Assembly: GCF_918731615.1 (NCBI RefSeq)
Contig: NZ_OU957226.1
Span: 1,240,001 to 1,304,000 of the forward strand
Origin: Flavobacterium sp. CECT 9288
Lineage (GTDB): Bacteria; Bacteroidota; Bacteroidia; Flavobacteriales; Flavobacteriaceae
Direction: 5' to 3'
Length of the DNA stretch: 64,000 nucleotides
Below the pieces are notes generated by a model. The model was not told where the DNA came from. It made no database searches and saw only the letters and a program-made list of their open reading frames with translations. Both the position numbers and the translations under genes were made by a program. Positions 1 through 64,000 of this stretch are shown here, in pieces (the first letter of the stretch is position 1; the number at the start of each line of letters is the position of its first letter).

Positions 1-116
1 AAAGACATATTGTTTTTTTCTGCAAATACTTCAACTAATCTATTGAAAAGAATAACCTTTTCAATAAAGATTTTTTTAGTATTTACATCTTTTATTTCTG
101 AAACTCTATTAAACAT
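1..116 (-). CDS. Partial CDS at window edge, probable restriction endonuclease
   Basis: An open frame starts with ATG at 116 and runs leftwards off the window without a stop, giving 38 codons beginning MFNRVSEIKDVNTKK. Its first 8 bp overlap the last bases of the cytosine methyltransferase gene, the translational coupling expected of a co-transcribed downstream gene. No domain can be recognised from 38 residues. In controller-methyltransferase operons the gene after the methylase is commonly the cognate endonuclease, so that is the inferred role. It could equally be another accessory protein. Confidence 0.55.
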   Translation of the reverse strand, partial: MFNRVSEIKDVNTKKIFIEKVILFNRLVEVFAEKNNMS

Positions 117-1320
117 TTTCTAACTTCTCAAGTGTTTTTTTTATACTTTTTGCAATAGCCTCAGCCATTAATGGAGGTACAGCATTTCCTATTTGCTTAT
201 ACTGTTGTGTTCGTGATCCTTCAAAAACAAAATTATCTGGGAAAGATTGTAATCTAGCAGCTTCTCTAGGTGTTATAGTCCTTTCTTGTTTATGATCAGG
301 ATGTATAAACTGATTTCCATCTTTATATAAATGGGCAATAATAGTTTTAGACGGAAGGTCCCACCATTGAACTACATAACTATTATTGAAAACTCTTTGT
401 TTTATATGATTCAGATCTGGCTTTTTTTCCAATAGGTCTGTAAAAGTCCATTTATTTTTGCTCATTGTTTTATACCGAAGCCTATCTTGTTCATTATGTG
501 TTCTTGCAATATGATCTCTAAGTAATGTATCATTTTCATTTCTGATTTTTAATAGAAAATCATTTTGTACTTTTACATTATGCTTAGTTATAATTTTACC
601 TTCACCTGGTTTAATAGCTGGCAAATCAGAAATTGCATCTTTAACAGTTACATATTTCTTTAAATTGTTTTTTGAATTTAATTCGTTCTCCGGACTATAG
701 TGAGTCTTAATTATACCATCATAAATTTCAGACGGTTTTATCGACAAATCCTTTCTAGTCCCAATTAAAATAACTCTTTTTCTAATTTGTGGAACACCAT
801 AATCACAAGAATTAAGAACCATATTTTCAGGTTCTTTTATTAAATTATATTTTTGTCCAAGTTCTTTTAGAATTTTCTTTAGAATTGGTTTCCCTTTTAT
901 TTTTGCACTTAACAGCCCTGTAACATTTTCAAAAACAAAAACTTTAGGTTCAAAATGATTTAATATCTTGACATAGCTTTCAAATAAAAAATTACGTGGA
1001 TCATCAGCCATTCCTTTATCATCTTTAGCTCTACCGAGAGTTGAAAAACTTTGACAAGGTGGTCCACCAATAATTATGTCTACTTTTTTATCTTTTATTT
1101 CGTTTTTAATTTGCTCAATAATATTATCATTTGTTATGTCTGTTTCCAGGACAGATGCTTCTTCATCAGAATAACCATAATGTAGCATTCTTGTTTTTAA
1201 AGTTCTACAAGCATATGAGTCATATTCTACGTGGGTTAAACTTTTAAAATCTTGTTTATAGAACCCTTCGCTAAGACCACCACAACCTGCAAATAGATCT
1301 ATAAAAGTAAAATTACTCAT
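109..1320 (-). CDS. DNA (cytosine-5) methyltransferase
   Basis: Transfers a methyl group from SAM to cytosine C5 within a specific DNA site. All main motifs are present in order: motif I FAGCGG (10-15), motif IV GGPPCQS with catalytic Cys89, motif VI ENV (131-133), motif VIII QIRKR (178-182), motif IX RTITPREAARLQ (347-358) and motif X QIGNAVPP (376-383). At 403 residues it is a normal size for a type II enzyme. The target recognition region (about 190-345) does not reveal the target sequence. The start overlaps the stop of the XRE gene by 4 bp (ATGA) and the end overlaps a partial ORF, so it is the middle gene of a restriction-modification-type operon within the mobile element. Confidence 0.95.
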   Translation of the reverse strand: MSNFTFIDLFAGCGGLSEGFYKQDFKSLTHVEYDSYACRTLKTRMLHYGYSDEEASVLETDITNDNIIEQIKNEIKDKKVDIIIGGPPCQSFSTLGRAKDDKGMADDPRNFLFESYVKILNHFEPKVFVFENVTGLLSAKIKGKPILKKILKELGQKYNLIKEPENMVLNSCDYGVPQIRKRVILIGTRKDLSIKPSEIYDGIIKTHYSPENELNSKNNLKKYVTVKDAISDLPAIKPGEGKIITKHNVKVQNDFLLKIRNENDTLLRDHIARTHNEQDRLRYKTMSKNKWTFTDLLEKKPDLNHIKQRVFNNSYVVQWWDLPSKTIIAHLYKDGNQFIHPDHKQERTITPREAARLQSFPDNFVFEGSRTQQYKQIGNAVPPLMAEAIAKSIKKTLEKLENV

Positions 1321-1592
1321 ATATTTTTTGAATTATTTTTAAAATCATTAATTGAAACTTCAAATCCCAAAAACCAAGAAAACTTAGATAGGTAATCTAT
1401 ACTACAATTGAATTTTCCGCTTTCAATTTTAGAAATAGTTGTTCTACTTACTTTCATAATTTCGGCTAATTGTTCTTGGTTATAGCCTTTTTTTTCGCGG
1501 ATTTCACGAATGGATTCCCCCATCTTTATGCGACAGTCGTGGAGGTAACCTTCCATTGAATTCTCTTTTATTTGAGCGTCACTGTCTGTCAT
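1317..1592 (-). CDS. XRE-family HTH regulator, probable R-M controller protein
   Basis: A 91-residue protein with a single Cro/C1-type helix-turn-helix at about residues 28-78 (IREIREKKGYNQEQLAEIM, then VSRTTISKIESGKF). Small XRE proteins directly upstream of a methyltransferase usually act as controller (C) proteins that time methylase and endonuclease expression. The 4-bp overlap with the methyltransferase start supports that role here. The 20-residue extension before the HTH is slightly longer than in classical C proteins. No clear C-box could be located by eye. Confidence 0.85.
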   Translation of the reverse strand: MTDSDAQIKENSMEGYLHDCRIKMGESIREIREKKGYNQEQLAEIMKVSRTTISKIESGKFNCSIDYLSKFSWFLGFEVSINDFKNNSKNI

Positions 1593-1595
1593 TTT

Positions 1596-1838
1596 TTAAG
1601 CTTCTGTTATTTGTCTGGTAATAATTTCAATTGCTTCCTCTTTGCTTACCGTATTGCCAAATTCTTGTAATGATTCATCGTCTCTGTAAACTCCATTACG
1701 ATCATTCCAAGAAAGCCATTCTATTAAATCTAACCTAGACCAAGAATTTAATTCCGTTTCCAAAGCTTCTCCTCTCAATTCCATTAATTTATAGTATGGA
1801 TGTTTTAGTTTTTCTTCTTCGCTTATGTATATGCTCAT
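1596..1838 (-). CDS. Small acidic protein of unknown function, first gene of the R-M cluster
   Basis: An 80-residue acidic protein (begins MSIYISEEEKLKHPYYKL, ends EEAIEIITRQITEA) that I do not recognise. It has no signal peptide or membrane segment and looks helical. Its stop is 3 bp before the start of the XRE controller, so the two are almost certainly co-transcribed. It may be a general cargo gene of flavobacterial islands rather than a part of the restriction system. Confidence 0.75.
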   Translation of the reverse strand: MSIYISEEEKLKHPYYKLMELRGEALETELNSWSRLDLIEWLSWNDRNGVYRDDESLQEFGNTVSKEEAIEIITRQITEA

Positions 1839-1874
1839 GATACTATCTTTTTAATTTTGCTCTCTTATTATTCT

Positions 1875-2279
1875 TTACTCTGGATTGACAAACAAGGTTC
1901 CTAAATGCTCAACCCCTTCATTATCAACCACCGTAAGCCAAACATTAGTTTCAACCCCATGAACTCCGTTAGAAAGATTTACTTCAATTTTTTGTTCACT
2001 TACTTTTATAACTCTTCCTTCCACTTGAGAATAGTCGGATTTGTTAATGGTTACTTTATGACCAATTAAATCATTCGTATCGACTTCTACTACTTCTAAA
2101 TCACCTAAACGAACTGTATTGATTGGCGGAAAAGATAATCCTGTATTCAAAGCTTGAATATCTGCTCTAGGCCTTTCATCATCTGCAATTACCTCCAAAA
2201 CAACATATAACTGATTTGGGTTTTCTTCTGGTAGCGGCGTATGAAATTTTACGATTTGTCCTTTTTTAATTGGTTTCAT
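1875..2279 (-). CDS. Hypothetical beta-rich protein of the mobile element
   Basis: The frame is open from 2375, but the ATG at 2279 (MKPIKKGQIVKFHTPLPEEN) is the likely start. The upstream residues form an implausible Cys/Tyr-rich stretch that overlaps a candidate promoter at 2320-2352. The 134-residue product is rich in beta-strand-like segments (QIVKFHTP, LYVVLEVIADD, KVTINKSDYSQVEGRVIKVS), suggesting a small barrel or SH3-like fold. The function is unknown. It sits 36 bp upstream of the R-M cluster and may be the first gene of that transcript. Confidence 0.75.
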   Translation of the reverse strand: MKPIKKGQIVKFHTPLPEENPNQLYVVLEVIADDERPRADIQALNTGLSFPPINTVRLGDLEVVEVDTNDLIGHKVTINKSDYSQVEGRVIKVSEQKIEVNLSNGVHGVETNVWLTVVDNEGVEHLGTLFVNPE

Positions 2280-2319
2280 AATTAATCCCTTTATGTAGAT
2301 TATTTCGTATTGTATTGAA

Positions 2320-2352
2320 CAAAAATAGTAAACCGAGCACAATAAAGTGCAA
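2320..2352 (-). promoter_or_regulatory. Candidate promoter for the accessory/R-M operon
   Basis: On the minus strand TATTTTTG (2320-2327) fits the Bacteroidota -7 consensus TAnnTTTG. A TTG lies 22 bp upstream (2350-2352). Between them is the small palindrome GCAC-AATAAA-GTGC (2337-2350), which could be an operator. The call rests only on consensus match and position about 40 bp before the ATG at 2279. Confidence 0.4.
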
Positions 2353-2379
2353 TATACTGAACATTTTATTAACAATTTT

Positions 2380-2577
2380 ATACAATTTCAATTAAAAAGT
2401 AATTAGGGTAAGATTGGTACCTAATTTTAAAGTAAAATTTCTTTTTTGGTTTTTATAAAAACAAGGCTAGATAGCTCTGGTAGTGCAAACTATAATAGAT
2501 TTATTGGACTATATAAATGTAGATTTATATATTTCTATTTCAAAATTGATAAAGTTTCAAGGACTAATTAGATGTAT
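2380..2577. other. AT-rich intergenic segment
   Basis: This gap between the accessory operon and the gene ending at 2578 is very AT-rich, with runs such as TATATAAATG and TTTATATATTTC. I see no ORF, tRNA or stable hairpin in it. It probably holds the upstream part of the operon promoter and the 3' end of the preceding transcript. Confidence 0.5.
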
Positions 2578-3165
2578 TTAATCGCAATATCTCTCTAACA
2601 TTTCCTCTATTTCAAGAATTGAAGATTCATTAACCAATGAAAAATCAAACTCACAAGCAAATCCGATAAGTAATTTTTGTAATTCTTTACGCAGTTCTTC
2701 CCTTAGTTCTGAGGATTCTGGATTGTACAGTTTGTATGCTAATTCCCTACCAAATTTATAATTAAGGCGCTCAATGTAATCATCTGAATCTTCTAAATCA
2801 ACTTTAAAGTTATCGTAATATTCCATGTATTTTTCGTTCAATAACCAGAAATAGAGTGAAGTCAGTTCCTCTTTAGTACAAGCATTTAAAAAATTGATAA
2901 TTAAAAGCATCAGATCATGCTGCTGCTCGTAATCGGGTAAGTCTCCTAAATAAAAATTTACAGCTAAAATTAAGTCTGAAACATTTTTTTTCTCGTCGTA
3001 AATAGTAAAACTAAATTGAATTAATAGTTTTCGGAGTACTGTATTTTTTGCATAATTAACTACTATGTTGTTTACTTCTTTTGTAATATATAGTTTGTCG
3101 TCAATTGTAATCATAGCATTTAAATTATAAGAGTTATTAAGATTAAATGTGAGAAAAAAATCCAA
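2578..3165 (-). CDS. Hypothetical acidic helical protein
   Basis: The predicted protein has 195 residues. An alternative start at 3114 (MITIDDKLYITKEVNNIV) would give 178 residues and is equally plausible. It is acidic and helix-rich with no signal peptide or membrane segment. The C-terminal half contains charged repeats (SSELREELRKELQKLL) and ends EEMLERYCD. I do not recognise a family. It lies among cargo genes of the element, about 90 bp downstream of the zinc-ribbon gene, and may share its transcript. Confidence 0.7.
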   Translation of the reverse strand: MDFFLTFNLNNSYNLNAMITIDDKLYITKEVNNIVVNYAKNTVLRKLLIQFSFTIYDEKKNVSDLILAVNFYLGDLPDYEQQHDLMLLIINFLNACTKEELTSLYFWLLNEKYMEYYDNFKVDLEDSDDYIERLNYKFGRELAYKLYNPESSELREELRKELQKLLIGFACEFDFSLVNESSILEIEEMLERYCD

Positions 3166-3256
3166 AAAATTTTAAGGAAATATAGTTTTGTAGAAATATA
3201 GTTTTCTATAATTCTATTTTGAATTATCAATTAGCATTCGGAGTTCCTGTACTTTA

Positions 3257-4240
3257 TTAATCTGCGCCTAAACTATTTAAATAATCGATCATAACTTGTC
3301 TGATAGATTTTGGTTGGCTGCTGATCCTTTTTGTTTGAGGAGCTTTTTCCAAATTTTCTAATGGTGTCATTGTTAAATAGAGATTTTCGTTTGCTCGATT
3401 CCATAAACCAAATATGTACTCCACTCCAGGTTCAATTACGATACGTTCTTTGAAGGTAACTGTTCCTGCGTGCAAAGGACTATCTGGATGGTATTGATTT
3501 TCATTTATAGTCAGTTTAAATTTTAATTCATTAGTATCAACATCAGTTTGAACATAACTGGGACTAATTTTTTTTGGTGGTTTGATTTCATCAATAAATT
3601 CAGTTAGCCTTTGTAAATATTGATAGGAAGCTATATAATTATCACTTCTATTTCTGACAAGATGTATTAGGTCTTGATCACTAATTTTTTCTAAAGCTTT
3701 GATCAATTTTATAAAATTCTCCCTACCAAGTTGTCCACCATATTTTTTTTTAAGTTGATCAAATGGCATTTCAAGGCAACTGCTCAATACTTCCCTTTCA
3801 AATTGGTTTAGGTTGTTCCAATTTTTCTTTTTTAGCGCTTGATCAAATTTTTGAAGAAATAATTGGTGAGCTTCTTTTTTTGCTTTCTTATCTTTCTCAT
3901 CCTGAATTTCTTTGCAATTTGAACATTTAAACGTCCTATAGTAACTTCTTTGTGATTTTTTTATTTCATTATATCTAGAATTGCTATAGATTTTTTGAAT
4001 TTCATAAGACGTACAATATTCACAAAACAGATAGCAGGATAACTCACTATGAGTCTTTATAATTTTACTTAACTCATATGATGATCGCAAACTGAAAGCA
4101 GTTAATACTTGTTTTGGAGAGTTTACAATTTCATTTTCCTTGAACTCCCAATAAAATTTTATAATTTCTTTTTCTCTTTCTGAGCATTTATCAGAAATGA
4201 ACACCTGTAGATTGGCGATTTTCGTGTTTTGATCTTCCAT
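3257..4240 (-). CDS. Unknown protein with a CxxC...CxxC zinc-ribbon-like segment
   Basis: A 327-residue protein with two CxxC pairs about 35 residues apart (CEYC and CSNC, within roughly 73-112), which would fit a zinc ribbon. Residues 105-150 are strongly charged and probably coiled coil (KEIQDEKDKKAKKEAHQLF). The C-terminal third looks beta-rich (FKERIVIEPGVEYIFGLWNR). No enzymatic motif was identified. The zinc ribbon suggests nucleic-acid binding, but that is inference. It follows a structured palindromic element and is a cargo gene of the mobile element. Confidence 0.75.
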   Translation of the reverse strand: MEDQNTKIANLQVFISDKCSEREKEIIKFYWEFKENEIVNSPKQVLTAFSLRSSYELSKIIKTHSELSCYLFCEYCTSYEIQKIYSNSRYNEIKKSQRSYYRTFKCSNCKEIQDEKDKKAKKEAHQLFLQKFDQALKKKNWNNLNQFEREVLSSCLEMPFDQLKKKYGGQLGRENFIKLIKALEKISDQDLIHLVRNRSDNYIASYQYLQRLTEFIDEIKPPKKISPSYVQTDVDTNELKFKLTINENQYHPDSPLHAGTVTFKERIVIEPGVEYIFGLWNRANENLYLTMTPLENLEKAPQTKRISSQPKSIRQVMIDYLNSLGAD

Positions 4241-4275
4241 TTCGTGTTATTAAAAAAGCGTGGAACTGTTACTTA

Positions 4276-4394
4276 TTAGCACTATAGGTATCGCCAAACA
4301 CCCGCACACCAAATAAGAACAGCCCACGCTAGGCATGGGCGTCTTAGTTTTGATATTAGCGTGCTATTATAATTTGGCGATTTTATAGTACTAA
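4276..4394. repeat. Nested palindromic element, possible structured RNA or dispersed repeat
   Basis: Three nested inverted repeats share one centre. The outer arms are 4276-4286 and 4384-4394 (TTAGCACTATA / TATAGTACTAA, one mismatch). The middle arms are ATCGCCAAA (4290-4298) and TTTGGCGAT (4373-4381). The inner hairpin is GCCCACGC (4322-4329) with GCATGGGC (4333-4340), fully paired on the minus strand if one G-T wobble is allowed. Alternative pairing is possible between AGCGTGG (4257-4263) and CCACGCT (4324-4330). It is more GC-rich than its surroundings and fills most of the gap between 4240 and 4525. It could be a dispersed repeat, a partition site for the adjacent ParA module, or an RNA leader for the gene at 3257-4240. 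Confidence 0.6.
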
Positions 4395-4524
4395 TTCAAA
4401 AGCTAAACACTTTGAGTTATTTTATTTTAAGTAATTATCTATATAGAATAGGCATTGTTTTTTGTTAAAAGTTTCAAATTAAATCCTTGGATTTAATAAT
4501 GTAAAATAAGCTATTTTTTTCTAC

Positions 4525-4749
4525 TTAATCAAGTGAATTCCTTAATGCATTATTCACGATTTCTTTCATACTGATTTCATTTTGAAAAGCTTTTAATTTT
4601 AATTTTTTGTAGAGCTCTTTCTCTATGTAAAATGAAAATTGTACTTCCTCAATTTCCTTATTGGAAACAGGTACAATTTTTTGAATTTTGTTTTGTTGAT
4701 TGTTAGACTTGACCTTATTTATCAAGTCATTCATGCTTTCTGATTCCAT
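4525..4749 (-). CDS. Small ribbon-helix-helix-like protein, probable ParA partner
   Basis: A 74-residue protein whose C-terminal half fits a ribbon-helix-helix fold: strand VQFSFYIEKELYKKL, then helices LKAFQNEISMKEIVNNALRNSL. The N-terminal half is polar and probably unstructured. It follows parA by 42 bp on the same strand. Short RHH proteins after ParA commonly act as centromere-binding or regulatory partners, so that role is inferred. The AT-rich gap before it repeats AGATTTATA and could hold an operator. Confidence 0.75.
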   Translation of the reverse strand: MESESMNDLINKVKSNNQQNKIQKIVPVSNKEIEEVQFSFYIEKELYKKLKLKAFQNEISMKEIVNNALRNSLD

Positions 4750-4791
4750 AACTGTAGATTTATATGTTTATAGATTTATAGCTAACTATAT

Positions 4792-5382
4792 TTATAGTAA
4801 CAACATTAACACTTCTTTGGTTAGCTGGTCTAACTGACGTTGAGCGTTTCTATCGTTTACAACCCCTTGTAAAACAACAGATCTCGTGAAAGCAACTAAG
4901 TCGCTAATGTGCGTTTTCGCAATGGGGACTTTATATTCCTCCAAACCTATTAATATATCTAGTGTTAAAGTCGTATTGGGTTTAATCATGTTGAATACAA
5001 CAATAGTAGAATCAGTTTTATGTTCGTGTTCAATAAGTTTCAAAGTGCTTTTAATAGCTAACAAATCCAGAATTCCGGCTTTAGTTGGAACAAGTATCAA
5101 ATCTGCTATATTGATCAATTTTGGTAAATCATTGGATAGGTAAGGAGGAGTGTCGATAAAAACAAAATCATACTCTAGGTTTAAAATAGTATTTATATCC
5201 TCGACAAATGGAATGATATCGAAACTAGTAATGATCTCTTTCAATTGGCTCAAACTTCCTTGTGAGTCGAAATCGAGTACCGCAACTTTTGAGCTTTTAG
5301 CTATATTCTGAGCGAGATTAAAGGTAAGTGTGCTTTTGCCAACTCCGCCTTTTTGATGGGTTATTAAAATTATTTTTGGCAT
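4792..5382 (-). CDS. parA: ParA/Soj-like partition ATPase
   Basis: A short (196 aa) ParA-family ATPase without an N-terminal HTH. It has the deviant Walker A KGGVGKST (11-18), the A' segment LDFDSQGSLS (about 37-46) and a Walker B-like FVFIDTPPYL (about 74-83). Such proteins move DNA cargo over the nucleoid and stabilise plasmids or excised elements. It starts 17 bp after the relaxase gene ends, so it belongs to the mobilisation operon and probably helps retain the element in its excised circular form. The symbol reflects family membership only. Confidence 0.9.
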   Translation of the reverse strand: MPKIILITHQKGGVGKSTLTFNLAQNIAKSSKVAVLDFDSQGSLSQLKEIITSFDIIPFVEDINTILNLEYDFVFIDTPPYLSNDLPKLINIADLILVPTKAGILDLLAIKSTLKLIEHEHKTDSTIVVFNMIKPNTTLTLDILIGLEEYKVPIAKTHISDLVAFTRSVVLQGVVNDRNAQRQLDQLTKEVLMLLL

Positions 5383-5399
5383 GGGTTTTAAATATTTGA

Positions 5400-6470
5400 T
5401 TATGTTTTTCTGTTTGTGCTGATACTCTTTCTCTTCTTCTTTTTATCAGCGTCAGCAATTGCGTAATTTTCAAACTCAGAAGCGCTTTCTTGAGTCACTA
5501 TTTCATCATTTGGGAAATCATTTAATGTTTGAGTTGTTTTCCCCTTTAAGGCCGCAGAATCTTGGACCACTTTTATGGTATTCCATTGTTGATGCTTATC
5601 AACCGCTGCTGCGAAGTTTGTTTGATTTGAATTAAGTACTTTATTTAAATCATATTTCTCTTGAGGGCTCCCATTTTTTAGGATATTTTGGTTTTTAAAT
5701 TTTTCAAGCTCTTGGCGCTGGTATTTAAAATGTTCATCAAATGTTTTTTCATTCATATCAATCCACTTTACTCGATCAAATCCCACTTGATATTCATTGT
5801 CGCCAATAGTTCTATTAGTTAGTTTTTCATTGCAAGTAGGGCTTAATTTCAATTTTTGTGTCTTATCTTTCCTTGATACAATAACGTGTATATGGGATTG
5901 AAGACCTTTTTTAAATGTGCCAGACTTTACACTCTTATCAGCTACTTCCTTATCAGTCCCTTTAAATTTTCTAAAATGCTCAATCTTCCCAAAATAAACC
6001 AAATCAGCCCCGCTTTGAACTCCTTTATCTTGTCGGTTAAAGTTTAAGGCGTAATTGTCCATTACTTTTCTACCATAATCTCTAATGAGTCTGTTATACT
6101 CATCTAATTCCATCAAAGATAGATCCCAAACACTTTTTACATTATTTTTTCCAGATGCTAAAAAAGCAATGTGTTGGAGTTCATTCGTACTAAAAGAAAT
6201 GGTAGGTGCAAAATATTTAGCGTCATTGGCTCCCAGTTTTTTTTTATTTGAATCAATATGACTAATTACTTCAATTGTGCTAATGTTTGTCTTTAATGCA
6301 TCAAAGAATCCTTGTTTTCGGCTCTCCAACTGTAAAGCTTCATCGCTAGAAGTAGACTTTCTTATACTCATATCTAAGTATTGATTTTCTTTTTCTAAAT
6401 ACAAAGCCAGATTTGAACAACTACCTTTATTGTCTGCTCCAAGTGAACTGTGCGGTTTAGAAATCGGCAT
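5400..6470 (-). CDS. Relaxase/mobilisation protein (Bacteroidota MobB-like, DUF5712-type)
   Basis: Predicted DNA-nicking protein of 356 residues that would process oriT during conjugative mobilisation. The motif QSHIHVIVSRKD (191-202) is the two-histidine metal-binding segment seen in this relaxase group. Tyr-rich segments in the N-terminal half (for example VMDNYALNF, 137-145) could supply the nucleophile. The C-terminal 70 residues are polar and end in a lysine-rich tail. The start overlaps the stop of the BfmA/BtgA-like gene by one base (TAATG). The family name comes from memory of similar Bacteroidota proteins. Confidence 0.82.
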   Translation of the reverse strand: MPISKPHSSLGADNKGSCSNLALYLEKENQYLDMSIRKSTSSDEALQLESRKQGFFDALKTNISTIEVISHIDSNKKKLGANDAKYFAPTISFSTNELQHIAFLASGKNNVKSVWDLSLMELDEYNRLIRDYGRKVMDNYALNFNRQDKGVQSGADLVYFGKIEHFRKFKGTDKEVADKSVKSGTFKKGLQSHIHVIVSRKDKTQKLKLSPTCNEKLTNRTIGDNEYQVGFDRVKWIDMNEKTFDEHFKYQRQELEKFKNQNILKNGSPQEKYDLNKVLNSNQTNFAAAVDKHQQWNTIKVVQDSAALKGKTTQTLNDFPNDEIVTQESASEFENYAIADADKKKKRKSISTNRKT

Positions 6471-6988
6471 TATGAAAACAGAGTTTTAATTTTGTCAATT
6501 GCTCCAGATTTATTTTTGTCATCTAATAATAGGCAAAGAATTACTAAAGCTTTTTGGGTTTTTTCTAATTCAGCATTGACAAGTTTGGTTCTTTCCCTAT
6601 CAGTATTGTTTATTTTATTCAAGAAGTCCAAATATTTTTTTTCAGTAGTACCAATGTTATCTGATTGCTTATTTATTTGTCTTTCAATTAGATCCTTCAA
6701 TTTATCAATTTCTATTTTTTGTGAATTTTGATAATTAAAAACATCTTGCCTTAACGGTTTCAAAATGTCCCGTTCCTGGACTTTCATAAACGAAACAATT
6801 CTTTTATCCAAAGCAGAAACCATTGCCGAAGGATCTTTGTTCACAGCATCTTTTGGATTAATGCCTGTTTTTTTAAAATAGTAGATCATTTCTTCAACTA
6901 AAGTGCCGTAATTTAGCCCTAAGCTTTCAGATAACTTTGCAAGCTCCTTATGTGGTTTTTCCTGAATCAAAATACTTTTTTTGTTCAT
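6470..6988 (-). CDS. BfmA/BtgA-family mobilisation accessory protein
   Basis: A 172-residue protein with an N-terminal segment (KPHKELAKLSESLGLNYGTL, 12-31) resembling the DNA-binding part of BfmA/BtgA mobilisation proteins of Bacteroides elements. A long helical, probably coiled-coil, region follows at 80-150. Such proteins bind oriT and help the relaxase. It is the first gene of the mob operon, and the hairpin-rich segment directly upstream (7012-7147) is the natural place for oriT. Confidence 0.82.
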   Translation of the reverse strand: MNKKSILIQEKPHKELAKLSESLGLNYGTLVEEMIYYFKKTGINPKDAVNKDPSAMVSALDKRIVSFMKVQERDILKPLRQDVFNYQNSQKIEIDKLKDLIERQINKQSDNIGTTEKKYLDFLNKINNTDRERTKLVNAELEKTQKALVILCLLLDDKNKSGAIDKIKTLFS

Positions 6989-7079
6989 AATTATATTTTT
7001 TATAATTGTAAATCAGTTACTTAAGTTCTTGTTTATATTTTCGTTATAAAAGAGTATAAATTTATTTTGTTCAAATTGC

Positions 7080-7147
7080 CTTGTTTACAGGGCTTGGCCT
7101 CGCAGAGCTAGTAAAATAGGGGCCTTTCTGCCCCTGTGCGACTAGCT
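7080..7147. other. Candidate oriT with a nested perfect hairpin
   Basis: Two perfect inverted repeats share a centre. The outer arms are AGCTAGT (7106-7112) and ACTAGCT (7141-7147). The inner arms are AGGGGC (7118-7123) and GCCCCT (7130-7135). They are separated by symmetrical 5-nt bulges (AAAAT and GTGCG), with a 6-nt loop. A GC-rich stretch GGGCTTGGCCTCGCAGAG adjoins it at 7090-7107. It lies between the mob operon and the primase-like gene, whose stop codon is inside the right arm. There is no T-run on either side, which argues against an ordinary terminator. Confidence 0.55.
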
Positions 7148-8198
7148 ACTCTTTTAGAGACAATGAGATTCTATTTCCATGGAGATCAGTAAGATCAAAT
7201 AGATCTATTAGAATTTTTAAATTCTTATTTTTTAGGTACAATTTATTAATCAATTTTTGCTGGTTTGAGAGTATGATTTTTGGTTCTTGATTTATGTTTT
7301 GTAAAAAATAATCAGCAATATCATAACCTTTTTCTCTTTGATGGGTAGTTCCATTCTTTTCTAATAAATCTGAAATTTGAATGTCAAATCCTTTACTTTT
7401 GAAATGCTCACACTTAGATTTCCAAATTGTAAAAGGACTTCCATTTAATCCATAATTACCTAAATCTGGATACAGAATTATTCTTCGATTTCGCAAAACT
7501 TCCATTTTAAAGTCATTTAAACCATTTAAACTTCCGGCAGCTATCCACTTATATTTTTTGAATAGTATGCTCATTATACATGCTGTTTTTTCAGATTCAA
7601 CGATGGCGACAGTAGTGTCGCAATTATTAATCAAGTGCTCTCCAAAAAAACATTGACTTAAGTTGAAGTTTTTTAGTTCTTGTGATTTTATTTTTATCGA
7701 ATGAATCCAGTTGATGTAGTTAGTTCTTTTGCCAGAAGTATTGTAAATAATAACTTTTCCACCTCTAACATTATATTTTGAATCAACTTGCCAAAAAATG
7801 GTACCAAAATTCCAGAAATTGGCAGTTCCAATTTTATAGTCAAAAGTCATTTTTTCTACCTCTTGACTATCAAATTTTGATTTTAAAAATTCGATAAAAT
7901 TGTTTTCGTTGTAATGCATTAATGTGTTTGTTAAATCAGTTTTATCATGAATCGAAATATCAACTTTTTGATCAAAAGATGGACAAAATTTAATATTCTG
8001 AACATATGGCTGATTGTTATCATTAAAATAAGATCTAGGGGAGTAGTGGTAACCACAATTTATTTCCCTATCACATCTACCAACAAGAGGCGAAACGTAT
8101 TCTTTAGTTTCTAAATCGATATAAAGCACCAACCTTTTTTTATTGCAATTAGGACATTGATGTTTAGTTGATTTTTTCTGCAATGAGTATTTATACAT
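7146..8198 (-). CDS. Zinc-ribbon/Toprim primase-like protein (DUF6371-type)
   Basis: A 350-residue protein with an N-terminal zinc ribbon (Cys15, Cys18, Cys42, Cys48, His51; CPNC then RCDREINCGYH), as in bacterial primases. A degenerate Toprim domain follows at about 195-260, with VESEK (200-204), AAGSLNGL and YPDLG (243-247), where the usual DxD is replaced by PDLG. It probably acts in replication of the excised element together with the DUF3987 ATPase encoded upstream. Whether it can make primers is unclear because there is no obvious complete catalytic core. The DUF label is from memory. Confidence 0.8.
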   Translation of the reverse strand: MYKYSLQKKSTKHQCPNCNKKRLVLYIDLETKEYVSPLVGRCDREINCGYHYSPRSYFNDNNQPYVQNIKFCPSFDQKVDISIHDKTDLTNTLMHYNENNFIEFLKSKFDSQEVEKMTFDYKIGTANFWNFGTIFWQVDSKYNVRGGKVIIYNTSGKRTNYINWIHSIKIKSQELKNFNLSQCFFGEHLINNCDTTVAIVESEKTACIMSILFKKYKWIAAGSLNGLNDFKMEVLRNRRIILYPDLGNYGLNGSPFTIWKSKCEHFKSKGFDIQISDLLEKNGTTHQREKGYDIADYFLQNINQEPKIILSNQQKLINKLYLKNKNLKILIDLFDLTDLHGNRISLSLKE

Positions 8199-8218
8199 AA
8201 TTTATAGTATTGCATTTT

Positions 8219-8421
8219 CTTCACTTTCTTCACTTTTCAGTAATAGTAAGGTTTTACAAGGTTTTATGACTTCATTTTGGCTTCATTTTGACTTCACTTT
8301 ACATTTTTTTGATAAAATGTTAAATTGCACTTTCTTCACTAATATTGCACAAATACATAATTTTAAAACAATGAAAATCAAATAGTTAATACGCAAAGTG
8401 AAGAAAGTGAAGAAAGTGAAG
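8219..8421. repeat. Iteron-like repeat array, candidate replication origin
   Basis: The gap between the primase-like and helicase-like genes carries the 9-bp unit CTTCACTTT repeatedly. There are two tandem perfect copies at 8219-8236. Three copies with an 11-bp period follow at 8270-8302 (two CTTCATTTT variants, then a perfect copy), with a partial copy at 8334-8340. Three perfect tandem copies in inverse orientation (AAAGTGAAG) lie at 8395-8421. A different 9-bp repeat, AAGGTTTTA, occurs at 8248-8256 and 8258-8266. The middle (8303-8394) is AT-rich. Inverted iteron blocks around an AT-rich core, flanked by replication genes, suggest an origin. Confidence 0.6.
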
Positions 8422-8422
8422 T

Positions 8423-9853
8423 CTATACTATTTTTTCATAACTTCCATGTGCAAGCCTTTTGAATAATTTGACGTCTTTTAGATAGGTTTTAAATTGTCT
8501 ATCAGACACTCTAGCTTTTCCTTCAATTAGCTTACAAGCTATTTTTAACCCTTCTGCTGTTGTAAAAGTTTTAGGGAGTTCATTTAGAATATTTTTTTGA
8601 AGTTCTGTGAGAGTTTCGAAATAATTCTTTTTAAGAATCTCTGTTCGTACTTGAATAGCATTATTGTAGAAATAGTCAAATAATTGAATAGCTCCTTTGA
8701 TAGAAGATATATCTACTTGGTTTTTTGATTCGCTTTCTACAGTTGAATAAATAAGTTGAAGAATTAATGCAAATCGAAGTACATATTGTTGCAGTTTTAT
8801 TTCGACGCTTCGTTCATAATCAAAGAAAAACTTATCAGGTCTGTTATTTTGCCATCTGAATAAGTATTCTTTGGCTTCAGTTTCCATCGTAAAAACAGTA
8901 GATATCGTATGATCAGTATCACCCAAATCAATTAGATTATTAATGAGTGTGGTATAATTATTGAATAGTACTTTATTTACTTGTTGGATATTCCAACGCA
9001 ATATTTTCTCATCGTTTGGATAAACAAACAGTAGTCTGTCCATAAAACCATTTGTTGATCCTCCATCCTTTCCAAAATCCTTTAAAACCGAAATTTGAGT
9101 GCTACCAATAACGCTTACGCAAGGATCTTCGAGCCTAAGAGATTTTCCTGAAGCTCTATCTGTTGTAATTTGTGTTCCACTCCATAAACTTAAATATGTT
9201 TCGGCCTCACCTGAACTATTGTAACGGTTAAAATTCTTCAACCATCCATTGAGCTCGTCGACATATATGCAAATTCCTCTCTTGTTGTTACTGTGATTTA
9301 AAACGAGGGCTTCGGGTGTAAAATCGCTAAGTAAATATCTTTTAAAGATTGGTTTTTTTTCTTTGTTTTTATTTTCTGAATTTTCTGAATTTGTTCTTTC
9401 ATATTCAGCTAATTGACTTTCATAATCAGCATATAGTTGGCTCTCTCTATTCTGTATTGGATTAAAGCAAAATTTTAAAGCTTGTGTTTTTGCATCGCCG
9501 GGTTGTCCAACAATTACCATAAATAAGTTTACTTTTTCCTCCCATCCATGTTTTACTTCTAGTTTATGTGATTTACCTATAGAAGCCGAAGCAGCTGAAA
9601 GAATTCCTGCACCAAGATAATCTATCGGAAATAAATGCTTATCATGAATCTCTATAATAATCTCTTGAATGGCTTTTGGATAAATTTCTATTGGAAATAA
9701 GTTTCCTTTATTATCTTTATGTTTCAAATAATCATTTTCCAAATCCACCAGGTCAATTCGTCCTTCTATTTGATTATCTTTGTGTTGCGATTCAAAGATT
9801 TTACCCTTTTTACTCTCAGGAGTAAAAGGGGTATTATTTTTTAAGTTGACCAT
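8423..9853 (-). CDS. DUF3987-family helicase/primase-like ATPase
   Basis: A 476-residue protein with a P-loop variant GQPGDAKT (116-123) and a Walker B-like ICIYVDELNGW (194-204), followed by a helical C-terminal half. DUF3987 proteins are found in plasmids, phages and integrative elements and are thought to act as replicative helicase-like ATPases. It starts 2 bp after the HTH gene ends, so the two are co-transcribed. It ends beside the iteron array. The linker at 155-168 is low-complexity (NSENSENKNKEKK). Confidence 0.85.
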   Translation of the reverse strand: MVNLKNNTPFTPESKKGKIFESQHKDNQIEGRIDLVDLENDYLKHKDNKGNLFPIEIYPKAIQEIIIEIHDKHLFPIDYLGAGILSAASASIGKSHKLEVKHGWEEKVNLFMVIVGQPGDAKTQALKFCFNPIQNRESQLYADYESQLAEYERTNSENSENKNKEKKPIFKRYLLSDFTPEALVLNHSNNKRGICIYVDELNGWLKNFNRYNSSGEAETYLSLWSGTQITTDRASGKSLRLEDPCVSVIGSTQISVLKDFGKDGGSTNGFMDRLLFVYPNDEKILRWNIQQVNKVLFNNYTTLINNLIDLGDTDHTISTVFTMETEAKEYLFRWQNNRPDKFFFDYERSVEIKLQQYVLRFALILQLIYSTVESESKNQVDISSIKGAIQLFDYFYNNAIQVRTEILKKNYFETLTELQKNILNELPKTFTTAEGLKIACKLIEGKARVSDRQFKTYLKDVKLFKRLAHGSYEKIV

Positions 9854-9855
9854 TT

Positions 9856-10140
9856 TTATACCTTTTTATTGGTATAAATAACTGCTTCTTGTTTAAGTTG
9901 AGAAACAGATTTTGATTTGTTTTGTAACAGCCATTCGTCAATCTCAGTTTTAGTAAAGAAGAGGGTTCTGTTATTGGGTTTCGAGTAGGGGAGTATATTA
10001 GTATGTACTAGTTTATATACATAACTTTTTGAGAACCCCGTGTAGTTTACAACATCGTCAACAGTGAAGATTTGTTTGTTTGTCCCAATGATTAATTTCT
10101 CTAATTGGGTTAATTTCTGAATAATTGCATTGCTTTCCAT
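9856..10140 (-). CDS. Excisionase/AlpA-like HTH protein
   Basis: A 94-residue protein with a MerR-like winged helix-turn-helix of the HTH_17 type at about residues 24-75 (FTVDDVVNYTGFSKSYVYKL, then LFFTKTEIDEWL). Proteins of this type in integrative elements act as excisionases or as regulators of the replication/excision genes. It lies directly before the DUF3987 gene with a 2-bp gap. Three GTTAAY repeats just upstream (10197-10219) may be its binding sites. Confidence 0.85.
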   Translation of the reverse strand: MESNAIIQKLTQLEKLIIGTNKQIFTVDDVVNYTGFSKSYVYKLVHTNILPYSKPNNRTLFFTKTEIDEWLLQNKSKSVSQLKQEAVIYTNKKV

Positions 10141-10196
10141 AAGTGATATGTTTTATCGTTATGGTAGCAAATGTCAATAAAGTAAAATTTGGAAAG

Positions 10197-10219
10197 GTTA
10201 ACTTGTTAATGTAGTTAAC
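10197..10219. promoter_or_regulatory. Candidate operator: three GTTAAY repeats
   Basis: GTTAAC (10197-10202), GTTAAT (10205-10210) and GTTAAC (10214-10219) follow one another with 8- and 9-bp steps, upstream of the HTH gene and downstream of the gene ending at 10230. Each GTTAAC is itself a palindrome. The repeats could bind the adjacent HTH protein. This is inferred from position only. Confidence 0.35.
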
Positions 10220-10229
10220 TATATTTCTA

Positions 10230-11216
10230 TTACTTAAAAATTGATTCTATTAGTTTATAATTTTTGGGTTGCATTCCGCTTTTAGAAACTGAAACATAAA
10301 TTGATTTAGCTTTTATCTTACCATTTTTATTTTCAATTTTCCCCAAAAGCTCAATAGAGGTTAAGTTTATTTTAATATTTAAAAATTTATAAATAGAGTT
10401 AATAAAAAAATTGAATTGGATATTGTCCATATTAAAGTAAACGATTGAGTTATGAGATTCACTATCACTTGTAAAAACTTTTATAAAGTCTTCTTCAGAG
10501 GTTTTTTCTTGGTCAATGAACATGTGTTTTTCCAAACCAAAATATATTTTTTTTAAAATTTTATTGTCAATGTTTAATAAGGATCTTTCATTGGTGAAGT
10601 TTGGTTTTGAAAGGATTTCAATTTTTTCTTCTAGACCATCAATTGTCATAGAAATATGATTTTCAAAATCTTCCAATGCTTTTTTTATTAAAACAAAGAC
10701 ACCCAATCTTTTATCGTTGTAATTATTTTTATTCTCACAAAAATTAGTAAATAAATACTTAGCACTTAAAAGATCATGCCACATATCATTTAAAACTCTA
10801 TCACTCAAAACCGTAAGTTTCCTTATTTTGGATTGTTTTGAGAATTCAGTAGTTTCAAATATATAGTTAATTAAAAGATCTAATTCATATGTACAATTTA
10901 AATATGCTTTTACTTCTCCCATAAATATCTTCTCGAAGTAAGGGTCATCAATAAGTCTAAGTGTGTAATCATGAAATTGATTTTTTGGTTGTACTTCAAA
11001 GTCCAGATAAAAAAAATAATTGAGAGTATCAATAGTAAGGGGATCGTCATTCCTGTATAGTGTGACATCAACAAGAAGGGTTAAAAACTGAAATTCATTA
11101 AATTTATTTATTTTCCTTTTGATGGATAAGTTTTCCTTAGGATCTTTACAATTATTTTTTAAGTATTTAGCAAATTGATCGTGATTTTTTGAATATTTGA
11201 AATATGAATATATCAT
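10230..11216 (-). CDS. Unknown protein coupled to the integrase gene
   Basis: A 328-residue, lysine- and phenylalanine-rich, mostly helical protein with no signal peptide, membrane segment or metal motif. The C-terminal 60 residues (from INLTSIELLGKIENK to YKLIESIF) contain a possible HTH-like helical pair. Its start is 4 bp after the integrase stop, so the two are translated from one transcript. Position and size recall RteC-like regulators of Bacteroides conjugative transposons, but I could not see the conserved RteC sequence and do not claim it. A role in excision control is possible. Confidence 0.7.
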   Translation of the reverse strand: MIYSYFKYSKNHDQFAKYLKNNCKDPKENLSIKRKINKFNEFQFLTLLVDVTLYRNDDPLTIDTLNYFFYLDFEVQPKNQFHDYTLRLIDDPYFEKIFMGEVKAYLNCTYELDLLINYIFETTEFSKQSKIRKLTVLSDRVLNDMWHDLLSAKYLFTNFCENKNNYNDKRLGVFVLIKKALEDFENHISMTIDGLEEKIEILSKPNFTNERSLLNIDNKILKKIYFGLEKHMFIDQEKTSEEDFIKVFTSDSESHNSIVYFNMDNIQFNFFINSIYKFLNIKINLTSIELLGKIENKNGKIKAKSIYVSVSKSGMQPKNYKLIESIFK

Positions 11217-11220
11217 AATA

Positions 11221-12351
11221 TTAAAGTTTAATATTTGGTATTAAATTAGCAGCTTCCTTCATTTTTTGATCAACAATTTTTGCATAAATTGCGGTTGTGC
11301 GAATTTCTCTGTGTCCAAGTCTTTTAGATACAGTGTAAATGTCTGCCCCATTTTCAAGTAAAAGAACAGCATTCGTGTGCCTGGCGCTGTGAAACGTTAT
11401 ATGTTTTGATATTCCTGCTCGATTACACCAACGTACTATTTCATTATTGTATACAGCACTGTATTTTAGGCCTTTAAAAACTCTTTCTGATGGGTCTTGT
11501 CGTTCTCCAAACAACTCTCTGATTTGATTTGAAATATACAGATATTCAACTCCTTCAGTTTTTTGCTGACGAAAATTTATTCTACTAACTCCATTGTCTT
11601 CATCCCTTACTTCTGACCAAACTAAAGTATTTATGTCGCTCCACCTAAGACCTGACAATGCAGATGCAATAAAGGCTCGTTTTAAAATTTCATATTTGCA
11701 AGGAGTATTAGCTAGTGATTGTAGCTCTTGATGCGTTAGATATTCTCTTTGACTTTCAGCTTGTTCAAATGATTTTGTTTTCGAAGCATAATTTATTGAT
11801 AAATAGCCATCATCAAATGCAGCTCTTAGACAAGCTTTGAACTTGTTATAATAAGAATATTTTGAATTAAGTGACAGAGGTGTATCACTTTTTGTTTTAG
11901 CTTCTTTGTCAAAGTACAAACGCACTCGCTTGACAAAGTTCTCATCAACTTCATCAAATGTAAGATTTGATGAAATACATCTTTTTAGATGTAGAGAAGT
12001 TGCCGTCCAGTTCCCGTAGTTTTTAGGAGAGTCAATTTTTTCCTCCGTTTTCTCTATAAAGTAATCTAAAAACAATCTTTTTGACTTAGAAGTGTTTTTG
12101 ATGTCAAATTTACCTTGAAAGTATTCTGCTTTACGGATAGATAATATTTGTTCACTTAAAGTGTCAATTTCTTTATTCTCTTTCTTTTCGGTGGCAGTTT
12201 TGGGTTCTTGATGTGGATACAACTTTAAGTACTCAAAATCTCTTAAGTGAATCCTTTTACCATCCATGTTTATAGTAGAGCCTTTGTAGTACTCTAGGTA
12301 TAAACTGAACTTGCCATTTTGTAACTTCTTTTTCTTTAAAGTGATATTCAT
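11221..12351 (-). CDS. int: Tyrosine recombinase (integrase) of the mobile element
   Basis: Site-specific recombinase of 376 residues. An N-terminal arm-type DNA-binding domain (about 1-60) is followed by a SAM-like core-binding domain (about 90-190) and the catalytic domain (200-370). All catalytic residues are visible: Arg236 (SGLRWSD), Lys264 (RQQKT), His321 and Arg324 (HSARH), His347 (RLGHRE) and Tyr356 (TAIYAKI). It is transcribed away from mnmE and lies 148 bp from its 3' end, the usual place for an integrase next to its attachment site. Repeats just upstream of its start may be arm-type sites. Confidence 0.95.
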   Translation of the reverse strand: MNITLKKKKLQNGKFSLYLEYYKGSTINMDGKRIHLRDFEYLKLYPHQEPKTATEKKENKEIDTLSEQILSIRKAEYFQGKFDIKNTSKSKRLFLDYFIEKTEEKIDSPKNYGNWTATSLHLKRCISSNLTFDEVDENFVKRVRLYFDKEAKTKSDTPLSLNSKYSYYNKFKACLRAAFDDGYLSINYASKTKSFEQAESQREYLTHQELQSLANTPCKYEILKRAFIASALSGLRWSDINTLVWSEVRDEDNGVSRINFRQQKTEGVEYLYISNQIRELFGERQDPSERVFKGLKYSAVYNNEIVRWCNRAGISKHITFHSARHTNAVLLLENGADIYTVSKRLGHREIRTTAIYAKIVDQKMKEAANLIPNIKL

Positions 12352-12392
12352 AGGTGTACATTTTTACACCTTTTTAGTCCTGAGGTGTACAT
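12352..12392. repeat. AGGTGTACAT repeats upstream of int, candidate arm sites or operator
   Basis: AGGTGTACAT occurs directly repeated at 12352-12361 and 12383-12392. The first copy also forms a perfect 7-bp inverted repeat with TACACCT at 12365-12371 (6-nt loop). The cluster touches the integrase start codon and lies between int and the mnmE junction. It could contain integrase arm-type binding sites and/or the int operator. Confidence 0.45.
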
Positions 12393-12499
12393 CGAGTGTA
12401 ACAAATGTATGAATTAAAGTTATTACAAGAAAGCCATAATACAGTTAAATCAATGGTAGTCAAGTTATAGAAAGTTAAGAATACTTAAAGAAAGTGCTT

Positions 12500-12517
12500 T
12501 TATTTCCCGATACAGAA
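12500..12517 (-). other. Probable attachment core at the mnmE 3' end
   Basis: The last 18 bp of mnmE, including its stop codon, read TTCTGTATCGGGAAATAA on the coding strand. The known attB core of Salmonella genomic island 1, at the 3' end of trmE, is TTCTGTATTGGGAAGTAA, differing at only two positions. The integrase gene lies directly beyond. Integration here would restore an intact mnmE end, consistent with the normal FCIGK terminus. The second copy, expected at the far end of the element, is not present in the window. Confidence 0.55.
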
Positions 12518-13903
12518 ATTCGCAAATATGTTCCCCAGTAATTCATCATTAGTCACCTGACCGGTAATCATCCCGAAATGGTATAATGCTTCGCGGATAT
12601 CAAGCGCCATTAAGTCGCTAGAAAGGTTGGTTTCAAGCGCGTATTTTACTTTGCTAATCTCATCAAGTGCTTTTAATAAGGAATCATAATGACGGGTGTT
12701 GGTCACAATGGTTTCGTTGTTGCGCAACGCACCGGTGTTGACAAAGGAAAGCAATTGGTTTTTGAGCTCGTCAACCCCTTCTTTATTTTTGGCGCTCAAA
12801 AGTAGTATTTCTGGAATTTCTTTCTTGATATGCTCAATCTCATTATCGGAATATAAATCTTTTTTATTTCCGATAATAATCAAGGGCTTCAAGGGAAATT
12901 GGTTCTTAATTTTCTCAAATTCAATCTGAACCTCTTTGATATTTTCAGCATCAAGAGTTCCTCCTTTGGGGGTTAGCGGGCTCAAATACAAAACCACTTG
13001 CGCTTGCTCTATTTTCTCAAAAGTTTTTTGTATGCCAATGCTTTCTACGTAGTCTTTGGTTTCTCGAATACCAGCTGTGTCAATAAATCTAAAACCAATG
13101 CCGCCAATGACTAATTCGTCTTCGATGGTGTCCCGCGTTGTTCCTGCAATGTGAGATACAATGGCGCGTTCTTCGTTGAGTAAAGCATTCAAAAGCGTCG
13201 ATTTTCCTACGTTGGGTTCACCCACAATGGCAACAGGAATTCCGTTTTTAATAACGTTACCCACTGCAAAGGAATCAATCAAACGTTTCAATACAAATTC
13301 AATTCGATTCAATAATTCATGAAACTGGGTTCTGTCAGCAAACTCTACATCTTCCTCGGCAAAGTCTAATTCAAGTTCGATAAGCGAAGCAAAGTTTAAA
13401 AGTTCCTCTCTCAATTTGGCAATTTCGTTCGAGAAACCACCACGCATTTGCTGCATCGCAATTTGATGGCTGGCTTCATTGTCTGACGAAATCAAATCGG
13501 CAACAGCCTCGGCTTGGGATAAATCCAGTTTTCCGTTCAAGAAAGCACGTAGGGTAAACTCACCTGCATCGGCCATTCGGCATCCTTTTCTGAGCAATAA
13601 TTGAATAATTTGTTGCTGAATATACGTTGATCCGTGACAAGAAATTTCTATGGTATTTTCGCCAGTATAGGAATTAGGTCCTTTGAAAACAGAAACTAAT
13701 ACTTCATCGAGCGTTTTGGAACCATCCACAATATGACCTAAATGAAGGGTGTGGGTTTTTTGAGTGACTAAGTTTTTATTTTTTATGGATTTAAAAACAC
13801 TATCAGCAATAGGAATAGCATCTTGACCAGAAATTCGTATTATGGCAATTGCTCCGGCACCAGATGGTGTGGCAAGGGCAACAATGGAGTCTTGAGGAAT
13901 CAT
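12500..13903 (-). CDS. mnmE: tRNA uridine-5-carboxymethylaminomethyl(34) synthesis GTPase MnmE
   Basis: GTPase that works with MnmG to modify the wobble uridine of certain tRNAs. The 467-residue protein has the N-terminal folate-binding domain (about 1-120), a helical domain, and an inserted Ras-like G domain with GEPNVGKS (228-235), GTTRDT (254-259) and DTAG (275-278). The C-terminal FCIGK (463-467) carries the conserved catalytic Cys464. Length and ends are normal, so the neighbouring mobile element has not damaged it. A good promoter lies just upstream. Confidence 0.98.
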   Translation of the reverse strand: MIPQDSIVALATPSGAGAIAIIRISGQDAIPIADSVFKSIKNKNLVTQKTHTLHLGHIVDGSKTLDEVLVSVFKGPNSYTGENTIEISCHGSTYIQQQIIQLLLRKGCRMADAGEFTLRAFLNGKLDLSQAEAVADLISSDNEASHQIAMQQMRGGFSNEIAKLREELLNFASLIELELDFAEEDVEFADRTQFHELLNRIEFVLKRLIDSFAVGNVIKNGIPVAIVGEPNVGKSTLLNALLNEERAIVSHIAGTTRDTIEDELVIGGIGFRFIDTAGIRETKDYVESIGIQKTFEKIEQAQVVLYLSPLTPKGGTLDAENIKEVQIEFEKIKNQFPLKPLIIIGNKKDLYSDNEIEHIKKEIPEILLLSAKNKEGVDELKNQLLSFVNTGALRNNETIVTNTRHYDSLLKALDEISKVKYALETNLSSDLMALDIREALYHFGMITGQVTNDELLGNIFANFCIGK

Positions 13904-13920
13904 TTTGATTTATTTTTATA

Positions 13921-13950
13921 CAAAAGTAACCAAAATTGGTGGGAGCGCAA
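13921..13950 (-). promoter_or_regulatory. mnmE promoter
   Basis: On the minus strand a TTG (13948-13950) is followed after 19 bp by TACTTTTG (13921-13928), a full match to the Bacteroidota TTG / TAnnTTTG promoter form, ending about 17 bp before the mnmE ATG. Confidence 0.6.
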
Positions 13951-14031
13951 GACAACTGCCTTACTGAAAAAAAAATTGAAAATAGTGATGCTAGTATGAC
14001 AAATATCATACTTCTAGCGCAAGTAAGAGTT

Positions 14032-14039
14032 TATCTTTG
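14032..14039 (+). promoter_or_regulatory. -7 promoter box of the universal stress protein gene
   Basis: TATCTTTG matches TAnnTTTG and lies 32 bp before the ATG at 14072. No clear -33 TTG was found at the usual distance. Confidence 0.45.
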
Positions 14040-14071
14040 TTACAACAACTAATCTTTTAACTACACATGCT

Positions 14072-14911
14072 ATGAAAAAAATTCTTTTCCCTACCGATTT
14101 TTCACCTGTTGCCACAAATGCTTTTGTACATGCCTTAAAGTTTGCAAATACAGTAAAAGCTGAAATCGTATTGTTGCACACCTTTGATGCGCCTAGTTTT
14201 GACAGTTCGTTTTTTCCACCTAATTACACCATTTTATACAACTCAGTCGAGTTGACTAATTTTGAACAGTTCAAAGATGAGGTTCCTAAATTGCGCGCCA
14301 TTGCAGAAGAACGCAATTTGCAGCACATTACATTATCGCATAGATTGACTGAAGGCGATTTGACTTCTTGTATTTTTGATATTACGCAAGACGAAGATAT
14401 TGATTTTATTGTCATGGGAACAAATGGAGTGCAAGGTTGGGACGATTTTTTTGCGGGCACCAATACGGCAAACATTATAACTGACGGAACTGTTCCCGTA
14501 TTGTGCGTTCCTGGGGATGCTGAATACAGACCCATTCACCAAATTTGTTTTACGACTCGTTTTAGAAAAAAAGACAAAAAAGCTTTAAAACAAGTTTTAG
14601 CTATAGCGCGCAAAACAGGAGCCAAAGTAAAATGTTTGTATGTAAAAACAGCTAGTTCTGATGTTACCAAAGATACGATTAAAGCTTGGGAAGATGAGTT
14701 TAGTGCCGAACCAGTAGAATTTCACGTTATGATTAGCGATGATGTACAAGGTTCTATTTACGATTTTATTCAGCAAAAAGACATTGATATACTCACTTTG
14801 TTGCATTACAAAAGAAGCTTTTTAGCGGGTATTTTCAATTCGAGTTTAACCCGAAAAATGGCCAATTACACTGATTTACCAATTTTAGCCATTCCTGCTG
14901 ATATAGAATAG
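14072..14911 (+). CDS. Universal stress protein with tandem Usp domains
   Basis: A 279-residue cytoplasmic protein with two UspA domains, about 1-142 and 150-279. The first carries the ATP-binding signature G-2X-G-9X-G(S/T) as Gly116, Gly119 and Gly129-Thr130, so it probably binds ATP. The second (from QICFTTRFRKKDKKALKQVL) lacks this signature. Such proteins promote survival under starvation or other stress. It is transcribed divergently from mnmE as a single gene. Confidence 0.93.
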   Translation: MKKILFPTDFSPVATNAFVHALKFANTVKAEIVLLHTFDAPSFDSSFFPPNYTILYNSVELTNFEQFKDEVPKLRAIAEERNLQHITLSHRLTEGDLTSCIFDITQDEDIDFIVMGTNGVQGWDDFFAGTNTANIITDGTVPVLCVPGDAEYRPIHQICFTTRFRKKDKKALKQVLAIARKTGAKVKCLYVKTASSDVTKDTIKAWEDEFSAEPVEFHVMISDDVQGSIYDFIQQKDIDILTLLHYKRSFLAGIFNSSLTRKMANYTDLPILAIPADIE

Positions 14912-15088
14912 AAAAGAGCGGTTTTGTGGTATAATTTTAATAGTTGCTTGTATTGTTTTTCGAATTTAAAATGGTTCGACAGGAATTGTTTGATCCAATG
15001 AAAGTTATAAAAACGAAGCAGTTTATGAGAGTATCATATTTCAAAGCCTTTTGATTTTATAAACGTTTGCATAAATTACAATTGAAAT

Positions 15089-15176
15089 CATCTCAATAAT
15101 GCAGCAATGGAGCTTCTAAAGTTATAGATATTGCGCGACTTGTAGTATAGCGGCTCCATTGCTTTTAATTGAGATG
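15089..15176. repeat. 88-nt hairpin with 9- and 11-bp perfect stems
   Basis: CATCTCAAT (15089-15097) pairs with ATTGAGATG (15168-15176). Further in, AGCAATGGAGC (15103-15113) pairs perfectly with GCTCCATTGCT (15153-15163). Small asymmetric internal loops (5 and 4 nt) separate the stems, and the apical loop has 39 nt. There is no T-run after it, and it lies upstream of a promoter box, so an ordinary terminator is unlikely. It could be a MITE-like remnant, a small RNA or a protein-binding site. Confidence 0.6.
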
Positions 15177-15194
15177 GATAGGGAACTAATTTAC

Positions 15195-15202
15195 TATATT
15201 TG
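15195..15202 (+). promoter_or_regulatory. -7 promoter box of the MutS-like gene
   Basis: TATATTTG matches TAnnTTTG and ends 18 bp before the ATG at 15221. The nearest upstream TTG (15169-15171) lies inside the right arm of the hairpin, 23 bp away, slightly far for a -33 element. Confidence 0.45.
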
Positions 15203-15220
15203 TAAATCATCAATTAAAAT

Positions 15221-16993
15221 ATGGAAATTTATAAATCAAGAGTTGCTCAATTTTCACAAGTAGCATCAACCTTAACAAAAAAGTACAATAGCATCAGTAT
15301 AAGTAGATTACTGGCTATGGTGCTTTTTTTTGTTTCAATTTATTACTATTTAAAAACGAATGCTTTACTGTACAGTCTGGCAGCTGTTTTTTTTCTGGTT
15401 TTGTTTATTATTTTATTGCGTTTTCATACGTCTATAAATACTAAAAGAAAGATAAATAAGGCTTTAATTGACATTAATACTAATGAGATTTCTTATTTAG
15501 AGGGTAAAGCTATTCCGTTTGAAAATGGAATTGAATTCAATGATTTCCACCATCCGTATGCGTATGATTTGGATATTTTTGGAGCACATTCTTTGTTCCA
15601 AAATTTAAATAGAACAGCAACTTACATAGGAAAAAATACGTTTGCAAAACGATTGTTATCCATAGCACCCAATACTGAGATTGAGCAAAATCAAGAGGCA
15701 GTGAGGGAGTTGTCTGCTAAAATAGAGTGGCGTCAAGAGTTTTTGGCTGTGGCCAAAGTAGGAGAGGACACGGCAACTAGTTACCAAAATTTAATGCGTT
15801 GGACTACATTTAACAGTACACCGCTTTCGCGAATTACTGTTTTAATTTCATACCTATCACCGCTACTTTTTATTACTTTTTTGATATTGTATGCTGTCAC
15901 TTCAAAACTTATTTTCGCCTCAATTCTGGGTTATGTTTTTATATTTAATTTGATGGTTTTAGGAAGGTTTGTCAAACGAATTCTAGCCGAAGTAGCCACC
16001 TCAACAAATATTGATATTACAATTCACCAATACAGTTTACTATTAGAAAAAATTGAAAAGGAGCCTTTTACATCTCAAAAACTAATTCAGTTGCAACAGC
16101 AATTAAAAATTGAAAATGGAAATGCCAGCGCGCATTTAAAAAAATTATCTGAATTGTTTTCTAATATGGATAGTATTGGAAATTTTGTAACTGCAACCGT
16201 TTTTAACGGAACTTTTCTTTTTAATTTGCATGTTTTTAAAGCTTTATTAAAATGGAAAAACTACAATGGTGCCGCGCTAGAGCAATGGTTGAATGTTATT
16301 GGTGAAATGGAAATGCTCAACAGTTTAGCAAATTTTGGGTATAACAATCCAGATTTTGTTTATCCAAGTTTAAATACCAAGTATGAAGTTGATTTTAAAG
16401 GACTAAGTCATCCTTTGTTAAACAAAAAAACTAGAATTGGCAATGACGTTTGTTTTTATCCACAATCATTTATGATATTAACTGGATCAAATATGTCTGG
16501 CAAAAGTACTTTTTTGAGAAGTCTAGGTATCAATATGGTTCTTGCAGGAATTGGTTCCCCTGTATGCGCATTACAAGCTAATATTCATCCCTTACCGGTA
16601 CTAGTATCCATGAGATTGTCTGATTCCTTAGCAGATAGTGAATCGTATTTTTTTGCTGAAATAAAACGCTTACAACAAATTATGGACGAATTGCATCATA
16701 CACCAGCTTTTATTTTACTAGACGAGATTTTGCGCGGTACAAATTCTGATGATAAGCGAAACGGTACCATAGAAGTAGTTAAGAAAGTGATTGCTAAAAA
16801 TGCTATTGGTGCTATTGCTACACATGATATTGAAGTTTGCCTTACTACAAATGAATATCCTGAAACCTTAGTAAATAAATGTTTTGAAGTAGAGATTGTT
16901 AATGATGAGCTCCATTTTGATTACAAACTTCGTGACGGAATTTGTAAAAACAAAAGCGCTACTTTTTTAATGAAAAAAATGGGAGTGATTTAA
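15221..16993 (+). CDS. Membrane-anchored MutS-like ATPase
   Basis: A 590-residue protein with hydrophobic segments at about 29-44, 48-67, 204-226 and 229-248, and a C-terminal MutS ATPase domain. It has Walker A GSNMSGKS (422-429), the motif SDSLADSESYFFAE (467-480), Walker B AFILLDEILRGT (496-507) and a THD motif near 526. It lacks the MutS mismatch-recognition domain, so it is not canonical MutS. Membrane-anchored MutS-domain proteins are common in Bacteroidota, but their role is unsettled. Confidence 0.88.
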   Translation: MEIYKSRVAQFSQVASTLTKKYNSISISRLLAMVLFFVSIYYYLKTNALLYSLAAVFFLVLFIILLRFHTSINTKRKINKALIDINTNEISYLEGKAIPFENGIEFNDFHHPYAYDLDIFGAHSLFQNLNRTATYIGKNTFAKRLLSIAPNTEIEQNQEAVRELSAKIEWRQEFLAVAKVGEDTATSYQNLMRWTTFNSTPLSRITVLISYLSPLLFITFLILYAVTSKLIFASILGYVFIFNLMVLGRFVKRILAEVATSTNIDITIHQYSLLLEKIEKEPFTSQKLIQLQQQLKIENGNASAHLKKLSELFSNMDSIGNFVTATVFNGTFLFNLHVFKALLKWKNYNGAALEQWLNVIGEMEMLNSLANFGYNNPDFVYPSLNTKYEVDFKGLSHPLLNKKTRIGNDVCFYPQSFMILTGSNMSGKSTFLRSLGINMVLAGIGSPVCALQANIHPLPVLVSMRLSDSLADSESYFFAEIKRLQQIMDELHHTPAFILLDEILRGTNSDDKRNGTIEVVKKVIAKNAIGAIATHDIEVCLTTNEYPETLVNKCFEVEIVNDELHFDYKLRDGICKNKSATFLMKKMGVI

Positions 16994-17118
16994 AATTAAA
17001 AGTATCTACTCGAGATTAAAACTAGTCTTATAAAAGGATCAATTAAATTTGATTTTAAATGTGATAATTTTTATGTTTGGTGACAGTTTTGTACTAATGG
17101 AAACTATAACAGAATAAA

Positions 17119-17562
17119 ATGGTGGAGCAATCAATAAAAAGGTTAGAATATTTAACTGATATAATTCCAAGTCTGATAACTGAAATGGGTGAAGAAAGTT
17201 TTTCTTTAAAAATATCAAAAGATAAATGGAGTAAAAAAGAAATTATAGGCCATTTAATTGACAGTGCAACAAATAATCATCAAAGATTTGTTCGTGGACA
17301 ATTTGAAATGACTCCTGAAATTAGTTACAACCAAAATAAGTGGAATGAATTTAGTTTTTACCAACAAATAAATTCAGAGCAGATTATTTCATTTTGGACA
17401 ATATATAATAAACAACTTCTTGAAATTATTAAAAGAATACCTATTGAAAACTTAAAAAGAGAAATAAAAATAGGGGAAAATATTTTCACCTTAAAATTTT
17501 TGATTGCAGACTATGTTGACCATTTAGAACATCATTTAAAACAAATAGTGGAATATGAATAA
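17119..17562 (+). CDS. DinB-superfamily protein
   Basis: A 147-residue four-helix-bundle protein of the DinB/YfiT type. Candidate metal ligands are His45 (IIGHLID), His54 (NNHQRF) and His135/His138/His139 (DHLEHHL). Related proteins are metal-dependent hydrolases or thiol transferases such as bacillithiol transferase; the substrate here is unknown. It stands alone, 125 bp after the MutS-like gene. Confidence 0.85.
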   Translation: MVEQSIKRLEYLTDIIPSLITEMGEESFSLKISKDKWSKKEIIGHLIDSATNNHQRFVRGQFEMTPEISYNQNKWNEFSFYQQINSEQIISFWTIYNKQLLEIIKRIPIENLKREIKIGENIFTLKFLIADYVDHLEHHLKQIVEYE

Positions 17563-17733
17563 GAAAATCAATCGACCTGAAGCAGTTTGTTGCGATTGGG
17601 ATCTTGGTTTAATTAAATATTAATTTTGTACATGTAAAGTTAATACTTAACAGAAAGTTTAGGTTTCCTTAATTCTCCACTTCAGCAAGTCGTGAAACAG
17701 TTAACTCATAAAAATCAGAAACAGCCGTAACAA

Positions 17734-17768
17734 AAAAAAACCGTCTCCAAAATAGAGACGGTTTTTTT
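17734..17768. terminator. Bidirectional terminator between the dinB-like gene and dnaN
   Basis: CCGTCTC (17741-17747) and GAGACGG (17755-17761) form a perfect stem with a 7-nt loop. An A-run precedes it and a T-run follows, so it works in both directions between convergent genes. Confidence 0.85.
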
Positions 17769-17813
17769 CAATATAAAAATGGTTTGGTTAATAGCGTATG
17801 TTAAATTGTAATC

Positions 17814-18932
17814 TTAGCTGTTAAGCATTACAGGCATTACAAGCATAGTAACAGTTTCACCTTCCTCTAATCCATCAACTGGAGTTAAAATTCCGGCTCT
17901 GTTAGGTAATGACATTTCAAGCATAATCATATCCGATTGTAAGTTGGTCAACATCTCAGTTAAAAAACGAGAGTTGTAGCCTATTTGCATATCGTCGCCT
18001 TGGTAATCACATGTCAATCTTTCTTCGGCTTTGTTTGAATAATCAATATCTTCTGCAGATACGTTTAACTCAGCACCAGCAATTTTTAATCTAATTTGGT
18101 GTGTAGTTTTGTTCGAAAAGATAGCTACACGACGCACAGAACTTAAAAATTGAGTACGGTCAATCATTAATTTATTTGGATTCTCTTTTGGGATTACCGC
18201 TTCGTAATTTGGATATTTTCCATCAATTAAACGACACATCAAAATGTAATTGTCAAAAGAGAAAGTAGCATTCGAATCGTTGTATTCTATTTTTACCTCT
18301 GCATCCGAAGATCCTAAAATATTTTTTAAGATGTTCAATGGTTTTTTTGGCATAATAAAATCAGCAACTTGAGAAGCTGTCACATCAGTTCGAGCATATT
18401 TTACCAATTTGTGCGCATCAGTTGCCACAAAAATTAAACCTTCTGGCGAGAATTGAAAAAACACTCCAGACATTACAGGACGTAAATCATCATTACCTGC
18501 AGCAAAAATAGTTTTACTTATTGCTGTAGCCAAAACATCAGCAGGAACAAGTGTTACAGATGGATCTTCAAGGTTTACTGATTTTGGAAACTCCTCACCA
18601 GGAGCATACGCAAGCGCATATTTACCTGAGTTAGAACTTATTTCTATGGTGCTATTATCTTCTATAGTAAATGTTAAGGGCTGCTCTGGAAATGTTTTAA
18701 GAATTTCCAAAAGTAATTTTGCAGGAACGGCAACGCTACCTTTACTTTCTGAATCGATTGATAAGGTTGCAGACATAGTAGTCTCTAAATCAGAGGCAGA
18801 TACGGTCAATACATTATGATCTAGATCAAATAAGAAATTGTCTAAAATAGGTAATGTGTTGCTGCTGTTGATTACATTCCCTAAAACTTGTAATTGTTTC
18901 AATAAGTATGAACTCGATACTATAAATTTCAT
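17814..18932 (-). CDS. dnaN: DNA polymerase III beta subunit (sliding clamp)
   Basis: Ring-shaped processivity factor of DNA polymerase III. At 372 residues it is the standard length and shows the three-domain organisation from MKFIVSSSYLLKQLQVLGNV to the C-terminal LVMPVMLNS, the conserved end of the clamp. Typical segments include LPILDNFLFD, GKYPNYEAVIP and a hydrophobic C-terminal pocket region. It is not next to dnaA or recF here, which is common in Bacteroidota. A TATATTTG box lies upstream. Confidence 0.98.
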   Translation of the reverse strand: MKFIVSSSYLLKQLQVLGNVINSSNTLPILDNFLFDLDHNVLTVSASDLETTMSATLSIDSESKGSVAVPAKLLLEILKTFPEQPLTFTIEDNSTIEISSNSGKYALAYAPGEEFPKSVNLEDPSVTLVPADVLATAISKTIFAAGNDDLRPVMSGVFFQFSPEGLIFVATDAHKLVKYARTDVTASQVADFIMPKKPLNILKNILGSSDAEVKIEYNDSNATFSFDNYILMCRLIDGKYPNYEAVIPKENPNKLMIDRTQFLSSVRRVAIFSNKTTHQIRLKIAGAELNVSAEDIDYSNKAEERLTCDYQGDDMQIGYNSRFLTEMLTNLQSDMIMLEMSLPNRAGILTPVDGLEEGETVTMLVMPVMLNS

Positions 18933-18990
18933 CTGTTTTATTTTATTTTTTTTAAGGTATTTCTTTATTTGTGAAATACGTTACATGTTA

Positions 18991-18998
18991 CAAATATA
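18991..18998 (-). promoter_or_regulatory. -7 promoter box of dnaN
   Basis: On the minus strand TATATTTG matches TAnnTTTG and lies 58 bp before the dnaN ATG. No well-placed TTG was seen. Confidence 0.4.
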
Positions 18999-19037
18999 TC
19001 GTAAACTATTCTAGTTTGGAAACTTTTTTATTAACAT

Positions 19038-20723
19038 CTATTTACTGTATTTTCTTTTACGAATGAAAGTAAACACAAAACCGAAGATCCCCAAAATAAT
19101 AATTGGTAACCCGATAGTTAGTATTGGGGTACTGCTATAGTTTTCATAAACCTTTTCTTTGTCTAATAAAGGCAAATCTAGATCCTTGCTTCGAATGTTA
19201 ATAAGTCCATTATCATCTAATAGGTAATTGACACAGTTTATTAAAAAATCTTTATTGTCATATAAATTTCCTGAACGCTGATCATAACCCAGCTCAACAG
19301 GTTGAAAGTTTTTATCCAATTGGTTTTTGATTAGATCTCCATCAGCTATGATAATCATTTTATTTGCATTTCCTTGGTCTAAAAATGTTTTTTGTTCAAA
19401 AGGCAAAACTCGATTTTTATACATCGATTCAAAACTACCTTCGAGTAATACGGATAATGGAAGTTTTCCTTTTGCGGCATAATCAGCAGGCGAAGTTTCT
19501 TCGGTAACACTTTCTAAATTTACTTCTGATGGCGTTCCTATCTTTTTTGAATATTGTGAGGACTGTAGCAGTACCGTTTTTTTGATGCCGTTTTTCAAGG
19601 TATCAATAGGATTAGCAAAGTCAAATTTTATACCTCCAAGGTTTTTTACAATAGGGTGTACACTTGTAGGATATACTTGCGGTGCAAATTTCCAGTTGAA
19701 TTCCTGAAATTGAGTTGCACTTCCTTGTTCGCCAGTAGCCAGTTTTATTGGGCTTCCTTGTTCATCTTTTATTAAATCTGGATTAATACGAAAGCCATAT
19801 TTAAAAAACATATCATTCAAGTTTAAATCTCTAGGGTAGGCTAGGGTAGCTCCTGCAGGATTGTACAAACTATCTATTTCTGCTACAACTTGGTCCACAA
19901 GCCATAACGTTTTACCACCATGCATGATGTATTGATCCAGTACTTGTTTTTCTTGATCAGTAAAGGTTTCGGTTGGTTTTGCAATAAGTGCTAGATCATA
20001 TTCTTTAAGAGATTCTAAACTTTTCAACGGATTTTTAGCCACTGAATCAAGCGTGAAAGGAGCAATAAAGTAACTCTCTCTTACTTGCAATAAAAATTTG
20101 GCCATTAAAATATCTTGTAGTTCGCCATTCCCTTTTATGACCGCTATTTTTTTCTGTTTGGCTTTTGTAATTTTATTTAAACCTTCGGCAATAGAATATT
20201 CCAAATGTTGTACAGATCCTATCACTTTTTGGGTAGTTGAGGCTCCCATAATATTCTTTAGCAAAGGAATATTTACTTCTTTGTTATCATAAACAGCAAT
20301 TGCCCATGGGAAAACCATAGCTTGTGACTGTTTTCCTTTGTCATCAACAGTTATGTTTACAGGAGTTAAGCCTTTTCGATACAATTCTTTTATGTTGTCC
20401 ATGCTTGAATCCTTGTTTTCCAAAGGATCTACAAATTCAAACACTAAATTAGAATTGTATGCTTGAAATTCTTCTAAAAGTTGCTTTGTTTCTTGTTGTA
20501 AGCGTCTGAATTCTGGAGGTAAATCGCCTTGCATGTATACTTTTATAACAAGCGGATTTTGAACCTGATCAATAATTTTTAATGAGGTAGGGGAAAGTGT
20601 GTATCTCTTATCTTTTGTTAAATCAAAACGATGAAAAACGGAACTTCCTATTGCATTTAAAACTAATACAACGGCAAGAATAATCAATACTGATTTCAGG
20701 TTTTTTTTCTTAGAAGTAGTCAT
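19038..20723 (-). CDS. gldG: Gliding-motility ABC transporter auxiliary protein GldG
   Basis: A 561-residue protein with an N-terminal membrane anchor (about 10-30), a large extracytoplasmic part of the ABC-transporter auxiliary type, and a C-terminal membrane helix (about 536-556) followed by the basic tail RKRKYSK. In Flavobacterium johnsoniae GldA, GldF and GldG form an ABC transporter needed for gliding and for type IX secretion-related functions. The gene starts at the base where gldF ends, so the two are translationally coupled. The ATPase gene gldA is not in the window. Confidence 0.93.
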   Translation of the reverse strand: MTTSKKKNLKSVLIILAVVLVLNAIGSSVFHRFDLTKDKRYTLSPTSLKIIDQVQNPLVIKVYMQGDLPPEFRRLQQETKQLLEEFQAYNSNLVFEFVDPLENKDSSMDNIKELYRKGLTPVNITVDDKGKQSQAMVFPWAIAVYDNKEVNIPLLKNIMGASTTQKVIGSVQHLEYSIAEGLNKITKAKQKKIAVIKGNGELQDILMAKFLLQVRESYFIAPFTLDSVAKNPLKSLESLKEYDLALIAKPTETFTDQEKQVLDQYIMHGGKTLWLVDQVVAEIDSLYNPAGATLAYPRDLNLNDMFFKYGFRINPDLIKDEQGSPIKLATGEQGSATQFQEFNWKFAPQVYPTSVHPIVKNLGGIKFDFANPIDTLKNGIKKTVLLQSSQYSKKIGTPSEVNLESVTEETSPADYAAKGKLPLSVLLEGSFESMYKNRVLPFEQKTFLDQGNANKMIIIADGDLIKNQLDKNFQPVELGYDQRSGNLYDNKDFLINCVNYLLDDNGLINIRSKDLDLPLLDKEKVYENYSSTPILTIGLPIIILGIFGFVFTFIRKRKYSK

Positions 20724-21448
20724 TACGATTTGAAAGATTTTAGATTATTAACAGTAAATGAAAGAAAAACAACGGTAATACTTGTAAAATAAAGAATGTC
20801 TCTCGTGTCTAGTACTCCGCGACTCATACTCTTAAAATGATCTTGCATACCCAATGAAGCAATGATTTGAGATAAACTTGGAACCACTGTTGCAATACCT
20901 TCGAATCCAAAATAAAAAAAGAAGCAAATAAAAACCGCCAAAATAAAAGCAACAATTTGGTTGTCTGATAATGTAGAGGTGAATATCCCTATCGAAGAAT
21001 AGGCTGCAATTAGGAACACTAATCCAAAATAAGAGCCTATTGTGCTTCCCATATCGATATTACCTTCAGGCATTCCTAGGTCATAAATTACGGCTACATA
21101 AATAAAGGTTGGAATTATGGCTATTAGAATTAAAAGCAAAGCTCCAAGAAATTTCCCGTTTACAATTTGCCAAATACTTAATGGTTTTGTTAATAATAAT
21201 TCTAAGGTTCCTTGTTTTTTCTCATCTGAGAAACTTCGCATGGTTACAGCTGGAATCAGGAAAATTAAAATCCAAGGTGCCAAAGTGAAAAAGGGAGTCA
21301 AATCAGCAAAACCAGAATTAAGGATGTTATATTCACCTTCAAAAACCCAAAGAAATAATCCGTTAATGATTAAAAAAATGGCAATTACTAAATAACCTAT
21401 TGGCGAACCGAAAAAGGATTTTATTTCTCGTAAAACTATTGATTTCAT
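20723..21448 (-). CDS. gldF: Gliding-motility ABC transporter permease GldF
   Basis: A 241-residue polytopic inner-membrane protein with about six membrane helices, starting MKSIVLREIKSFFGSPIGYL. The segment FSDEKKQGTLELLLTKPLS is the cytoplasmic loop characteristic of ABC-2 permeases of the GldF/NosY type. It pairs with GldG encoded directly downstream. ATP hydrolysis must come from GldA encoded elsewhere. Confidence 0.94.
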   Translation of the reverse strand: MKSIVLREIKSFFGSPIGYLVIAIFLIINGLFLWVFEGEYNILNSGFADLTPFFTLAPWILIFLIPAVTMRSFSDEKKQGTLELLLTKPLSIWQIVNGKFLGALLLILIAIIPTFIYVAVIYDLGMPEGNIDMGSTIGSYFGLVFLIAAYSSIGIFTSTLSDNQIVAFILAVFICFFFYFGFEGIATVVPSLSQIIASLGMQDHFKSMSRGVLDTRDILYFTSITVVFLSFTVNNLKSFKS

Positions 21449-21458
21449 TTGTTTTTTT

Positions 21459-21526
21459 GTTTAAAGTTTCAAATGTTTAATGTTTAAAGTTCCCAATTCA
21501 ACAACTTTAAACCTTAAACTTTAAAC
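21459..21526. repeat. Nested inverted repeats of GTTTAAAGTT
   Basis: GTTTAAAGTT (21482-21491) pairs with AACTTTAAAC (21503-21512), and outside it GTTTAAAGTTT (21459-21469) pairs with AAACTTTAAAC (21516-21526). The structure fills the gap between the monooxygenase stop and the gldF start. It could terminate the upstream minus-strand transcript or be a simple AT-rich repeat expansion. Confidence 0.55.
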
Positions 21527-21532
21527 TATTTT

Positions 21533-21829
21533 TTACTCTAAAGTAACTAATTTATCTACGCTCCACGCTTCGGGTTTATCGTTGAATAATTTTTTGGTGA
21601 AAGTCCACACATTATAAAATAGTTTAGAATTTCTGTAATTTTCTAAATCGGCTTCGGTTTCCCAATAACTGTAGGTAAAGAAAATACTTTTGTTGTTTTT
21701 ATCTTGATACAATTCTAAGAAACGATTTCCAGGCGCATTTCGTATTTTATCTTTCATTAACTCAAAGTTTTCTAAAAATGCCGGAATATGTTCCTCATGA
21801 AAACTTAATTTTACAATGCGTACAAACAT
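21533..21829 (-). CDS. Antibiotic biosynthesis monooxygenase (ABM)-fold protein
   Basis: A 98-residue single-domain ferredoxin-like protein of the ABM/YgiN type: MFVRIVKLSFHEEHIPAFLE, then FLELYQDKNNKSIFFTYSYW and YRNSKLFYNVW. Family members act as quinol monooxygenases or heme-degrading enzymes, usually as dimers; the substrate here cannot be told. It lies 18 bp after the SAM hydrolase gene and is probably co-transcribed with it. Confidence 0.85.
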   Translation of the reverse strand: MFVRIVKLSFHEEHIPAFLENFELMKDKIRNAPGNRFLELYQDKNNKSIFFTYSYWETEADLENYRNSKLFYNVWTFTKKLFNDKPEAWSVDKLVTLE

Positions 21830-21847
21830 TAGATTTTGGTTTAAACT

Positions 21848-22675
21848 TTATATAAATTTTATAATAATAACATCTCTATAATTCAGTCCTAATAAGCTAC
21901 TTGCTGATCCTACTTTTGAAGGATTACTTCTAAAAATAGCAATTTCTAAGTAGCCTGCTTCATTAAAGATAGCTAGTTTTTCACCTTCATAGGATTTAAT
22001 GGGATATTTGTCATTTTTTGCAATAGCAGAATAATTTGGCAATATGTTTTTAATATTTTTAGTTTTTAAAACAATTTCATAAGATCTTCCTTGTGCTACT
22101 TGATTGAAATATTCTTTGGATATATTAGTAACAACGTTCCCAAAGTGATCTATATAAACTACATGTCCTTTTAACGAATTTCCATCAATAGCTAAAACCG
22201 CATTTAAATCTGTTACTTCTTTTAGTGTATCAATGGGAGTGCCTATGGTTTTTAGAGCGCCACCTTTAGCTAAATGACATGCTACGAATACAAATGCATC
22301 AAGGTCAACAGCATCTTGGTCTAATTGATCATGAATGTCTATGGCTACAATTTCTTGCGGATATACTTTTTGCGAAAGCATACTCAAAATACCATTATCA
22401 GCAGCAATAAAATAATGATCATTCCATTGCATTGCAATATGTTGGTTTTCTTTATTACGCTCCATATCTACTCCTATGAGGTGTATGCTACTTTTAGGGA
22501 AACTGTTGTATGATGCGCTCACACAATAACTGGCCTCTACAGTATTAAAAGGATCAATTTCATGTGAGATATCAATAATTGTTGCCTCAGCATATTGAGA
22601 TAAAATTTTTCCCTTCAACGCACCTACAAAGTGGTCTTTCAAGCCGTAATCGGTAGTAAGGGTAATTATTGACAT
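21848..22675 (-). CDS. SAM hydroxide adenosyltransferase (DUF62 family)
   Basis: A 275-residue enzyme of the fluorinase/chlorinase-like superfamily that in most bacteria hydrolyses S-adenosylmethionine to adenosine and methionine. Typical motifs are the N-terminal TLTTDYGLKDHFVGALKG, IHLIGVD, FIAADNGILSML and VYIDHFGNVVTNIS. It lacks the extra loop that marks the halogenases, so the hydrolase role is favoured. Promoter-like boxes in both directions lie in the divergent gap to 22798. Confidence 0.88.
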   Translation of the reverse strand: MSIITLTTDYGLKDHFVGALKGKILSQYAEATIIDISHEIDPFNTVEASYCVSASYNSFPKSSIHLIGVDMERNKENQHIAMQWNDHYFIAADNGILSMLSQKVYPQEIVAIDIHDQLDQDAVDLDAFVFVACHLAKGGALKTIGTPIDTLKEVTDLNAVLAIDGNSLKGHVVYIDHFGNVVTNISKEYFNQVAQGRSYEIVLKTKNIKNILPNYSAIAKNDKYPIKSYEGEKLAIFNEAGYLEIAIFRSNPSKVGSASSLLGLNYRDVIIIKFI

Positions 22676-22719
22676 AAATTTGTTTATAACTATTGCTGTT
22701 TTGTAAACCTAATTTTCAT

Positions 22720-22742
22720 TAAATTTGAGAAACGCAAAGCTA
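22720..22742. promoter_or_regulatory. Divergent -7 promoter boxes
   Basis: TAAATTTG on the plus strand (22720-22727) faces the gene at 22798, and TAGCTTTG on the minus strand (22735-22742) faces the SAM hydrolase gene. Both match TAnnTTTG. Neither has an ideal -33 TTG. Confidence 0.35.
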
Positions 22743-22797
22743 AAGTATTTTAAGCTTTAATTTAAACAGAATTTTAATTTCAATTTAAAACAAACCA

Positions 22798-23325
22798 ATG
22801 ATCAAACCGTTTTTTTTTCTTTTACTTTTCTTTTGTAGTATACAATTGCATTCTCAAAAATTAGTGTACAAGTCAAATGGAAACATTTTAGATTCTGAAA
22901 GCCAAAAAATAAGACCTAATCAAGTAAGGGAAATATTAAAAGGGAATCAACAACTACGTGCAGATTACAATGATGGCAGATCTAAAAAAACAGCTGGAAA
23001 CATATTGCTTATTGGTGGACTTGGATTTCTGACTGCTGATTTAGTTAAGGGAGTTACTGCTTCTGGAATATCTGCAACTCCTATTGGGGGTGGACAGTAT
23101 GCTCTTCAAGATGAGAAAAACAGTTATCCTTCGTTGTTAACTTATATTGGTGTTGCAGCAATCATAATTGCGATTCCTGTCAAAATTGGTTTCTCAAAGA
23201 AAATTAAAAATGTAGTGACTGAATATAACAATCAGAACGCTATAGGTAACAATCAGTTTGAAAGCACCAAAGTAGATTTGATAACCAATTCAAACGGTGT
23301 AGGACTTCGATTAACTTTAAAATAA
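22798..23325 (+). CDS. Secreted or membrane hypothetical protein
   Basis: A 175-residue protein with a clear signal peptide (MIKPFFFLLLFFCSIQLHSQ, about 1-20) and a hydrophobic glycine-rich segment at about 65-85 plus another near 112-130. The mature part begins KLVYKSNGNILDSESQKI. The function is not recognised. It precedes phoH by 21 bp on the same strand and may be co-transcribed with it. Confidence 0.8.
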   Translation: MIKPFFFLLLFFCSIQLHSQKLVYKSNGNILDSESQKIRPNQVREILKGNQQLRADYNDGRSKKTAGNILLIGGLGFLTADLVKGVTASGISATPIGGGQYALQDEKNSYPSLLTYIGVAAIIIAIPVKIGFSKKIKNVVTEYNNQNAIGNNQFESTKVDLITNSNGVGLRLTLK

Positions 23326-23346
23326 AACATCTAAACATACAACCAC

Positions 23347-24297
23347 TTGAACGAAAGAATAATTGAGCTCATAGACATCGCTCCAAAAGACTTTTGGGGC
23401 GCTCAAGACACTCATCTTGAATCCATAAAAAAATATTATCCAAAATTAAAAATCGTTGCAAGAGGAACTACACTCAAGGCTTTTGGAGAAAAGGAAGTTT
23501 TAGACGAATTTGAAAAACGATTTCAACGATTGATGCTTCATTTTACGCGTTACAACAACATAGATAATAATGTTATTGAAAGAGTTATTATGGGAGATGC
23601 ACAAGAAGATCGCAAATTTCAAGGAAGTGACAAAATTTTAGTACATGGTGTGGGGGGCAAAATAATTAAAGCCATGACTCCTAACCAGCAATTGCTTGTT
23701 GATACGCTTGAAAAAAACGATATGGTATTTGCAGTTGGTCCAGCAGGAACTGGGAAAACATATACCGGTGTTGCTATGGCTGTGAAAGCATTGAAAGAAA
23801 AACAGGTTAAAAGAATTATTTTGACTAGACCTGCAGTTGAAGCTGGAGAAAATCTAGGTTTCTTACCCGGCGATATGAAAGAGAAACTGGATCCATACAT
23901 GCAGCCATTGTATGATGCGCTACGAGACATGTTGCCTAATGAAAAATTAGAAGATTATATTTTAAAAGGCATTATTCAAATTGCTCCACTTGCTTTCATG
24001 AGGGGTAGAACACTGGATAATGCTTTTGTAATCTTAGATGAAGCTCAAAACACGACTCATTCCCAAATGAAAATGTTCTTAACGCGTATGGGTAAAAGTG
24101 CTAAGTTTATGATTACAGGTGATCCGGGTCAGGTAGATTTACCAAGGCGAACCATATCAGGACTTAAAGAAGCTTTGTTAGTTTTAAAAGATATTGATGG
24201 AATAGGAATTATTTACCTGGATGATAAAGATATTGTACGTCATAGACTGGTTAAGAAAGTTATTGATGCTTACAAAATGATTGAAAATAACGACTAG
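23347..24297 (+). CDS. phoH: PhoH-like ATPase
   Basis: A 316-residue P-loop ATPase of the PhoH family. It has an N-terminal KH-like segment (about 20-70), Walker A GPAGTGKT (131-138), RPAVEAGENLGFLPGD (161-176) and Walker B ILDEAQN (229-235). PhoH proteins are linked to RNA metabolism. The start codon appears to be TTG at 23347, because the residues it adds (NERIIELIDIAPKDFWGAQ) look like a genuine conserved N-terminus and the next ATG is far downstream. Confidence 0.94.
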   Translation: MNERIIELIDIAPKDFWGAQDTHLESIKKYYPKLKIVARGTTLKAFGEKEVLDEFEKRFQRLMLHFTRYNNIDNNVIERVIMGDAQEDRKFQGSDKILVHGVGGKIIKAMTPNQQLLVDTLEKNDMVFAVGPAGTGKTYTGVAMAVKALKEKQVKRIILTRPAVEAGENLGFLPGDMKEKLDPYMQPLYDALRDMLPNEKLEDYILKGIIQIAPLAFMRGRTLDNAFVILDEAQNTTHSQMKMFLTRMGKSAKFMITGDPGQVDLPRRTISGLKEALLVLKDIDGIGIIYLDDKDIVRHRLVKKVIDAYKMIENND

Positions 24298-24314
24298 AAC
24301 TTTTTTTAATATTG

Positions 24315-24360
24315 AAATCGGGGATTGCAATACAATGCCATCCCCGATTTTTAATTTTTA
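24315..24360 (+). terminator. Rho-independent terminator of phoH
   Basis: AAATCGGGGA (24315-24324) pairs perfectly with TCCCCGATTT (24341-24350), with a 16-nt loop, and is followed by TTAATTTTTA. It lies 18 bp after the phoH stop. Confidence 0.8.
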
Positions 24361-24521
24361 AAGAATCTGTCTTTTTTTTTTTGAAATGATAGTTTGTAAA
24401 AGGTTTTGTATTGAAATTGGCATTTTATTTTAACATAATGCTACACCAAAAAAAAGTACGTTCTCTTTTCATTGTTTAAAAAATAGAATAGTTTTGAGGG
24501 TATGAATTTTTTAGAAAAAAA

Positions 24522-25355
24522 ATGATTGTAAACAAGAATATTAAAGTTATAGTTAGTGATTTAGATGGGACATTACTCAACTCAAATCATACAATTTCAG
24601 ATAGAACCATTTCTGTTTTTCAAAAACTTCACCGTCTTAATTATATAATCATTGTTGCAACTGGGCGTCATCATCTTGATGCGATGCCAATACTTGATTC
24701 ACTAGGATTTCCCGTTTATTTGGTCTCGTCAAATGGTGCTCGTATTCATGCCCCTGATAAAAAGTTACTTTATTCGTTTGATATAAAAAGTGATCACATT
24801 CAATCAGTACTAAGCATTGACATTGATCCAGATATTACAACGGTTTTATTCAAAGAGGATATTTGGTTTACCAATAAATACAATAAGAAGTTAAATGATT
24901 TTCAACCTGAAATAAGGTATCGTCCTGAGCTGGTAAATTTTAATGAATTAGAAGACTATGCTGGGATTAAATTATTGTTTACTCACGACAACCACTCAAA
25001 ACTAATAGCGGTTAGAGATCGGATTTTAGAAAAACATGAAGGATTATTTAATCATGCCTTTAGTTTGCCTTTTTGTTTAGAATTCATGGATAAATCAGTA
25101 GATAAAAGTGTAGCTATTGCTAATATTCTTGAACTTGAGAATTTTAGTTTTCAAGAAACACTTGTATTTGGGGACGGTTATAATGATGAAAACATGCTCC
25201 GCGAGGCAGGAATAGGCGTACTTATGGAGAATGCTCCTCAAAGTTTGAAAGAGTTGTTACCGCAGCTTGAAATAACAACGACCAATGAGACTGATGGAGT
25301 TGCAAACTACATCACCAACAAAATAATTAACTCTAAACTAGAACTGCAACAATAA
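24522..25355 (+). CDS. Cof-type HAD-IIB phosphatase
   Basis: A 277-residue haloacid dehalogenase-superfamily hydrolase. Motif I is VSDLDGTLL (nucleophile Asp13, acid Asp15), motif II is VATGRHH, the conserved lysine lies in MDKSVDKSVAI, and motif IV is FGDGYNDENML. The cap is of the C2B type. Family members dephosphorylate sugar phosphates or flavin-related metabolites; the substrate is not evident. The next gene begins 24 bp downstream. Confidence 0.92.
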   Translation: MIVNKNIKVIVSDLDGTLLNSNHTISDRTISVFQKLHRLNYIIIVATGRHHLDAMPILDSLGFPVYLVSSNGARIHAPDKKLLYSFDIKSDHIQSVLSIDIDPDITTVLFKEDIWFTNKYNKKLNDFQPEIRYRPELVNFNELEDYAGIKLLFTHDNHSKLIAVRDRILEKHEGLFNHAFSLPFCLEFMDKSVDKSVAIANILELENFSFQETLVFGDGYNDENMLREAGIGVLMENAPQSLKELLPQLEITTTNETDGVANYITNKIINSKLELQQ

Positions 25356-25379
25356 CAACTAAACTTAAATCAAATTGAA

Positions 25380-27728
25380 ATGAATAAAAATATAATACTG
25401 TTTCTTTGCATGCTATTTTCGGTTACAATTAACAGCCAAACCTTAAAGCTAGAGGAAATCATGAAAGGAAATGCTTTCATAGGTTCGCAACCAGAAAACG
25501 AAAGATGGTCAATAGATGGACAAAAAGTATATTTTGACTGGAACCCACATAATGAACTAGGAAATAGTACGTATTTCTGGAAAAAAGGCATGTCTAAACC
25601 AGAACTTGCAACTGCTAGTGAAGTTGTTTTTTCAAGATTAGATTTAAGAAAATCATCTAATCCAGATGTGTATTTTTATCTTGATAAAGGCCGTTTGTAT
25701 TCGTACTCATTGAAAAATAAAGTTTCTAAAAAGTTGTTTCAGCACAGCAGTCCCATTTCAAATTTGCAAGTAAGTGCAACAGCGGGTTTGTTGTTTTTTA
25801 GACAGAATGACAATATTTTTCAATACAACATTAACGAAGGTTCTTTGATTCAGCTTACAAATTTCCGAAAGGGAAAAGCGGATGAGGTTGCTTCTCAAAA
25901 AGAAACTTTTTTAAAGACCCAGCAAGAAGAGTTGTTCCAATTTGTAAGAGATCAAGAAGCATTAAAAAAATGGAATGGTGAAAAAGCTAAACTTTCTATG
26001 TCAGATTTCCCAAAACCTTATTTTTATGGAAAAAATACTTTTGGAGGGTTAAAAATGGATCCTAAAGGCAATTATGCCACTTTTAGATTACTAGAAGAAG
26101 TAGAGGGGAAAAGAGAAAAAATGGAGGCTTTTATTACTGCAAGTGGCTACAATGATATTGTTGACACTAAAGAAAAAGTTTCTGTAAATAATTTGATTCC
26201 TTCAAAGTTTGGTGTTTATAATGTTGCTAAAGACTCTGTTTATTTTATCAATTTTTCTACTTTGACCCACATTCAAGATGTACCAAAATATTTTGAATTG
26301 TATGAGAAAAATAAAAATGTGGAGAAAAAGAACAAATTAATTATTGTTCAAGAGCCAATATATAATGATGATGGTAGCTATGCCGTTTCAGAGATAAGAA
26401 GTCAAGATAACAAAGACCGTTGGATAGTACGTTTGAATCTTGAAAAAAATACTTTTGAAGAAATAAATTATCAGCATGACGAAGCATGGATTGGAGGTCC
26501 TGGAATTCCGTCAAGCTCTTTCGGGAGAGGAACTCTTGGTTTTTTAGCTGATAATGAGACTGTTTATTTTCAATCTGAAGAGACCGGTTATTCTCATTTG
26601 TACACCTACAATTTAAAATCAAAACTTAAAACTCAATTGACGCAAGGTAATTGGGAAGTACGATCAGTAGTTTTGGCTAAAGATAGAAAAGCATTTTACC
26701 TAACAACTACAACCACACATCCAGGAAATAGAAGTTTTTACAAGCTTGATATTTCGACAAAAAAAATGCAACCTATTTTAACTAATGATGGTGCTCATGA
26801 AGTAAGTATATCTCCGGATGAAAGTTCGTTGTTAGTTCGCTATTCTTATAAAAACAAACCTTGGGAATTATATGTTGCAAGTAACAAGACCAATACCTCT
26901 TTGGATCAAATTACAGCATCGTTAACAGAAAGTTTTAAAGCCTATTCTTGGCGTGAACCCGAAGTTATTACGTTTAAAGCTCAAGATGGTACAACCGTAC
27001 ATGCTAGATTGTACAAGCCTCAACAAGCAAATGCTAATAAAGCGGCTATTTTATTTGTACATGGAGCAGGTTATTTACAGAATGCGCACAATTATTGGAG
27101 TAGCTACCATAGAGAGTATATGTTTCACAACATGTTAGTAGATCAAGGATATACGGTTCTTGACATTGATTACAGAGGTAGTGATGGATACGGACGCGAT
27201 TTTAGAACTGGAATATACCGTTTTATGGGAGGTAAAGATTTATCAGATCACTTGGATGGAAAAAAGTACTTAGTTGAAAATCATGGTATAGATGCTTCAA
27301 AAGTGGGTATTTATGGAGGTTCTTATGGTGGTTTTATTACCTTAATGGGAATGTTAACAGCGCCAAAAGAGTTTGCATCAGGTGCAGCACTTAGATCGGT
27401 TACAGATTGGGCACACTACAATCATGGCTACACAGGTAATATTTTAAATTTTCCTGAAACAGATCCAGATGCGTACAAAAAAAGTTCTCCAATTTATTTT
27501 GCGGATAATCTTCAAGGAGATTTATTGATGTTGCACGGAATGGTTGATGATAACGTAGAGTATAAGGATATTGTTCGTTTGTCTCAGCGTTTTATTGAAT
27601 TGGGTAAGAAAAAATGGAGTTTAGCTAGTTTTCCAGTTGAAGCACACGGATTCAAAGAAACGTATTCATGGGTTGATGAGTACAGCAGGATATTAGATTT
27701 ATTCAATCAAACCTTACTCAAAAAATAG
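25380..27728 (+). CDS. Secreted S9-family prolyl peptidase (DPP IV-like)
   Basis: A 782-residue serine peptidase with a signal peptide (MNKNIILFLCMLFSVTINSQ). An N-terminal beta-propeller of the DPP IV type (about 40-510) is followed by an alpha/beta hydrolase domain. The catalytic serine is Ser648 in GIYGGSYGGF, and the expected Asp and His partners are in MVDDNVEYKD and VEAHGFKE. It probably acts in the periplasm or at the surface, removing dipeptides from peptides. It follows the HAD gene closely. Confidence 0.93.
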   Translation: MNKNIILFLCMLFSVTINSQTLKLEEIMKGNAFIGSQPENERWSIDGQKVYFDWNPHNELGNSTYFWKKGMSKPELATASEVVFSRLDLRKSSNPDVYFYLDKGRLYSYSLKNKVSKKLFQHSSPISNLQVSATAGLLFFRQNDNIFQYNINEGSLIQLTNFRKGKADEVASQKETFLKTQQEELFQFVRDQEALKKWNGEKAKLSMSDFPKPYFYGKNTFGGLKMDPKGNYATFRLLEEVEGKREKMEAFITASGYNDIVDTKEKVSVNNLIPSKFGVYNVAKDSVYFINFSTLTHIQDVPKYFELYEKNKNVEKKNKLIIVQEPIYNDDGSYAVSEIRSQDNKDRWIVRLNLEKNTFEEINYQHDEAWIGGPGIPSSSFGRGTLGFLADNETVYFQSEETGYSHLYTYNLKSKLKTQLTQGNWEVRSVVLAKDRKAFYLTTTTTHPGNRSFYKLDISTKKMQPILTNDGAHEVSISPDESSLLVRYSYKNKPWELYVASNKTNTSLDQITASLTESFKAYSWREPEVITFKAQDGTTVHARLYKPQQANANKAAILFVHGAGYLQNAHNYWSSYHREYMFHNMLVDQGYTVLDIDYRGSDGYGRDFRTGIYRFMGGKDLSDHLDGKKYLVENHGIDASKVGIYGGSYGGFITLMGMLTAPKEFASGAALRSVTDWAHYNHGYTGNILNFPETDPDAYKKSSPIYFADNLQGDLLMLHGMVDDNVEYKDIVRLSQRFIELGKKKWSLASFPVEAHGFKETYSWVDEYSRILDLFNQTLLKK

Positions 27729-27765
27729 TTTTCCTGTAATATTAAACAATTGAATGAGGTATTCA

Positions 27766-27797
27766 TTGCTATACTTTATGAAATAGTTTTAAATTTG
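27766..27797 (+). promoter_or_regulatory. purC promoter
   Basis: TTG (27766-27768), a 21-bp spacer and TAAATTTG (27790-27797) fit the Bacteroidota promoter form. The -7 box lies 34 bp before the purC ATG. Confidence 0.55.
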
Positions 27798-27831
27798 CAG
27801 CTACAATTTAAACACACACACAACTAATAAA

Positions 27832-28785
27832 ATGAGCCACACAATTACAACTACAAATTTCAATTTCCCCAATCAAAAAGCAGTTTACCGCGGTAAAGTA
27901 AGAGAAGTATACACTATAAATGATGAACTATTGGTTATGGTTGCTACAGATAGGCTTTCTGCATTTGATGTGGTTTTACCAAAAGGAATTCCGTACAAAG
28001 GTCAAATTTTAAATCAAATTGCTACCCGATTTATGGAACTGACCTCGGATATAGTGCCAAATTGGTTGCTTGACACACCAGATCCAAATGTAGCTGTTGG
28101 GAAATTGTGTGAGCCATTTAAGGTAGAAATGGTTATTAGAGGTTATTTGTCTGGACATGCGGCACGCGAATATGCTCTTGGTAAAAGAGAAATTTGTGGC
28201 GTTTCAATGCCTAATGATTTAAAAGAAAACGATAAATTTCCTGAACCAATAATTACACCTACAACTAAAGCAGATAACGGAGAGCACGATGCCGATATTT
28301 CAAGAGAAGAAATTTTAAGTAAAGGTATTGTATCTCTTGAGGACTACCTTGTCTTAGAAAAGTATACCAGAGATTTATATCAAAGAGGCACAGAGATTGC
28401 AGCGGGTAGAGGTCTTATTTTGGTGGATACTAAATATGAATTTGGTAAAACCAAAGAAGGTAAAATTGTTTTGATTGATGAAATTCATACTCCCGATTCT
28501 TCACGTTATTTTTATGCAGATGGATATCAAGACCGTCAAAATAATGGTGCCGAACAAAAACAATTGTCAAAAGAGTTTGTAAGAAGATGGTTGATAGAAA
28601 ATGGCTTTCAAGGACTTGAAGGACAACAAATACCTGAAATGACAGATGAGTATATAGAATCTGTATCTGAAAGGTATATCGAATTATACGAAAATATATT
28701 AGGTGAAAAGTTTATAAAAGCAGATATCACTAACATTGATGCAAGAATTGAAGCTAATGTAGTAGACTATTTGTCTCGTAAATAA
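27832..28785 (+). CDS. purC: Phosphoribosylaminoimidazole-succinocarboxamide synthase
   Basis: Catalyses the ATP-dependent addition of aspartate to CAIR in purine synthesis. The 317-residue protein has the characteristic segments [47 protein letters not shown] and [13 protein letters not shown]. It is longer than the roughly 240-residue proteobacterial enzyme and resembles the longer type seen in Bacteroidota and yeast. It is a single-gene unit with its own promoter and terminator. Confidence 0.97.
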
Positions 28786-28803
28786 CGATCAAAATGTAAA
28801 ATC

Positions 28804-28830
28804 CGCTATTTTGAATAGCGAATTTTTTTT
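28804..28830 (+). terminator. purC terminator
   Basis: CGCTATT (28804-28810) and AATAGCG (28814-28820) form a stem with a 3-nt loop, followed by AATTTTTTTT. It lies 19 bp after the stop. Confidence 0.8.
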
Positions 28831-28896
28831 GTATCAATAATTTTTATAAAAAATCATTTTTTATCATTCTTAAAGATTATCAGTGTAATCAAATAA

Positions 28897-28931
28897 AAAG
28901 ACCGTAAATCATGTTTTGATTTACGGTCTTT
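28897..28931 (-). terminator. Terminator of the DEAD-box helicase gene
   Basis: AAAGACCGTAAATC (28897-28910) pairs perfectly over 14 bp with GATTTACGGTCTTT (28918-28931), and on the minus strand a T-rich tract follows. It lies 36 bp beyond the helicase stop and may also act on the plus strand. Confidence 0.8.
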
Positions 28932-28967
28932 ATTCTTTTTAGTAATTATAGTTTGCATCTATATTAA

Positions 28968-30254
28968 TTACCTATTTACTCGTCTTTCGTTGGTTGAGCT
29001 AGTAGTACGTCTATTTCCAAAATTATTTGTTTTTTTGGCTGCATCTACTTTAGGTTGTTTGGGTGCAGAAAAGCGTTGTGTTCTACCTTGCCCTTGTTTT
29101 ATAGGCTCTTTTGATGCGTTTGGATCTGGCTCAAAACCTTTTATGTTTTCTTTTGGGATTGTTAACCCAACTAATTTCTCGATATCTCTTAAAAAAACAG
29201 TCTCATCAGGACTAAACAATGAAATTGCTTTTCCATTTGCACCAGCACGACCTGTTCTACCTATTCTATGAACGTAATCTTCTGGTATGTTAGGTAATTC
29301 AAAATTTACAACATGCGGTAATAATGGAATATCTAATCCACGAGCTGCAATATCTGTTGCTACTAGAGCTGTTAGACTTCCATTTTTAAAACCTTCCAAA
29401 GCTTTTGTTCTAGCGCCTTGACCTTTATTACCGTGAATTGCGGCAGCTTTAATACCAGCATCGTTCATAAACTCAGTTAGTTTATTAGCGCCTTGTTTGG
29501 TTCTTGTAAACACTAAAATTTGTTTCCAGTTCCCTTCGGTAATCAGTTTTATGATTAATTCGGTTTTTTTCTCTTTGGCAACAGGATAAATTAGTTGGGT
29601 TATGGCGTCAACAGTAGTGTTCTCAGGAGTTGCTTCAACCTGAATAGGATTTTGAAGAATTCCCATTGCTAGTTTCTTGATATCTTTTGAAAAAGTTGCA
29701 GAGAAAAGTAAGTTTTGTCTTTTTTGAGGTAAAACTTTCAGTACTCTTTCAATATCACGTAAAAATCCCATATCCAGCATTCTATCGGCTTCATCAAGTA
29801 CTAAAATTTCCACTTTTGCAAGTGAAATCAAACCTTGATTGTGTAAGTCTATAAGTCTTCCTGGCGTTGCTACCAGAATATCAATGCCTTGACGTAATTG
29901 TGTTACTTGAGGATTTTGATTTACTCCACCAAAAATAACCGTACTTTTTAAATCTAAAAATTCGCTGTATTCTTTGATATTTGCTAATATCTGAGCTGCT
30001 AATTCTCTTGTAGGTGTAAGGATTAAAGATCGAATTGGACGATTGCGAACTGGCTGACTTTGAGATAACAATTGCAATATTGGGAGCGTAAAACCTGCTG
30101 TTTTTCCTGTTCCAGTTTGAGCAGATGCTAAAACATCTTGGCCTTTAAGTATGGGAGGTATTGCTTTTTGTTGAATTGGAGATGGGGTAGTGTACCCTTT
30201 TTTGCTGATTGCTTTGAGTAAAGAATCAGATAAACCTAATGAATTGAATGACAT
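28968..30254 (-). CDS. DEAD-box RNA helicase (RhlE-like)
   Basis: A 428-residue ATP-dependent RNA helicase. It shows the Q motif ([11 protein letters not shown]), motif I AQTGTGKT, Ia PTRELA, II DEAD, III SAT, V ARGLD and [12 protein letters not shown], in two RecA domains (about 1-205 and 215-370). The C-terminal 60 residues are basic and low-complexity ([18 protein letters not shown]), typical of an RNA-binding tail. The likely role is ribosome assembly or cold adaptation. A TACCTTTG box (30309-30316) lies upstream. Confidence 0.95.
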
Positions 30255-30608
30255 AAATTGTATTTACGAAGCAAACACATTTATATATTTTGCTCCTTTA
30301 ATTTGGCGCAAAGGTATGTCATTATTTTGGATATCTCTTGATTGATAGGTTTTCTTTGTTTAAGATACTTGTGTAAAGTGTTGTTTTACAGTGTGGAAAG
30401 GGTTTTGCACAGGCTTTTTAATCACATTATTGCTTGTAAAAACACTCTAAAATCATGAAAATGAAAACAATAATTGATTATTCATGAATTACAAAAGATC
30501 ATTTTTACAATAAAGAATATTTTTGAATCAAACCTGAAAATTATTTTTTTGGATCAAATTGAATAAAAAAATGTGGCATGCAGTTGCAATGCTACATGCC
30601 ACAATGTG
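30255..30608. other. Gap between ypfJ-like and helicase genes
   Basis: It contains a -7 box for the helicase gene (minus strand TACCTTTG, 30309-30316) near one end and the terminator of the metallopeptidase gene (30561-30604) at the other. The middle, about 30330-30560, is AT-rich and I see no gene, tRNA or stable structure in it. Confidence 0.5.
30561..30604 (-). terminator. Terminator of the YpfJ-like metallopeptidase gene
   Basis: On the minus strand a 9-bp stem, TGTGGCATG with CATGCCACA (30596-30604 and 30573-30581), is followed by ATTTTTTTATTC. It lies directly after the stop at 30609. Confidence 0.8.
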
Positions 30609-31469
30609 TTAATTGATTTCAGCAAAAGTATTCCCTTGTTTGATATCGCCAGTTTTATATCCTTTCATAAACCAAGCTTTTCTTTGGGCCGAGGTACCAT
30701 GAGTAAAGGATTCCGGAACAATATGGCCTTGCATTTTTGCCTGTATAGCATCATCACCTACAGCGTGAGCGGCACTTAATGCTTCTTCAAGATCACCTTC
30801 TTCAAGGATATTTTTCATTTTTTGATTGTAGTGTGTCCAAACGCCAGCATAAAAATCAGCTTGTAATTCTAGAGCTACAGATAGTTTATTGGCTTCAGCC
30901 TGACTTTTTCCTTGTTGCATTTGTCTCATTTTGGACGAAGTTCCTAGTAAGGTTTGAACATGATGTCCTATCTCGTGTGCAATTACATAGGCTGTTGCAA
31001 AATCACCACCTTGGGCCCCAAATTTAGTTTTCAACTCATTAAAGAATGTTAAATCCATGTACACTTTTTGATCTGCAGGACAATAAAATGGACCAGAGGC
31101 CGAGGTTGCGCTACCACATTCTGTATCTACACCTTGTGAGAATAAAATTAATTTAGGTCTTTTGTACTGCATATTATTTTCCTTAAAAATTTTATCCCAC
31201 ACATCCTCTGAATCAACTAATACGGCTTCAACAAATTTTCCTTCTTCAATTTCTTCAGCAGTTAAGGCTCTCTGTTCTGTGGGTGCACTTTGTCCTTGAT
31301 TCATTTGCTCAAGAATAGGTGTTATCATTTGAGCATTTTCTCCACCAAAAGTATTTAGTAAAAGGATAACAATACCTATTATTCCCCCGCCTACTATAGT
31401 TTTTCCACCAGAAGACATTCCTCTTCTGTCTTCAAAATTTTCACTTGAACGTCTGCCACTCCATTTCAT
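30609..31469 (-). CDS. Neutral zinc metallopeptidase, YpfJ/KPN_02809 family
   Basis: A 286-residue protein with a membrane segment at about 23-40 and the zinc motif HEIGHHVQ (165-172; ligands His165 and His169, catalytic Glu166). Other family features are CGSATSASGPFYCPADQKVY (118-137) and ELQADFYAGVW, which supplies the third zinc ligand region. It is probably anchored in the inner membrane with the peptidase domain outside the cytoplasm. The substrate is unknown. Confidence 0.92.
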   Translation of the reverse strand: MKWSGRRSSENFEDRRGMSSGGKTIVGGGIIGIVILLLNTFGGENAQMITPILEQMNQGQSAPTEQRALTAEEIEEGKFVEAVLVDSEDVWDKIFKENNMQYKRPKLILFSQGVDTECGSATSASGPFYCPADQKVYMDLTFFNELKTKFGAQGGDFATAYVIAHEIGHHVQTLLGTSSKMRQMQQGKSQAEANKLSVALELQADFYAGVWTHYNQKMKNILEEGDLEEALSAAHAVGDDAIQAKMQGHIVPESFTHGTSAQRKAWFMKGYKTGDIKQGNTFAEIN

Positions 31470-31533
31470 AAATTATTTTTTTAATTAATTGATTTAAAAT
31501 TTAAAATTACATATTATTTTAACATTAGCAACA

Positions 31534-34500
31534 TTACTTTTTATTTTGTATGATCCACTTTGAAATAGTGTCGCCTATTATTCCTTTTATAATTGGTTTT
31601 GATATGTAATCATTCATTCCAGAAGCAATACATTTTTCTTTTTCTTCTTTTTCAGCGCCAGCAGTAATGGCTATTATAGGAATTGTTTTTCCATTTTGCA
31701 AGTTTCTAATGCATTGAGCGGCTTCGTACCCATTCATGACAGGCATTTGAATATCCATAAAAATAATATCAATTGGAGTGTTTTCAAATTTTTTAACAGC
31801 CTCTAAACCGTTGCTTGCTTCATGGATTTGAGTTGGATAGGGTTCATTTTTTAAAATGGTTTTTAAGAGTAGCATATTCACTTTGTTATCTTCTGCTATC
31901 AAAATGTGTATTACCTTGGTATTTAAATCGTTTGCTAATTTGAGATTGTTATGAATATTAAGTTTGTTTTTTTCTACAACTTTCTCTTTAATTACGGTAT
32001 CAGTAACTTTTAACTTTAGGTCAAAATAAAAAGTACTTCCCACATTGATGGCACTTTCTAGCTTTAATTGACTGTTCATAAGACCTAATAATTGATTGGA
32101 TATAGTTAATCCTAGTCCTGTACCTCCAAATTTTCTAGTAGTGGATCCATCTTCTTGTGAAAAAGCCTTAAAGATTTTCTTTTTATTTTCTTCTAATATC
32201 CCAATACCAGTATCAACTACTGCAAAACGAATTGTAGCGTATCCGTTATTTATGGGTTTTACTGCAGAAACAATTAATTTTATTGATCCAGTATCAGTAA
32301 ATTTTACTGCATTGGCAAGTAAGTTGATAAGTACCTGCTTTAATCGAACACTGTCTATCAAATAATGTAAAGGAATGTCTTTGTCTACAATTAAATCTAG
32401 ATGCAGTTTTTTTTGGTTTGCTTCATAGTGTATCAAATCAACAACTTGCAAAAGCATATCTTTTAAATTGCAAATTTCAAAATACAACTCGAGTTTTCCA
32501 GCTTCAATTTTAGAAAAATCAAGAATATCATTGATAATATTTAGTAATGAATGTGCTGATTGACTTATTGTGGTCATGTATTTTCCCTGAGTTTCACCCA
32601 AATTTGTACTCATTAACAAATCAGTAAAACCAATAATACCGTTTAAGGGAGTTCTTATCTCGTGGCTCATATTGGCCAAAAAATCAGATTTTGCTTTATT
32701 TGCTGCTTCGGCAAGTTCTTTTTCTTTAACAATTGTTTCGGCTTGTTTTCTTTCGGTGATATCAATAAATATACCTTCAATAAATGCTATTTCTCCGTTT
32801 TTATAAATAGTATCGCCAAACTCTTCAACCCATACAATATTGTTTTTTTTATGAATAATTCTGTAGGTAAGATGAATTGGTTTTTTTGAGTCTATCGCTT
32901 TTTTTTGGGCTTCAATAGTTTTAATTTTATCATCCGGATGAATCAAATCTATAAATAAAACTTTATTGCTTAAGAAATCTGATTTGTCATAACCTGTAAG
33001 ATTCTCTATTTCATCATTTATATAAATTTTTGTACTTTTTGCATCATAATTAGAGAGGTAAACAGTTCCTGGTATATTATTGGCAAGCAATCTAAATTTT
33101 TCTTCACTTTCATAAATAGCATTTTCATTTGTAATTCTTTCCAATGATAAACTAATGTTTTGGGCTAATGTTTGCAAAATATTTATTTCATCTTCAGACC
33201 AATATCTTTCATTCTCGGTGTCATCAAAACCAATGAAACCGTGAAATTTATCTCGTACAAAAATTGGAAAAAGAATGATTGAAAAAACGTTAATATTTTC
33301 TAATTTCTCTCGGAGAGATGTGTTTTCAATTTGGGGAACTACGGCTGTATAAATAGTATTGGATAACAAGGGAGTTAGTAGTTCTTCAAAATATTCATGA
33401 GGCAGGTGCTGTAGTTTTTGATTGACTTCATTTAAAGTATCATTTTCTATAATCCATCTGTATTTTTGACTAATCGTTTTTGTTAGATCATTATTTTCAT
33501 AAAAATAGGTTCTATGTGATTTTGTAGCTTTACCCATAATCACTAAAACATCAGAGAAAATAGCATCAATATTATTGCTTTTTAAAAACTTTTCAGTACA
33601 AAGTGTCATTGCAGATAGCAATTCACTTTTGTACTCTAATTTTTTTTCTGTTTCAAATCTACTTTGAGATATTAATGTTAATGATATAATATCTGCAATT
33701 GATCTTGCAAAATTGACATCTTCGTTATCCCATTTTCTTTTGCTTTTTATATTTTCAAAAGATACTATTCCCATTAATTCGCCATCAATAAAAAAAGGAA
33801 TATCAAGAACAGATTTTATGTTTAATGGAATAAAATAGTCATCTATAAACTCTGATAACTCATGTTTTTTAAAAACATTAGATGCACAAATTTGTTTCTT
33901 ACTTTGAATGGAATCTATGTAAATGGGATAATCTTTTTTTTCTAGAACAGTACCTTTTTCAAAAGTTTTGTTTTCTAAATTGTATAAATTTTGACACGTA
34001 ATTCGGTCTTTTTCATATTTCCAATAGCTCACACGATCACATTTAGAAACTATAGATGCAGTTTCTAATACTTTCATTAATCGAGTTTCTAAATTGATAT
34101 AGTTGCTAAAATTAGTCGTAGACAATTGAGTAATCGTTCTATTGTATTCGTTTACTTTCTTATGTCTTATTTTAGTGTCTTTTTTTATATTTTTTAGTAT
34201 CGTAATGTCTCGTGCAATTGCAGAGAAAGCTACTATTTTTCCATCTTTATTTTTTCGAACTGTTACTTTTTGGGAGATCCATATTTTTTTATGATTTTTT
34301 TTGAATAAAGGAAATTCAATTGTAGGGAAATGATTTTCAAATTTATCTAATTTGGAGTAAAATTGAACTATTTCATTTAAATAGTCCGTATGAATGAATT
34401 TGGAAAAATGTTGTCCAATGAGTTCTTGAGAATCAAAGCCTAGAGTTTTGATTGTGAAATCATTAACAAAAGTTAAAAAACCTTTATAATCTACTTCATA

Positions 34501-35604
34501 GATTAAATCAATGGCTCCTTCAATTGCATTTTTGTATTGCTCTTGAATCTGGACTTCTTTTGTAACATCCTGACCAATTCCTATAATTAAATTATTTGAG
34601 AATTTTTTATCATTCCATTGAATGTATTTATACTCTCCGTTCTTACACTTTAATTTTCTTATAAAAATTTTATCATCTATAAAGTCCTTAATTTCTTGCT
34701 CACTGTATAAATCATGGTCATCAGTGCGTTCCCAATAGCCATAACCCAATACTTCCTCTACAGTATATCCTAAAATAGAAACTATATTCTCGCTACAAAA
34801 AACAACCTCTCCCTTTACATTTGTTGCTAAAACTAGAGAGTTTCCCTTATTTATAATTTGATTATGAAATGATAGTTTGCTTTTTAAGTTGGTAATTGAA
34901 AGACGCCGTATATAATTAATAATAACAACTATAATGCAATAATTAAAGAGTAAAACAGCAGAGTCAAAAGGAATAATCTCAAATAATAAAAGAGTAGTTA
35001 TATAGATGAAATTTAAACTAATAAAAAGCCAATACCACTTTTGAGATTTTATAATAGAATAGGAAAAAAAGAATGTAATTATGTAAGCAACAAATGGAAT
35101 TTTATCATCTGGAAATACAATTAAATTTCGTGAAATGAATATGAATGAAATAAGGAAAGCTACTCTAAATATCTTTTGGATGTACTTATAAACATATTTT
35201 GATTTAAGACTTAGGAAATAAATCAAAAATAAAAGGCTTCCTAATATTAAGTTTGGTATTAAAAGACTTTTTGTTCGTACTTTAAATATTTCGAATACAA
35301 TTTCTAAAACGGGTATTGCTAAACCCAAAAATAAAAAATACAGTTGATATTCTTCATTCTTAGCATCTTTAAGTGGGTATGTTTTAATATATCCCGGATA
35401 CAGTAAAGTTCTAATTTTTGAGAATTTAAAAATTAGCAAAAAAAACAATAAAAAAATAAATGGATTTATTACCCTAAATAAATTATTATCTATTGCTAAT
35501 TTATCAAAAACCATAATCAATTTACTTGAAATAGTTGTTGTGAACCAACTTGTTGAAAGGTAGCTTAATGGGATTGAGGGTAAGTATCCGCAGTAATGAT
35601 TCAA
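31534..35604 (-). CDS. Hybrid sensor histidine kinase with PAS and GAF domains
   Basis: A large membrane hybrid kinase of 1356 residues; the ATG at 35514 ([13 protein letters not shown]) would give 1326. It has about six to seven membrane helices in the first 240 residues, two PAS domains (about 255-470), two GAF domains (about 500-830) and a third PAS (about 835-965). HisKA follows with the phosphoacceptor in [10 protein letters not shown] (near residue 981), then HATPase_c ([11 protein letters not shown]) and a receiver domain with [11 protein letters not shown] (acceptor Asp near 1284). No separate response regulator adjoins it. The signal is unknown. Confidence 0.92.
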
Positions 35605-35670
35605 ATTTTCTTAAATTGAGTTAGTTATTTTATTAAATAAAAAACAACAAATTACTACTTTTATTTGAAT

Positions 35671-35704
35671 AAGCCAAAATTGATTTCAAAATCAATTTTG
35701 GCTT
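35671..35704. terminator. 14-bp perfect hairpin after the membrane-protein gene
   Basis: AAGCCAAAATTGAT (35671-35684) and ATCAATTTTGGCTT (35691-35704) form a perfect stem with a 6-nt loop. It lies 10 bp beyond the stop of the gene at 35714-36511. The T-rich tract is on the plus-strand side, so its strength for the minus-strand transcript is uncertain. Confidence 0.65.
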
Positions 35705-35713
35705 TATTTTTTA

Positions 35714-36511
35714 TTACAGAGATTCAAAATTTGTAGGTACTACCTCTTCTTTCTTTTCAGGAAAACCAATAATGTATTTGTAAATTACAAAAACCATAGC
35801 GTATATAAATGGAATGGTAAAAAGAATACCAATACAACAGCCAAAAATTCCTAAGCATACCGCTATTATTCCTACAACCAACAGTGCTAATAATATAAAT
35901 GGTTGTTTAGCTACAACAACTACACTACTTTCTATAGCGTTTATAGCTTTTAAATTTCCAAAAATTATTAAAGGAATAGTTAAAAATGTAAATAATGAAA
36001 TTATAACAGATATTACAGCTCCTAAAAAAGGTATTTCAACATAGTTTATAGCTCCATTAATTAAACTATCTAAAACACTTAGTAAAAATGTAGCAATAAC
36101 AATCTCCTGAAAATACGGTGATTTGTAATAATGAAACATGGTTGATACATGAAATTCTTCATCTTTATCTGCGTTATGAGCCATTTTAAATAATCCAGCT
36201 ATAAAAGGACTTACTAATGTGCCAATGGCAATACTTATTAAGGATATAATTAATAAGCCATAAAGATCTAAATTTTCAGGTTTGAGATCTTCTGATTTTA
36301 AAATTTTTAAAGCTTCATCGGTTCCAAAAATTGCTGAGAAAATGCCACTTAGCCCCAATATAAAAACAACAAAAAACAAAAAAAGCACTAGACCGCCATA
36401 CATAGCAATTTTTTTATAGTTTTCTATAGTTTGATTAAAAACATCGCCAAAATCTATGTTGTAGCCTTGTGATTTAATTTCATCAATACGTTTTTTAACA
36501 GTTGCATTCAT
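35714..36511 (-). CDS. Polytopic membrane protein of unknown function
   Basis: A 265-residue protein with five to six hydrophobic helices (for example YGGLVLFLFFVVFILGLSGI and LLALLVVGIIAVCLGIFGCC), a cytoplasmic-looking N-terminus (MNATVKKRIDEIKSQGYNID) and an acidic tail. The layout resembles DUF975-like or glycerophosphoryl-diester-phosphodiesterase-associated membrane proteins, but no catalytic motif is visible. Such flavobacterial proteins are sometimes mislabelled as beta-carotene monooxygenases, which nothing in the sequence supports. Confidence 0.8.
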   Translation of the reverse strand: MNATVKKRIDEIKSQGYNIDFGDVFNQTIENYKKIAMYGGLVLFLFFVVFILGLSGIFSAIFGTDEALKILKSEDLKPENLDLYGLLIISLISIAIGTLVSPFIAGLFKMAHNADKDEEFHVSTMFHYYKSPYFQEIVIATFLLSVLDSLINGAINYVEIPFLGAVISVIISLFTFLTIPLIIFGNLKAINAIESSVVVVAKQPFILLALLVVGIIAVCLGIFGCCIGILFTIPFIYAMVFVIYKYIIGFPEKKEEVVPTNFESL

Positions 36512-36564
36512 TTTAAAAGAGGTTAATGGTTATTATTATTGATTGGTTTTATGGTTTTATACTT

Positions 36565-37890
36565 TTAAATTAGTTTTAAAATCTTTCTGATTGTTTTTAG
36601 TTTTTCATTGTATGGTGCATAACGAATTGGTAAGTCAAGCCATGTGCCGCGCTTTACAATTGCTTTTTTATGTGAAAATATATCAAAACTTAATTTTCCG
36701 TGATAGGCACCCATTCCTGAATTACCTACACCACCAAATGGCAATCTATTGTTTACAAGATGTACAACGGTGTCATTGACACAACCTCCACCAAATGAAT
36801 ATTTTTGAAGTATTTCATCAGTGAATGATTTATTAGTACTAAAAATGTAGAGCGCTAGAGGTTTTTCAAAACTTTTAATTACCTTTTCTACATCAGTTTT
36901 GTTTTGGAAAGATAAGATAGGTAATATTGGACCAAAAATTTCTTCATTCATTACTGGACTTGTACTTTTAGGTTCGTCTAGTAAAGTAGGGGAAATGTAT
37001 AGGGTGTCTTTATTTGTCTGTCCTCCGTATATAATGGTTTCATTACTTAATAAATCATTTAATCGCTGCCAGTTTTTTAAATTTACAATTCGAGCAAAGT
37101 CTGGTGATTGCTCAGGATTTGTGCCTAGTGCTTTTTCAATTTCTTGAATCAAATAAGTTGTGAATTCTTTTTTTACTTTTTGGTGAACCAAAATATAATC
37201 AGGTGCTACACAGGTTTGTCCAGCATTGATGATTTTTCCCCATACAATTCGGCGCGCGCTAAGCTCTAAATCAGCCGTTTCATCTACAATAGAAGGGCTT
37301 TTTCCTCCTAGTTCTAAGGTAACCGGCGTAAGATGAACAGCAGCGGCTTGAGCAACAATTTTCCCTACAGCTACACTTCCTGTGAAAAAAATATAATCCC
37401 AACGTTTGCTCAATAATTGTGTTGCCACTGTAGCATCACCAGTTATGACAACGACATCTTTTACGGCAAAAGTTTCGCTAATAATTTTTGAAATGATGTG
37501 TGATGTATTAGGAGTAAGCTCAGAGGGTTTTAGTGTTACTTTATTTCCTGCGGCTACAGCTGCTACAAGAGGACATAAGGCGAGTTGAAAAGGATAATTC
37601 CAAGGAGCCAAAATCAAAACATGTCCATAAGGTTCACTATATATATAATCTGATGAAGGAAAATTAAGTATGGATGATCTAACTTTTTTTGGCTTTGCCC
37701 AAGAATTTATATTTTTAATAGTTTCTTTTAAGTCGCTGATAACATAATTAGTTTCAGTTAAAACGGCCTCAAAAGCTGGCTTTTTAAAATCATCATACAA
37801 AGCTTTTATTATTGCCTCTTCATTGTTTATGATGGCTTGCAATAATTTTTTTAAAGATTCTTTACGAGTACTTATGTCGGATTGATTCAC
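36565..37890 (-). CDS. NAD(P)-dependent aldehyde dehydrogenase
   Basis: A 441-residue enzyme oxidising aldehydes to acids. Catalytic Cys227 lies in NAGQTCVAPDYIL and the general base Glu193 in LELGGKSPS. The cofactor-binding segments APWNYPFQL (95-103) and FTGSVAVGK (169-177) are present. The short length and class-3-type motifs point to the fatty or aromatic aldehyde dehydrogenase group, but the substrate cannot be fixed. It lies 53 bp upstream of the membrane-protein gene on the same strand. Confidence 0.93.
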   Translation of the reverse strand: MNQSDISTRKESLKKLLQAIINNEEAIIKALYDDFKKPAFEAVLTETNYVISDLKETIKNINSWAKPKKVRSSILNFPSSDYIYSEPYGHVLILAPWNYPFQLALCPLVAAVAAGNKVTLKPSELTPNTSHIISKIISETFAVKDVVVITGDATVATQLLSKRWDYIFFTGSVAVGKIVAQAAAVHLTPVTLELGGKSPSIVDETADLELSARRIVWGKIINAGQTCVAPDYILVHQKVKKEFTTYLIQEIEKALGTNPEQSPDFARIVNLKNWQRLNDLLSNETIIYGGQTNKDTLYISPTLLDEPKSTSPVMNEEIFGPILPILSFQNKTDVEKVIKSFEKPLALYIFSTNKSFTDEILQKYSFGGGCVNDTVVHLVNNRLPFGGVGNSGMGAYHGKLSFDIFSHKKAIVKRGTWLDLPIRYAPYNEKLKTIRKILKLI

Positions 37891-38032
37891 AATTTAGATT
37901 TTAAAATTATAGTATTCTTTTAGAAACAAAATAGCGCAAGAGGTCTTCATCATAGAAATCTACAAGATTCTTCTATTGGTGTTAGTAGTTCAAATATAAA
38001 ATTTGTTACGCTTTAAAGTTAATGAATGCTTT

Positions 38033-38722
38033 TTAAATAGCATTCCATATAACATCATCTGGTGTGGGAGCAATAATAGTAGTTACTTCTTTAGAGACTG
38101 GGTGGGTGAATACTAATTTTCGGGCGTGCAAATGAATTCCACCGTCTGGATTGCTTCTGTCAAAACCATATTTTAAATCTCCTTTTATGGGCGTATTTAT
38201 GGCAGCGAGTTGCGCTCTAATTTGGTGGTGTCTGCCAGTATGAAGATTTATTTCTAGAGCATAATAATTATTGAGTTCCTTGATGATTTTATAATCTAAA
38301 CTAGCTAATTTGCTGTCAGGAACTTCTTTTAAATGTGCTTTTGAGCTGTTGTTTTTTTCGTTTCTTTTAAGATAGTGCACGAGTTTATCCGTATCATGTA
38401 AGGGTTTGTTTTTAACCACACACCAATAGGTTTTTTGAGTCTCTCTATTGCTAAAAAGCTCGTTCATTCTAGTCAATGCTTTGCTGGTTCTTGCAAAAAC
38501 TACAATCCCAGTTGTAGGTCTGTCAAGTCTATGTACCACTCCAAGAAAGACTTCTCCTGGTTTGTTGTACTTGTCTTTGATGTATTCTTTAACCACATCA
38601 GACAAAGGTTTGTCACCCGTTTTATCGCCTTGCACAATATCGCCTACACGTTTGTTCACCACAATTAAGTGGTTGTCTTCGTGTAGAATTTGTAAGTTAT
38701 TTTTATCAGAAACTATTTTCAT
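38033..38722 (-). CDS. RluA-family RNA pseudouridine synthase
   Basis: A 229-residue enzyme converting specific uridines to pseudouridine in rRNA or tRNA. The active-site motif is HRLDRPTTGIVVFARTS (64-80), with catalytic Asp67. The substrate-binding segments INLHTGRHHQIRAQLA and LHARKLVFTHP are intact. There is no N-terminal S4 domain, so it is of the short RluA/RluC-like catalytic type. The target position cannot be deduced. Confidence 0.92.
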   Translation of the reverse strand: MKIVSDKNNLQILHEDNHLIVVNKRVGDIVQGDKTGDKPLSDVVKEYIKDKYNKPGEVFLGVVHRLDRPTTGIVVFARTSKALTRMNELFSNRETQKTYWCVVKNKPLHDTDKLVHYLKRNEKNNSSKAHLKEVPDSKLASLDYKIIKELNNYYALEINLHTGRHHQIRAQLAAINTPIKGDLKYGFDRSNPDGGIHLHARKLVFTHPVSKEVTTIIAPTPDDVIWNAI

Positions 38723-38934
38723 TTGGATTTTTTAGATTGTTAGATTATTAGATTTTTAGACAAGTTGGACTTTGTTAGTCCAAATTTTTCTTCGTTAGGA
38801 AAAGAGGAAGTCACTGTGTAAATTTTTGAACAAAAAAATCTACTTTTTTTCCAAATTTCTAAATCCTTAAATCGATGCATTTCATTTTTTTATTCAAACA
38901 ATCTAAATAGTCTGATAATCTATGTGGTCTCTAC

Positions 38935-39753
38935 TTAATATTGTTCGTTTGCATTAGGAAAATCACTTGACTTTACATCGGCAACATATTGTCCTATAGC
39001 AGCTGTCATTTCTTGGTATAAATCCATATAGCGTCTTAAAAAACGTGGACTAAATTCATTATTCATTCCTAGCATGTCATGAATTACAAGTACTTGGCCG
39101 TCTACACCACCGCCCGCACCAATACCGATAACTGGAATAGAAATGCTTTGCGCTACTTTTTCGGCTAAATGGGCAGGTATTTTTTCAAGAACTAATGCAA
39201 AACAGCCTAATTTTTCAAGTAATTGAGCATCCTCAATTAGTTTATCCGCTTCCTCTTCTTCTTTAGCACGAACGGTATATGTACCAAATTTATAGATGGA
39301 TTGCGGCGTAAGACCTAAATGTCCCATAACCGGAATTCCAGCATTCAATATTTTTTTTATGGAGTCTTTTATTTCTTTACCACCTTCAAGTTTTACGGCA
39401 TGACCGCCGCTTTCTTTCATGATTCTAATAGCAGATCGTAAGGCTTCTTTTGGATCTGATTGATAACTTCCAAAAGGTAAATCAACCACAACAAGTGCTC
39501 TTTCTATGGCGCGCACTACAGATGAAGCATGATAAATCATTTGGTCAAGTGTAATTGGCAATGTAGTTTCATGACCCGCCATTACATTTGATGCCGAATC
39601 ACCTACAAGAATCACATCAATTCCTGCTGTATCTACAATTTTTGCCATTGTAAAATCATAAGCTGTTAGCATTGAAATTTTTTCGCCATTGGCTTTCATT
39701 TCAATCAACGATTTAGTTGTAATTCTTTTATAATCTTTTTTAGCTACAGACAT
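38935..39753 (-). CDS. panB: 3-methyl-2-oxobutanoate hydroxymethyltransferase
   Basis: First enzyme of pantothenate synthesis, transferring a hydroxymethyl group from methylene-THF to ketoisovalerate. The 272-residue protein is of standard length. It contains [49 protein letters not shown] and [21 protein letters not shown], covering the metal- and substrate-binding residues. panC is not adjacent. Confidence 0.97.
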
Positions 39754-39852
39754 AATTTTATATTTAAGTTTGTAAAGGTACTAAAATGAATATTTTTATT
39801 CTTTAATGTCTAACTAAAGTTTTTTTATTCAAAAACTCGTAAATCATCTGCT

Positions 39853-40296
39853 ATGAGAACTATTATTGTATTATTATTTCTAACTGTAAGTAACTGTATT
39901 CAAGCACAAAATAAGGAAGCGCAAAATGCAATTGAAAAATTTTTCTTGGCTTTTCATGCCAAAGATACGATGACGTTAAAATCTCTTTGTGATAAAAAAA
40001 TGATTTTACAAACCATTTCAGAGAAAGAAGGAAGTGCTAAATTAGAGAATAGCGATCCAGATGCGTTTTTTATAGCAATAGCCAATATTCCAAAAGGAAC
40101 TGTATTTCATGAAAAAATATTGTCTTATTCAGTTCAAATAGAAGGAAGTTTAGCACACGTATGGACACCTTATGAATTTTACAGTAACGGTAAACTGAGT
40201 CACAAAGGAGTTAATTCATTCACTTTGTTTAAAGATCAGATTGCAGTAACTTCAAATTGGAAAATCATTCATTTAATTGATACTCGCCGAAAATAA
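39853..40296 (+). CDS. Secreted SnoaL/NTF2-like protein
   Basis: A 147-residue protein with a signal peptide (about 1-18, ending CIQAQNKEA). A cystatin/NTF2-like fold follows: AIEKFFLAFHAKDTMTLKSL, then HVWTPYEFYSNGKLSHKGVN and WKIIHLIDTRRK. Such proteins are structural or ligand-binding; no catalytic residues can be assigned. It is a single gene, divergent from panB. Confidence 0.85.
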   Translation: MRTIIVLLFLTVSNCIQAQNKEAQNAIEKFFLAFHAKDTMTLKSLCDKKMILQTISEKEGSAKLENSDPDAFFIAIANIPKGTVFHEKILSYSVQIEGSLAHVWTPYEFYSNGKLSHKGVNSFTLFKDQIAVTSNWKIIHLIDTRRK

Positions 40297-40382
40297 TAGA
40301 TGTTTTTGAGAATTTTTCTGGTCGAATGGTACTCAAATAGAAAGTAGGATCAATTAAAATTGCAGTTCAAAAAAGGGAATGC

Positions 40383-40553
40383 TTAGTAACTTTCATCGTT
40401 TAAGTCGGATTCTTGTTCATCTTGTTTTTTAAAATCTTGGTTTAAGAAATTAGTATAGTCTTCTTTGTCTTTATTGTTTTTTCTTATCAAAAAATAAATT
40501 AAAACTAGAATCGCTATAGCTAATCCAATAAGTAGTATCCAATTGATTTTCAT
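40383..40553 (-). CDS. Small membrane protein, 56 residues
   Basis: ATG at 40553 and TAA at 40383-40385 delimit a 56-codon ORF. It has one N-terminal membrane helix (NWILLIGLAIAILVLIYFLI, residues 4-23), then a basic stop-transfer segment RKNNKDK and an acidic tail ending SDLNDESY. This topology is typical of real small membrane proteins and unlikely by chance. The codon use is ordinary for the region. The function is unknown. Confidence 0.7.
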   Translation of the reverse strand: MKINWILLIGLAIAILVLIYFLIRKNNKDKEDYTNFLNQDFKKQDEQESDLNDESY

Positions 40554-40625
40554 GATTTTGATGGGGATTAATATATGAGAAAGTATAATGTAGATTGTCT
40601 CAAAAGTAACGCGCTGTTTCGGCGC

Positions 40626-40727
40626 TTGGCAAGTTTGGAATTATGAAAACCTATTTATAATTTAATACGAAACTTTGAAAAGAACAAAAATCATCTTTAA
40701 ATTATATCTAAAACCCAAACTTGCCAA
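40626..40727. repeat. 13-bp perfect inverted repeat bounding a 76-bp segment
   Basis: TTGGCAAGTTTGG (40626-40638) and CCAAACTTGCCAA (40715-40727) are perfect complements. They enclose an AT-rich segment without an ORF, between the small membrane-protein gene and the FAH-family gene stop. It might be a MITE-like remnant or an extended transcript end structure. No clear target-site duplication is visible. Confidence 0.5.
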
Positions 40728-40744
40728 ATGCCTTTTTACAACAG

Positions 40745-41731
40745 TTATTTTTTATACTCTTTTATAATTTGATTTATTTTACCAAAAATTGACTTCCCAT
40801 CATTATCTTTCATTTCAATTTCTATTCTGTCCCCAAAACTCATAAATGGAGTAGAGGCTTTTCCATCCTTTATTATTTCTAAACATCTAACCTCTGCTAG
40901 ACAGCTAGAACCATCGAGACTTCCTTGATTTGCAACTGTTCCTGAGCCAATAATTGTTCCAGCCATTAATGAACGAGTTTTAGAAGCATGTGCAACTAAT
41001 TGACCAAAGTCAAAAGTCATATCAATCCCAGCATTTGGCGAACCAATAAGATTTCCATTTAAGGTTGAATGTAGTGGCAAATGAAGTTTTCCATTTTTCC
41101 AGCTGTCAGCAAGTTCATTTGGAGTTACAACCACAGGAGCAAATGATGTCCAAGGTTTAGATTGATAGAACCCAAATTGTTTGGAAAGCTCATTTGGTAT
41201 TAAATTACGTAAGGATACATCGTTTATAATGGTGATTAACTTAATATGTTTTAAAGCATCTTCTGAATTAGTTCCTGCAGGAACATCATCTGTAATAACA
41301 GCTACTTCGGATTCAAAGTCAATACCCCAATCTTCATTTTCGATTTCAATATCATCATTCGCTCCAATAAATGCGTCAGAAGCTCCCATATACATTAAAG
41401 GATCTGTCCAAAAAGATTCTGGTAATTCAGAATTTCTAGCCTTTCGGACTAGTTCTACGTGAGTGACATAAGCACTCCCGTCAGCCCAATGATACGCTCG
41501 AGGAATTGGCGCTAAGACTCTAACAGAAGAAAAGTGAAAAGCATTAGGCAACTTATCTAAGTTTAAGTCATTATAAACACTTTCTAATTTAGTTTCTGTT
41601 TCTTTCCAGTTATCAATTGCGTCTTGCATTGTTGCTGCAATTTCTGGTACTGTAACTGCTTTTGTTAAATCTTTATTTACAACAACTAATTGTCCATCTC
41701 TGGTTTTATTGTCAATTGAAGCTAATTTCAT
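40745..41731 (-). CDS. Fumarylacetoacetate hydrolase-family protein
   Basis: A 328-residue enzyme of the FAH family, which hydrolyses C-C bonds of oxo-acids in aromatic amino acid breakdown and related pathways. Metal-binding and catalytic segments include YMGASDAFIGANDDIEIENE, DFESEVAVITDDVPAGT and a C-terminal GTIIGSGTVANQG. The N-terminal region (MKLASIDNKTRDGQLVVVNK) matches the long flavobacterial form. The substrate is probably fumarylacetoacetate or a similar diketo-acid, but no tyrosine-catabolism genes adjoin it. Confidence 0.9.
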   Translation of the reverse strand: MKLASIDNKTRDGQLVVVNKDLTKAVTVPEIAATMQDAIDNWKETETKLESVYNDLNLDKLPNAFHFSSVRVLAPIPRAYHWADGSAYVTHVELVRKARNSELPESFWTDPLMYMGASDAFIGANDDIEIENEDWGIDFESEVAVITDDVPAGTNSEDALKHIKLITIINDVSLRNLIPNELSKQFGFYQSKPWTSFAPVVVTPNELADSWKNGKLHLPLHSTLNGNLIGSPNAGIDMTFDFGQLVAHASKTRSLMAGTIIGSGTVANQGSLDGSSCLAEVRCLEIIKDGKASTPFMSFGDRIEIEMKDNDGKSIFGKINQIIKEYKK

Positions 41732-41782
41732 TTAGATTTTGTTTATGAGTTTATTATTGTAGCTTAAATATTTATTTCAAGG

Positions 41783-43210
41783 TTAACAATCGGCCATGTT
41801 TACTGCAATGGCAAGTCCACCTTCAGATGTTTCTTTGTATTTATTATTCATGTCCTTGGCAGTTTCCCACATCGTGTCAACTACTTTATCCAATGGAACT
41901 TTTGCATTCTTTGGATCAGTTTCAAGAGCTAGTTCAGCAGCATTAATGGCTTTTATGGCTCCCATAGTATTGCGCTCAATACACGGAATTTGAACCAAGC
42001 CTCCTATTGGGTCACAAGTTAAACCTAAGTGATGTTCCATTGCAATTTCGGCAGCCATAAGTACTTGTTCAGGTGTGCCACCCATTACTTCACAAAGTGC
42101 CGCCGCTGCCATAGCTGATGATACTCCTATTTCTGCTTGACAGCCACCCATAGCAGCTGATATTGTGGAACCTTTCTTGAAAATACTGCCTATTTCGCCA
42201 GCCACCATCAAGAATTGTTTGATTTCTTTATTACCTGCGTTATGATTTTCTATTACTAAATAGTACATTAAAACTGCTGGAATTACTCCAGAACTACCAT
42301 TTGTAGGGGCAGTAACTACGCGACCTAAAGCTGCATTGACTTCATTTACGGCCAGTGCAAAACAAGAAACCCATTTTAAAATTTGTCGAAATTTCACCTC
42401 CGTTTTTCTGATTTCTTCTAACCAAGATTGTGGCGAATCATAATTTGCCAATCCAATTAAATTTTGATGCATATCAAAGGCGCGTCTGCGTACATTGAGT
42501 CCGCCTGGTAGAATTCCCTCAGAGTGGCAACCGATGTGCATGCATTCTAGCATGGTTTTCCAAATACGCATGAGTTCATGATCAATTACCTCCTCAGTAC
42601 GCATTGATTTCTCATTCTCAAATACTATTTCTGAGATTGATTTTTTTTCCTTGGTACAAATTTCTAGCAATTCAGATGCCTTATCAATTGGATAGGGAAA
42701 AGCACATTTTACCTGTGTTTTCTTTTTAGCATTGGTACGTTCTTCTTTTACAACAAAACCACCACCTATGGAATAAAATGTTGCTGTGTAATTTGAATCG
42801 TTAGTAAGAAATGCGGTAAAGGTCAACCCATTTGCATGAAAGGGAAGGAAGTTTTTATTGAAAACAATGTCTTGTAAAAAATAGAAAGGAATGTTTTTTT
42901 CGTTCCCTAAATTGATTTCGTTTTTATTTTCGATGGATTTAATGATGCTATCGATATTTTCAACGGGAATGTATTCTGGATCTTGGCCACTTAATCCTAG
43001 CATGACTGCTAGATCTGTTGCATGGCCTCTTCCCGTTAAGGAAAGTGAACCGTATAAATCAATTTGTACACGAGTCACAGCTGAGAGTAAATTTTCAGTT
43101 CTTAGTTCTTCTAAAAAGCGTTCAGCTGCTCTCCAAGGCCCTAATGTATGAGAACTTGAAGGACCAACACCAATCTTTAGCATGTCAAAAACAGAGATAC
43201 ATTCTTCCAT
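41783..43210 (-). CDS. sdaA: L-serine ammonia-lyase, single-chain iron-sulfur type
   Basis: Deaminates L-serine to pyruvate and ammonia. The 475-residue protein combines the beta domain (about 1-150, with [20 protein letters not shown]) and the alpha domain (about 190-475). The candidate [4Fe-4S] cysteine segments are [30 protein letters not shown] and [19 protein letters not shown]. The length fits the fused bacterial enzyme. A TATATTTG box (43233-43240, minus strand) lies 23 bp upstream. Confidence 0.95.
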
Positions 43211-43404
43211 CTAGATTTAATTTTGTTTACTGCAAATATAATAGAATGTTGCAACGAAACGAATTTTTGAACTCTTAAAAGTGCTTTTTTAACAATGAGA
43301 ATGTAGTTTTTATTCATTTTTATCAAAATTGAAACATCCTAAATTTCGATATTTTTTGGGACAATAGTCATTATCTATTTTTCTTTTCCGAAATTAAAAG
43401 TACA

Positions 43405-43435
43405 TTGTAGAAAACTAATTTTATAGCTAAATTTG
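43405..43435 (+). promoter_or_regulatory. Promoter of the M14 carboxypeptidase gene
   Basis: TTG (43405-43407), a 20-bp spacer and TAAATTTG (43428-43435) match the Bacteroidota promoter form, 22 bp before the ATG at 43458. Confidence 0.6.
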
Positions 43436-43457
43436 GAGCATAACTAATTTTAATTCT

Positions 43458-45965
43458 ATGAAAAAAATCATTTTTTCAGTTTTGTTCAGTGCAGCAATGG
43501 TTCTGCAAGCGTATGCTCAAATTCAATCTCCTGAGCAATTTTTACCTAACTATGGCAAGCAAATTTCGCAGTACCATCAAGTTGAAAACTATTTTAAACA
43601 GCTTACTGATAATTCTTCTGCCATTGTAAAACATAAATACGGAGTAACGGCTGAGCAAAGAGATTTAAATGTGTACTATATTTCAACCCCAGAAAACTTG
43701 GCAAATCTTGAAGAAATCAGAACTAATAATCTGGCATCAATTGGGCTTTCGCCAAAGAAAAATCAAACTGTAGGTGATAAAGTCATTGTCTGGTTGAGTT
43801 TTAATGTTCATGGCAATGAATTTGCTGGAACAGAAAGTGCGATGACTGTTGCTTATGAATTGCTAAATCCTTCTAATACAACAACCAAAAAATGGTTAGA
43901 GAATACCATTGTAATTTTAGACCCGTGTATTAATCCCGATGGATATTCTCGATACGGGAATTGGTTAAGAGAAATTTCCGGAAAGAAAACACATCCGGAA
44001 CTATCTGATAGAGAACACATGGAGGATTGGCCAGGCGGAAGATTCAATCATTATCTTTTTGATTTAAATAGAGATTGGGCTTGGCAAACTCAGCTGGAAT
44101 CACAACAACGCATTGCTTTGTACCACCAGTGGATGCCTCAAGTGCATACTGATGTGCATGAAATGGGGTATGACTCTCCTTATTTTTTCCCTCCATCTGC
44201 TGAGCCTTTGCATGAATTTATTGAAAAATATCAGCGGGATTTTCACCAAACTTTAGGTCAAAATATTTCTAAAAAATTTGATGCGCAAAACTGGATGTAC
44301 AACACCGGAGAACGTTTTGACTTGTTTTACCCAAGTTACGGCGATACTTATCCTACGTACAACGGAGCTGTGGGTATGACGCTAGAACAAGGCGGAATAG
44401 GAGCTGGGCGCGCGGTACAAATGAGTAATGGATCTATATTGACCATTAGAGATAGAGTAGCGCATCATGCAACTGCGGTTTTAACAGTAGTCGAGTCGGC
44501 TTCTAATAAAGCAGAGGAATTACTAAAGGGTTTTCGTGGATTTATGAACAATTCCAGAAAAACAGTTAAGGGAGCTTACAAAACCTATGTTATGAAAAGC
44601 AATCCAAAATTAGTTCAAATGACTGATTTACTTTCAAAAAACAAAATTGAGTTTAGTTTTGCTGCAGCAAGTGCAAAAACATCAGGTTACAATTATTCCA
44701 CAAAGAAGGAAACCAGTTTTACAATAGAACCTAATGATTTAATTGTTAAAGTGGATCAACCAAAGGCGGTATTGACACAAATTCTTTTTGAACCCAATCA
44801 AAAACTAAATGATAGTTTATCCTATGATATAACGGCTTGGGCTTTGCCACTCGCTTATGGTGTTCAGGGTTATGCTGTAAAAAATGAGATTGCCATTTCA
44901 ACGAAGACATCTGTAGAAACTCCAGTTCGTGAAGTTTCAAAAAATGTATATGCTTTTCATATTCCGTGGAATAACAGAGTTTCAGCGCAAGTTTTATCAG
45001 TTTTACATCAAAATAATATTAAAGTTAGGACAGCTGCAAAAGAAGCCATTTTTGGCGCTGTTACTGTAGCTCCAGGAGGATTAATAGTGACCAAAACGGA
45101 CAATCCTCAAATTCAAAATTTTGAACAAACCATTTCTAATTTAATCAAAGACAAATCTGATTTTAATACTATTTCAACGGGTTTTTCATCGAATGCTAGA
45201 GATGTTGGTGGTGAAAATTTTAGTCTTTTAAAAGCTCCGAAAGTGGTATTATTTTCTGGAAAAGGAGTGAGTCCTACAGAGTTTGGAGCCACTTGGTATT
45301 ATATGCAAGAGACACTGGGCTATCCGGTAAGCGTAGTTGAAACCAATAATTTTAACAGATTGAATTTAGCTTCATATAACACACTGATTTTAGCAGATGG
45401 ATATTATGATTTTACTGAGGCACAGCAGAAAAAAATATCAGAATGGATTAACAATGGCGGAAAAGTGATTGCCATGAATAATGCTATTTCCCTTTTTGAT
45501 GGAAAAGAAGGTTACGCTTTGACACCATTTGCAACAGAAGAAGAAAAACTTTTAGCAGAAAAAGAGGCTGATGAAGATGTTTTATTAGAACGAACACTTG
45601 ATTATCAAAATACAGAGCGTAGGTTTATTTCTAAAGCAATTCCAGGAGCAATTATTGAGAATAAATTAGATCAATCACATCCTTTAAGTTTTGGTCTTGG
45701 GGAACGTTATTTTAGTTTAAAAACAGATGACAAACGCTATTCATTATTAAAAAATGCATCTAATGTAATATATGTTCCTACTGATTACAAAAGTTACGGA
45801 TTTGTAGGTAATAAAATCAAGAAAAAACTAAATAATACTGTAAGTTTTGCAGTAGAATCAAAAGGGGCTGGTTCCGTTATATACATGATTGACAATCCCT
45901 TGTTTAGAGGTTTCTGGGAAAATGGAATCCTCTTATTTAGTAATGCACTATTTCTTGTGGATTAA
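43458..45965 (+). CDS. Secreted M14-family zinc carboxypeptidase
   Basis: An 835-residue protein with a signal peptide (about 1-20, ending LQAYAQ). The M14 catalytic domain covers about 40-370: zinc ligands His118 and Glu121 in FNVHGNEFAG, a third His in HTDVHEMG, and the catalytic Glu in MTLEQGG. The remaining 450 residues include a glutamine amidotransferase-like segment (about 590-680: KVVLFSGKG, LILADGYYDF). It probably trims peptides in the periplasm or outside the cell. Confidence 0.92.
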   Translation: MKKIIFSVLFSAAMVLQAYAQIQSPEQFLPNYGKQISQYHQVENYFKQLTDNSSAIVKHKYGVTAEQRDLNVYYISTPENLANLEEIRTNNLASIGLSPKKNQTVGDKVIVWLSFNVHGNEFAGTESAMTVAYELLNPSNTTTKKWLENTIVILDPCINPDGYSRYGNWLREISGKKTHPELSDREHMEDWPGGRFNHYLFDLNRDWAWQTQLESQQRIALYHQWMPQVHTDVHEMGYDSPYFFPPSAEPLHEFIEKYQRDFHQTLGQNISKKFDAQNWMYNTGERFDLFYPSYGDTYPTYNGAVGMTLEQGGIGAGRAVQMSNGSILTIRDRVAHHATAVLTVVESASNKAEELLKGFRGFMNNSRKTVKGAYKTYVMKSNPKLVQMTDLLSKNKIEFSFAAASAKTSGYNYSTKKETSFTIEPNDLIVKVDQPKAVLTQILFEPNQKLNDSLSYDITAWALPLAYGVQGYAVKNEIAISTKTSVETPVREVSKNVYAFHIPWNNRVSAQVLSVLHQNNIKVRTAAKEAIFGAVTVAPGGLIVTKTDNPQIQNFEQTISNLIKDKSDFNTISTGFSSNARDVGGENFSLLKAPKVVLFSGKGVSPTEFGATWYYMQETLGYPVSVVETNNFNRLNLASYNTLILADGYYDFTEAQQKKISEWINNGGKVIAMNNAISLFDGKEGYALTPFATEEEKLLAEKEADEDVLLERTLDYQNTERRFISKAIPGAIIENKLDQSHPLSFGLGERYFSLKTDDKRYSLLKNASNVIYVPTDYKSYGFVGNKIKKKLNNTVSFAVESKGAGSVIYMIDNPLFRGFWENGILLFSNALFLVD

Positions 45966-45985
45966 TCACAAGAATATCTTTTTAC

Positions 45986-46015
45986 AAAAAAAGCACGATG
46001 ATTCGTGCTTTTTTT
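45986..46015. terminator. Bidirectional terminator between the M14 gene and tamL
   Basis: AAGCACGA (45991-45998) and TCGTGCTT (46003-46010) form a stem with a 4-nt loop, flanked by an A-run on one side and a T-run on the other, between convergent genes. Confidence 0.85.
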
Positions 46016-46020
46016 GTTTA

Positions 46021-48315
46021 TTAAAATGGATAACCAATAGCTAAGTTGAAAATTAAATTTTCTTTTCTCCAAGGACCACTACTAAAATTGATTTGGTCTA
46101 TAACCCAACGGTTCTCTGAGGGTAAATTTGGTTTTCGTAAAGGAAAAGCAAGATCCGTACGCAATACTAAAAAAGACAAATCGAAGCGTAATCCGGCACC
46201 CGCTCCAACGGCCATTTCACTCATAAATTTATTCGAAAATTTAGCGCCTGGTTTTTCTGTATTTTCACGTAATAACCAAATGTTTCCTGCATCAATAAAC
46301 AAAGCTCCCTTTACGAGTCCATAAATTTGTGCGCGATATTCTGTATTGAACTCGAGCTTAATGTCACCTGATTGATCGGGTAAAAAAGAATTTATATTTT
46401 GGTTTTCATTTTTAAAACTTCCTGGTCCTACAGATCGAGCTCTAAAAGCACGTAAACTATTGGTTCCGCCAATGAAGAATTGTTTAATAAAAGGCATTTC
46501 TCTTGAATTTCCGTATGCAATACCTGCGCCCGCAATGATTCTGGTTGCCAATTGGGAATTTTCTGAAAATTTATAATAATGCCTAAAGTCATTTTCTATT
46601 TTTATAAATTGACTAAAAGGAACATCAAATACGGTAATTGGGTCTTCTTTTTTTGCATTTGCACCTGTGGCTAATCCTGCAATATTTCCAGCTAAATCAA
46701 CGGTACCTTTATAGTAGAACGTATTTTTTCTACGTTTTTGAGTAGTATTGGTATACGTATAAGAATAGGTAGGACCAAAAATCAATTGTTTTTCGATTAC
46801 TTTATTTAAAGATGGATTTTCTGCAATTTTTTCTAAGTACAATTCGGTAACATTCTGAGGGCTCGCGTATGTTATTTCACTAACATTAAGTTGGTGTTCT
46901 TTTCTTTCATTTTCTTTCCAAAGGTATCCAAAAGAGGCTTTGAAGGTTTGCAGAGAATATAGTTTTGTTCTATTTTGAAACTCATAGCCTATTGTGGCTT
47001 TCGTTTTTGGTACAAAACCTGAAGGTGACTTAAATTTAAAAGGAGCGATAATTCTTGGCCAAATTAAATTAGCTTCAGTACCAAAACGATATACATTAAA
47101 GCCATTATTTTGTCCAGAAACTTGTACTTCAACACCACCAAATGCTGAAATAGTTAGCAACTCAGCACCTCTAAAAGTGTTGCGATTACTCCAGTTTAGG
47201 TTTAATTCTGTCCCAGTATAATTAGCTGAATTGGTTTTACCCAAAAGCTCTAATTGAATAGATTTTCTAGGTAAAGGTGTTAGATAATAATAAGCATCAA
47301 GATAATTTCCTATAGTATCCGAAACTTTGAATTGATTTTTTACAAATTTAAAAACGCCAAGATTAACAAGTCTGTTTAAGGATAGATTATGATTGGTACG
47401 GTTGTATAAATCCTCTTTTTTAAAATACAAAGCCCTATCAAAAATGCGGGGTTTAAATAAATTTTCGGGATCAATAATAGCGAGTCCATTTTGTTTTTTA
47501 ATGGTATCAATTTTTAGGGCTTTGTTTTCAGTATCAAGAGTATAATTAGAAAACACTACTATTTTATTTATTTTGTAGGGTGTTGTTGCAAGTTTAGATG
47601 CATCAGACTTGACTTTAACAATAAGGTCTACTTTATTTTTTGCAACAGTTGAGTCTACTTGAACAATAATATTATCAGGATTAAAGTAAAAAAAACCTTT
47701 TTCTTTTAATCTAGCATCAATCCTATTTCGTTCCTCTTTTATTTGTTCTAAACTGTATGGATCTCCTTTTTTTAATAAGGATCGTCGTTGCGTATTGCGT
47801 ATTTCAATTCCTATTTTTGAGGAGTCTATTGGGAACTTAACTTCATTAATTGTATACTGTTTTCCTGTAGTTACCGTGTATGTAGCGCTAGCTTTTTTAT
47901 CAACACGTGTTGAATCGGCTCTGCTTTTTCCGTTAAAGTATCCATTATTTTCAATGTAGTTTTGCAAGACACTTTTGTTATACTCTAAATCAACTTGGCT
48001 ATATAATACAGGCGGTTCTCCCACTTTATTTTTAAGCCAGTATCTCAAGCCTTTTTCTTTTTTTGGAGTTCCAGCAAGGTTATAAATGTATAATTTTGGT
48101 TTTAATCCTAATAAAGATTTATTGGGCTTGGGTCTTACTAGTGCTTCTAAATTGTTTTTGAGTTCTTTTCTGGATTTCTTAGTACTGTCATTTTTTTCAA
48201 TAGTAACATCGGCACCTGTATACAACAATTCACCTTCGGGTAAAAAGCGAGTGTTACTGCACGATTGAAGTAAAAAAAATAAAATTATTAAGTTAAAAAC
48301 ACCTTTGCTTTTCAT
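46021..48315 (-). CDS. tamL: TamL: lipoprotein form of the TamA/BamA outer-membrane protein
   Basis: The frame opens at 48345, but ATG at 48315 gives a good lipoprotein signal, MKSKGVFNLIILFFLLQSCS, with the lipid cysteine at residue 19. The 764-residue product has POTRA-like repeats (about 60-340) and a C-terminal beta-barrel of the surface-antigen type (about 380-764), ending FNLAIGYPF. It contains the barrel-lid style motif QFFIGGTNSLRAFRARSVGP. In Bacteroidota the TamA equivalent is lipidated and called TamL. It works with TamB encoded 63 bp upstream. Confidence 0.88.
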   Translation of the reverse strand: MKSKGVFNLIILFFLLQSCSNTRFLPEGELLYTGADVTIEKNDSTKKSRKELKNNLEALVRPKPNKSLLGLKPKLYIYNLAGTPKKEKGLRYWLKNKVGEPPVLYSQVDLEYNKSVLQNYIENNGYFNGKSRADSTRVDKKASATYTVTTGKQYTINEVKFPIDSSKIGIEIRNTQRRSLLKKGDPYSLEQIKEERNRIDARLKEKGFFYFNPDNIIVQVDSTVAKNKVDLIVKVKSDASKLATTPYKINKIVVFSNYTLDTENKALKIDTIKKQNGLAIIDPENLFKPRIFDRALYFKKEDLYNRTNHNLSLNRLVNLGVFKFVKNQFKVSDTIGNYLDAYYYLTPLPRKSIQLELLGKTNSANYTGTELNLNWSNRNTFRGAELLTISAFGGVEVQVSGQNNGFNVYRFGTEANLIWPRIIAPFKFKSPSGFVPKTKATIGYEFQNRTKLYSLQTFKASFGYLWKENERKEHQLNVSEITYASPQNVTELYLEKIAENPSLNKVIEKQLIFGPTYSYTYTNTTQKRRKNTFYYKGTVDLAGNIAGLATGANAKKEDPITVFDVPFSQFIKIENDFRHYYKFSENSQLATRIIAGAGIAYGNSREMPFIKQFFIGGTNSLRAFRARSVGPGSFKNENQNINSFLPDQSGDIKLEFNTEYRAQIYGLVKGALFIDAGNIWLLRENTEKPGAKFSNKFMSEMAVGAGAGLRFDLSFLVLRTDLAFPLRKPNLPSENRWVIDQINFSSGPWRKENLIFNLAIGYPF

Positions 48316-48378
48316 TGTGATAGGGTATGAAGTAAATAAAGTCATTTGAAATAAATCAGCTTTATTTATTATTTGAAA

Positions 48379-51300
48379 TTATTTTTTTGATGCATTTTTT
48401 CGAAACAATTCACTGAACTTGTTGTAATCCATTGTGATTACAAATGCAACTCCTGTTTCTACAACTTCACCTTGAAGTGCTACTTGGTATTTATTGACAC
48501 GATAAGCCCTTACTTTATATCTTCCATCTTTTGTAAGTTGATAATCAATAGAAACATCACCTGCAATATTATTTGCATTTTGATTGGCTTGTTGAGAACC
48601 TTCAATACCAAAACTACTTCCTACGGTTATTTTGAGTCGGTCATTGAGTAGTTTTTTGGAAACACCTACACTCAAATCAGTTTTGTTTTGACGTTGTCCT
48701 GATGTGAAATCTTCAGTTGTATTTAAATCAAAATTCAATTCGATACCTTGAATTAAATCTCCTGCCAAGTTGTTGAGTTGTTGCGATAAAATTTTGCTAG
48801 CGCTTTCTCTAGCTAATGAAGAAACGGTTGTACCACCGTTTTCATTAGTAAAAGGATTCTCCCCAATAAAACGATTTAATAACAACAACGCAAAAACTTG
48901 CTTGTTCAACTCATCTTGTTGTTCTCTTAATTGACTAAGTTTAGCTTGAGTGGTATTAATAATTTCAGTAGAAACATTGTTGTTGCCATCAGGTAAAATG
49001 ATATCAAATGAAATGTTGGGTTTCATTAGTTCGCCATTCATTTTTAGGGCTGTTTCAAAAGGAATTTTTTCTTTGTATGTATTTCTTACCGTAGCTGTTA
49101 TGTCACCCAATTGATCGTTTACTAAATCAATAGGCGCAGCATTAGTTTTATAAATAGCTGTAATATTAATATCTGCACTAGTTGGTTCGCCAGTCCATAA
49201 AATGTAACTACCTTCTTTGATATTGAATTTTCGTTTAATACCGTTAAAATTCATTTCGTAGCTTCCTTCATTCAACTCATATCGACCTGTTAAGTTCGTT
49301 TTCCCTGATGCATCTATGCCGCCAGTTAATTGAGCCTCGCCTTTTAATTTTAAATAATCTCCATTTGCTTTGTCAATAACCAGTGAAAGCTCTGCATCTT
49401 TATCTATCTCAATATTTACTGATGCATTAATACCTTTTACGGTTGATTCACTACTTATAGTTTCAAGATTTGTATTCGTAATTATTTGAGGATTATCTTG
49501 ATCAATAAATTCAACAATTCCCTCTCGATCAGCAATGGAGGGATCAGATTGTGGTAATACAATGGTAAACTTGGTGTCCTTATTGATTTTTATTGTACCA
49601 TCAATTATTGGATTATCAATACTACCAGCTATCCTGATGTTGTTATCCAGAAATAATTCACCGTAGTATAAATCATTGTCTTTTGCTTTTGAATTTACTG
49701 CTTTAAAATTTTTAGCATCAACGGTTAGATTAAATCCGAAATTACTAAAAGTGGAGGTGTCAATTGTACCGTTAACGTTCAAATCATTGTCATTTTCATC
49801 CTTTATGGTAAAGGTTTCAAAAACAATTGTGTTGGGTTGAAAAACTATTTTATCATTAATAGATTTGAATTTGGCATTAAGTGGGGTAACCTTAAAACCA
49901 ACATCGTTAAAACCGATTTCACCTTGTACATTAGGTTGGCTTGCACTTCCCGTAATCGATAATTTTCCGTTTAAAAAACCAGTACTTTCCGTTAGATTAT
50001 TTAAAGTAAATCCTTGAATACTTTTAAGATTTAATTTATCAATAATTAAATTCATATCAAAACTACTGTTGGTAGTTTTATAATTCCCCTCTAGATTTAC
50101 TTGATTCCCTTGACCTGTGATTTCTACGATGGCATCATACTGATTTGTAATGGTGTTTTTTACTTGAAGTTTTACATTGCCAATAGTATCTTTTTTGAAG
50201 GTAAAATTCTCAACACTTAAATCAGAAGTGAAAAGGGGTGATGTGTTTATATTTCTTATTTCTGCCGTTCCATTGATTTTTCCACTAAGTTGTAAGTCCT
50301 TTTTCTCCACAAAACTTGTAATGGTGTTGATATCAAACTCCTTAAAATTGACTTGTACTGGCGCGTTTGCCAAATTAGATTCTGATTGAACTTGAATGGT
50401 ACTTCCGTTGTTTTTAAGATTAAAATTATTAATAAACAAGCCTTTAGTTAAACTGCTAACTACGTTTTCTTTATCAATGGTCCACGGTTCATAATTCAAA
50501 ATTAATTTATCAGGATTCAATCGTATTTCTGTACCACCATTTTGAGATTGAACAGTACCTGCAATGAGGTAGCGTTCTTCTTCTTCTTTAGTGTTTTTTA
50601 ACTGAAGTGCATACGTTATGATGTTATTTTGAATATCCCCAGTTAGCTCTGTATGCGGAAGCTCAAACTGTTCGTTTTGGATATCATCAACAATAAAATT
50701 ATAAAGCAACTTTTTATCTTGTGTATCCAGTTTTAAGGTAGCGTTTGTAACAGTAATGCTCTCATAAACTAGTTTTGGAATGGCACCATTTAGCACAATC
50801 GAATCATTTACACTGTTGTAATTACCTGTAATAGTTATCGGTTCAAGACTTTTAATTTGAGGAATCAATTGCATCACAATTGGGCTATCCTTGATTTGAA
50901 CCTTAAAATCAAATTGCTGATTTTCTTTAGTATTCTTTTTCGCTTTTTTAGGAGTCGTATCGTAATAAGCAGCAATCGAGTTGGTAACAGCAGTTCCTAT
51001 TTTTGATAATTTGTATTTCCCTTCTAAAAACGCATCCATGAAAGGTGCTTTAACTTCAATAGAATTTTTTTGAGCGGTTGCTATTGCATGAACTTGAATA
51101 GAATCAATAGTATAGTTTTCTTTGGCATTGGTAACATTAATGTGATGAGCAGTTAATGAACCATTTAGATAATCTAAATCCCCCGATTGGATGTCTGCAT
51201 CTACAATACCTCGAATTTTTAAAGGTCCCGCATGTAAATTCAGTTTTTCTAAATCAGCAATATCTACATTTAATTTTATTTTTCCGGATGGATATTTATC

Positions 51301-53367
51301 TTGAAATCTACCATTACCTACTAAATTAAATGTCAAATTAGGGTCTCTAGCCACTGCTGTAGCGTTAAAATTACCTTTTTTGACAGACCCTTTTATAGCT
51401 ATATTTTTATACGTATACTTGTTAAAATACGCTTTTTGAATACTTGCATTAAGAGCTACTGTTGCTGTTTTTGGGTTGAAACCAGTACCTTTGATAGTGG
51501 TTTTTAGGGTGATTTTACCAATGGAGTCGTTCTTGATAAATTTTCCCAAATCAAAGTTTACAAAATCAGCTTTGGCATCATATTTTTCAAAGTTTTTGCG
51601 ACTTTGATCAAATTTGGCTTTGATATTTGCATTTCCATAACTACTTATGAGCTTCAAATCAGTCAAAAAAGTAGCAATAGTTCCCTTAAAAGTACCTGTA
51701 ACAGTCATTCTTGCAGGTAATTGAATGGTGTTAGGAATAGTTCCTTTGGCTACAAAATTATTGATGTCTTTTTGACCAGACTGAAATTTTTTAATATTAA
51801 TGTCAAAGTAGGTTTTATCAACATTTGGTAAACCAATTATTGTACCGCTTGCTGCCAGTGAGGTTGAGCCTATTCCGCTGATTTCCATTGACGGAATTGT
51901 TATATTTTTTACTTTTCCTTTTACCTTTCCGTTTATAGAAATGACTGCTTTTGGATTACTTTTAAATGGATTTGTAGAAGCTAAATTAGGAACAAATAAC
52001 AGAATATCTTGAAAACCAATACTACTTTTGGTAAGGTTTGCTATCAAACTCAAATCTCCAATATTTTTTGAAATAGTAGCAAGAGATGAATATCCTATTT
52101 GTATTTCATTCTTTATTTCGGTTTGAGGAGTTTTTAAATACAAATTTTTGATAAAAGCATTTTTACTCCCATAAAAAAAGTCACCGTTTAGCTCCGTAAT
52201 ATTCAATCCGCTTTTATCTCTTGCAGATAAAGATTTGAGTTCACCTGCTATGTTTTCAGCGTTGTAATTGAGAACTTCTAGGTCTAGATTCAAGTTTTTG
52301 ATATCTAAATGATTGTAGTCTAATCCTTTTGGAGTAAAAGCAACGTTATTGTTATCATATTTAAAATTGATTCTCTTAAAAACACTCTTTTTTACTTTTA
52401 CATCCCAATTGTTTGCGGTTTTTGAAGGCATTGTATTTTGGGTAACTATTTTTTTTATTTTACCTAATTCTAAAGCACCTTCAACACCAGTTAACTCTAA
52501 GTTTTCTAAAATAGCATATTGATTGTTCAAGTCTATTTTATCTACTTTGGTGATCAATTTTTTCACGTAGATATTGGTAGCCAATTTAGATTCATGGCTT
52601 TTGTATTCAATTTTTATTTTACCAAGGTCTACATCACCAAATTTTAATTTCAAAGGATTTTCTGTTGCATTATTCTCTGTTACTTTGCCTGATTTTTTTG
52701 TAGAAGCAATGCCTTGAATTAATTTGAATTGCAAACCATTAACCTTGATTTTAGGAATGTCAAAGTTCATTTGGTTTAAATCAAATGTTTTAATGCTAGT
52801 TTTGAAATGATTGAGATAGGTTGCAATTTCATTATTTGAAATAGCATCAGAATAGTGAAAATTAATTCTATCCAACTGAATTTCTTCTACTGAGAATTCC
52901 ATTGGGGCTGAATCAGTCTTTTGTTTTTCTTGAGATGCAAGGGCTTTAATAATGTAGTCAAAATTAAAAGTTCCTTTGCTGTCTTTTTTTATGTGCGCCG
53001 TAATACCTGATAAATCAACACTATTTATGGCTACTTTATTGTTTATAAGTTGAAATAAACTGATGTTTACAGCAAGAGTATCTCCAGCAAAAAGAGTGTC
53101 TTTTTTTTGGTCTTCAAAGTATACGCCCTTTAAAATAACTTTCTTTGGAAACCCTATTTCTAGACTGTCAATCACAACCTTTGTTTTGATTTTTCCTTCA
53201 AGATAGTTCACCGCTTTGTTCTTGGCATAATTTTGAACGGATGGAATTTGTATCACCAAAAACAGTATTAAAAATAGGGATATCAAGGAGCCAACTGTCC
53301 AGAGGAACACTTTTAAAAGAAGCTGTAAATATTTTTTCAAACGAAGTTTTTTATCTATCAAAACCAT
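48379..53367 (-). CDS. tamB: TamB-like translocation and assembly protein (DUF490)
   Basis: A 1662-residue protein with an N-terminal membrane anchor (about 16-36) and a long repetitive beta-rich body typical of TamB/AsmA-type proteins that bridge inner and outer membranes. The C-terminal 350 residues form the conserved TamB (DUF490) domain, for example ITAIYKTNAAPIDLVNDQL and LLLNRFIGENPFTNENGG. It probably helps outer-membrane protein insertion and/or lipid transport with the adjacent TamL. Confidence 0.92.
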   Translation of the reverse strand: MVLIDKKLRLKKYLQLLLKVFLWTVGSLISLFLILFLVIQIPSVQNYAKNKAVNYLEGKIKTKVVIDSLEIGFPKKVILKGVYFEDQKKDTLFAGDTLAVNISLFQLINNKVAINSVDLSGITAHIKKDSKGTFNFDYIIKALASQEKQKTDSAPMEFSVEEIQLDRINFHYSDAISNNEIATYLNHFKTSIKTFDLNQMNFDIPKIKVNGLQFKLIQGIASTKKSGKVTENNATENPLKLKFGDVDLGKIKIEYKSHESKLATNIYVKKLITKVDKIDLNNQYAILENLELTGVEGALELGKIKKIVTQNTMPSKTANNWDVKVKKSVFKRINFKYDNNNVAFTPKGLDYNHLDIKNLNLDLEVLNYNAENIAGELKSLSARDKSGLNITELNGDFFYGSKNAFIKNLYLKTPQTEIKNEIQIGYSSLATISKNIGDLSLIANLTKSSIGFQDILLFVPNLASTNPFKSNPKAVISINGKVKGKVKNITIPSMEISGIGSTSLAASGTIIGLPNVDKTYFDINIKKFQSGQKDINNFVAKGTIPNTIQLPARMTVTGTFKGTIATFLTDLKLISSYGNANIKAKFDQSRKNFEKYDAKADFVNFDLGKFIKNDSIGKITLKTTIKGTGFNPKTATVALNASIQKAYFNKYTYKNIAIKGSVKKGNFNATAVARDPNLTFNLVGNGRFQDKYPSGKIKLNVDIADLEKLNLHAGPLKIRGIVDADIQSGDLDYLNGSLTAHHINVTNAKENYTIDSIQVHAIATAQKNSIEVKAPFMDAFLEGKYKLSKIGTAVTNSIAAYYDTTPKKAKKNTKENQQFDFKVQIKDSPIVMQLIPQIKSLEPITITGNYNSVNDSIVLNGAIPKLVYESITVTNATLKLDTQDKKLLYNFIVDDIQNEQFELPHTELTGDIQNNIITYALQLKNTKEEEERYLIAGTVQSQNGGTEIRLNPDKLILNYEPWTIDKENVVSSLTKGLFINNFNLKNNGSTIQVQSESNLANAPVQVNFKEFDINTITSFVEKKDLQLSGKINGTAEIRNINTSPLFTSDLSVENFTFKKDTIGNVKLQVKNTITNQYDAIVEITGQGNQVNLEGNYKTTNSSFDMNLIIDKLNLKSIQGFTLNNLTESTGFLNGKLSITGSASQPNVQGEIGFNDVGFKVTPLNAKFKSINDKIVFQPNTIVFETFTIKDENDNDLNVNGTIDTSTFSNFGFNLTVDAKNFKAVNSKAKDNDLYYGELFLDNNIRIAGSIDNPIIDGTIKINKDTKFTIVLPQSDPSIADREGIVEFIDQDNPQIITNTNLETISSESTVKGINASVNIEIDKDAELSLVIDKANGDYLKLKGEAQLTGGIDASGKTNLTGRYELNEGSYEMNFNGIKRKFNIKEGSYILWTGEPTSADINITAIYKTNAAPIDLVNDQLGDITATVRNTYKEKIPFETALKMNGELMKPNISFDIILPDGNNNVSTEIINTTQAKLSQLREQQDELNKQVFALLLLNRFIGENPFTNENGGTTVSSLARESASKILSQQLNNLAGDLIQGIELNFDLNTTEDFTSGQRQNKTDLSVGVSKKLLNDRLKITVGSSFGIEGSQQANQNANNIAGDVSIDYQLTKDGRYKVRAYRVNKYQVALQGEVVETGVAFVITMDYNKFSELFRKNASKK

Positions 53368-53537
53368 GTGATGTATGTGCTAATGCAGAAACATAAATGT
53401 CTACAAATATCGCTACAAAACAACAATTACCATTATATAATTGTATAAAATAGTTATATAATTCTTTCAAAAAAATAGTATGGCAATTGTTCCTATTCCC
53501 ATTTTTAGGATTAAGACGTAACCGTTATGCTTAAATA

Positions 53538-53576
53538 CTTTGGGTGAAATATTCTAAGAATGTATTTCACCCAAAG
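53538..53576. terminator. 13-bp perfect hairpin, probable transcript end
   Basis: CTTTGGGTGAAAT (53538-53550) pairs perfectly with ATTTCACCCAAAG (53564-53576) with a 13-nt loop, 29 bp beyond the stop of the thioesterase gene. There is no T-run on the minus strand, so it may act as an RNA 3'-end stabiliser rather than as an intrinsic terminator. Confidence 0.55.
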
Positions 53577-53604
53577 GAAAAAAAGTGTGTTTGATAAGAA
53601 CGTA

Positions 53605-54024
53605 TTATTCTTTTGGAAAAACACTCAAAGCTTTTTTGGCCAATTCAGGTGTAGGCAAAGCTAATTTTCTCAGTTTAATATCCATCCAAGCACCATCAAC
53701 AGTTATGGTTGCACAAACTTGATCGGCATCATTTCTAAACTCGTGAATAATAGACCATCTTGAGCCGTCTTCATTGACTTGTGAGCTTCTGGTATGCATG
53801 ACAATTTTGTCTGAAAGTTTGATTTCTTTTCTAAAAACACATTCTTCTCTAAACAAAATTGGACCAAAACCCTGTGCTTGCATTACTTTCATGGTTAAAC
53901 CAAGGCTTTCTAGTATTTCAATACGGTGTTGTGCTCCAAAATCATAATACGCACTGTGTCTTACATGAAAATTAGGATCAAGATCAGACCAACGAAAAGA
54001 CAATTCTTTTATAAATACGCTCAT
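53605..54024 (-). CDS. Acyl-CoA thioesterase, hotdog fold (4HBT type)
   Basis: A 139-residue hotdog-fold protein. The motif LSFRWSDLDPNFHVRHSAYYDF (about 8-29) places the catalytic Asp and the NxH segment as in 4-hydroxybenzoyl-CoA/YbgC-type thioesterases. Other family segments are FGPILFREECVFRKEI and ITVDGAWMD. It hydrolyses an acyl-CoA of unknown chain type in the cytoplasm. Confidence 0.88.
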   Translation of the reverse strand: MSVFIKELSFRWSDLDPNFHVRHSAYYDFGAQHRIEILESLGLTMKVMQAQGFGPILFREECVFRKEIKLSDKIVMHTRSSQVNEDGSRWSIIHEFRNDADQVCATITVDGAWMDIKLRKLALPTPELAKKALSVFPKE

Positions 54025-54355
54025 TTTTAATCGGGGTTTTTGTTTTTAAAATGGATTGCTAAGGTGCGAAAAAGTTTTTAGAGTATTCATATTCTTATTT
54101 TACAATTACACCCTGAATTTACTTTTTTAGGAAATACGTTCTTTTTAAGTGGTTTTGCGTGAGTGATGGTAGTGGAAATCCTCCCGTTTTTCTCGGGAGA
54201 TTGAGAACGTACAGCACGACCTCACCGCAACGACAGTGGAGGTGAGGGCACGCCCAAATCATTTTTGTAACGTTTATATTCTTGAAATTGCTTTTAACTA
54301 AAAATTAATAAACGTTTGTAAGCTGTCCTTTGAAAATGATGTAATTTTATGTTCT
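54025..54355. other. Divergent gap containing repeat copy A
   Basis: No ORF or RNA gene is visible. The region contains the intergenic repeat at 54151-54255 (listed separately) and about 100 AT-rich bases before the vWA gene with two AACGTTT-type words (around 54270 and 54310). No convincing TAnnTTTG promoter was found. Confidence 0.5.
54151..54255 (-). repeat. Flavobacterial-type intergenic repeat, copy A
   Basis: Read on the minus strand this begins GGGCGTGCCCT and ends CATCACTCACGCAAAACC. Its conserved words GTCGTGCTGTACGTT, CAATCT and GGATTTCCACTAC line up in order with copy B at 55479-55580, while the central stem-loop differs. Copy A has the stems CCTCACC/GGTGAGG and CTCCCG/CGGGAG. Repeats with these ends are, as I recall, common between genes in Flavobacterium genomes. 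Confidence 0.65.
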
Positions 54356-55474
54356 ATGAAAAACGATAATAAAAAAGGATTTTATTTCAAGCAATACGAA
54401 GCGCCTTTCCAGTCTCCGTTTGATAAACTCTTTGGTATTTTCAAGGAATTAATCACGCATACTTCGGGAGATTTTGATGAGGCAATTGACTGGTTGCGAG
54501 AATTAGATGTAGAGTATAAACTTACTGATGCGTCCTATACCATTGATGATTTTGTTGAAGATTTAAAGAAGAAAGGCTATATCCGGGAAGAGTTGAAAGA
54601 TGATGGAAGTTCCGGACTGGGGATAACAGCCAAGACGGAGCGCGCCATTAGGCAGCAAGCTCTGGATAACATTTTTGGAAATCTTAAACGCTCTGGCAGT
54701 GGCAATCACAAAACCAAACATGTAGGCAATGGAGATGAGCATACAGGAGAGTTTAGAGAATTTCATTTTGGTGACGGACTCGAACGAATTTCTTTGACAG
54801 AGAGTTTACGTAATGCTCAAATCAATAATGGTGTTGGCGATTTTATGCTCACCGAAAATGATTTGGTAGTTGAGGAAACTCAATTTAAGTCGCAAATGAG
54901 TACGGTTTTAATGATTGACATCAGTCACAGTATGATTTTGTATGGTGAGGATAGAATCACACCTGCCAAAAAAGTTGCCATGGCACTGGCAGAATTAATC
55001 ACTACGCGTTATCCCAAAGACACCCTGGATATTCTTGTTTTTGGTAACGATGCTTGGACTATTGCCATACGAGATTTACCCTATTTAAAAGTGGGTCCGT
55101 ATCACACCAATACGGTTGCTGGTTTGCAACTAGCCATGGATATTTTGCGCAGAAAGCGTAATACAAACAAACAAATTTTCATGATTACAGATGGAAAACC
55201 AAGTTGTGTTCGTGAAAAAGATGGTTCGTATTATATGAACAGCAACGGTCTTGATGAATATATTGTGGATAAATGTTACAATCAAGCGCAACAAGCCAGA
55301 AAATTACACATCCCCATCACTACTTTTATGATTGCTAATGATCCTTATTTGCAAAAATTTGTGAACAAGTTTACAGAGTCAAATCAAGGAAAAGCCTTTT
55401 ATACAGGATTAAAAGGATTGGGCGAAATGATTTTTGAGGACTACGAGACCAATAGAAAAAAGAGAATAAAGTAA
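54356..55474 (+). CDS. von Willebrand factor A-domain protein, partner of the AAA ATPase
   Basis: A 372-residue cytoplasmic protein. The N-terminal helical part (about 1-130) is followed by a vWA domain (about 183-360) with the MIDAS motif DISHS (188-192), a Thr in the NTVAG segment and ITDGKPS. Together with the AAA ATPase gene 145 bp downstream it resembles magnesium-chelatase ChlD/ChlI or CoxE/CoxD-type pairs, in which the vWA protein is a cofactor of an ATP-driven remodelling complex. The target is unknown. Confidence 0.88.
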   Translation: MKNDNKKGFYFKQYEAPFQSPFDKLFGIFKELITHTSGDFDEAIDWLRELDVEYKLTDASYTIDDFVEDLKKKGYIREELKDDGSSGLGITAKTERAIRQQALDNIFGNLKRSGSGNHKTKHVGNGDEHTGEFREFHFGDGLERISLTESLRNAQINNGVGDFMLTENDLVVEETQFKSQMSTVLMIDISHSMILYGEDRITPAKKVAMALAELITTRYPKDTLDILVFGNDAWTIAIRDLPYLKVGPYHTNTVAGLQLAMDILRRKRNTNKQIFMITDGKPSCVREKDGSYYMNSNGLDEYIVDKCYNQAQQARKLHIPITTFMIANDPYLQKFVNKFTESNQGKAFYTGLKGLGEMIFEDYETNRKKRIK

Positions 55475-55478
55475 TTTT

Positions 55479-55580
55479 GGGCGTTTCCCTGCGGGTCGGG
55501 CTATTCGTTTCAATCTTTTTTGAGTCCCGATAATTTCGGGACTCAAAAAAGGATTTACACTGCTATCCCTAACGCAAACC
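55479..55580 (+). repeat. Flavobacterial-type intergenic repeat, copy B
   Basis: It begins GGGCGTTTCCCT and ends CTATCCCTAACGCAAACC, sharing GTCGGGCTATTCGTT, CAATCT and GGATTTACACTGC with copy A in opposite orientation. The centre is a 16-bp perfect stem (55515-55530 with 55536-55551, loop TAATT). It starts 5 bp after the vWA stop and may also act as its terminator. Confidence 0.65.
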
Positions 55581-55618
55581 CCAACAAATAATCAATATCA
55601 ATTTCAATAGAAAAATAG

Positions 55619-57076
55619 ATGAATACTATAAAAACATTAGGAGAATTAAAAAAATCAGGATACGAAAGCAAAAGCATTAAAGATGAATTGCGATCGAACT
55701 TGAGAGAAAAAATAAAATCAGGGAAACCCACTTTTGAAGGAGTTCATGGTTTTGAGAATACCGTAATTCCAGAGCTGGAGCGGGCTATCTTATCCCGTCA
55801 TAACATCAATTTATTAGGGCTTCGCGGTCAAGCCAAAACGAGAATGGCTCGCAAGATGATTGAATTGCTAGATGAGTACATTCCGTTTGTTACGGGTTCC
55901 GAAATCAATGATGATCCGTTGCAGCCAATATCTCGTTTTGCCAAAGATCTTATCAACGAGAAAGGAGATGAAACCCCAATATCCTGGTTGCATAGAAGCG
56001 AACGTTTTTTTGAAAAACTAGCCACTCCAGATGTAACGGTTGCCGATTTAATAGGCGATGTAGATCCTATAAAAGCAGCAAATTTAAAATTATCGTATGC
56101 TGATGATCGCGTGATTCATTTTGGAATGATTCCAAGAGCGAATCGTTGCATATTTGTGATCAATGAGTTACCTGATTTACAAGCCAGGATTCAAGTAGCC
56201 TTGTTTAATATTCTACAAGAAGGAGATATTCAAATTCGAGGATTTAAATTAAGAATGCCGCTGGACATGCAATTTGTCTTTACTGCAAACCCTGAAGACT
56301 ATACCAATCGTGGTAGTATTGTAACTCCATTAAAAGATAGAATTGGGTCACAAATCCTAACGCATTATCCTGAAACTATCAAAATTGCCAGAACTATCAC
56401 AGAGCAAGAAGCAAAACTGGATGCTACCCAAAATGACATGGTGTATGTACCCTCATTAGCAAGAGATTTATTAGAACAAATTAGTTTTGAAGCTAGAGAA
56501 AGTGAATACATAGATAATAAAAGTGGGGTGAGTGCCAGATTGAGTATCACAGCTTTTGAAAATTTACTTAGCACTGCAGAAAGAAGAGCATTAAAAGCTG
56601 GTGCAGACAAAACTACCTTGCGTTTGTCTGATTTTATGGGTATTATTCCAGCCATTACTGGAAAAGTAGAGTTGGTTTATGAAGGAGAGCAGGAGGGAGC
56701 CGCTGCCGTAGCACAACACTTATTGGGTGATGCCATTCATACTTTCTTTCCAGCTTATTTTCCTAAAATTGAAAAACTAGAAAAAGAAGGTGTCAAAAAT
56801 GCGTACACAGATATCATAGAATGGTTCTTTGCCGAAAGTGGTTTTGAATTGCTTGATGATTGCTCAGATGAAGAGTATGAAAAAATTCTAGGTGGAATAG
56901 CACCATTGGAAGTTTTAATTAAAAAATACCAACCGCAAGTAAGTTCAGAAGATAAATTTTTCATGATGGAATTTATACTTTGGGGATTGGTAGAATACAA
57001 GAAACTAAGTAAAGATCGTTTTTCCGAAGGATATCAGTTCAAAGATATTTACGGTAGTTTTATCAGTAAATTATAA
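55619..57076 (+). CDS. MoxR/ChlI-like AAA+ ATPase
   Basis: A 485-residue ATPase with Walker A variant GLRGQAKT (67-74), in which Ala replaces the usual Gly before Lys. Walker B is FVINELPDL (179-187), followed by the segment VFTANPEDYTNRGSIVTPLKDRIG with the sensor residues. It resembles the magnesium-chelatase I / MoxR / RavA clade. With the upstream vWA protein it probably forms a chaperone-like remodelling machine, not chlorophyll synthesis, since no such pathway is present. Confidence 0.9.
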   Translation: MNTIKTLGELKKSGYESKSIKDELRSNLREKIKSGKPTFEGVHGFENTVIPELERAILSRHNINLLGLRGQAKTRMARKMIELLDEYIPFVTGSEINDDPLQPISRFAKDLINEKGDETPISWLHRSERFFEKLATPDVTVADLIGDVDPIKAANLKLSYADDRVIHFGMIPRANRCIFVINELPDLQARIQVALFNILQEGDIQIRGFKLRMPLDMQFVFTANPEDYTNRGSIVTPLKDRIGSQILTHYPETIKIARTITEQEAKLDATQNDMVYVPSLARDLLEQISFEARESEYIDNKSGVSARLSITAFENLLSTAERRALKAGADKTTLRLSDFMGIIPAITGKVELVYEGEQEGAAAVAQHLLGDAIHTFFPAYFPKIEKLEKEGVKNAYTDIIEWFFAESGFELLDDCSDEEYEKILGGIAPLEVLIKKYQPQVSSEDKFFMMEFILWGLVEYKKLSKDRFSEGYQFKDIYGSFISKL

Positions 57077-57080
57077 GTGC

Positions 57081-57115
57081 AAAAGGGTTTAGTTTTTACT
57101 AAACCCTTTTTTTTA
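57081..57115 (+). terminator. Terminator of the AAA ATPase gene
   Basis: AAAAGGGTTTAGT (57081-57093) pairs perfectly with ACTAAACCCTTTT (57098-57110) and is followed by more T residues. It starts 5 bp after the stop. Confidence 0.85.
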
Positions 57116-57190
57116 TAAAAACAGCATTTGTAATTTTATTTCATCTACCTTGCTACGTTGACTGTATTTTCAGTCTTTCCCAAAATTAAA

Positions 57191-57784
57191 ATGGAAAATT
57201 CCTTTGAGAATTTGATATCAAGTTATGTTGAAAATAAAGTAGGTATAGCAGAGCATTTTTTGACTCCAGAACTTTCAGATCATTTAATACAAAACATTCT
57301 TAACTTAAATGAAAGAAGTTTGCTTACTGCTGCTGGCATTGGCAACTCAGATAAATTGCTTTATGATGGTGCCATACGGAGCGATTCTATTTATTGGTTG
57401 GATAAAAAGCACAATAATGTTTTTGAGAATGAATATTTTAAATTAATTGAAGCCTTCATTTTATACTTGAATCAAAGTTGCTATGCTGGAATTACAGGTT
57501 ATGAATTTCATTATTCCCTGTATGAAAAAGGAGATTTTTACTTAAAGCACTTGGATCAATTTAAAAGCAATCCTAGCCGAAAATTCAGCATGATCAGTTA
57601 TTTAAATGCGGACTGGAAAGTTACAGATGGCGGTGAGCTAATGATACATCAAAACGATATTCCTCAAAAAATTGCTCCTACCCTGGGAAAAACAGTTTTT
57701 TTTAAGAGTGATGAGCTGGTTCATGAAGTATTGGAAACAAACTGTCCCCGAATGAGTATTACGGGATGGCTCAAAAGAGATTAG
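57191..57784 (+). CDS. 2OG-Fe(II) oxygenase
   Basis: The frame is open from a TTG at 57158, but ATG at 57191 (MENSFENLISSYVENKVG) is preferred, giving 197 residues. The prolyl-hydroxylase-type iron site is visible as LKHLDQF (His-x-Asp) and the distal His in ELVHEVLE. The Arg in CPRMSITGWLKRD is the likely 2-oxoglutarate anchor. Family members hydroxylate protein side chains or small molecules; the substrate is unknown. Confidence 0.85.
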   Translation: MENSFENLISSYVENKVGIAEHFLTPELSDHLIQNILNLNERSLLTAAGIGNSDKLLYDGAIRSDSIYWLDKKHNNVFENEYFKLIEAFILYLNQSCYAGITGYEFHYSLYEKGDFYLKHLDQFKSNPSRKFSMISYLNADWKVTDGGELMIHQNDIPQKIAPTLGKTVFFKSDELVHEVLETNCPRMSITGWLKRD

Positions 57785-57833
57785 GTAGCTACTTTTAAAA
57801 TTGATACTTAAATAGTAATTTTGAGGAAAAAAC

Positions 57834-58685
57834 ATGATTTATCTTTTACTTAGTGTAGTTTGTAGTGTTACTGTAGGTGTGATTTTTAAATTATCTAGAC
57901 AATACAACTCTAGTGCTATTCAAATGGTAGCAACTAACTATGCAGTTGCAGTACTTTTATGTTTCTTTTTTTTCGATTTTAAATTTACTTCTTTATCCAC
58001 TGCTCCATGGGCATTGTATGTTAGTATTGGTTTTTTATTGCCAACAGTTTTTTTGTTTTTGGCAACCTCAATAAAACAAGTGGGAATTGTAAGAACCGAT
58101 GCAGCTCAAAGACTGTCTTTATTTATTCCTATTTTGGCAGCTTGGTTGGTTTTTGACGAGACTTTTAATTCGTACAAACTTGTAGCGCTAATTATTGGTT
58201 TTCCTGCTATACTTATGATATTGATGAAACCTGTTTCAAAAGAAAAAACAAATTGGACTTACCCATTATTAGTTTTACTAGGTTTTGGGATCATCGATAT
58301 TCTTTTCAAGAAAATGGCACTTTATACAACGATGCCTTTTACAAGTTCATTGGTTGTCGTTTTTTCTATAGCATTAGTTATTATGCTGTTGGTGGTATGT
58401 TATGATACAGTTGTAAACGCATCTAAAATAACTCTAAAAAACATTTTGTTAGGTGGTCTTGTGGGTGTGTTCAATTTTGGGAACATCCTTTTTTATCTCA
58501 AAGCGCACCACGTTTTTACTGCAAATCCATCTACCGTATTTGCAGGAATGAATTTAGGAGTTATAATTTTAGGAAGTGTTATAGGTGTTGTTGTTTTCAA
58601 AGAAAAGTTGTCTGTAAAAAATTATCTAGGTTTACTTATTGCTTTAATCGCGATACTCTTAATTGTGTTCTCTCAGGAATCTTAA
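57834..58685 (+). CDS. EamA/DMT-superfamily transporter
   Basis: A 283-residue inner-membrane protein with about ten hydrophobic helices in two EamA-like halves, starting MIYLLLSVVCSVTVGVIFKL. The second half contains GVIILGSVIGVVVFKEKLSV, typical of the DMT repeat end. It probably exports or imports a small metabolite that cannot be identified. Its last 4 bp overlap the end of the convergent glycosyltransferase gene. Confidence 0.88.
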   Translation: MIYLLLSVVCSVTVGVIFKLSRQYNSSAIQMVATNYAVAVLLCFFFFDFKFTSLSTAPWALYVSIGFLLPTVFLFLATSIKQVGIVRTDAAQRLSLFIPILAAWLVFDETFNSYKLVALIIGFPAILMILMKPVSKEKTNWTYPLLVLLGFGIIDILFKKMALYTTMPFTSSLVVVFSIALVIMLLVVCYDTVVNASKITLKNILLGGLVGVFNFGNILFYLKAHHVFTANPSTVFAGMNLGVIILGSVIGVVVFKEKLSVKNYLGLLIALIAILLIVFSQES

Positions 58686-60046
58686 GCTTTTATAGAAAAT
58701 GAATTTAAAACTTTAGATTGTAATCTTTTATAAATTTCTATGGGTTTAAGTTCTAATTCTCGAAACATAAACCAAAAAACCACGGCATACTCAATAGCAA
58801 TAAGCATTAAATTCTCTTTGAATAGTTGACCTGAGTAAGCAAAATAGCTCAATACAACTGTAAAACTCCATACAATTGGGAATTTATATTTCGTAAAAAC
58901 CGAAACTAAAACAAGATTTATTACATACCAAGGATGTATTGTTGTAGATACAAAAAAATAAATACTTAGCACAAGTAATATACTTTTTAGTAAGTCTGGT
59001 GTGGTTTTATTTTTACCAAAAAAGGACTGTAAGAGGATAAAGATTATGATTAGTATTGGGATAACTTTTCCGGTGCTATGAATGATATTATACCCTTTAT
59101 AGTAAAAACCTATTTCTCTGATGATATAATATAAACTGGCATTAAATTCAAAATTTACAAACCATAAAGCAATTGTATTCGAATAATTCTCAGCCATTGC
59201 GGTTGATAAAAATGGAATGAAAAGGACCACGTTAATGCCAATAAGTATTGTATAAAATACAAAGCTTTTTTTCCATCCTAATTTTTGAAAAAATAATGGA
59301 AGTAGTATAAGTGGCAAGAGTTTAGTTGCAATTGATAAGGCTATTGCTACTGCAGCCGTTTTCCACTTGTTTTGGTGTAATAAATAGATGCCCCATATAA
59401 AAAAGAATAGCATGACACCTTCAAAATGTAAGTTTCCTGTGAGTTCTATAAGTACCAATGGGTTTAATATGTACCAGTATATTTTATACTTTTCGAAACC
59501 CATTGATTGTAATAATCTTGCTCCAAAAATAGCTGTACCAAAATCAGCTGCAATGATAATAAATCGCAAAACAAGGGTTGCCACAACTATGGATTGGGTA
59601 CCAAAGATTCCCGCGATCACAAAAAAAAGTTGGTTAATTGGCGGGTAATTTGAAAAATGAGAAGCACTCAAACTCCCCATCGATTTAAATAATTCTTGTG
59701 CCTGAGCAATATTAAAATTAGGGTTAACAATTAAATCATTGGGCAAATTAGTGTAAGGATTAAATCCTTCTAAGAGTATGCGCCCGTCCCAAATAAATCT
59801 ATAAAAATCCTGAGAAAGATTAGGTAATGCAAATGCAAATATAATTCTAAAACAAAGACCTAAACCAAGTAAATAGTTGATGTTTTCTCTTTGCTCTTGG
59901 ATGATTTTTACAAGTGAAAAAAATAAAACACCAAATAATAAAAGCAAAACAACAAAATCCTTTCGGTCCATGAAATATCCTATGTAGGTATAGCATAAAG
60001 CGCTCAATAGTGTATAAAGTTTACATGAGTTACTAAGTACTTTCAT
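58682..60046 (-). CDS. Polytopic membrane glycosyltransferase (GT-C, mannosyltransferase-like)
   Basis: A 454-residue protein with about eleven to twelve membrane helices. An early acidic segment, PNLSQDFYRFIWDGRILLEG (about 95-114), contains the DxxR-like residues found in GT-C enzymes that use lipid-linked sugars. It belongs to the GT87/mannosyltransferase-like group. It ends the minus-strand glycosyltransferase cluster, 41 bp after the GT2 gene. Confidence 0.82.
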   Translation of the reverse strand: MKVLSNSCKLYTLLSALCYTYIGYFMDRKDFVVLLLLFGVLFFSLVKIIQEQRENINYLLGLGLCFRIIFAFALPNLSQDFYRFIWDGRILLEGFNPYTNLPNDLIVNPNFNIAQAQELFKSMGSLSASHFSNYPPINQLFFVIAGIFGTQSIVVATLVLRFIIIAADFGTAIFGARLLQSMGFEKYKIYWYILNPLVLIELTGNLHFEGVMLFFFIWGIYLLHQNKWKTAAVAIALSIATKLLPLILLPLFFQKLGWKKSFVFYTILIGINVVLFIPFLSTAMAENYSNTIALWFVNFEFNASLYYIIREIGFYYKGYNIIHSTGKVIPILIIIFILLQSFFGKNKTTPDLLKSILLVLSIYFFVSTTIHPWYVINLVLVSVFTKYKFPIVWSFTVVLSYFAYSGQLFKENLMLIAIEYAVVFWFMFRELELKPIEIYKRLQSKVLNSFSIKA

Positions 60047-60087
60047 TTGGCGTAAGCGAATAAAATTTTAAATAATGGAATTACATT

Positions 60088-61569
60088 TTAGTTTCCAATT
60101 CGGAAAGAATTAACAATCACAAAACCATAACCAAAGGATAACATAATATGAAACGGAAGTAATCCATAGTCGTTTAATTGAATTCCACTATAAATCCCAA
60201 AAAGAAAATAGAGTAGTAGCAGACTTTCAATGATTATATTTTTTGATATCTTTTTATTAATGTAACTGTTTTGTTTCCATTTCTCTTTTAAGCTTTCAAT
60301 GTTAAACTTAGGAGTACGGATGAAATCACTTTTTTTTCCAATAAGTCCTTGAACAACAGCAATGGTATTGTGAAACGTAAAACCCATGGCAATGCTATAA
60401 AAAGTAAAAAATAAACCAATGTATTTGATAAAATTTACAAATCCTCCACCATATATTTTTTTGTAAGTAAACCAATAACAAGTAAAAAAAACAACTGACG
60501 TAAATACGAAAAATGCTAAAATTTTAAAAAAAACTTCTAGCTGTGGAAACCAACTTTTTATAAACAATACAGGTACACTAAAGAGTGCCATTGTAAAAAC
60601 AAATAAAAACATAGAACTATTTAGCAAATGTAGTAATCCATGAATTTTTGTTTTAAAATTGATATTTGTAGCGCTAATGATGCGCTGATTCATTTTTACA
60701 AAATTTTCAGCGCCACCTTTATTCCAACGAAATTGTTGAGAACGGGCAGCACTTATAATTACGGGTAGTTCTGCGGGTGTAACTACATCAAGTAAATATT
60801 TGAATTTCCAGTTTTTTAATTGTGCTCTGTAACTTAAATCTAAGTCTTCGGTTAAAGTATCGCTTTCCCAGTTTCCAGCATCAATAATACAAGATTTTCG
60901 CCATACACCTGCAGTGCCGTTAAAATTTATAAAATGGGACTGTGAATTTCGGCCTACTTGTTCTAATGTAAAATGTGCATCAAGTGCAAAGGCTTGAATT
61001 TTTGTTAAAATGGAATAATCTCTATTTAGGTGACCCCATCTAGTTTGTACCACACCAATTTTTGGATCTTTAAAATGCGGAATAGTTTGCAACAACCACT
61101 CTTTTTGTGGCACAAAATCAGCATCAAAAATTACAATAAATTCGCCTTCAGCAGTTCTTAAACCTTCTTTTAGTGCACCTGCTTTAAAACCGATTCTATT
61201 GCTTCGGGTAATGTGTTTTATGTTTAAACCAGTTGCAGCTAATTCATTTACAATATGAATATTTTCGGTTAAACTTTCGTCAGTACTGTCATCTAATACT
61301 TGAATGTCTAATTTGTCTTTTGGATATTCTAAATTAGAAATAGTATCCAACAAGCGTTCTACTACATATTTTTCATTATAAATAGGTAGTTGAATGGTAA
61401 CTTTTGGAATTTCATTTGGGTTATTAAAATCAAATTGATTCGATTTTAAAATTTTCTTGGAACTTTTAAGGTAATTAACCAATAAGTTCAATTGAGAAAG
61501 GCCGTAAAAGAAGATTAATATAATAGATACACTATAAAAAAATAGGATGATATAAGATAGTACTAACAT
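60088..61569 (-). CDS. Processive-type family 2 glycosyltransferase (cellulose-synthase-like)
   Basis: A 493-residue membrane GT2 enzyme. It has an N-terminal helix (about 1-25), a catalytic domain with VLDDSTD and FDADFV (DxD), and the QQFRW motif characteristic of processive enzymes making beta-linked polymers. Four to five C-terminal helices follow. The start is 1 bp after the end of the upstream GT2 gene. The product may be an exopolysaccharide or glycolipid. Confidence 0.9.
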   Translation of the reverse strand: MLVLSYIILFFYSVSIILIFFYGLSQLNLLVNYLKSSKKILKSNQFDFNNPNEIPKVTIQLPIYNEKYVVERLLDTISNLEYPKDKLDIQVLDDSTDESLTENIHIVNELAATGLNIKHITRSNRIGFKAGALKEGLRTAEGEFIVIFDADFVPQKEWLLQTIPHFKDPKIGVVQTRWGHLNRDYSILTKIQAFALDAHFTLEQVGRNSQSHFINFNGTAGVWRKSCIIDAGNWESDTLTEDLDLSYRAQLKNWKFKYLLDVVTPAELPVIISAARSQQFRWNKGGAENFVKMNQRIISATNINFKTKIHGLLHLLNSSMFLFVFTMALFSVPVLFIKSWFPQLEVFFKILAFFVFTSVVFFTCYWFTYKKIYGGGFVNFIKYIGLFFTFYSIAMGFTFHNTIAVVQGLIGKKSDFIRTPKFNIESLKEKWKQNSYINKKISKNIIIESLLLLYFLFGIYSGIQLNDYGLLPFHIMLSFGYGFVIVNSFRIGN

Positions 61570-61570
61570 A

Positions 61571-62260
61571 TTATTTGAAAGCGTATTTAATGATCCAACT
61601 AATAATTTTAACTCCTGCCATAATAGTTCCTTTTACAGTACCGGACACTTTTGAAACTCCAATTCTATTTTTGTAGCGAACAGGGATTTCAGTATAACTG
61701 ATATTTTTTTTAAGCACTTTCAATTGCATTTCAACAGTCCAACCATAGGTTTTGTCTACCATGTTGAGTGACTGTAAAGTATCATATCTTATGGCTCTAA
61801 ACGGTCCTAAATCAGTAAATTTAGATCTAAAAAAAAGACGCATTAACACAGTGGCTAGTCTATTTCCAAAAATTTGTTGCGGTGTCATGGAACCATCTTC
61901 TCTTAACTCAGGAACTCTCGCGCCAATGACAAAATCAGCGGTATTATTTAAGATGGGAGCAATTAATTTAGAAAGATCTTCAGGGTAATCAGAATAATCA
62001 CCGTCAAGAAAAACAACGATATCGGGTGTAATGGGAGTAGTATTTATGTAATCAAGTCCTTTTAAACAGGCATAACCATATCCTTTTTTATTTTCTGATA
62101 ATACAGTAGCGCCAGCTTTTTTGGCTACCGCTACCGTGTCATCAGTAGAATTGTTATTGATTACTATTATTTCGGCTACATAACTCGGAATTTCTTGAAT
62201 CACATGTTCAATAGCATGTTCCTCGTTATATGCAGGTATGATTACTTTAATTATTTTCAT
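61571..62260 (-). CDS. Family 2 glycosyltransferase, DPM1/DPG-synthase-like
   Basis: A 229-residue soluble or peripheral GT-A enzyme with IPAYNEEHAIEHVI (nucleotide-sugar loop) and FLDGDYSDYPED (DxD metal site). It also has the segments DFVIGARVPE and GWTVEMQLKVLKKNI. Such enzymes usually transfer a sugar to polyprenyl phosphate, supplying the donor for GT-C enzymes like the one at 58682-60046. Confidence 0.9.
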   Translation of the reverse strand: MKIIKVIIPAYNEEHAIEHVIQEIPSYVAEIIVINNNSTDDTVAVAKKAGATVLSENKKGYGYACLKGLDYINTTPITPDIVVFLDGDYSDYPEDLSKLIAPILNNTADFVIGARVPELREDGSMTPQQIFGNRLATVLMRLFFRSKFTDLGPFRAIRYDTLQSLNMVDKTYGWTVEMQLKVLKKNISYTEIPVRYKNRIGVSKVSGTVKGTIMAGVKIISWIIKYAFK

Positions 62261-62264
62261 TGTA

Positions 62265-62663
62265 TTATGGATTGTCTTTTTTGTAACTAGCTATGGATGT
62301 CCATTCTTTTATTTTAGATCCGGCATTGTATCTTGCTGCTTTATAAATTTTACCTTCGTTGTAAAAAATGCTTAAGCCATTTTCAAGATTGTTATTAAAT
62401 TCAATTTTTCTTTGAATTTTACCGTTGACATCATATACAATCCACCACTTTGTTTTTTTATCGTTAAAGTAATGTCCTTCTTCTTTCTTGTTGCCGTTTT
62501 TGTGATAAAAGAACCAGTAATCTGTTTTTTTGTTTTGGTTTACCCAACCCTCAGAACTTAGTTTTCCGTTATCGTAATAATTTTTTAAATATGTTTTTTG
62601 TGCTTTAGCAGGTGTAAAACATAGTAACAATAATAATGTAAGAATGCAATATTTTTTTTTCAT
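62265..62663 (-). CDS. Secreted MORN-repeat (YwqK-like) protein
   Basis: A 132-residue protein with a signal peptide (about 1-21, ending TPAKAQ) and tandem MORN-type repeats: KNYYDNGKLSSEGWVNQNKK, YHKNGNKKEEGHYF, YDVNGKIQRKIEF and FYNEGKIYKAARY. These repeats are common in Bacteroidota and resemble the YwqK antitoxin annotation, but a toxin partner is not present. The stop is 4 bp upstream of the GT2 gene, so it is in the same operon. Confidence 0.85.
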   Translation of the reverse strand: MKKKYCILTLLLLLCFTPAKAQKTYLKNYYDNGKLSSEGWVNQNKKTDYWFFYHKNGNKKEEGHYFNDKKTKWWIVYDVNGKIQRKIEFNNNLENGLSIFYNEGKIYKAARYNAGSKIKEWTSIASYKKDNP

Positions 62664-62675
62664 ATAATTCTATTT

Positions 62676-62695
62676 GCCCTACACAGCGGTAGGGC
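62676..62695. terminator. Short hairpin between DUF547 and MORN genes
   Basis: GCCCTAC (62676-62682) and GTAGGGC (62689-62695) form a perfect 7-bp stem with a 6-nt loop. On the minus strand it follows the DUF547 gene and precedes the MORN gene. The weak A/T tail suggests an attenuator or processing site. Confidence 0.5.
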
Positions 62696-62704
62696 CGTAT
62701 AGGA

Positions 62705-63424
62705 TTATATTTTATTTAAAGTCCAATCAAATTCATACGTTTTTACAGTCAACTTATTATCTATTTTTTTCTCTAAGAATAGATTAATGAAGTCAATTTC
62801 ATTAAAATAGTTTACTGCAAAATCTTTTTTGTACCATTCAAATATTTTTGGTAATTCAATAATTTTATTTTCTTTATCAACATAAAAGTAATACTTAGAA
62901 TTTATTACTAATGTTGCTCTTGCTTTTATTTGCTCATCAACTGTTGTTGGTAAATAAGCAGTATTTAACAAAGGTGCGCCACCATTTGCAGCACTTGTTA
63001 GTGCAAAATGTATTGCAGGATCAAAAAATAAATCTCTTAAGATAACATTTTCAATATCGTCTAGAGTTAATTCTTGATTTCCTACCATAAAAGTTTCAGT
63101 ACTAAAAAATCCTGGAACTTTTTCAACTGACTCAATTGGGAATTTATCAACTACACTCTTAATTACACGTAAGTTATAAACATTAATCCAGAATGCTTTT
63201 GCTACTTTTTTATCGCTGAATTTAGTGTCTAGTTTTTCTATATTGCTCAAAATATAAACAAGTTCTCCGGGACTTTTCTTGATAGAAAAGTAATCTACCT
63301 TACCCTCTGGTGTAACATTTTTCTTCAAGAACATCGTTGCCTGTTCAAAAAACAATTCTGTAGTTTGAGCTTTAGAAATTAATGTCAAGCTAAAAAAACA
63401 AAGCGTTAAAATAATTTTTTTCAT
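62705..63424 (-). CDS. Secreted DUF547-domain protein
   Basis: A 239-residue protein with a signal peptide (about 1-19, ending LISKAQ) and a DUF547 domain over about 60-200 (KAFWINVYNLRVIKSV, then ILRDLFFDPAIHFALTSAAN). The His in this segment and a nearby Asn/Cys-like site led to suggestions of a papain-like fold for the family, but the catalytic residues are uncertain. It is the first gene of the minus-strand cluster. Confidence 0.87.
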   Translation of the reverse strand: MKKIILTLCFFSLTLISKAQTTELFFEQATMFLKKNVTPEGKVDYFSIKKSPGELVYILSNIEKLDTKFSDKKVAKAFWINVYNLRVIKSVVDKFPIESVEKVPGFFSTETFMVGNQELTLDDIENVILRDLFFDPAIHFALTSAANGGAPLLNTAYLPTTVDEQIKARATLVINSKYYFYVDKENKIIELPKIFEWYKKDFAVNYFNEIDFINLFLEKKIDNKLTVKTYEFDWTLNKI

Positions 63425-64000
63425 TTTGAAATTCTTTAATTAAGTATTGGTTATAAAATCTATTTAGTTAAAAATTTAATTTTAAATATTGTTAATGAAT
63501 ATTTATTCAGAACCTATAATTAGTAACGTATTAGCTGTAAATGTTTTAACTTTTAATACTAATTAATTATACTGCTGCGATAAAATCCATTTTACAATTT
63601 AGAATATAGTACTTCAAACTCTATTCCAAATTTTGCGCAAAGATATAATAATTATATAGACAATCTAAAATATTGTTTGTTTAGCTATTAAATCAATAAT
63701 TCCCAATAAGTCAAAGAACGTAAAGCAATTAATAATGCATCTAAAAATAAATTTTGTTTTGTTTAACAGAGTCTATTTCTAATCTGTGAATCACAATATG
63801 TATTTCTAAAAAAATAAATAGGTCAATCTTAAATGTGTTTGTTTCTTTTTCATGTACGAGATATTACTTGCTTTAGTTTTCTCAAATCATGTTTTAATAT
63901 CAAAATGTAATTTTTAATTCTCGCTTTATATTTATTGCAATCAATATTAAGGAGTTATTGCTTGGGATAGTTTTATAATTTTTTCTTATTAGATCTTTTT
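63425..64000. other. AT-rich gene-free stretch at the right edge
   Basis: About 575 bp with no ORF, tRNA or strong hairpin that I can recognise. A TATCTTTG box on the minus strand (63638-63645) could be a distant promoter for the DUF547 gene, leaving a 210-nt leader. The rest is simple AT-rich sequence. Confidence 0.5.

Follow-up and report, generated by a model that had tools for sequence, protein, structure and literature searches.

The window (the whole 64,000-nucleotide stretch of Flavobacterium DNA that was analysed) contains part of a 22.4 kb mobilizable element integrated at the 3′ end of mnmE, and repeats found in a gap between two of its genes raise the question of whether the element carries a replication origin that could be used after excision. 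In window coordinates, the features of the element that bear on this question are:

12500..12514, attL copy of TTATTTCCCGATACA at the mnmE 3′ end
11221..12351, − strand, tyrosine integrase
9856..10140, − strand, HTH_17/AlpA/excisionase-like small protein, directly upstream of DUF3987
8423..9853, − strand, DUF3987 protein of 476 aa, predicted MCM-like AAA+ ATPase and proposed initiator helicase
8199..8422, gap of 224 bp from the DUF3987 stop to the DUF6371 start, proposed replication origin (oriV)
7146..8198, − strand, Zn_ribbon_16 + DUF6371 protein of 350 aa, predicted DnaG/T7 gp4-type primase fold
6470..6988, − strand, BfmA/BtgA-family mobilization protein
5400..6470, − strand, MobB-family relaxase (DUF5712)
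4792..5382, − strand, ParA-like ATPase, directly behind the relaxase gene

With an integrase, direct repeats at a specific site and a relaxase of its own, this is an integrative mobilizable element. The second 15-bp copy of TTATTTCCCGATACA lies 22,364 bp away, beyond the window (locus L009; coordinates 8136–8150), and the relaxase scored 229.6 bits against the MobB model (cut-off 200). No T4SS family was detected among those element proteins that were covered by general family scans. A ParA module had been named in the original prediction as fitting with plasmid replication; the ParA-like gene is present but, as it adjoins the relaxase gene and its product scored 110.7 bits against the NCBI partition-ParA model, below the 180-bit cut-off, a role in partition is neither proved nor excluded. 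A 74-aa gene beside it was considered as a ribbon-helix-helix partner and rejected (no Pfam match; 19.2 bits against an unrelated NCBIfam model with a cut-off of 100). The cargo of the element (L009 coordinates 8259–14069, equivalent to window −9741 to −3931, and window 109–1320) includes genes for an AbiEii-like nucleotidyltransferase, an HTH/DUF6922 protein, HipA split into two genes (N and C parts), a DUF2357/PDDEXK_7 nuclease and a C5 DNA methyltransferase. By eye, L009 16596–18116 resembles a second C5 methyltransferase and L009 14076–15941 an McrB-type ATPase.

The gap was found to contain 134 six-mer pairs, compared with 22.1 in shuffled sequences (p 0.002), and 11 units of CTTCACTTT, variants included, arranged in four blocks as follows:

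8395..8421, − strand, iteron block A, 3 x CTTCACTTT with a 9-bp period
8325..8342, + strand, iteron block B, TTGCACTTT CTTCACTAA, two degenerate units
8301..8394, A+T-rich stretch between blocks C and A, with block B inside it, 78.7% A+T
8270..8300, + strand, iteron block C, CTTCATTTT, CTTCATTTT, CTTCACTTT with an 11-bp period
8210..8236, + strand, iteron block D, TTGCATTTT CTTCACTTT CTTCACTTT with a 9-bp period, inverted relative to A

The three units of block A are on the − strand and those of blocks B (two), C (three) and D (three) on the + strand, hence B, C and D are all inverted relative to A. A single base separates block A from the stop codon of the DUF3987 gene, itself on the − strand, and block D is just upstream of the DUF6371 start. 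The six perfect copies of CTTCACTTT originally predicted were recovered (8219–8227, 8228–8236 and 8292–8300 on the + strand; 8395–8403, 8404–8412 and 8413–8421 on the − strand), as were the two CTTCATTTT variants with their 11-bp period (8270–8278 and 8281–8289). The further pair of AAGGTTTTA is also where it had been placed (8248–8256 and 8258–8266) but does not belong to the conserved part, as it is not retained as a pair in four close relatives. The proposed AT-rich core is only modestly so, with 74.6% A+T across the gap and 78.7% in 8301–8394, compared with 70.0% in window positions 1–12500. Seven copies of CTTCACTTT were found in the 64-kb window where 1.16 were expected, a number reached in none of 100 shuffles, and six of the seven fall inside 203 bp. 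The 15-mer GTGAAGAAAGTGAAG, which represents two joined units, occurs four times in the 3.7-Mb genome when up to one mismatch is allowed, three of them in the gap. No exact match to the DnaA box TTWTNCACA was found in the 224 bp.

Relatives of the element were sought in one genome from each of 84,980 species using short peptide patterns, which yielded 107 candidate stretches. Four of these are close relatives, all from Flavobacterium, though further relatives may have been missed as only short peptide patterns were used. All four have mnmE and the integrase gene side by side and all four retain blocks A to D, so the expectation that the same iterons accompany the same genes was borne out. Across the five elements, pairwise identity was 0.96 for block A, 0.97 for block B (8328–8342), 0.87 for block C (8268–8300) and 0.92 for block D (8213–8238), compared with 0.64 for the spacers and 0.84 and 0.81 for the flanking coding ends; none of 229 circular shifts reached the difference between blocks and spacers. 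The pattern GTGMAGAAAGTGMAG was found in 18 of 299 Flavobacterium genomes, once in 15 of them and more than once only in three (G000, G653 and G695), and its reversed control also gave matches in a number of Flavobacterium genomes. G653 and G695 (L152 and L153) were dropped as duplicates of L008 and L006, and L056 was likewise dropped as a duplicate. A single copy of GTGCAGAAAGTGAAG in 11 of the 299 genomes probably belongs to a conserved part of the chromosome that has nothing to do with the array.

In another genus, behind a DUF3987 protein with 62% identity, the 9/11-bp layout is kept, with CTTCACTTT replaced by CTGCACTTT, in several blocks, and by CTGCATTTT. More distant DUF3987–DUF6371 gaps carry other words, for example GGCACTAAC, GACAATTTC, GTGGCAAAC and GGAAACT, and the search in distant DUF3987/DUF6371 elements revealed word arrays at the same place in most pairs. 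Repeat richness was scored in gaps of at least 40 bases as the number of six-mer pairs relative to dinucleotide shuffles. At p≤0.01, 26 of 38 DUF3987 gaps (41 in all, three being too short; five of the 38 belong to the close family) were repeat-rich, as were 12 of the 17 gaps that separate DUF6371 from upstream helicases of other kinds (31 in all, 14 too short), compared with 29 of 167 control intergenic regions from the same loci. The loci share descent and these counts consequently overstate their independence. Twelve of the 38 DUF3987 gaps miss the threshold. A seven-mer version gave 26 DUF3987 gaps, 13 other-helicase gaps and 34 control intergenic regions at p≤0.01, and a count of the best word was weaker, reaching p≤0.05 in 16 of 23 gaps of the winged-helix type and 3 of 15 of the helix-turn-helix (HTH) type. 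Of 394 genomes sampled from the phylum, 52 carry DUF6371. At ten loci from other families of the phylum (L093, L095, L097, L101–L103, L105, L111, L112 and L122), the DUF6371 gene overlaps or abuts the helicase gene, leaving no gap. When viral contigs were scanned with the DUF3987 protein, none of 14 candidate stretches held a relative. The tandem word pattern, a 22-mer, was found in eight viral stretches in which none of the element's proteins has a relative at E≤1e-3; on reading, these proved to be mainly coding repeats, and the word alone is consequently not diagnostic.

The proteins encoded on either side of the gap were examined through predicted folds, which upheld the labels helicase-like and primase-like given to them in the original prediction. 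The DUF3987 protein is predicted to adopt an MCM-like AAA+ fold, and its C-terminal segment (about residues 417–474) is winged-helix-like in the predicted model, with the order of elements seen in a winged helix. The DUF6371 protein combines a zinc ribbon with a predicted TOPRIM-type catalytic fold; its model is that of a DnaG-type primase in which the TOPRIM motif is altered. The acidic motif of TOPRIM domains is E...DxD. In the DUF6371 alignment, E201 and D245 are invariant but D-L-G replaces DxD in 39 of 39 sequences, and as the second Asp is missing, primase activity is doubtful. The only family matches at E≤0.1 were PF13148 in the DUF3987 protein and PF19898/PF21957 in its neighbour; neither of these two proteins matched a Rep_3-family initiator at that threshold, and the DUF3987 profile had no sequence match at E≤1 among PDB chains. 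Earlier work predicted that DUF3987 acts as a helicase in mobile elements and that the C-terminal winged-helix domains of related primase proteins recognise origins (PMC5862659).

When the C-terminal 75 residues of each of the 38 DUF3987 proteins were clustered blind to the DNA, two groups emerged. Among the 22 members of the winged-helix-like group, which includes the protein in the window, the best repeat period in the gap was 9 bp in 16, tied with 9 in two, 8 in two and 11 in two. Among the 16 of the helix-turn-helix-like group, it was 7 bp in 11, tied with 7 in two and another value in three. Pooled z values for the first group were 29.6 at 9 bp (24.4 without the close relatives) and 13.1 at 11 bp (7.8), with L141 left out, and for the second 18.2 at 7 bp in a subset of 12 hand-picked loci (L058, L116 and L119 left out). 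In 69 control intergenic regions, z was 0.4 at 7 bp, with mild peaks at 9 to 11 bp (3.8, 3.4 and 4.8). The repeat period thus follows the C-terminus of DUF3987, with 9 bp going with a winged-helix-like and 7 bp with a helix-turn-helix-like end, although here too shared descent makes the loci look more independent than they are. Single cases, listed without a test, extend to other helicases: those of the D5 type mostly have a period of 9, and the AAA_25 helicase of L136, with an HTH-like end, has a period of 7.

Plasmids carrying DUF3987 were also examined (13, the 3′ flank being testable in 12). Five of the 12 3′ flanks were repeat-rich at p≤0.01 (those in pOSC7112.05, pGM03, pSR11, Priestia p3 and a Bartonella plasmid), a further four at p≤0.05 and three showed no excess; among the 13 5′ flanks, three reached p≤0.01, pSR11 included. 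The circular plasmid pSR11 of Salinibacter ruber (11,534 bp) encodes an 820-aa fusion of TOPRIM and DUF3987, and opposed repeats of the TTGCACTTG/TTGCACTTC type lie directly 3′ of the fusion gene (p 0.0033). Neither another Rep family nor a relaxase family was detected in the 10 pSR11 proteins scanned, and a DUF6371 gene was not found. The sole Rep candidate of pSR11 (L060; coordinates 9095–11533 and 1–23) spans the point at which the circular record is opened, and as the PLSDB gene table does not list it, the plasmid looks Rep-less there. Plasmid pGM03 has repeats but also encodes a CyRepA1 protein. Bacteroides and Parabacteroides 'plasmids' with the module were considered as autonomous replicons and set aside: pFunn3_1 has a separate replication initiation protein, the module there was read as nested, and these plasmids were not counted as evidence of autonomous replication.

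The gap is probably the oriV of the integrative mobilizable element, with iterons that the C-terminus of DUF3987 would bind, and would be used by the excised element. This reading is well supported by comparison of the sequences. Classical Rep plasmids have iterons of 17–22 bp and a DnaA box. Of the iteron-controlled origin first proposed, the origin was retained and the classical Rep-plasmid type given up, the nearest precedent being that of SaPI and SCCmec.

The repeats could instead form only an operator, through which DUF3987 or the HTH_17 protein controls DUF6371 and the downstream mobilization genes, with no origin involved. The placement of block D just upstream of the DUF6371 start, the 11-bp spacing of block C (one turn, as is typical of operators) and the presence of repeats in 29 of 167 control intergenic regions agree with this. 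However, the period tracks the helicase C-terminus rather than a regulator, block A is directly behind the DUF3987 stop and distant from the DUF6371 start, and in pSR11 the repeats are found behind DUF3987 though primase and helicase are fused and the DUF6371 gene was not found. An operator alone is thus unlikely, though it is possible that the gap serves as origin and operator at once. A role in transfer or excision, as part of oriT or as accessory sites for integrase or excisionase, is very unlikely. The element does encode a relaxase and an excisionase-like protein, and excision of NBU1 requires a large internal region that includes oriT (PMC5704250), but more than 1.2 kb separates the gap from the relaxase genes and about 4 kb separates it from att, the helicase is what word and period track, and arrays are found beside DUF3987 on plasmids.

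Blocks A and D are inverted and 96% complementary over 24 nt, and could pair into a long hairpin, in RNA or as a cruciform, such as an attenuator, for which a both-sided change at one of the five variable pairs, in one sequence, also speaks. However, 22 of the 27 pairs are invariant across the five elements, one of these never pairing, and the five variable pairs show five broken cells against one one-sided and one both-sided change, a pattern that a shared word explains too. As blocks B and C play no part in this structure and no Rfam family reached its gathering score for the gap, the hairpin has only a slim chance of being the explanation. Neutral tandem duplication of simple sequence is hardly credible: slippage repeats of short words are common, and the 22-mer pattern recurs in the eight viral stretches read as mainly coding repeats, but the units in the gap are opposed, dispersed and more conserved than the spacers, and both place and period recur across lineages.

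For the gap as an origin, we infer binding, opening, loading, priming and replication in the following form. After excision, the C-terminal winged helix of DUF3987 would bind the 11 short iterons, giving two opposed assemblies, one on block A facing one direction and one on blocks B to D facing the other. The A+T-rich stretch between the assemblies would be opened by DUF3987, which would load itself as helicase, and the neighbouring DUF6371 primase-like protein may make primers or help, with host polymerases finishing. The excised circle could in this way be kept and copied while awaiting transfer or reintegration.

As in modules of the SaPI/SCC type, the element encodes a predicted AAA+ helicase, and short iterons follow immediately 3′ of the helicase gene. 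SaPI Rep is an initiator helicase that loads itself and uses its C-terminal domain to recognise iterons lying immediately 3′ of the rep gene; the C-terminal domain of SCCmec Cch2 likewise binds direct repeats, with the iteron AAGTG, in a putative origin that closely follows the cch2 gene, and Cch2 needs these repeats (PMC7581432). The element resembles SaPIs in the proposed initiator helicase with short iterons 3′ of its own gene, in the separate primase-like protein and in being integrated in the chromosome; SaPIs replicate once excised (PMC7581432). However, SaPI Rep is not described there as DUF3987, the helicase family here: the SaPIbov1 protein is related to Cch, a DUF927 helicase, and SaPI5 Rep has a Primase_Cterm/D5 domain. 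The SaPI primase is of the AEP type (PMC7581432), whereas a DnaG-type fold is predicted here. SaPIs are also phage satellites, whereas the element here has relaxase genes. The SCCmec iteron AAGTG (PMC7581432) lies within AAAGTGAAG here, a shared 5-mer that may be due to chance, and SCCmec differs in its D5-type helicase, three iterons and CCPol-MP priming. In its logic the module is SaPI/SCC-like, but its helicase and primase belong to other families and it is carried by mobilizable elements of Bacteroidota.

SGI1, another mobilizable integrated element, has an iteron oriV immediately downstream of rep (PMC7433901), but its rep is of the Rep_3 superfamily (PMC5704250). The SGI1 oriV further differs in having four 17-bp GC-rich iterons and a putative DnaA box. 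PICMI of Vibrionaceae are likewise small integrated elements with an integrase, AlpA and a 'primase' recognised by DUF3987 and DUF5906 models, and deletion of prim left fewer circular or concatemeric copies; they differ in being phage satellites, and an iteron is not mentioned in the main text (PMC10803314). The likeness to pSR11 lies in the winged-helix-type DUF3987 C-terminus and opposed short repeats directly 3′ of it, the differences being that TOPRIM and DUF3987 form one protein there, that the record is a free circle and that no relaxase family was found in the 10 proteins scanned.

The literature search found no work joining DUF3987 with an iteron, and a review calls the maintenance of excised mobilizable elements 'an unexplored world' and states that replication after excision was never studied (PMC5704250). 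For such elements the gap and its neighbours offer a concrete candidate origin, initiator and primase-like partner, and recast two families named for their 'unknown function' as a replication module that can be tested. There is about an even chance that this module belongs to a class of mobile-element origins that is both widespread and modular, with helicase gene, origin and primase-like gene following in that order, in which the C-terminal DNA-binding domain of the helicase would set the iteron length (about 9/11 bp for a winged helix, 7 bp for a helix-turn-helix) and the word would drift with the domain. Such a class would extend to free plasmids from other phyla and cover helicases of the D5 and AAA_25 types beside the MCM-like DUF3987. 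The sequence would then reveal the origin-specificity (incompatibility) group of each element, predicting which elements would compete for one initiator.

The DUF3987–DUF6371 module was also identified in three human faecal scaffolds labelled 'Bacteriophage sp.' (L187, L188 and L189; GenBank accession numbers MT837912, MT836643 and MT836828), which were examined after the pattern was set and show, by eye, opposed word blocks behind DUF3987. One of the three has an integrase, and these scaffolds may be satellites or mobilizable elements in viral preparations.
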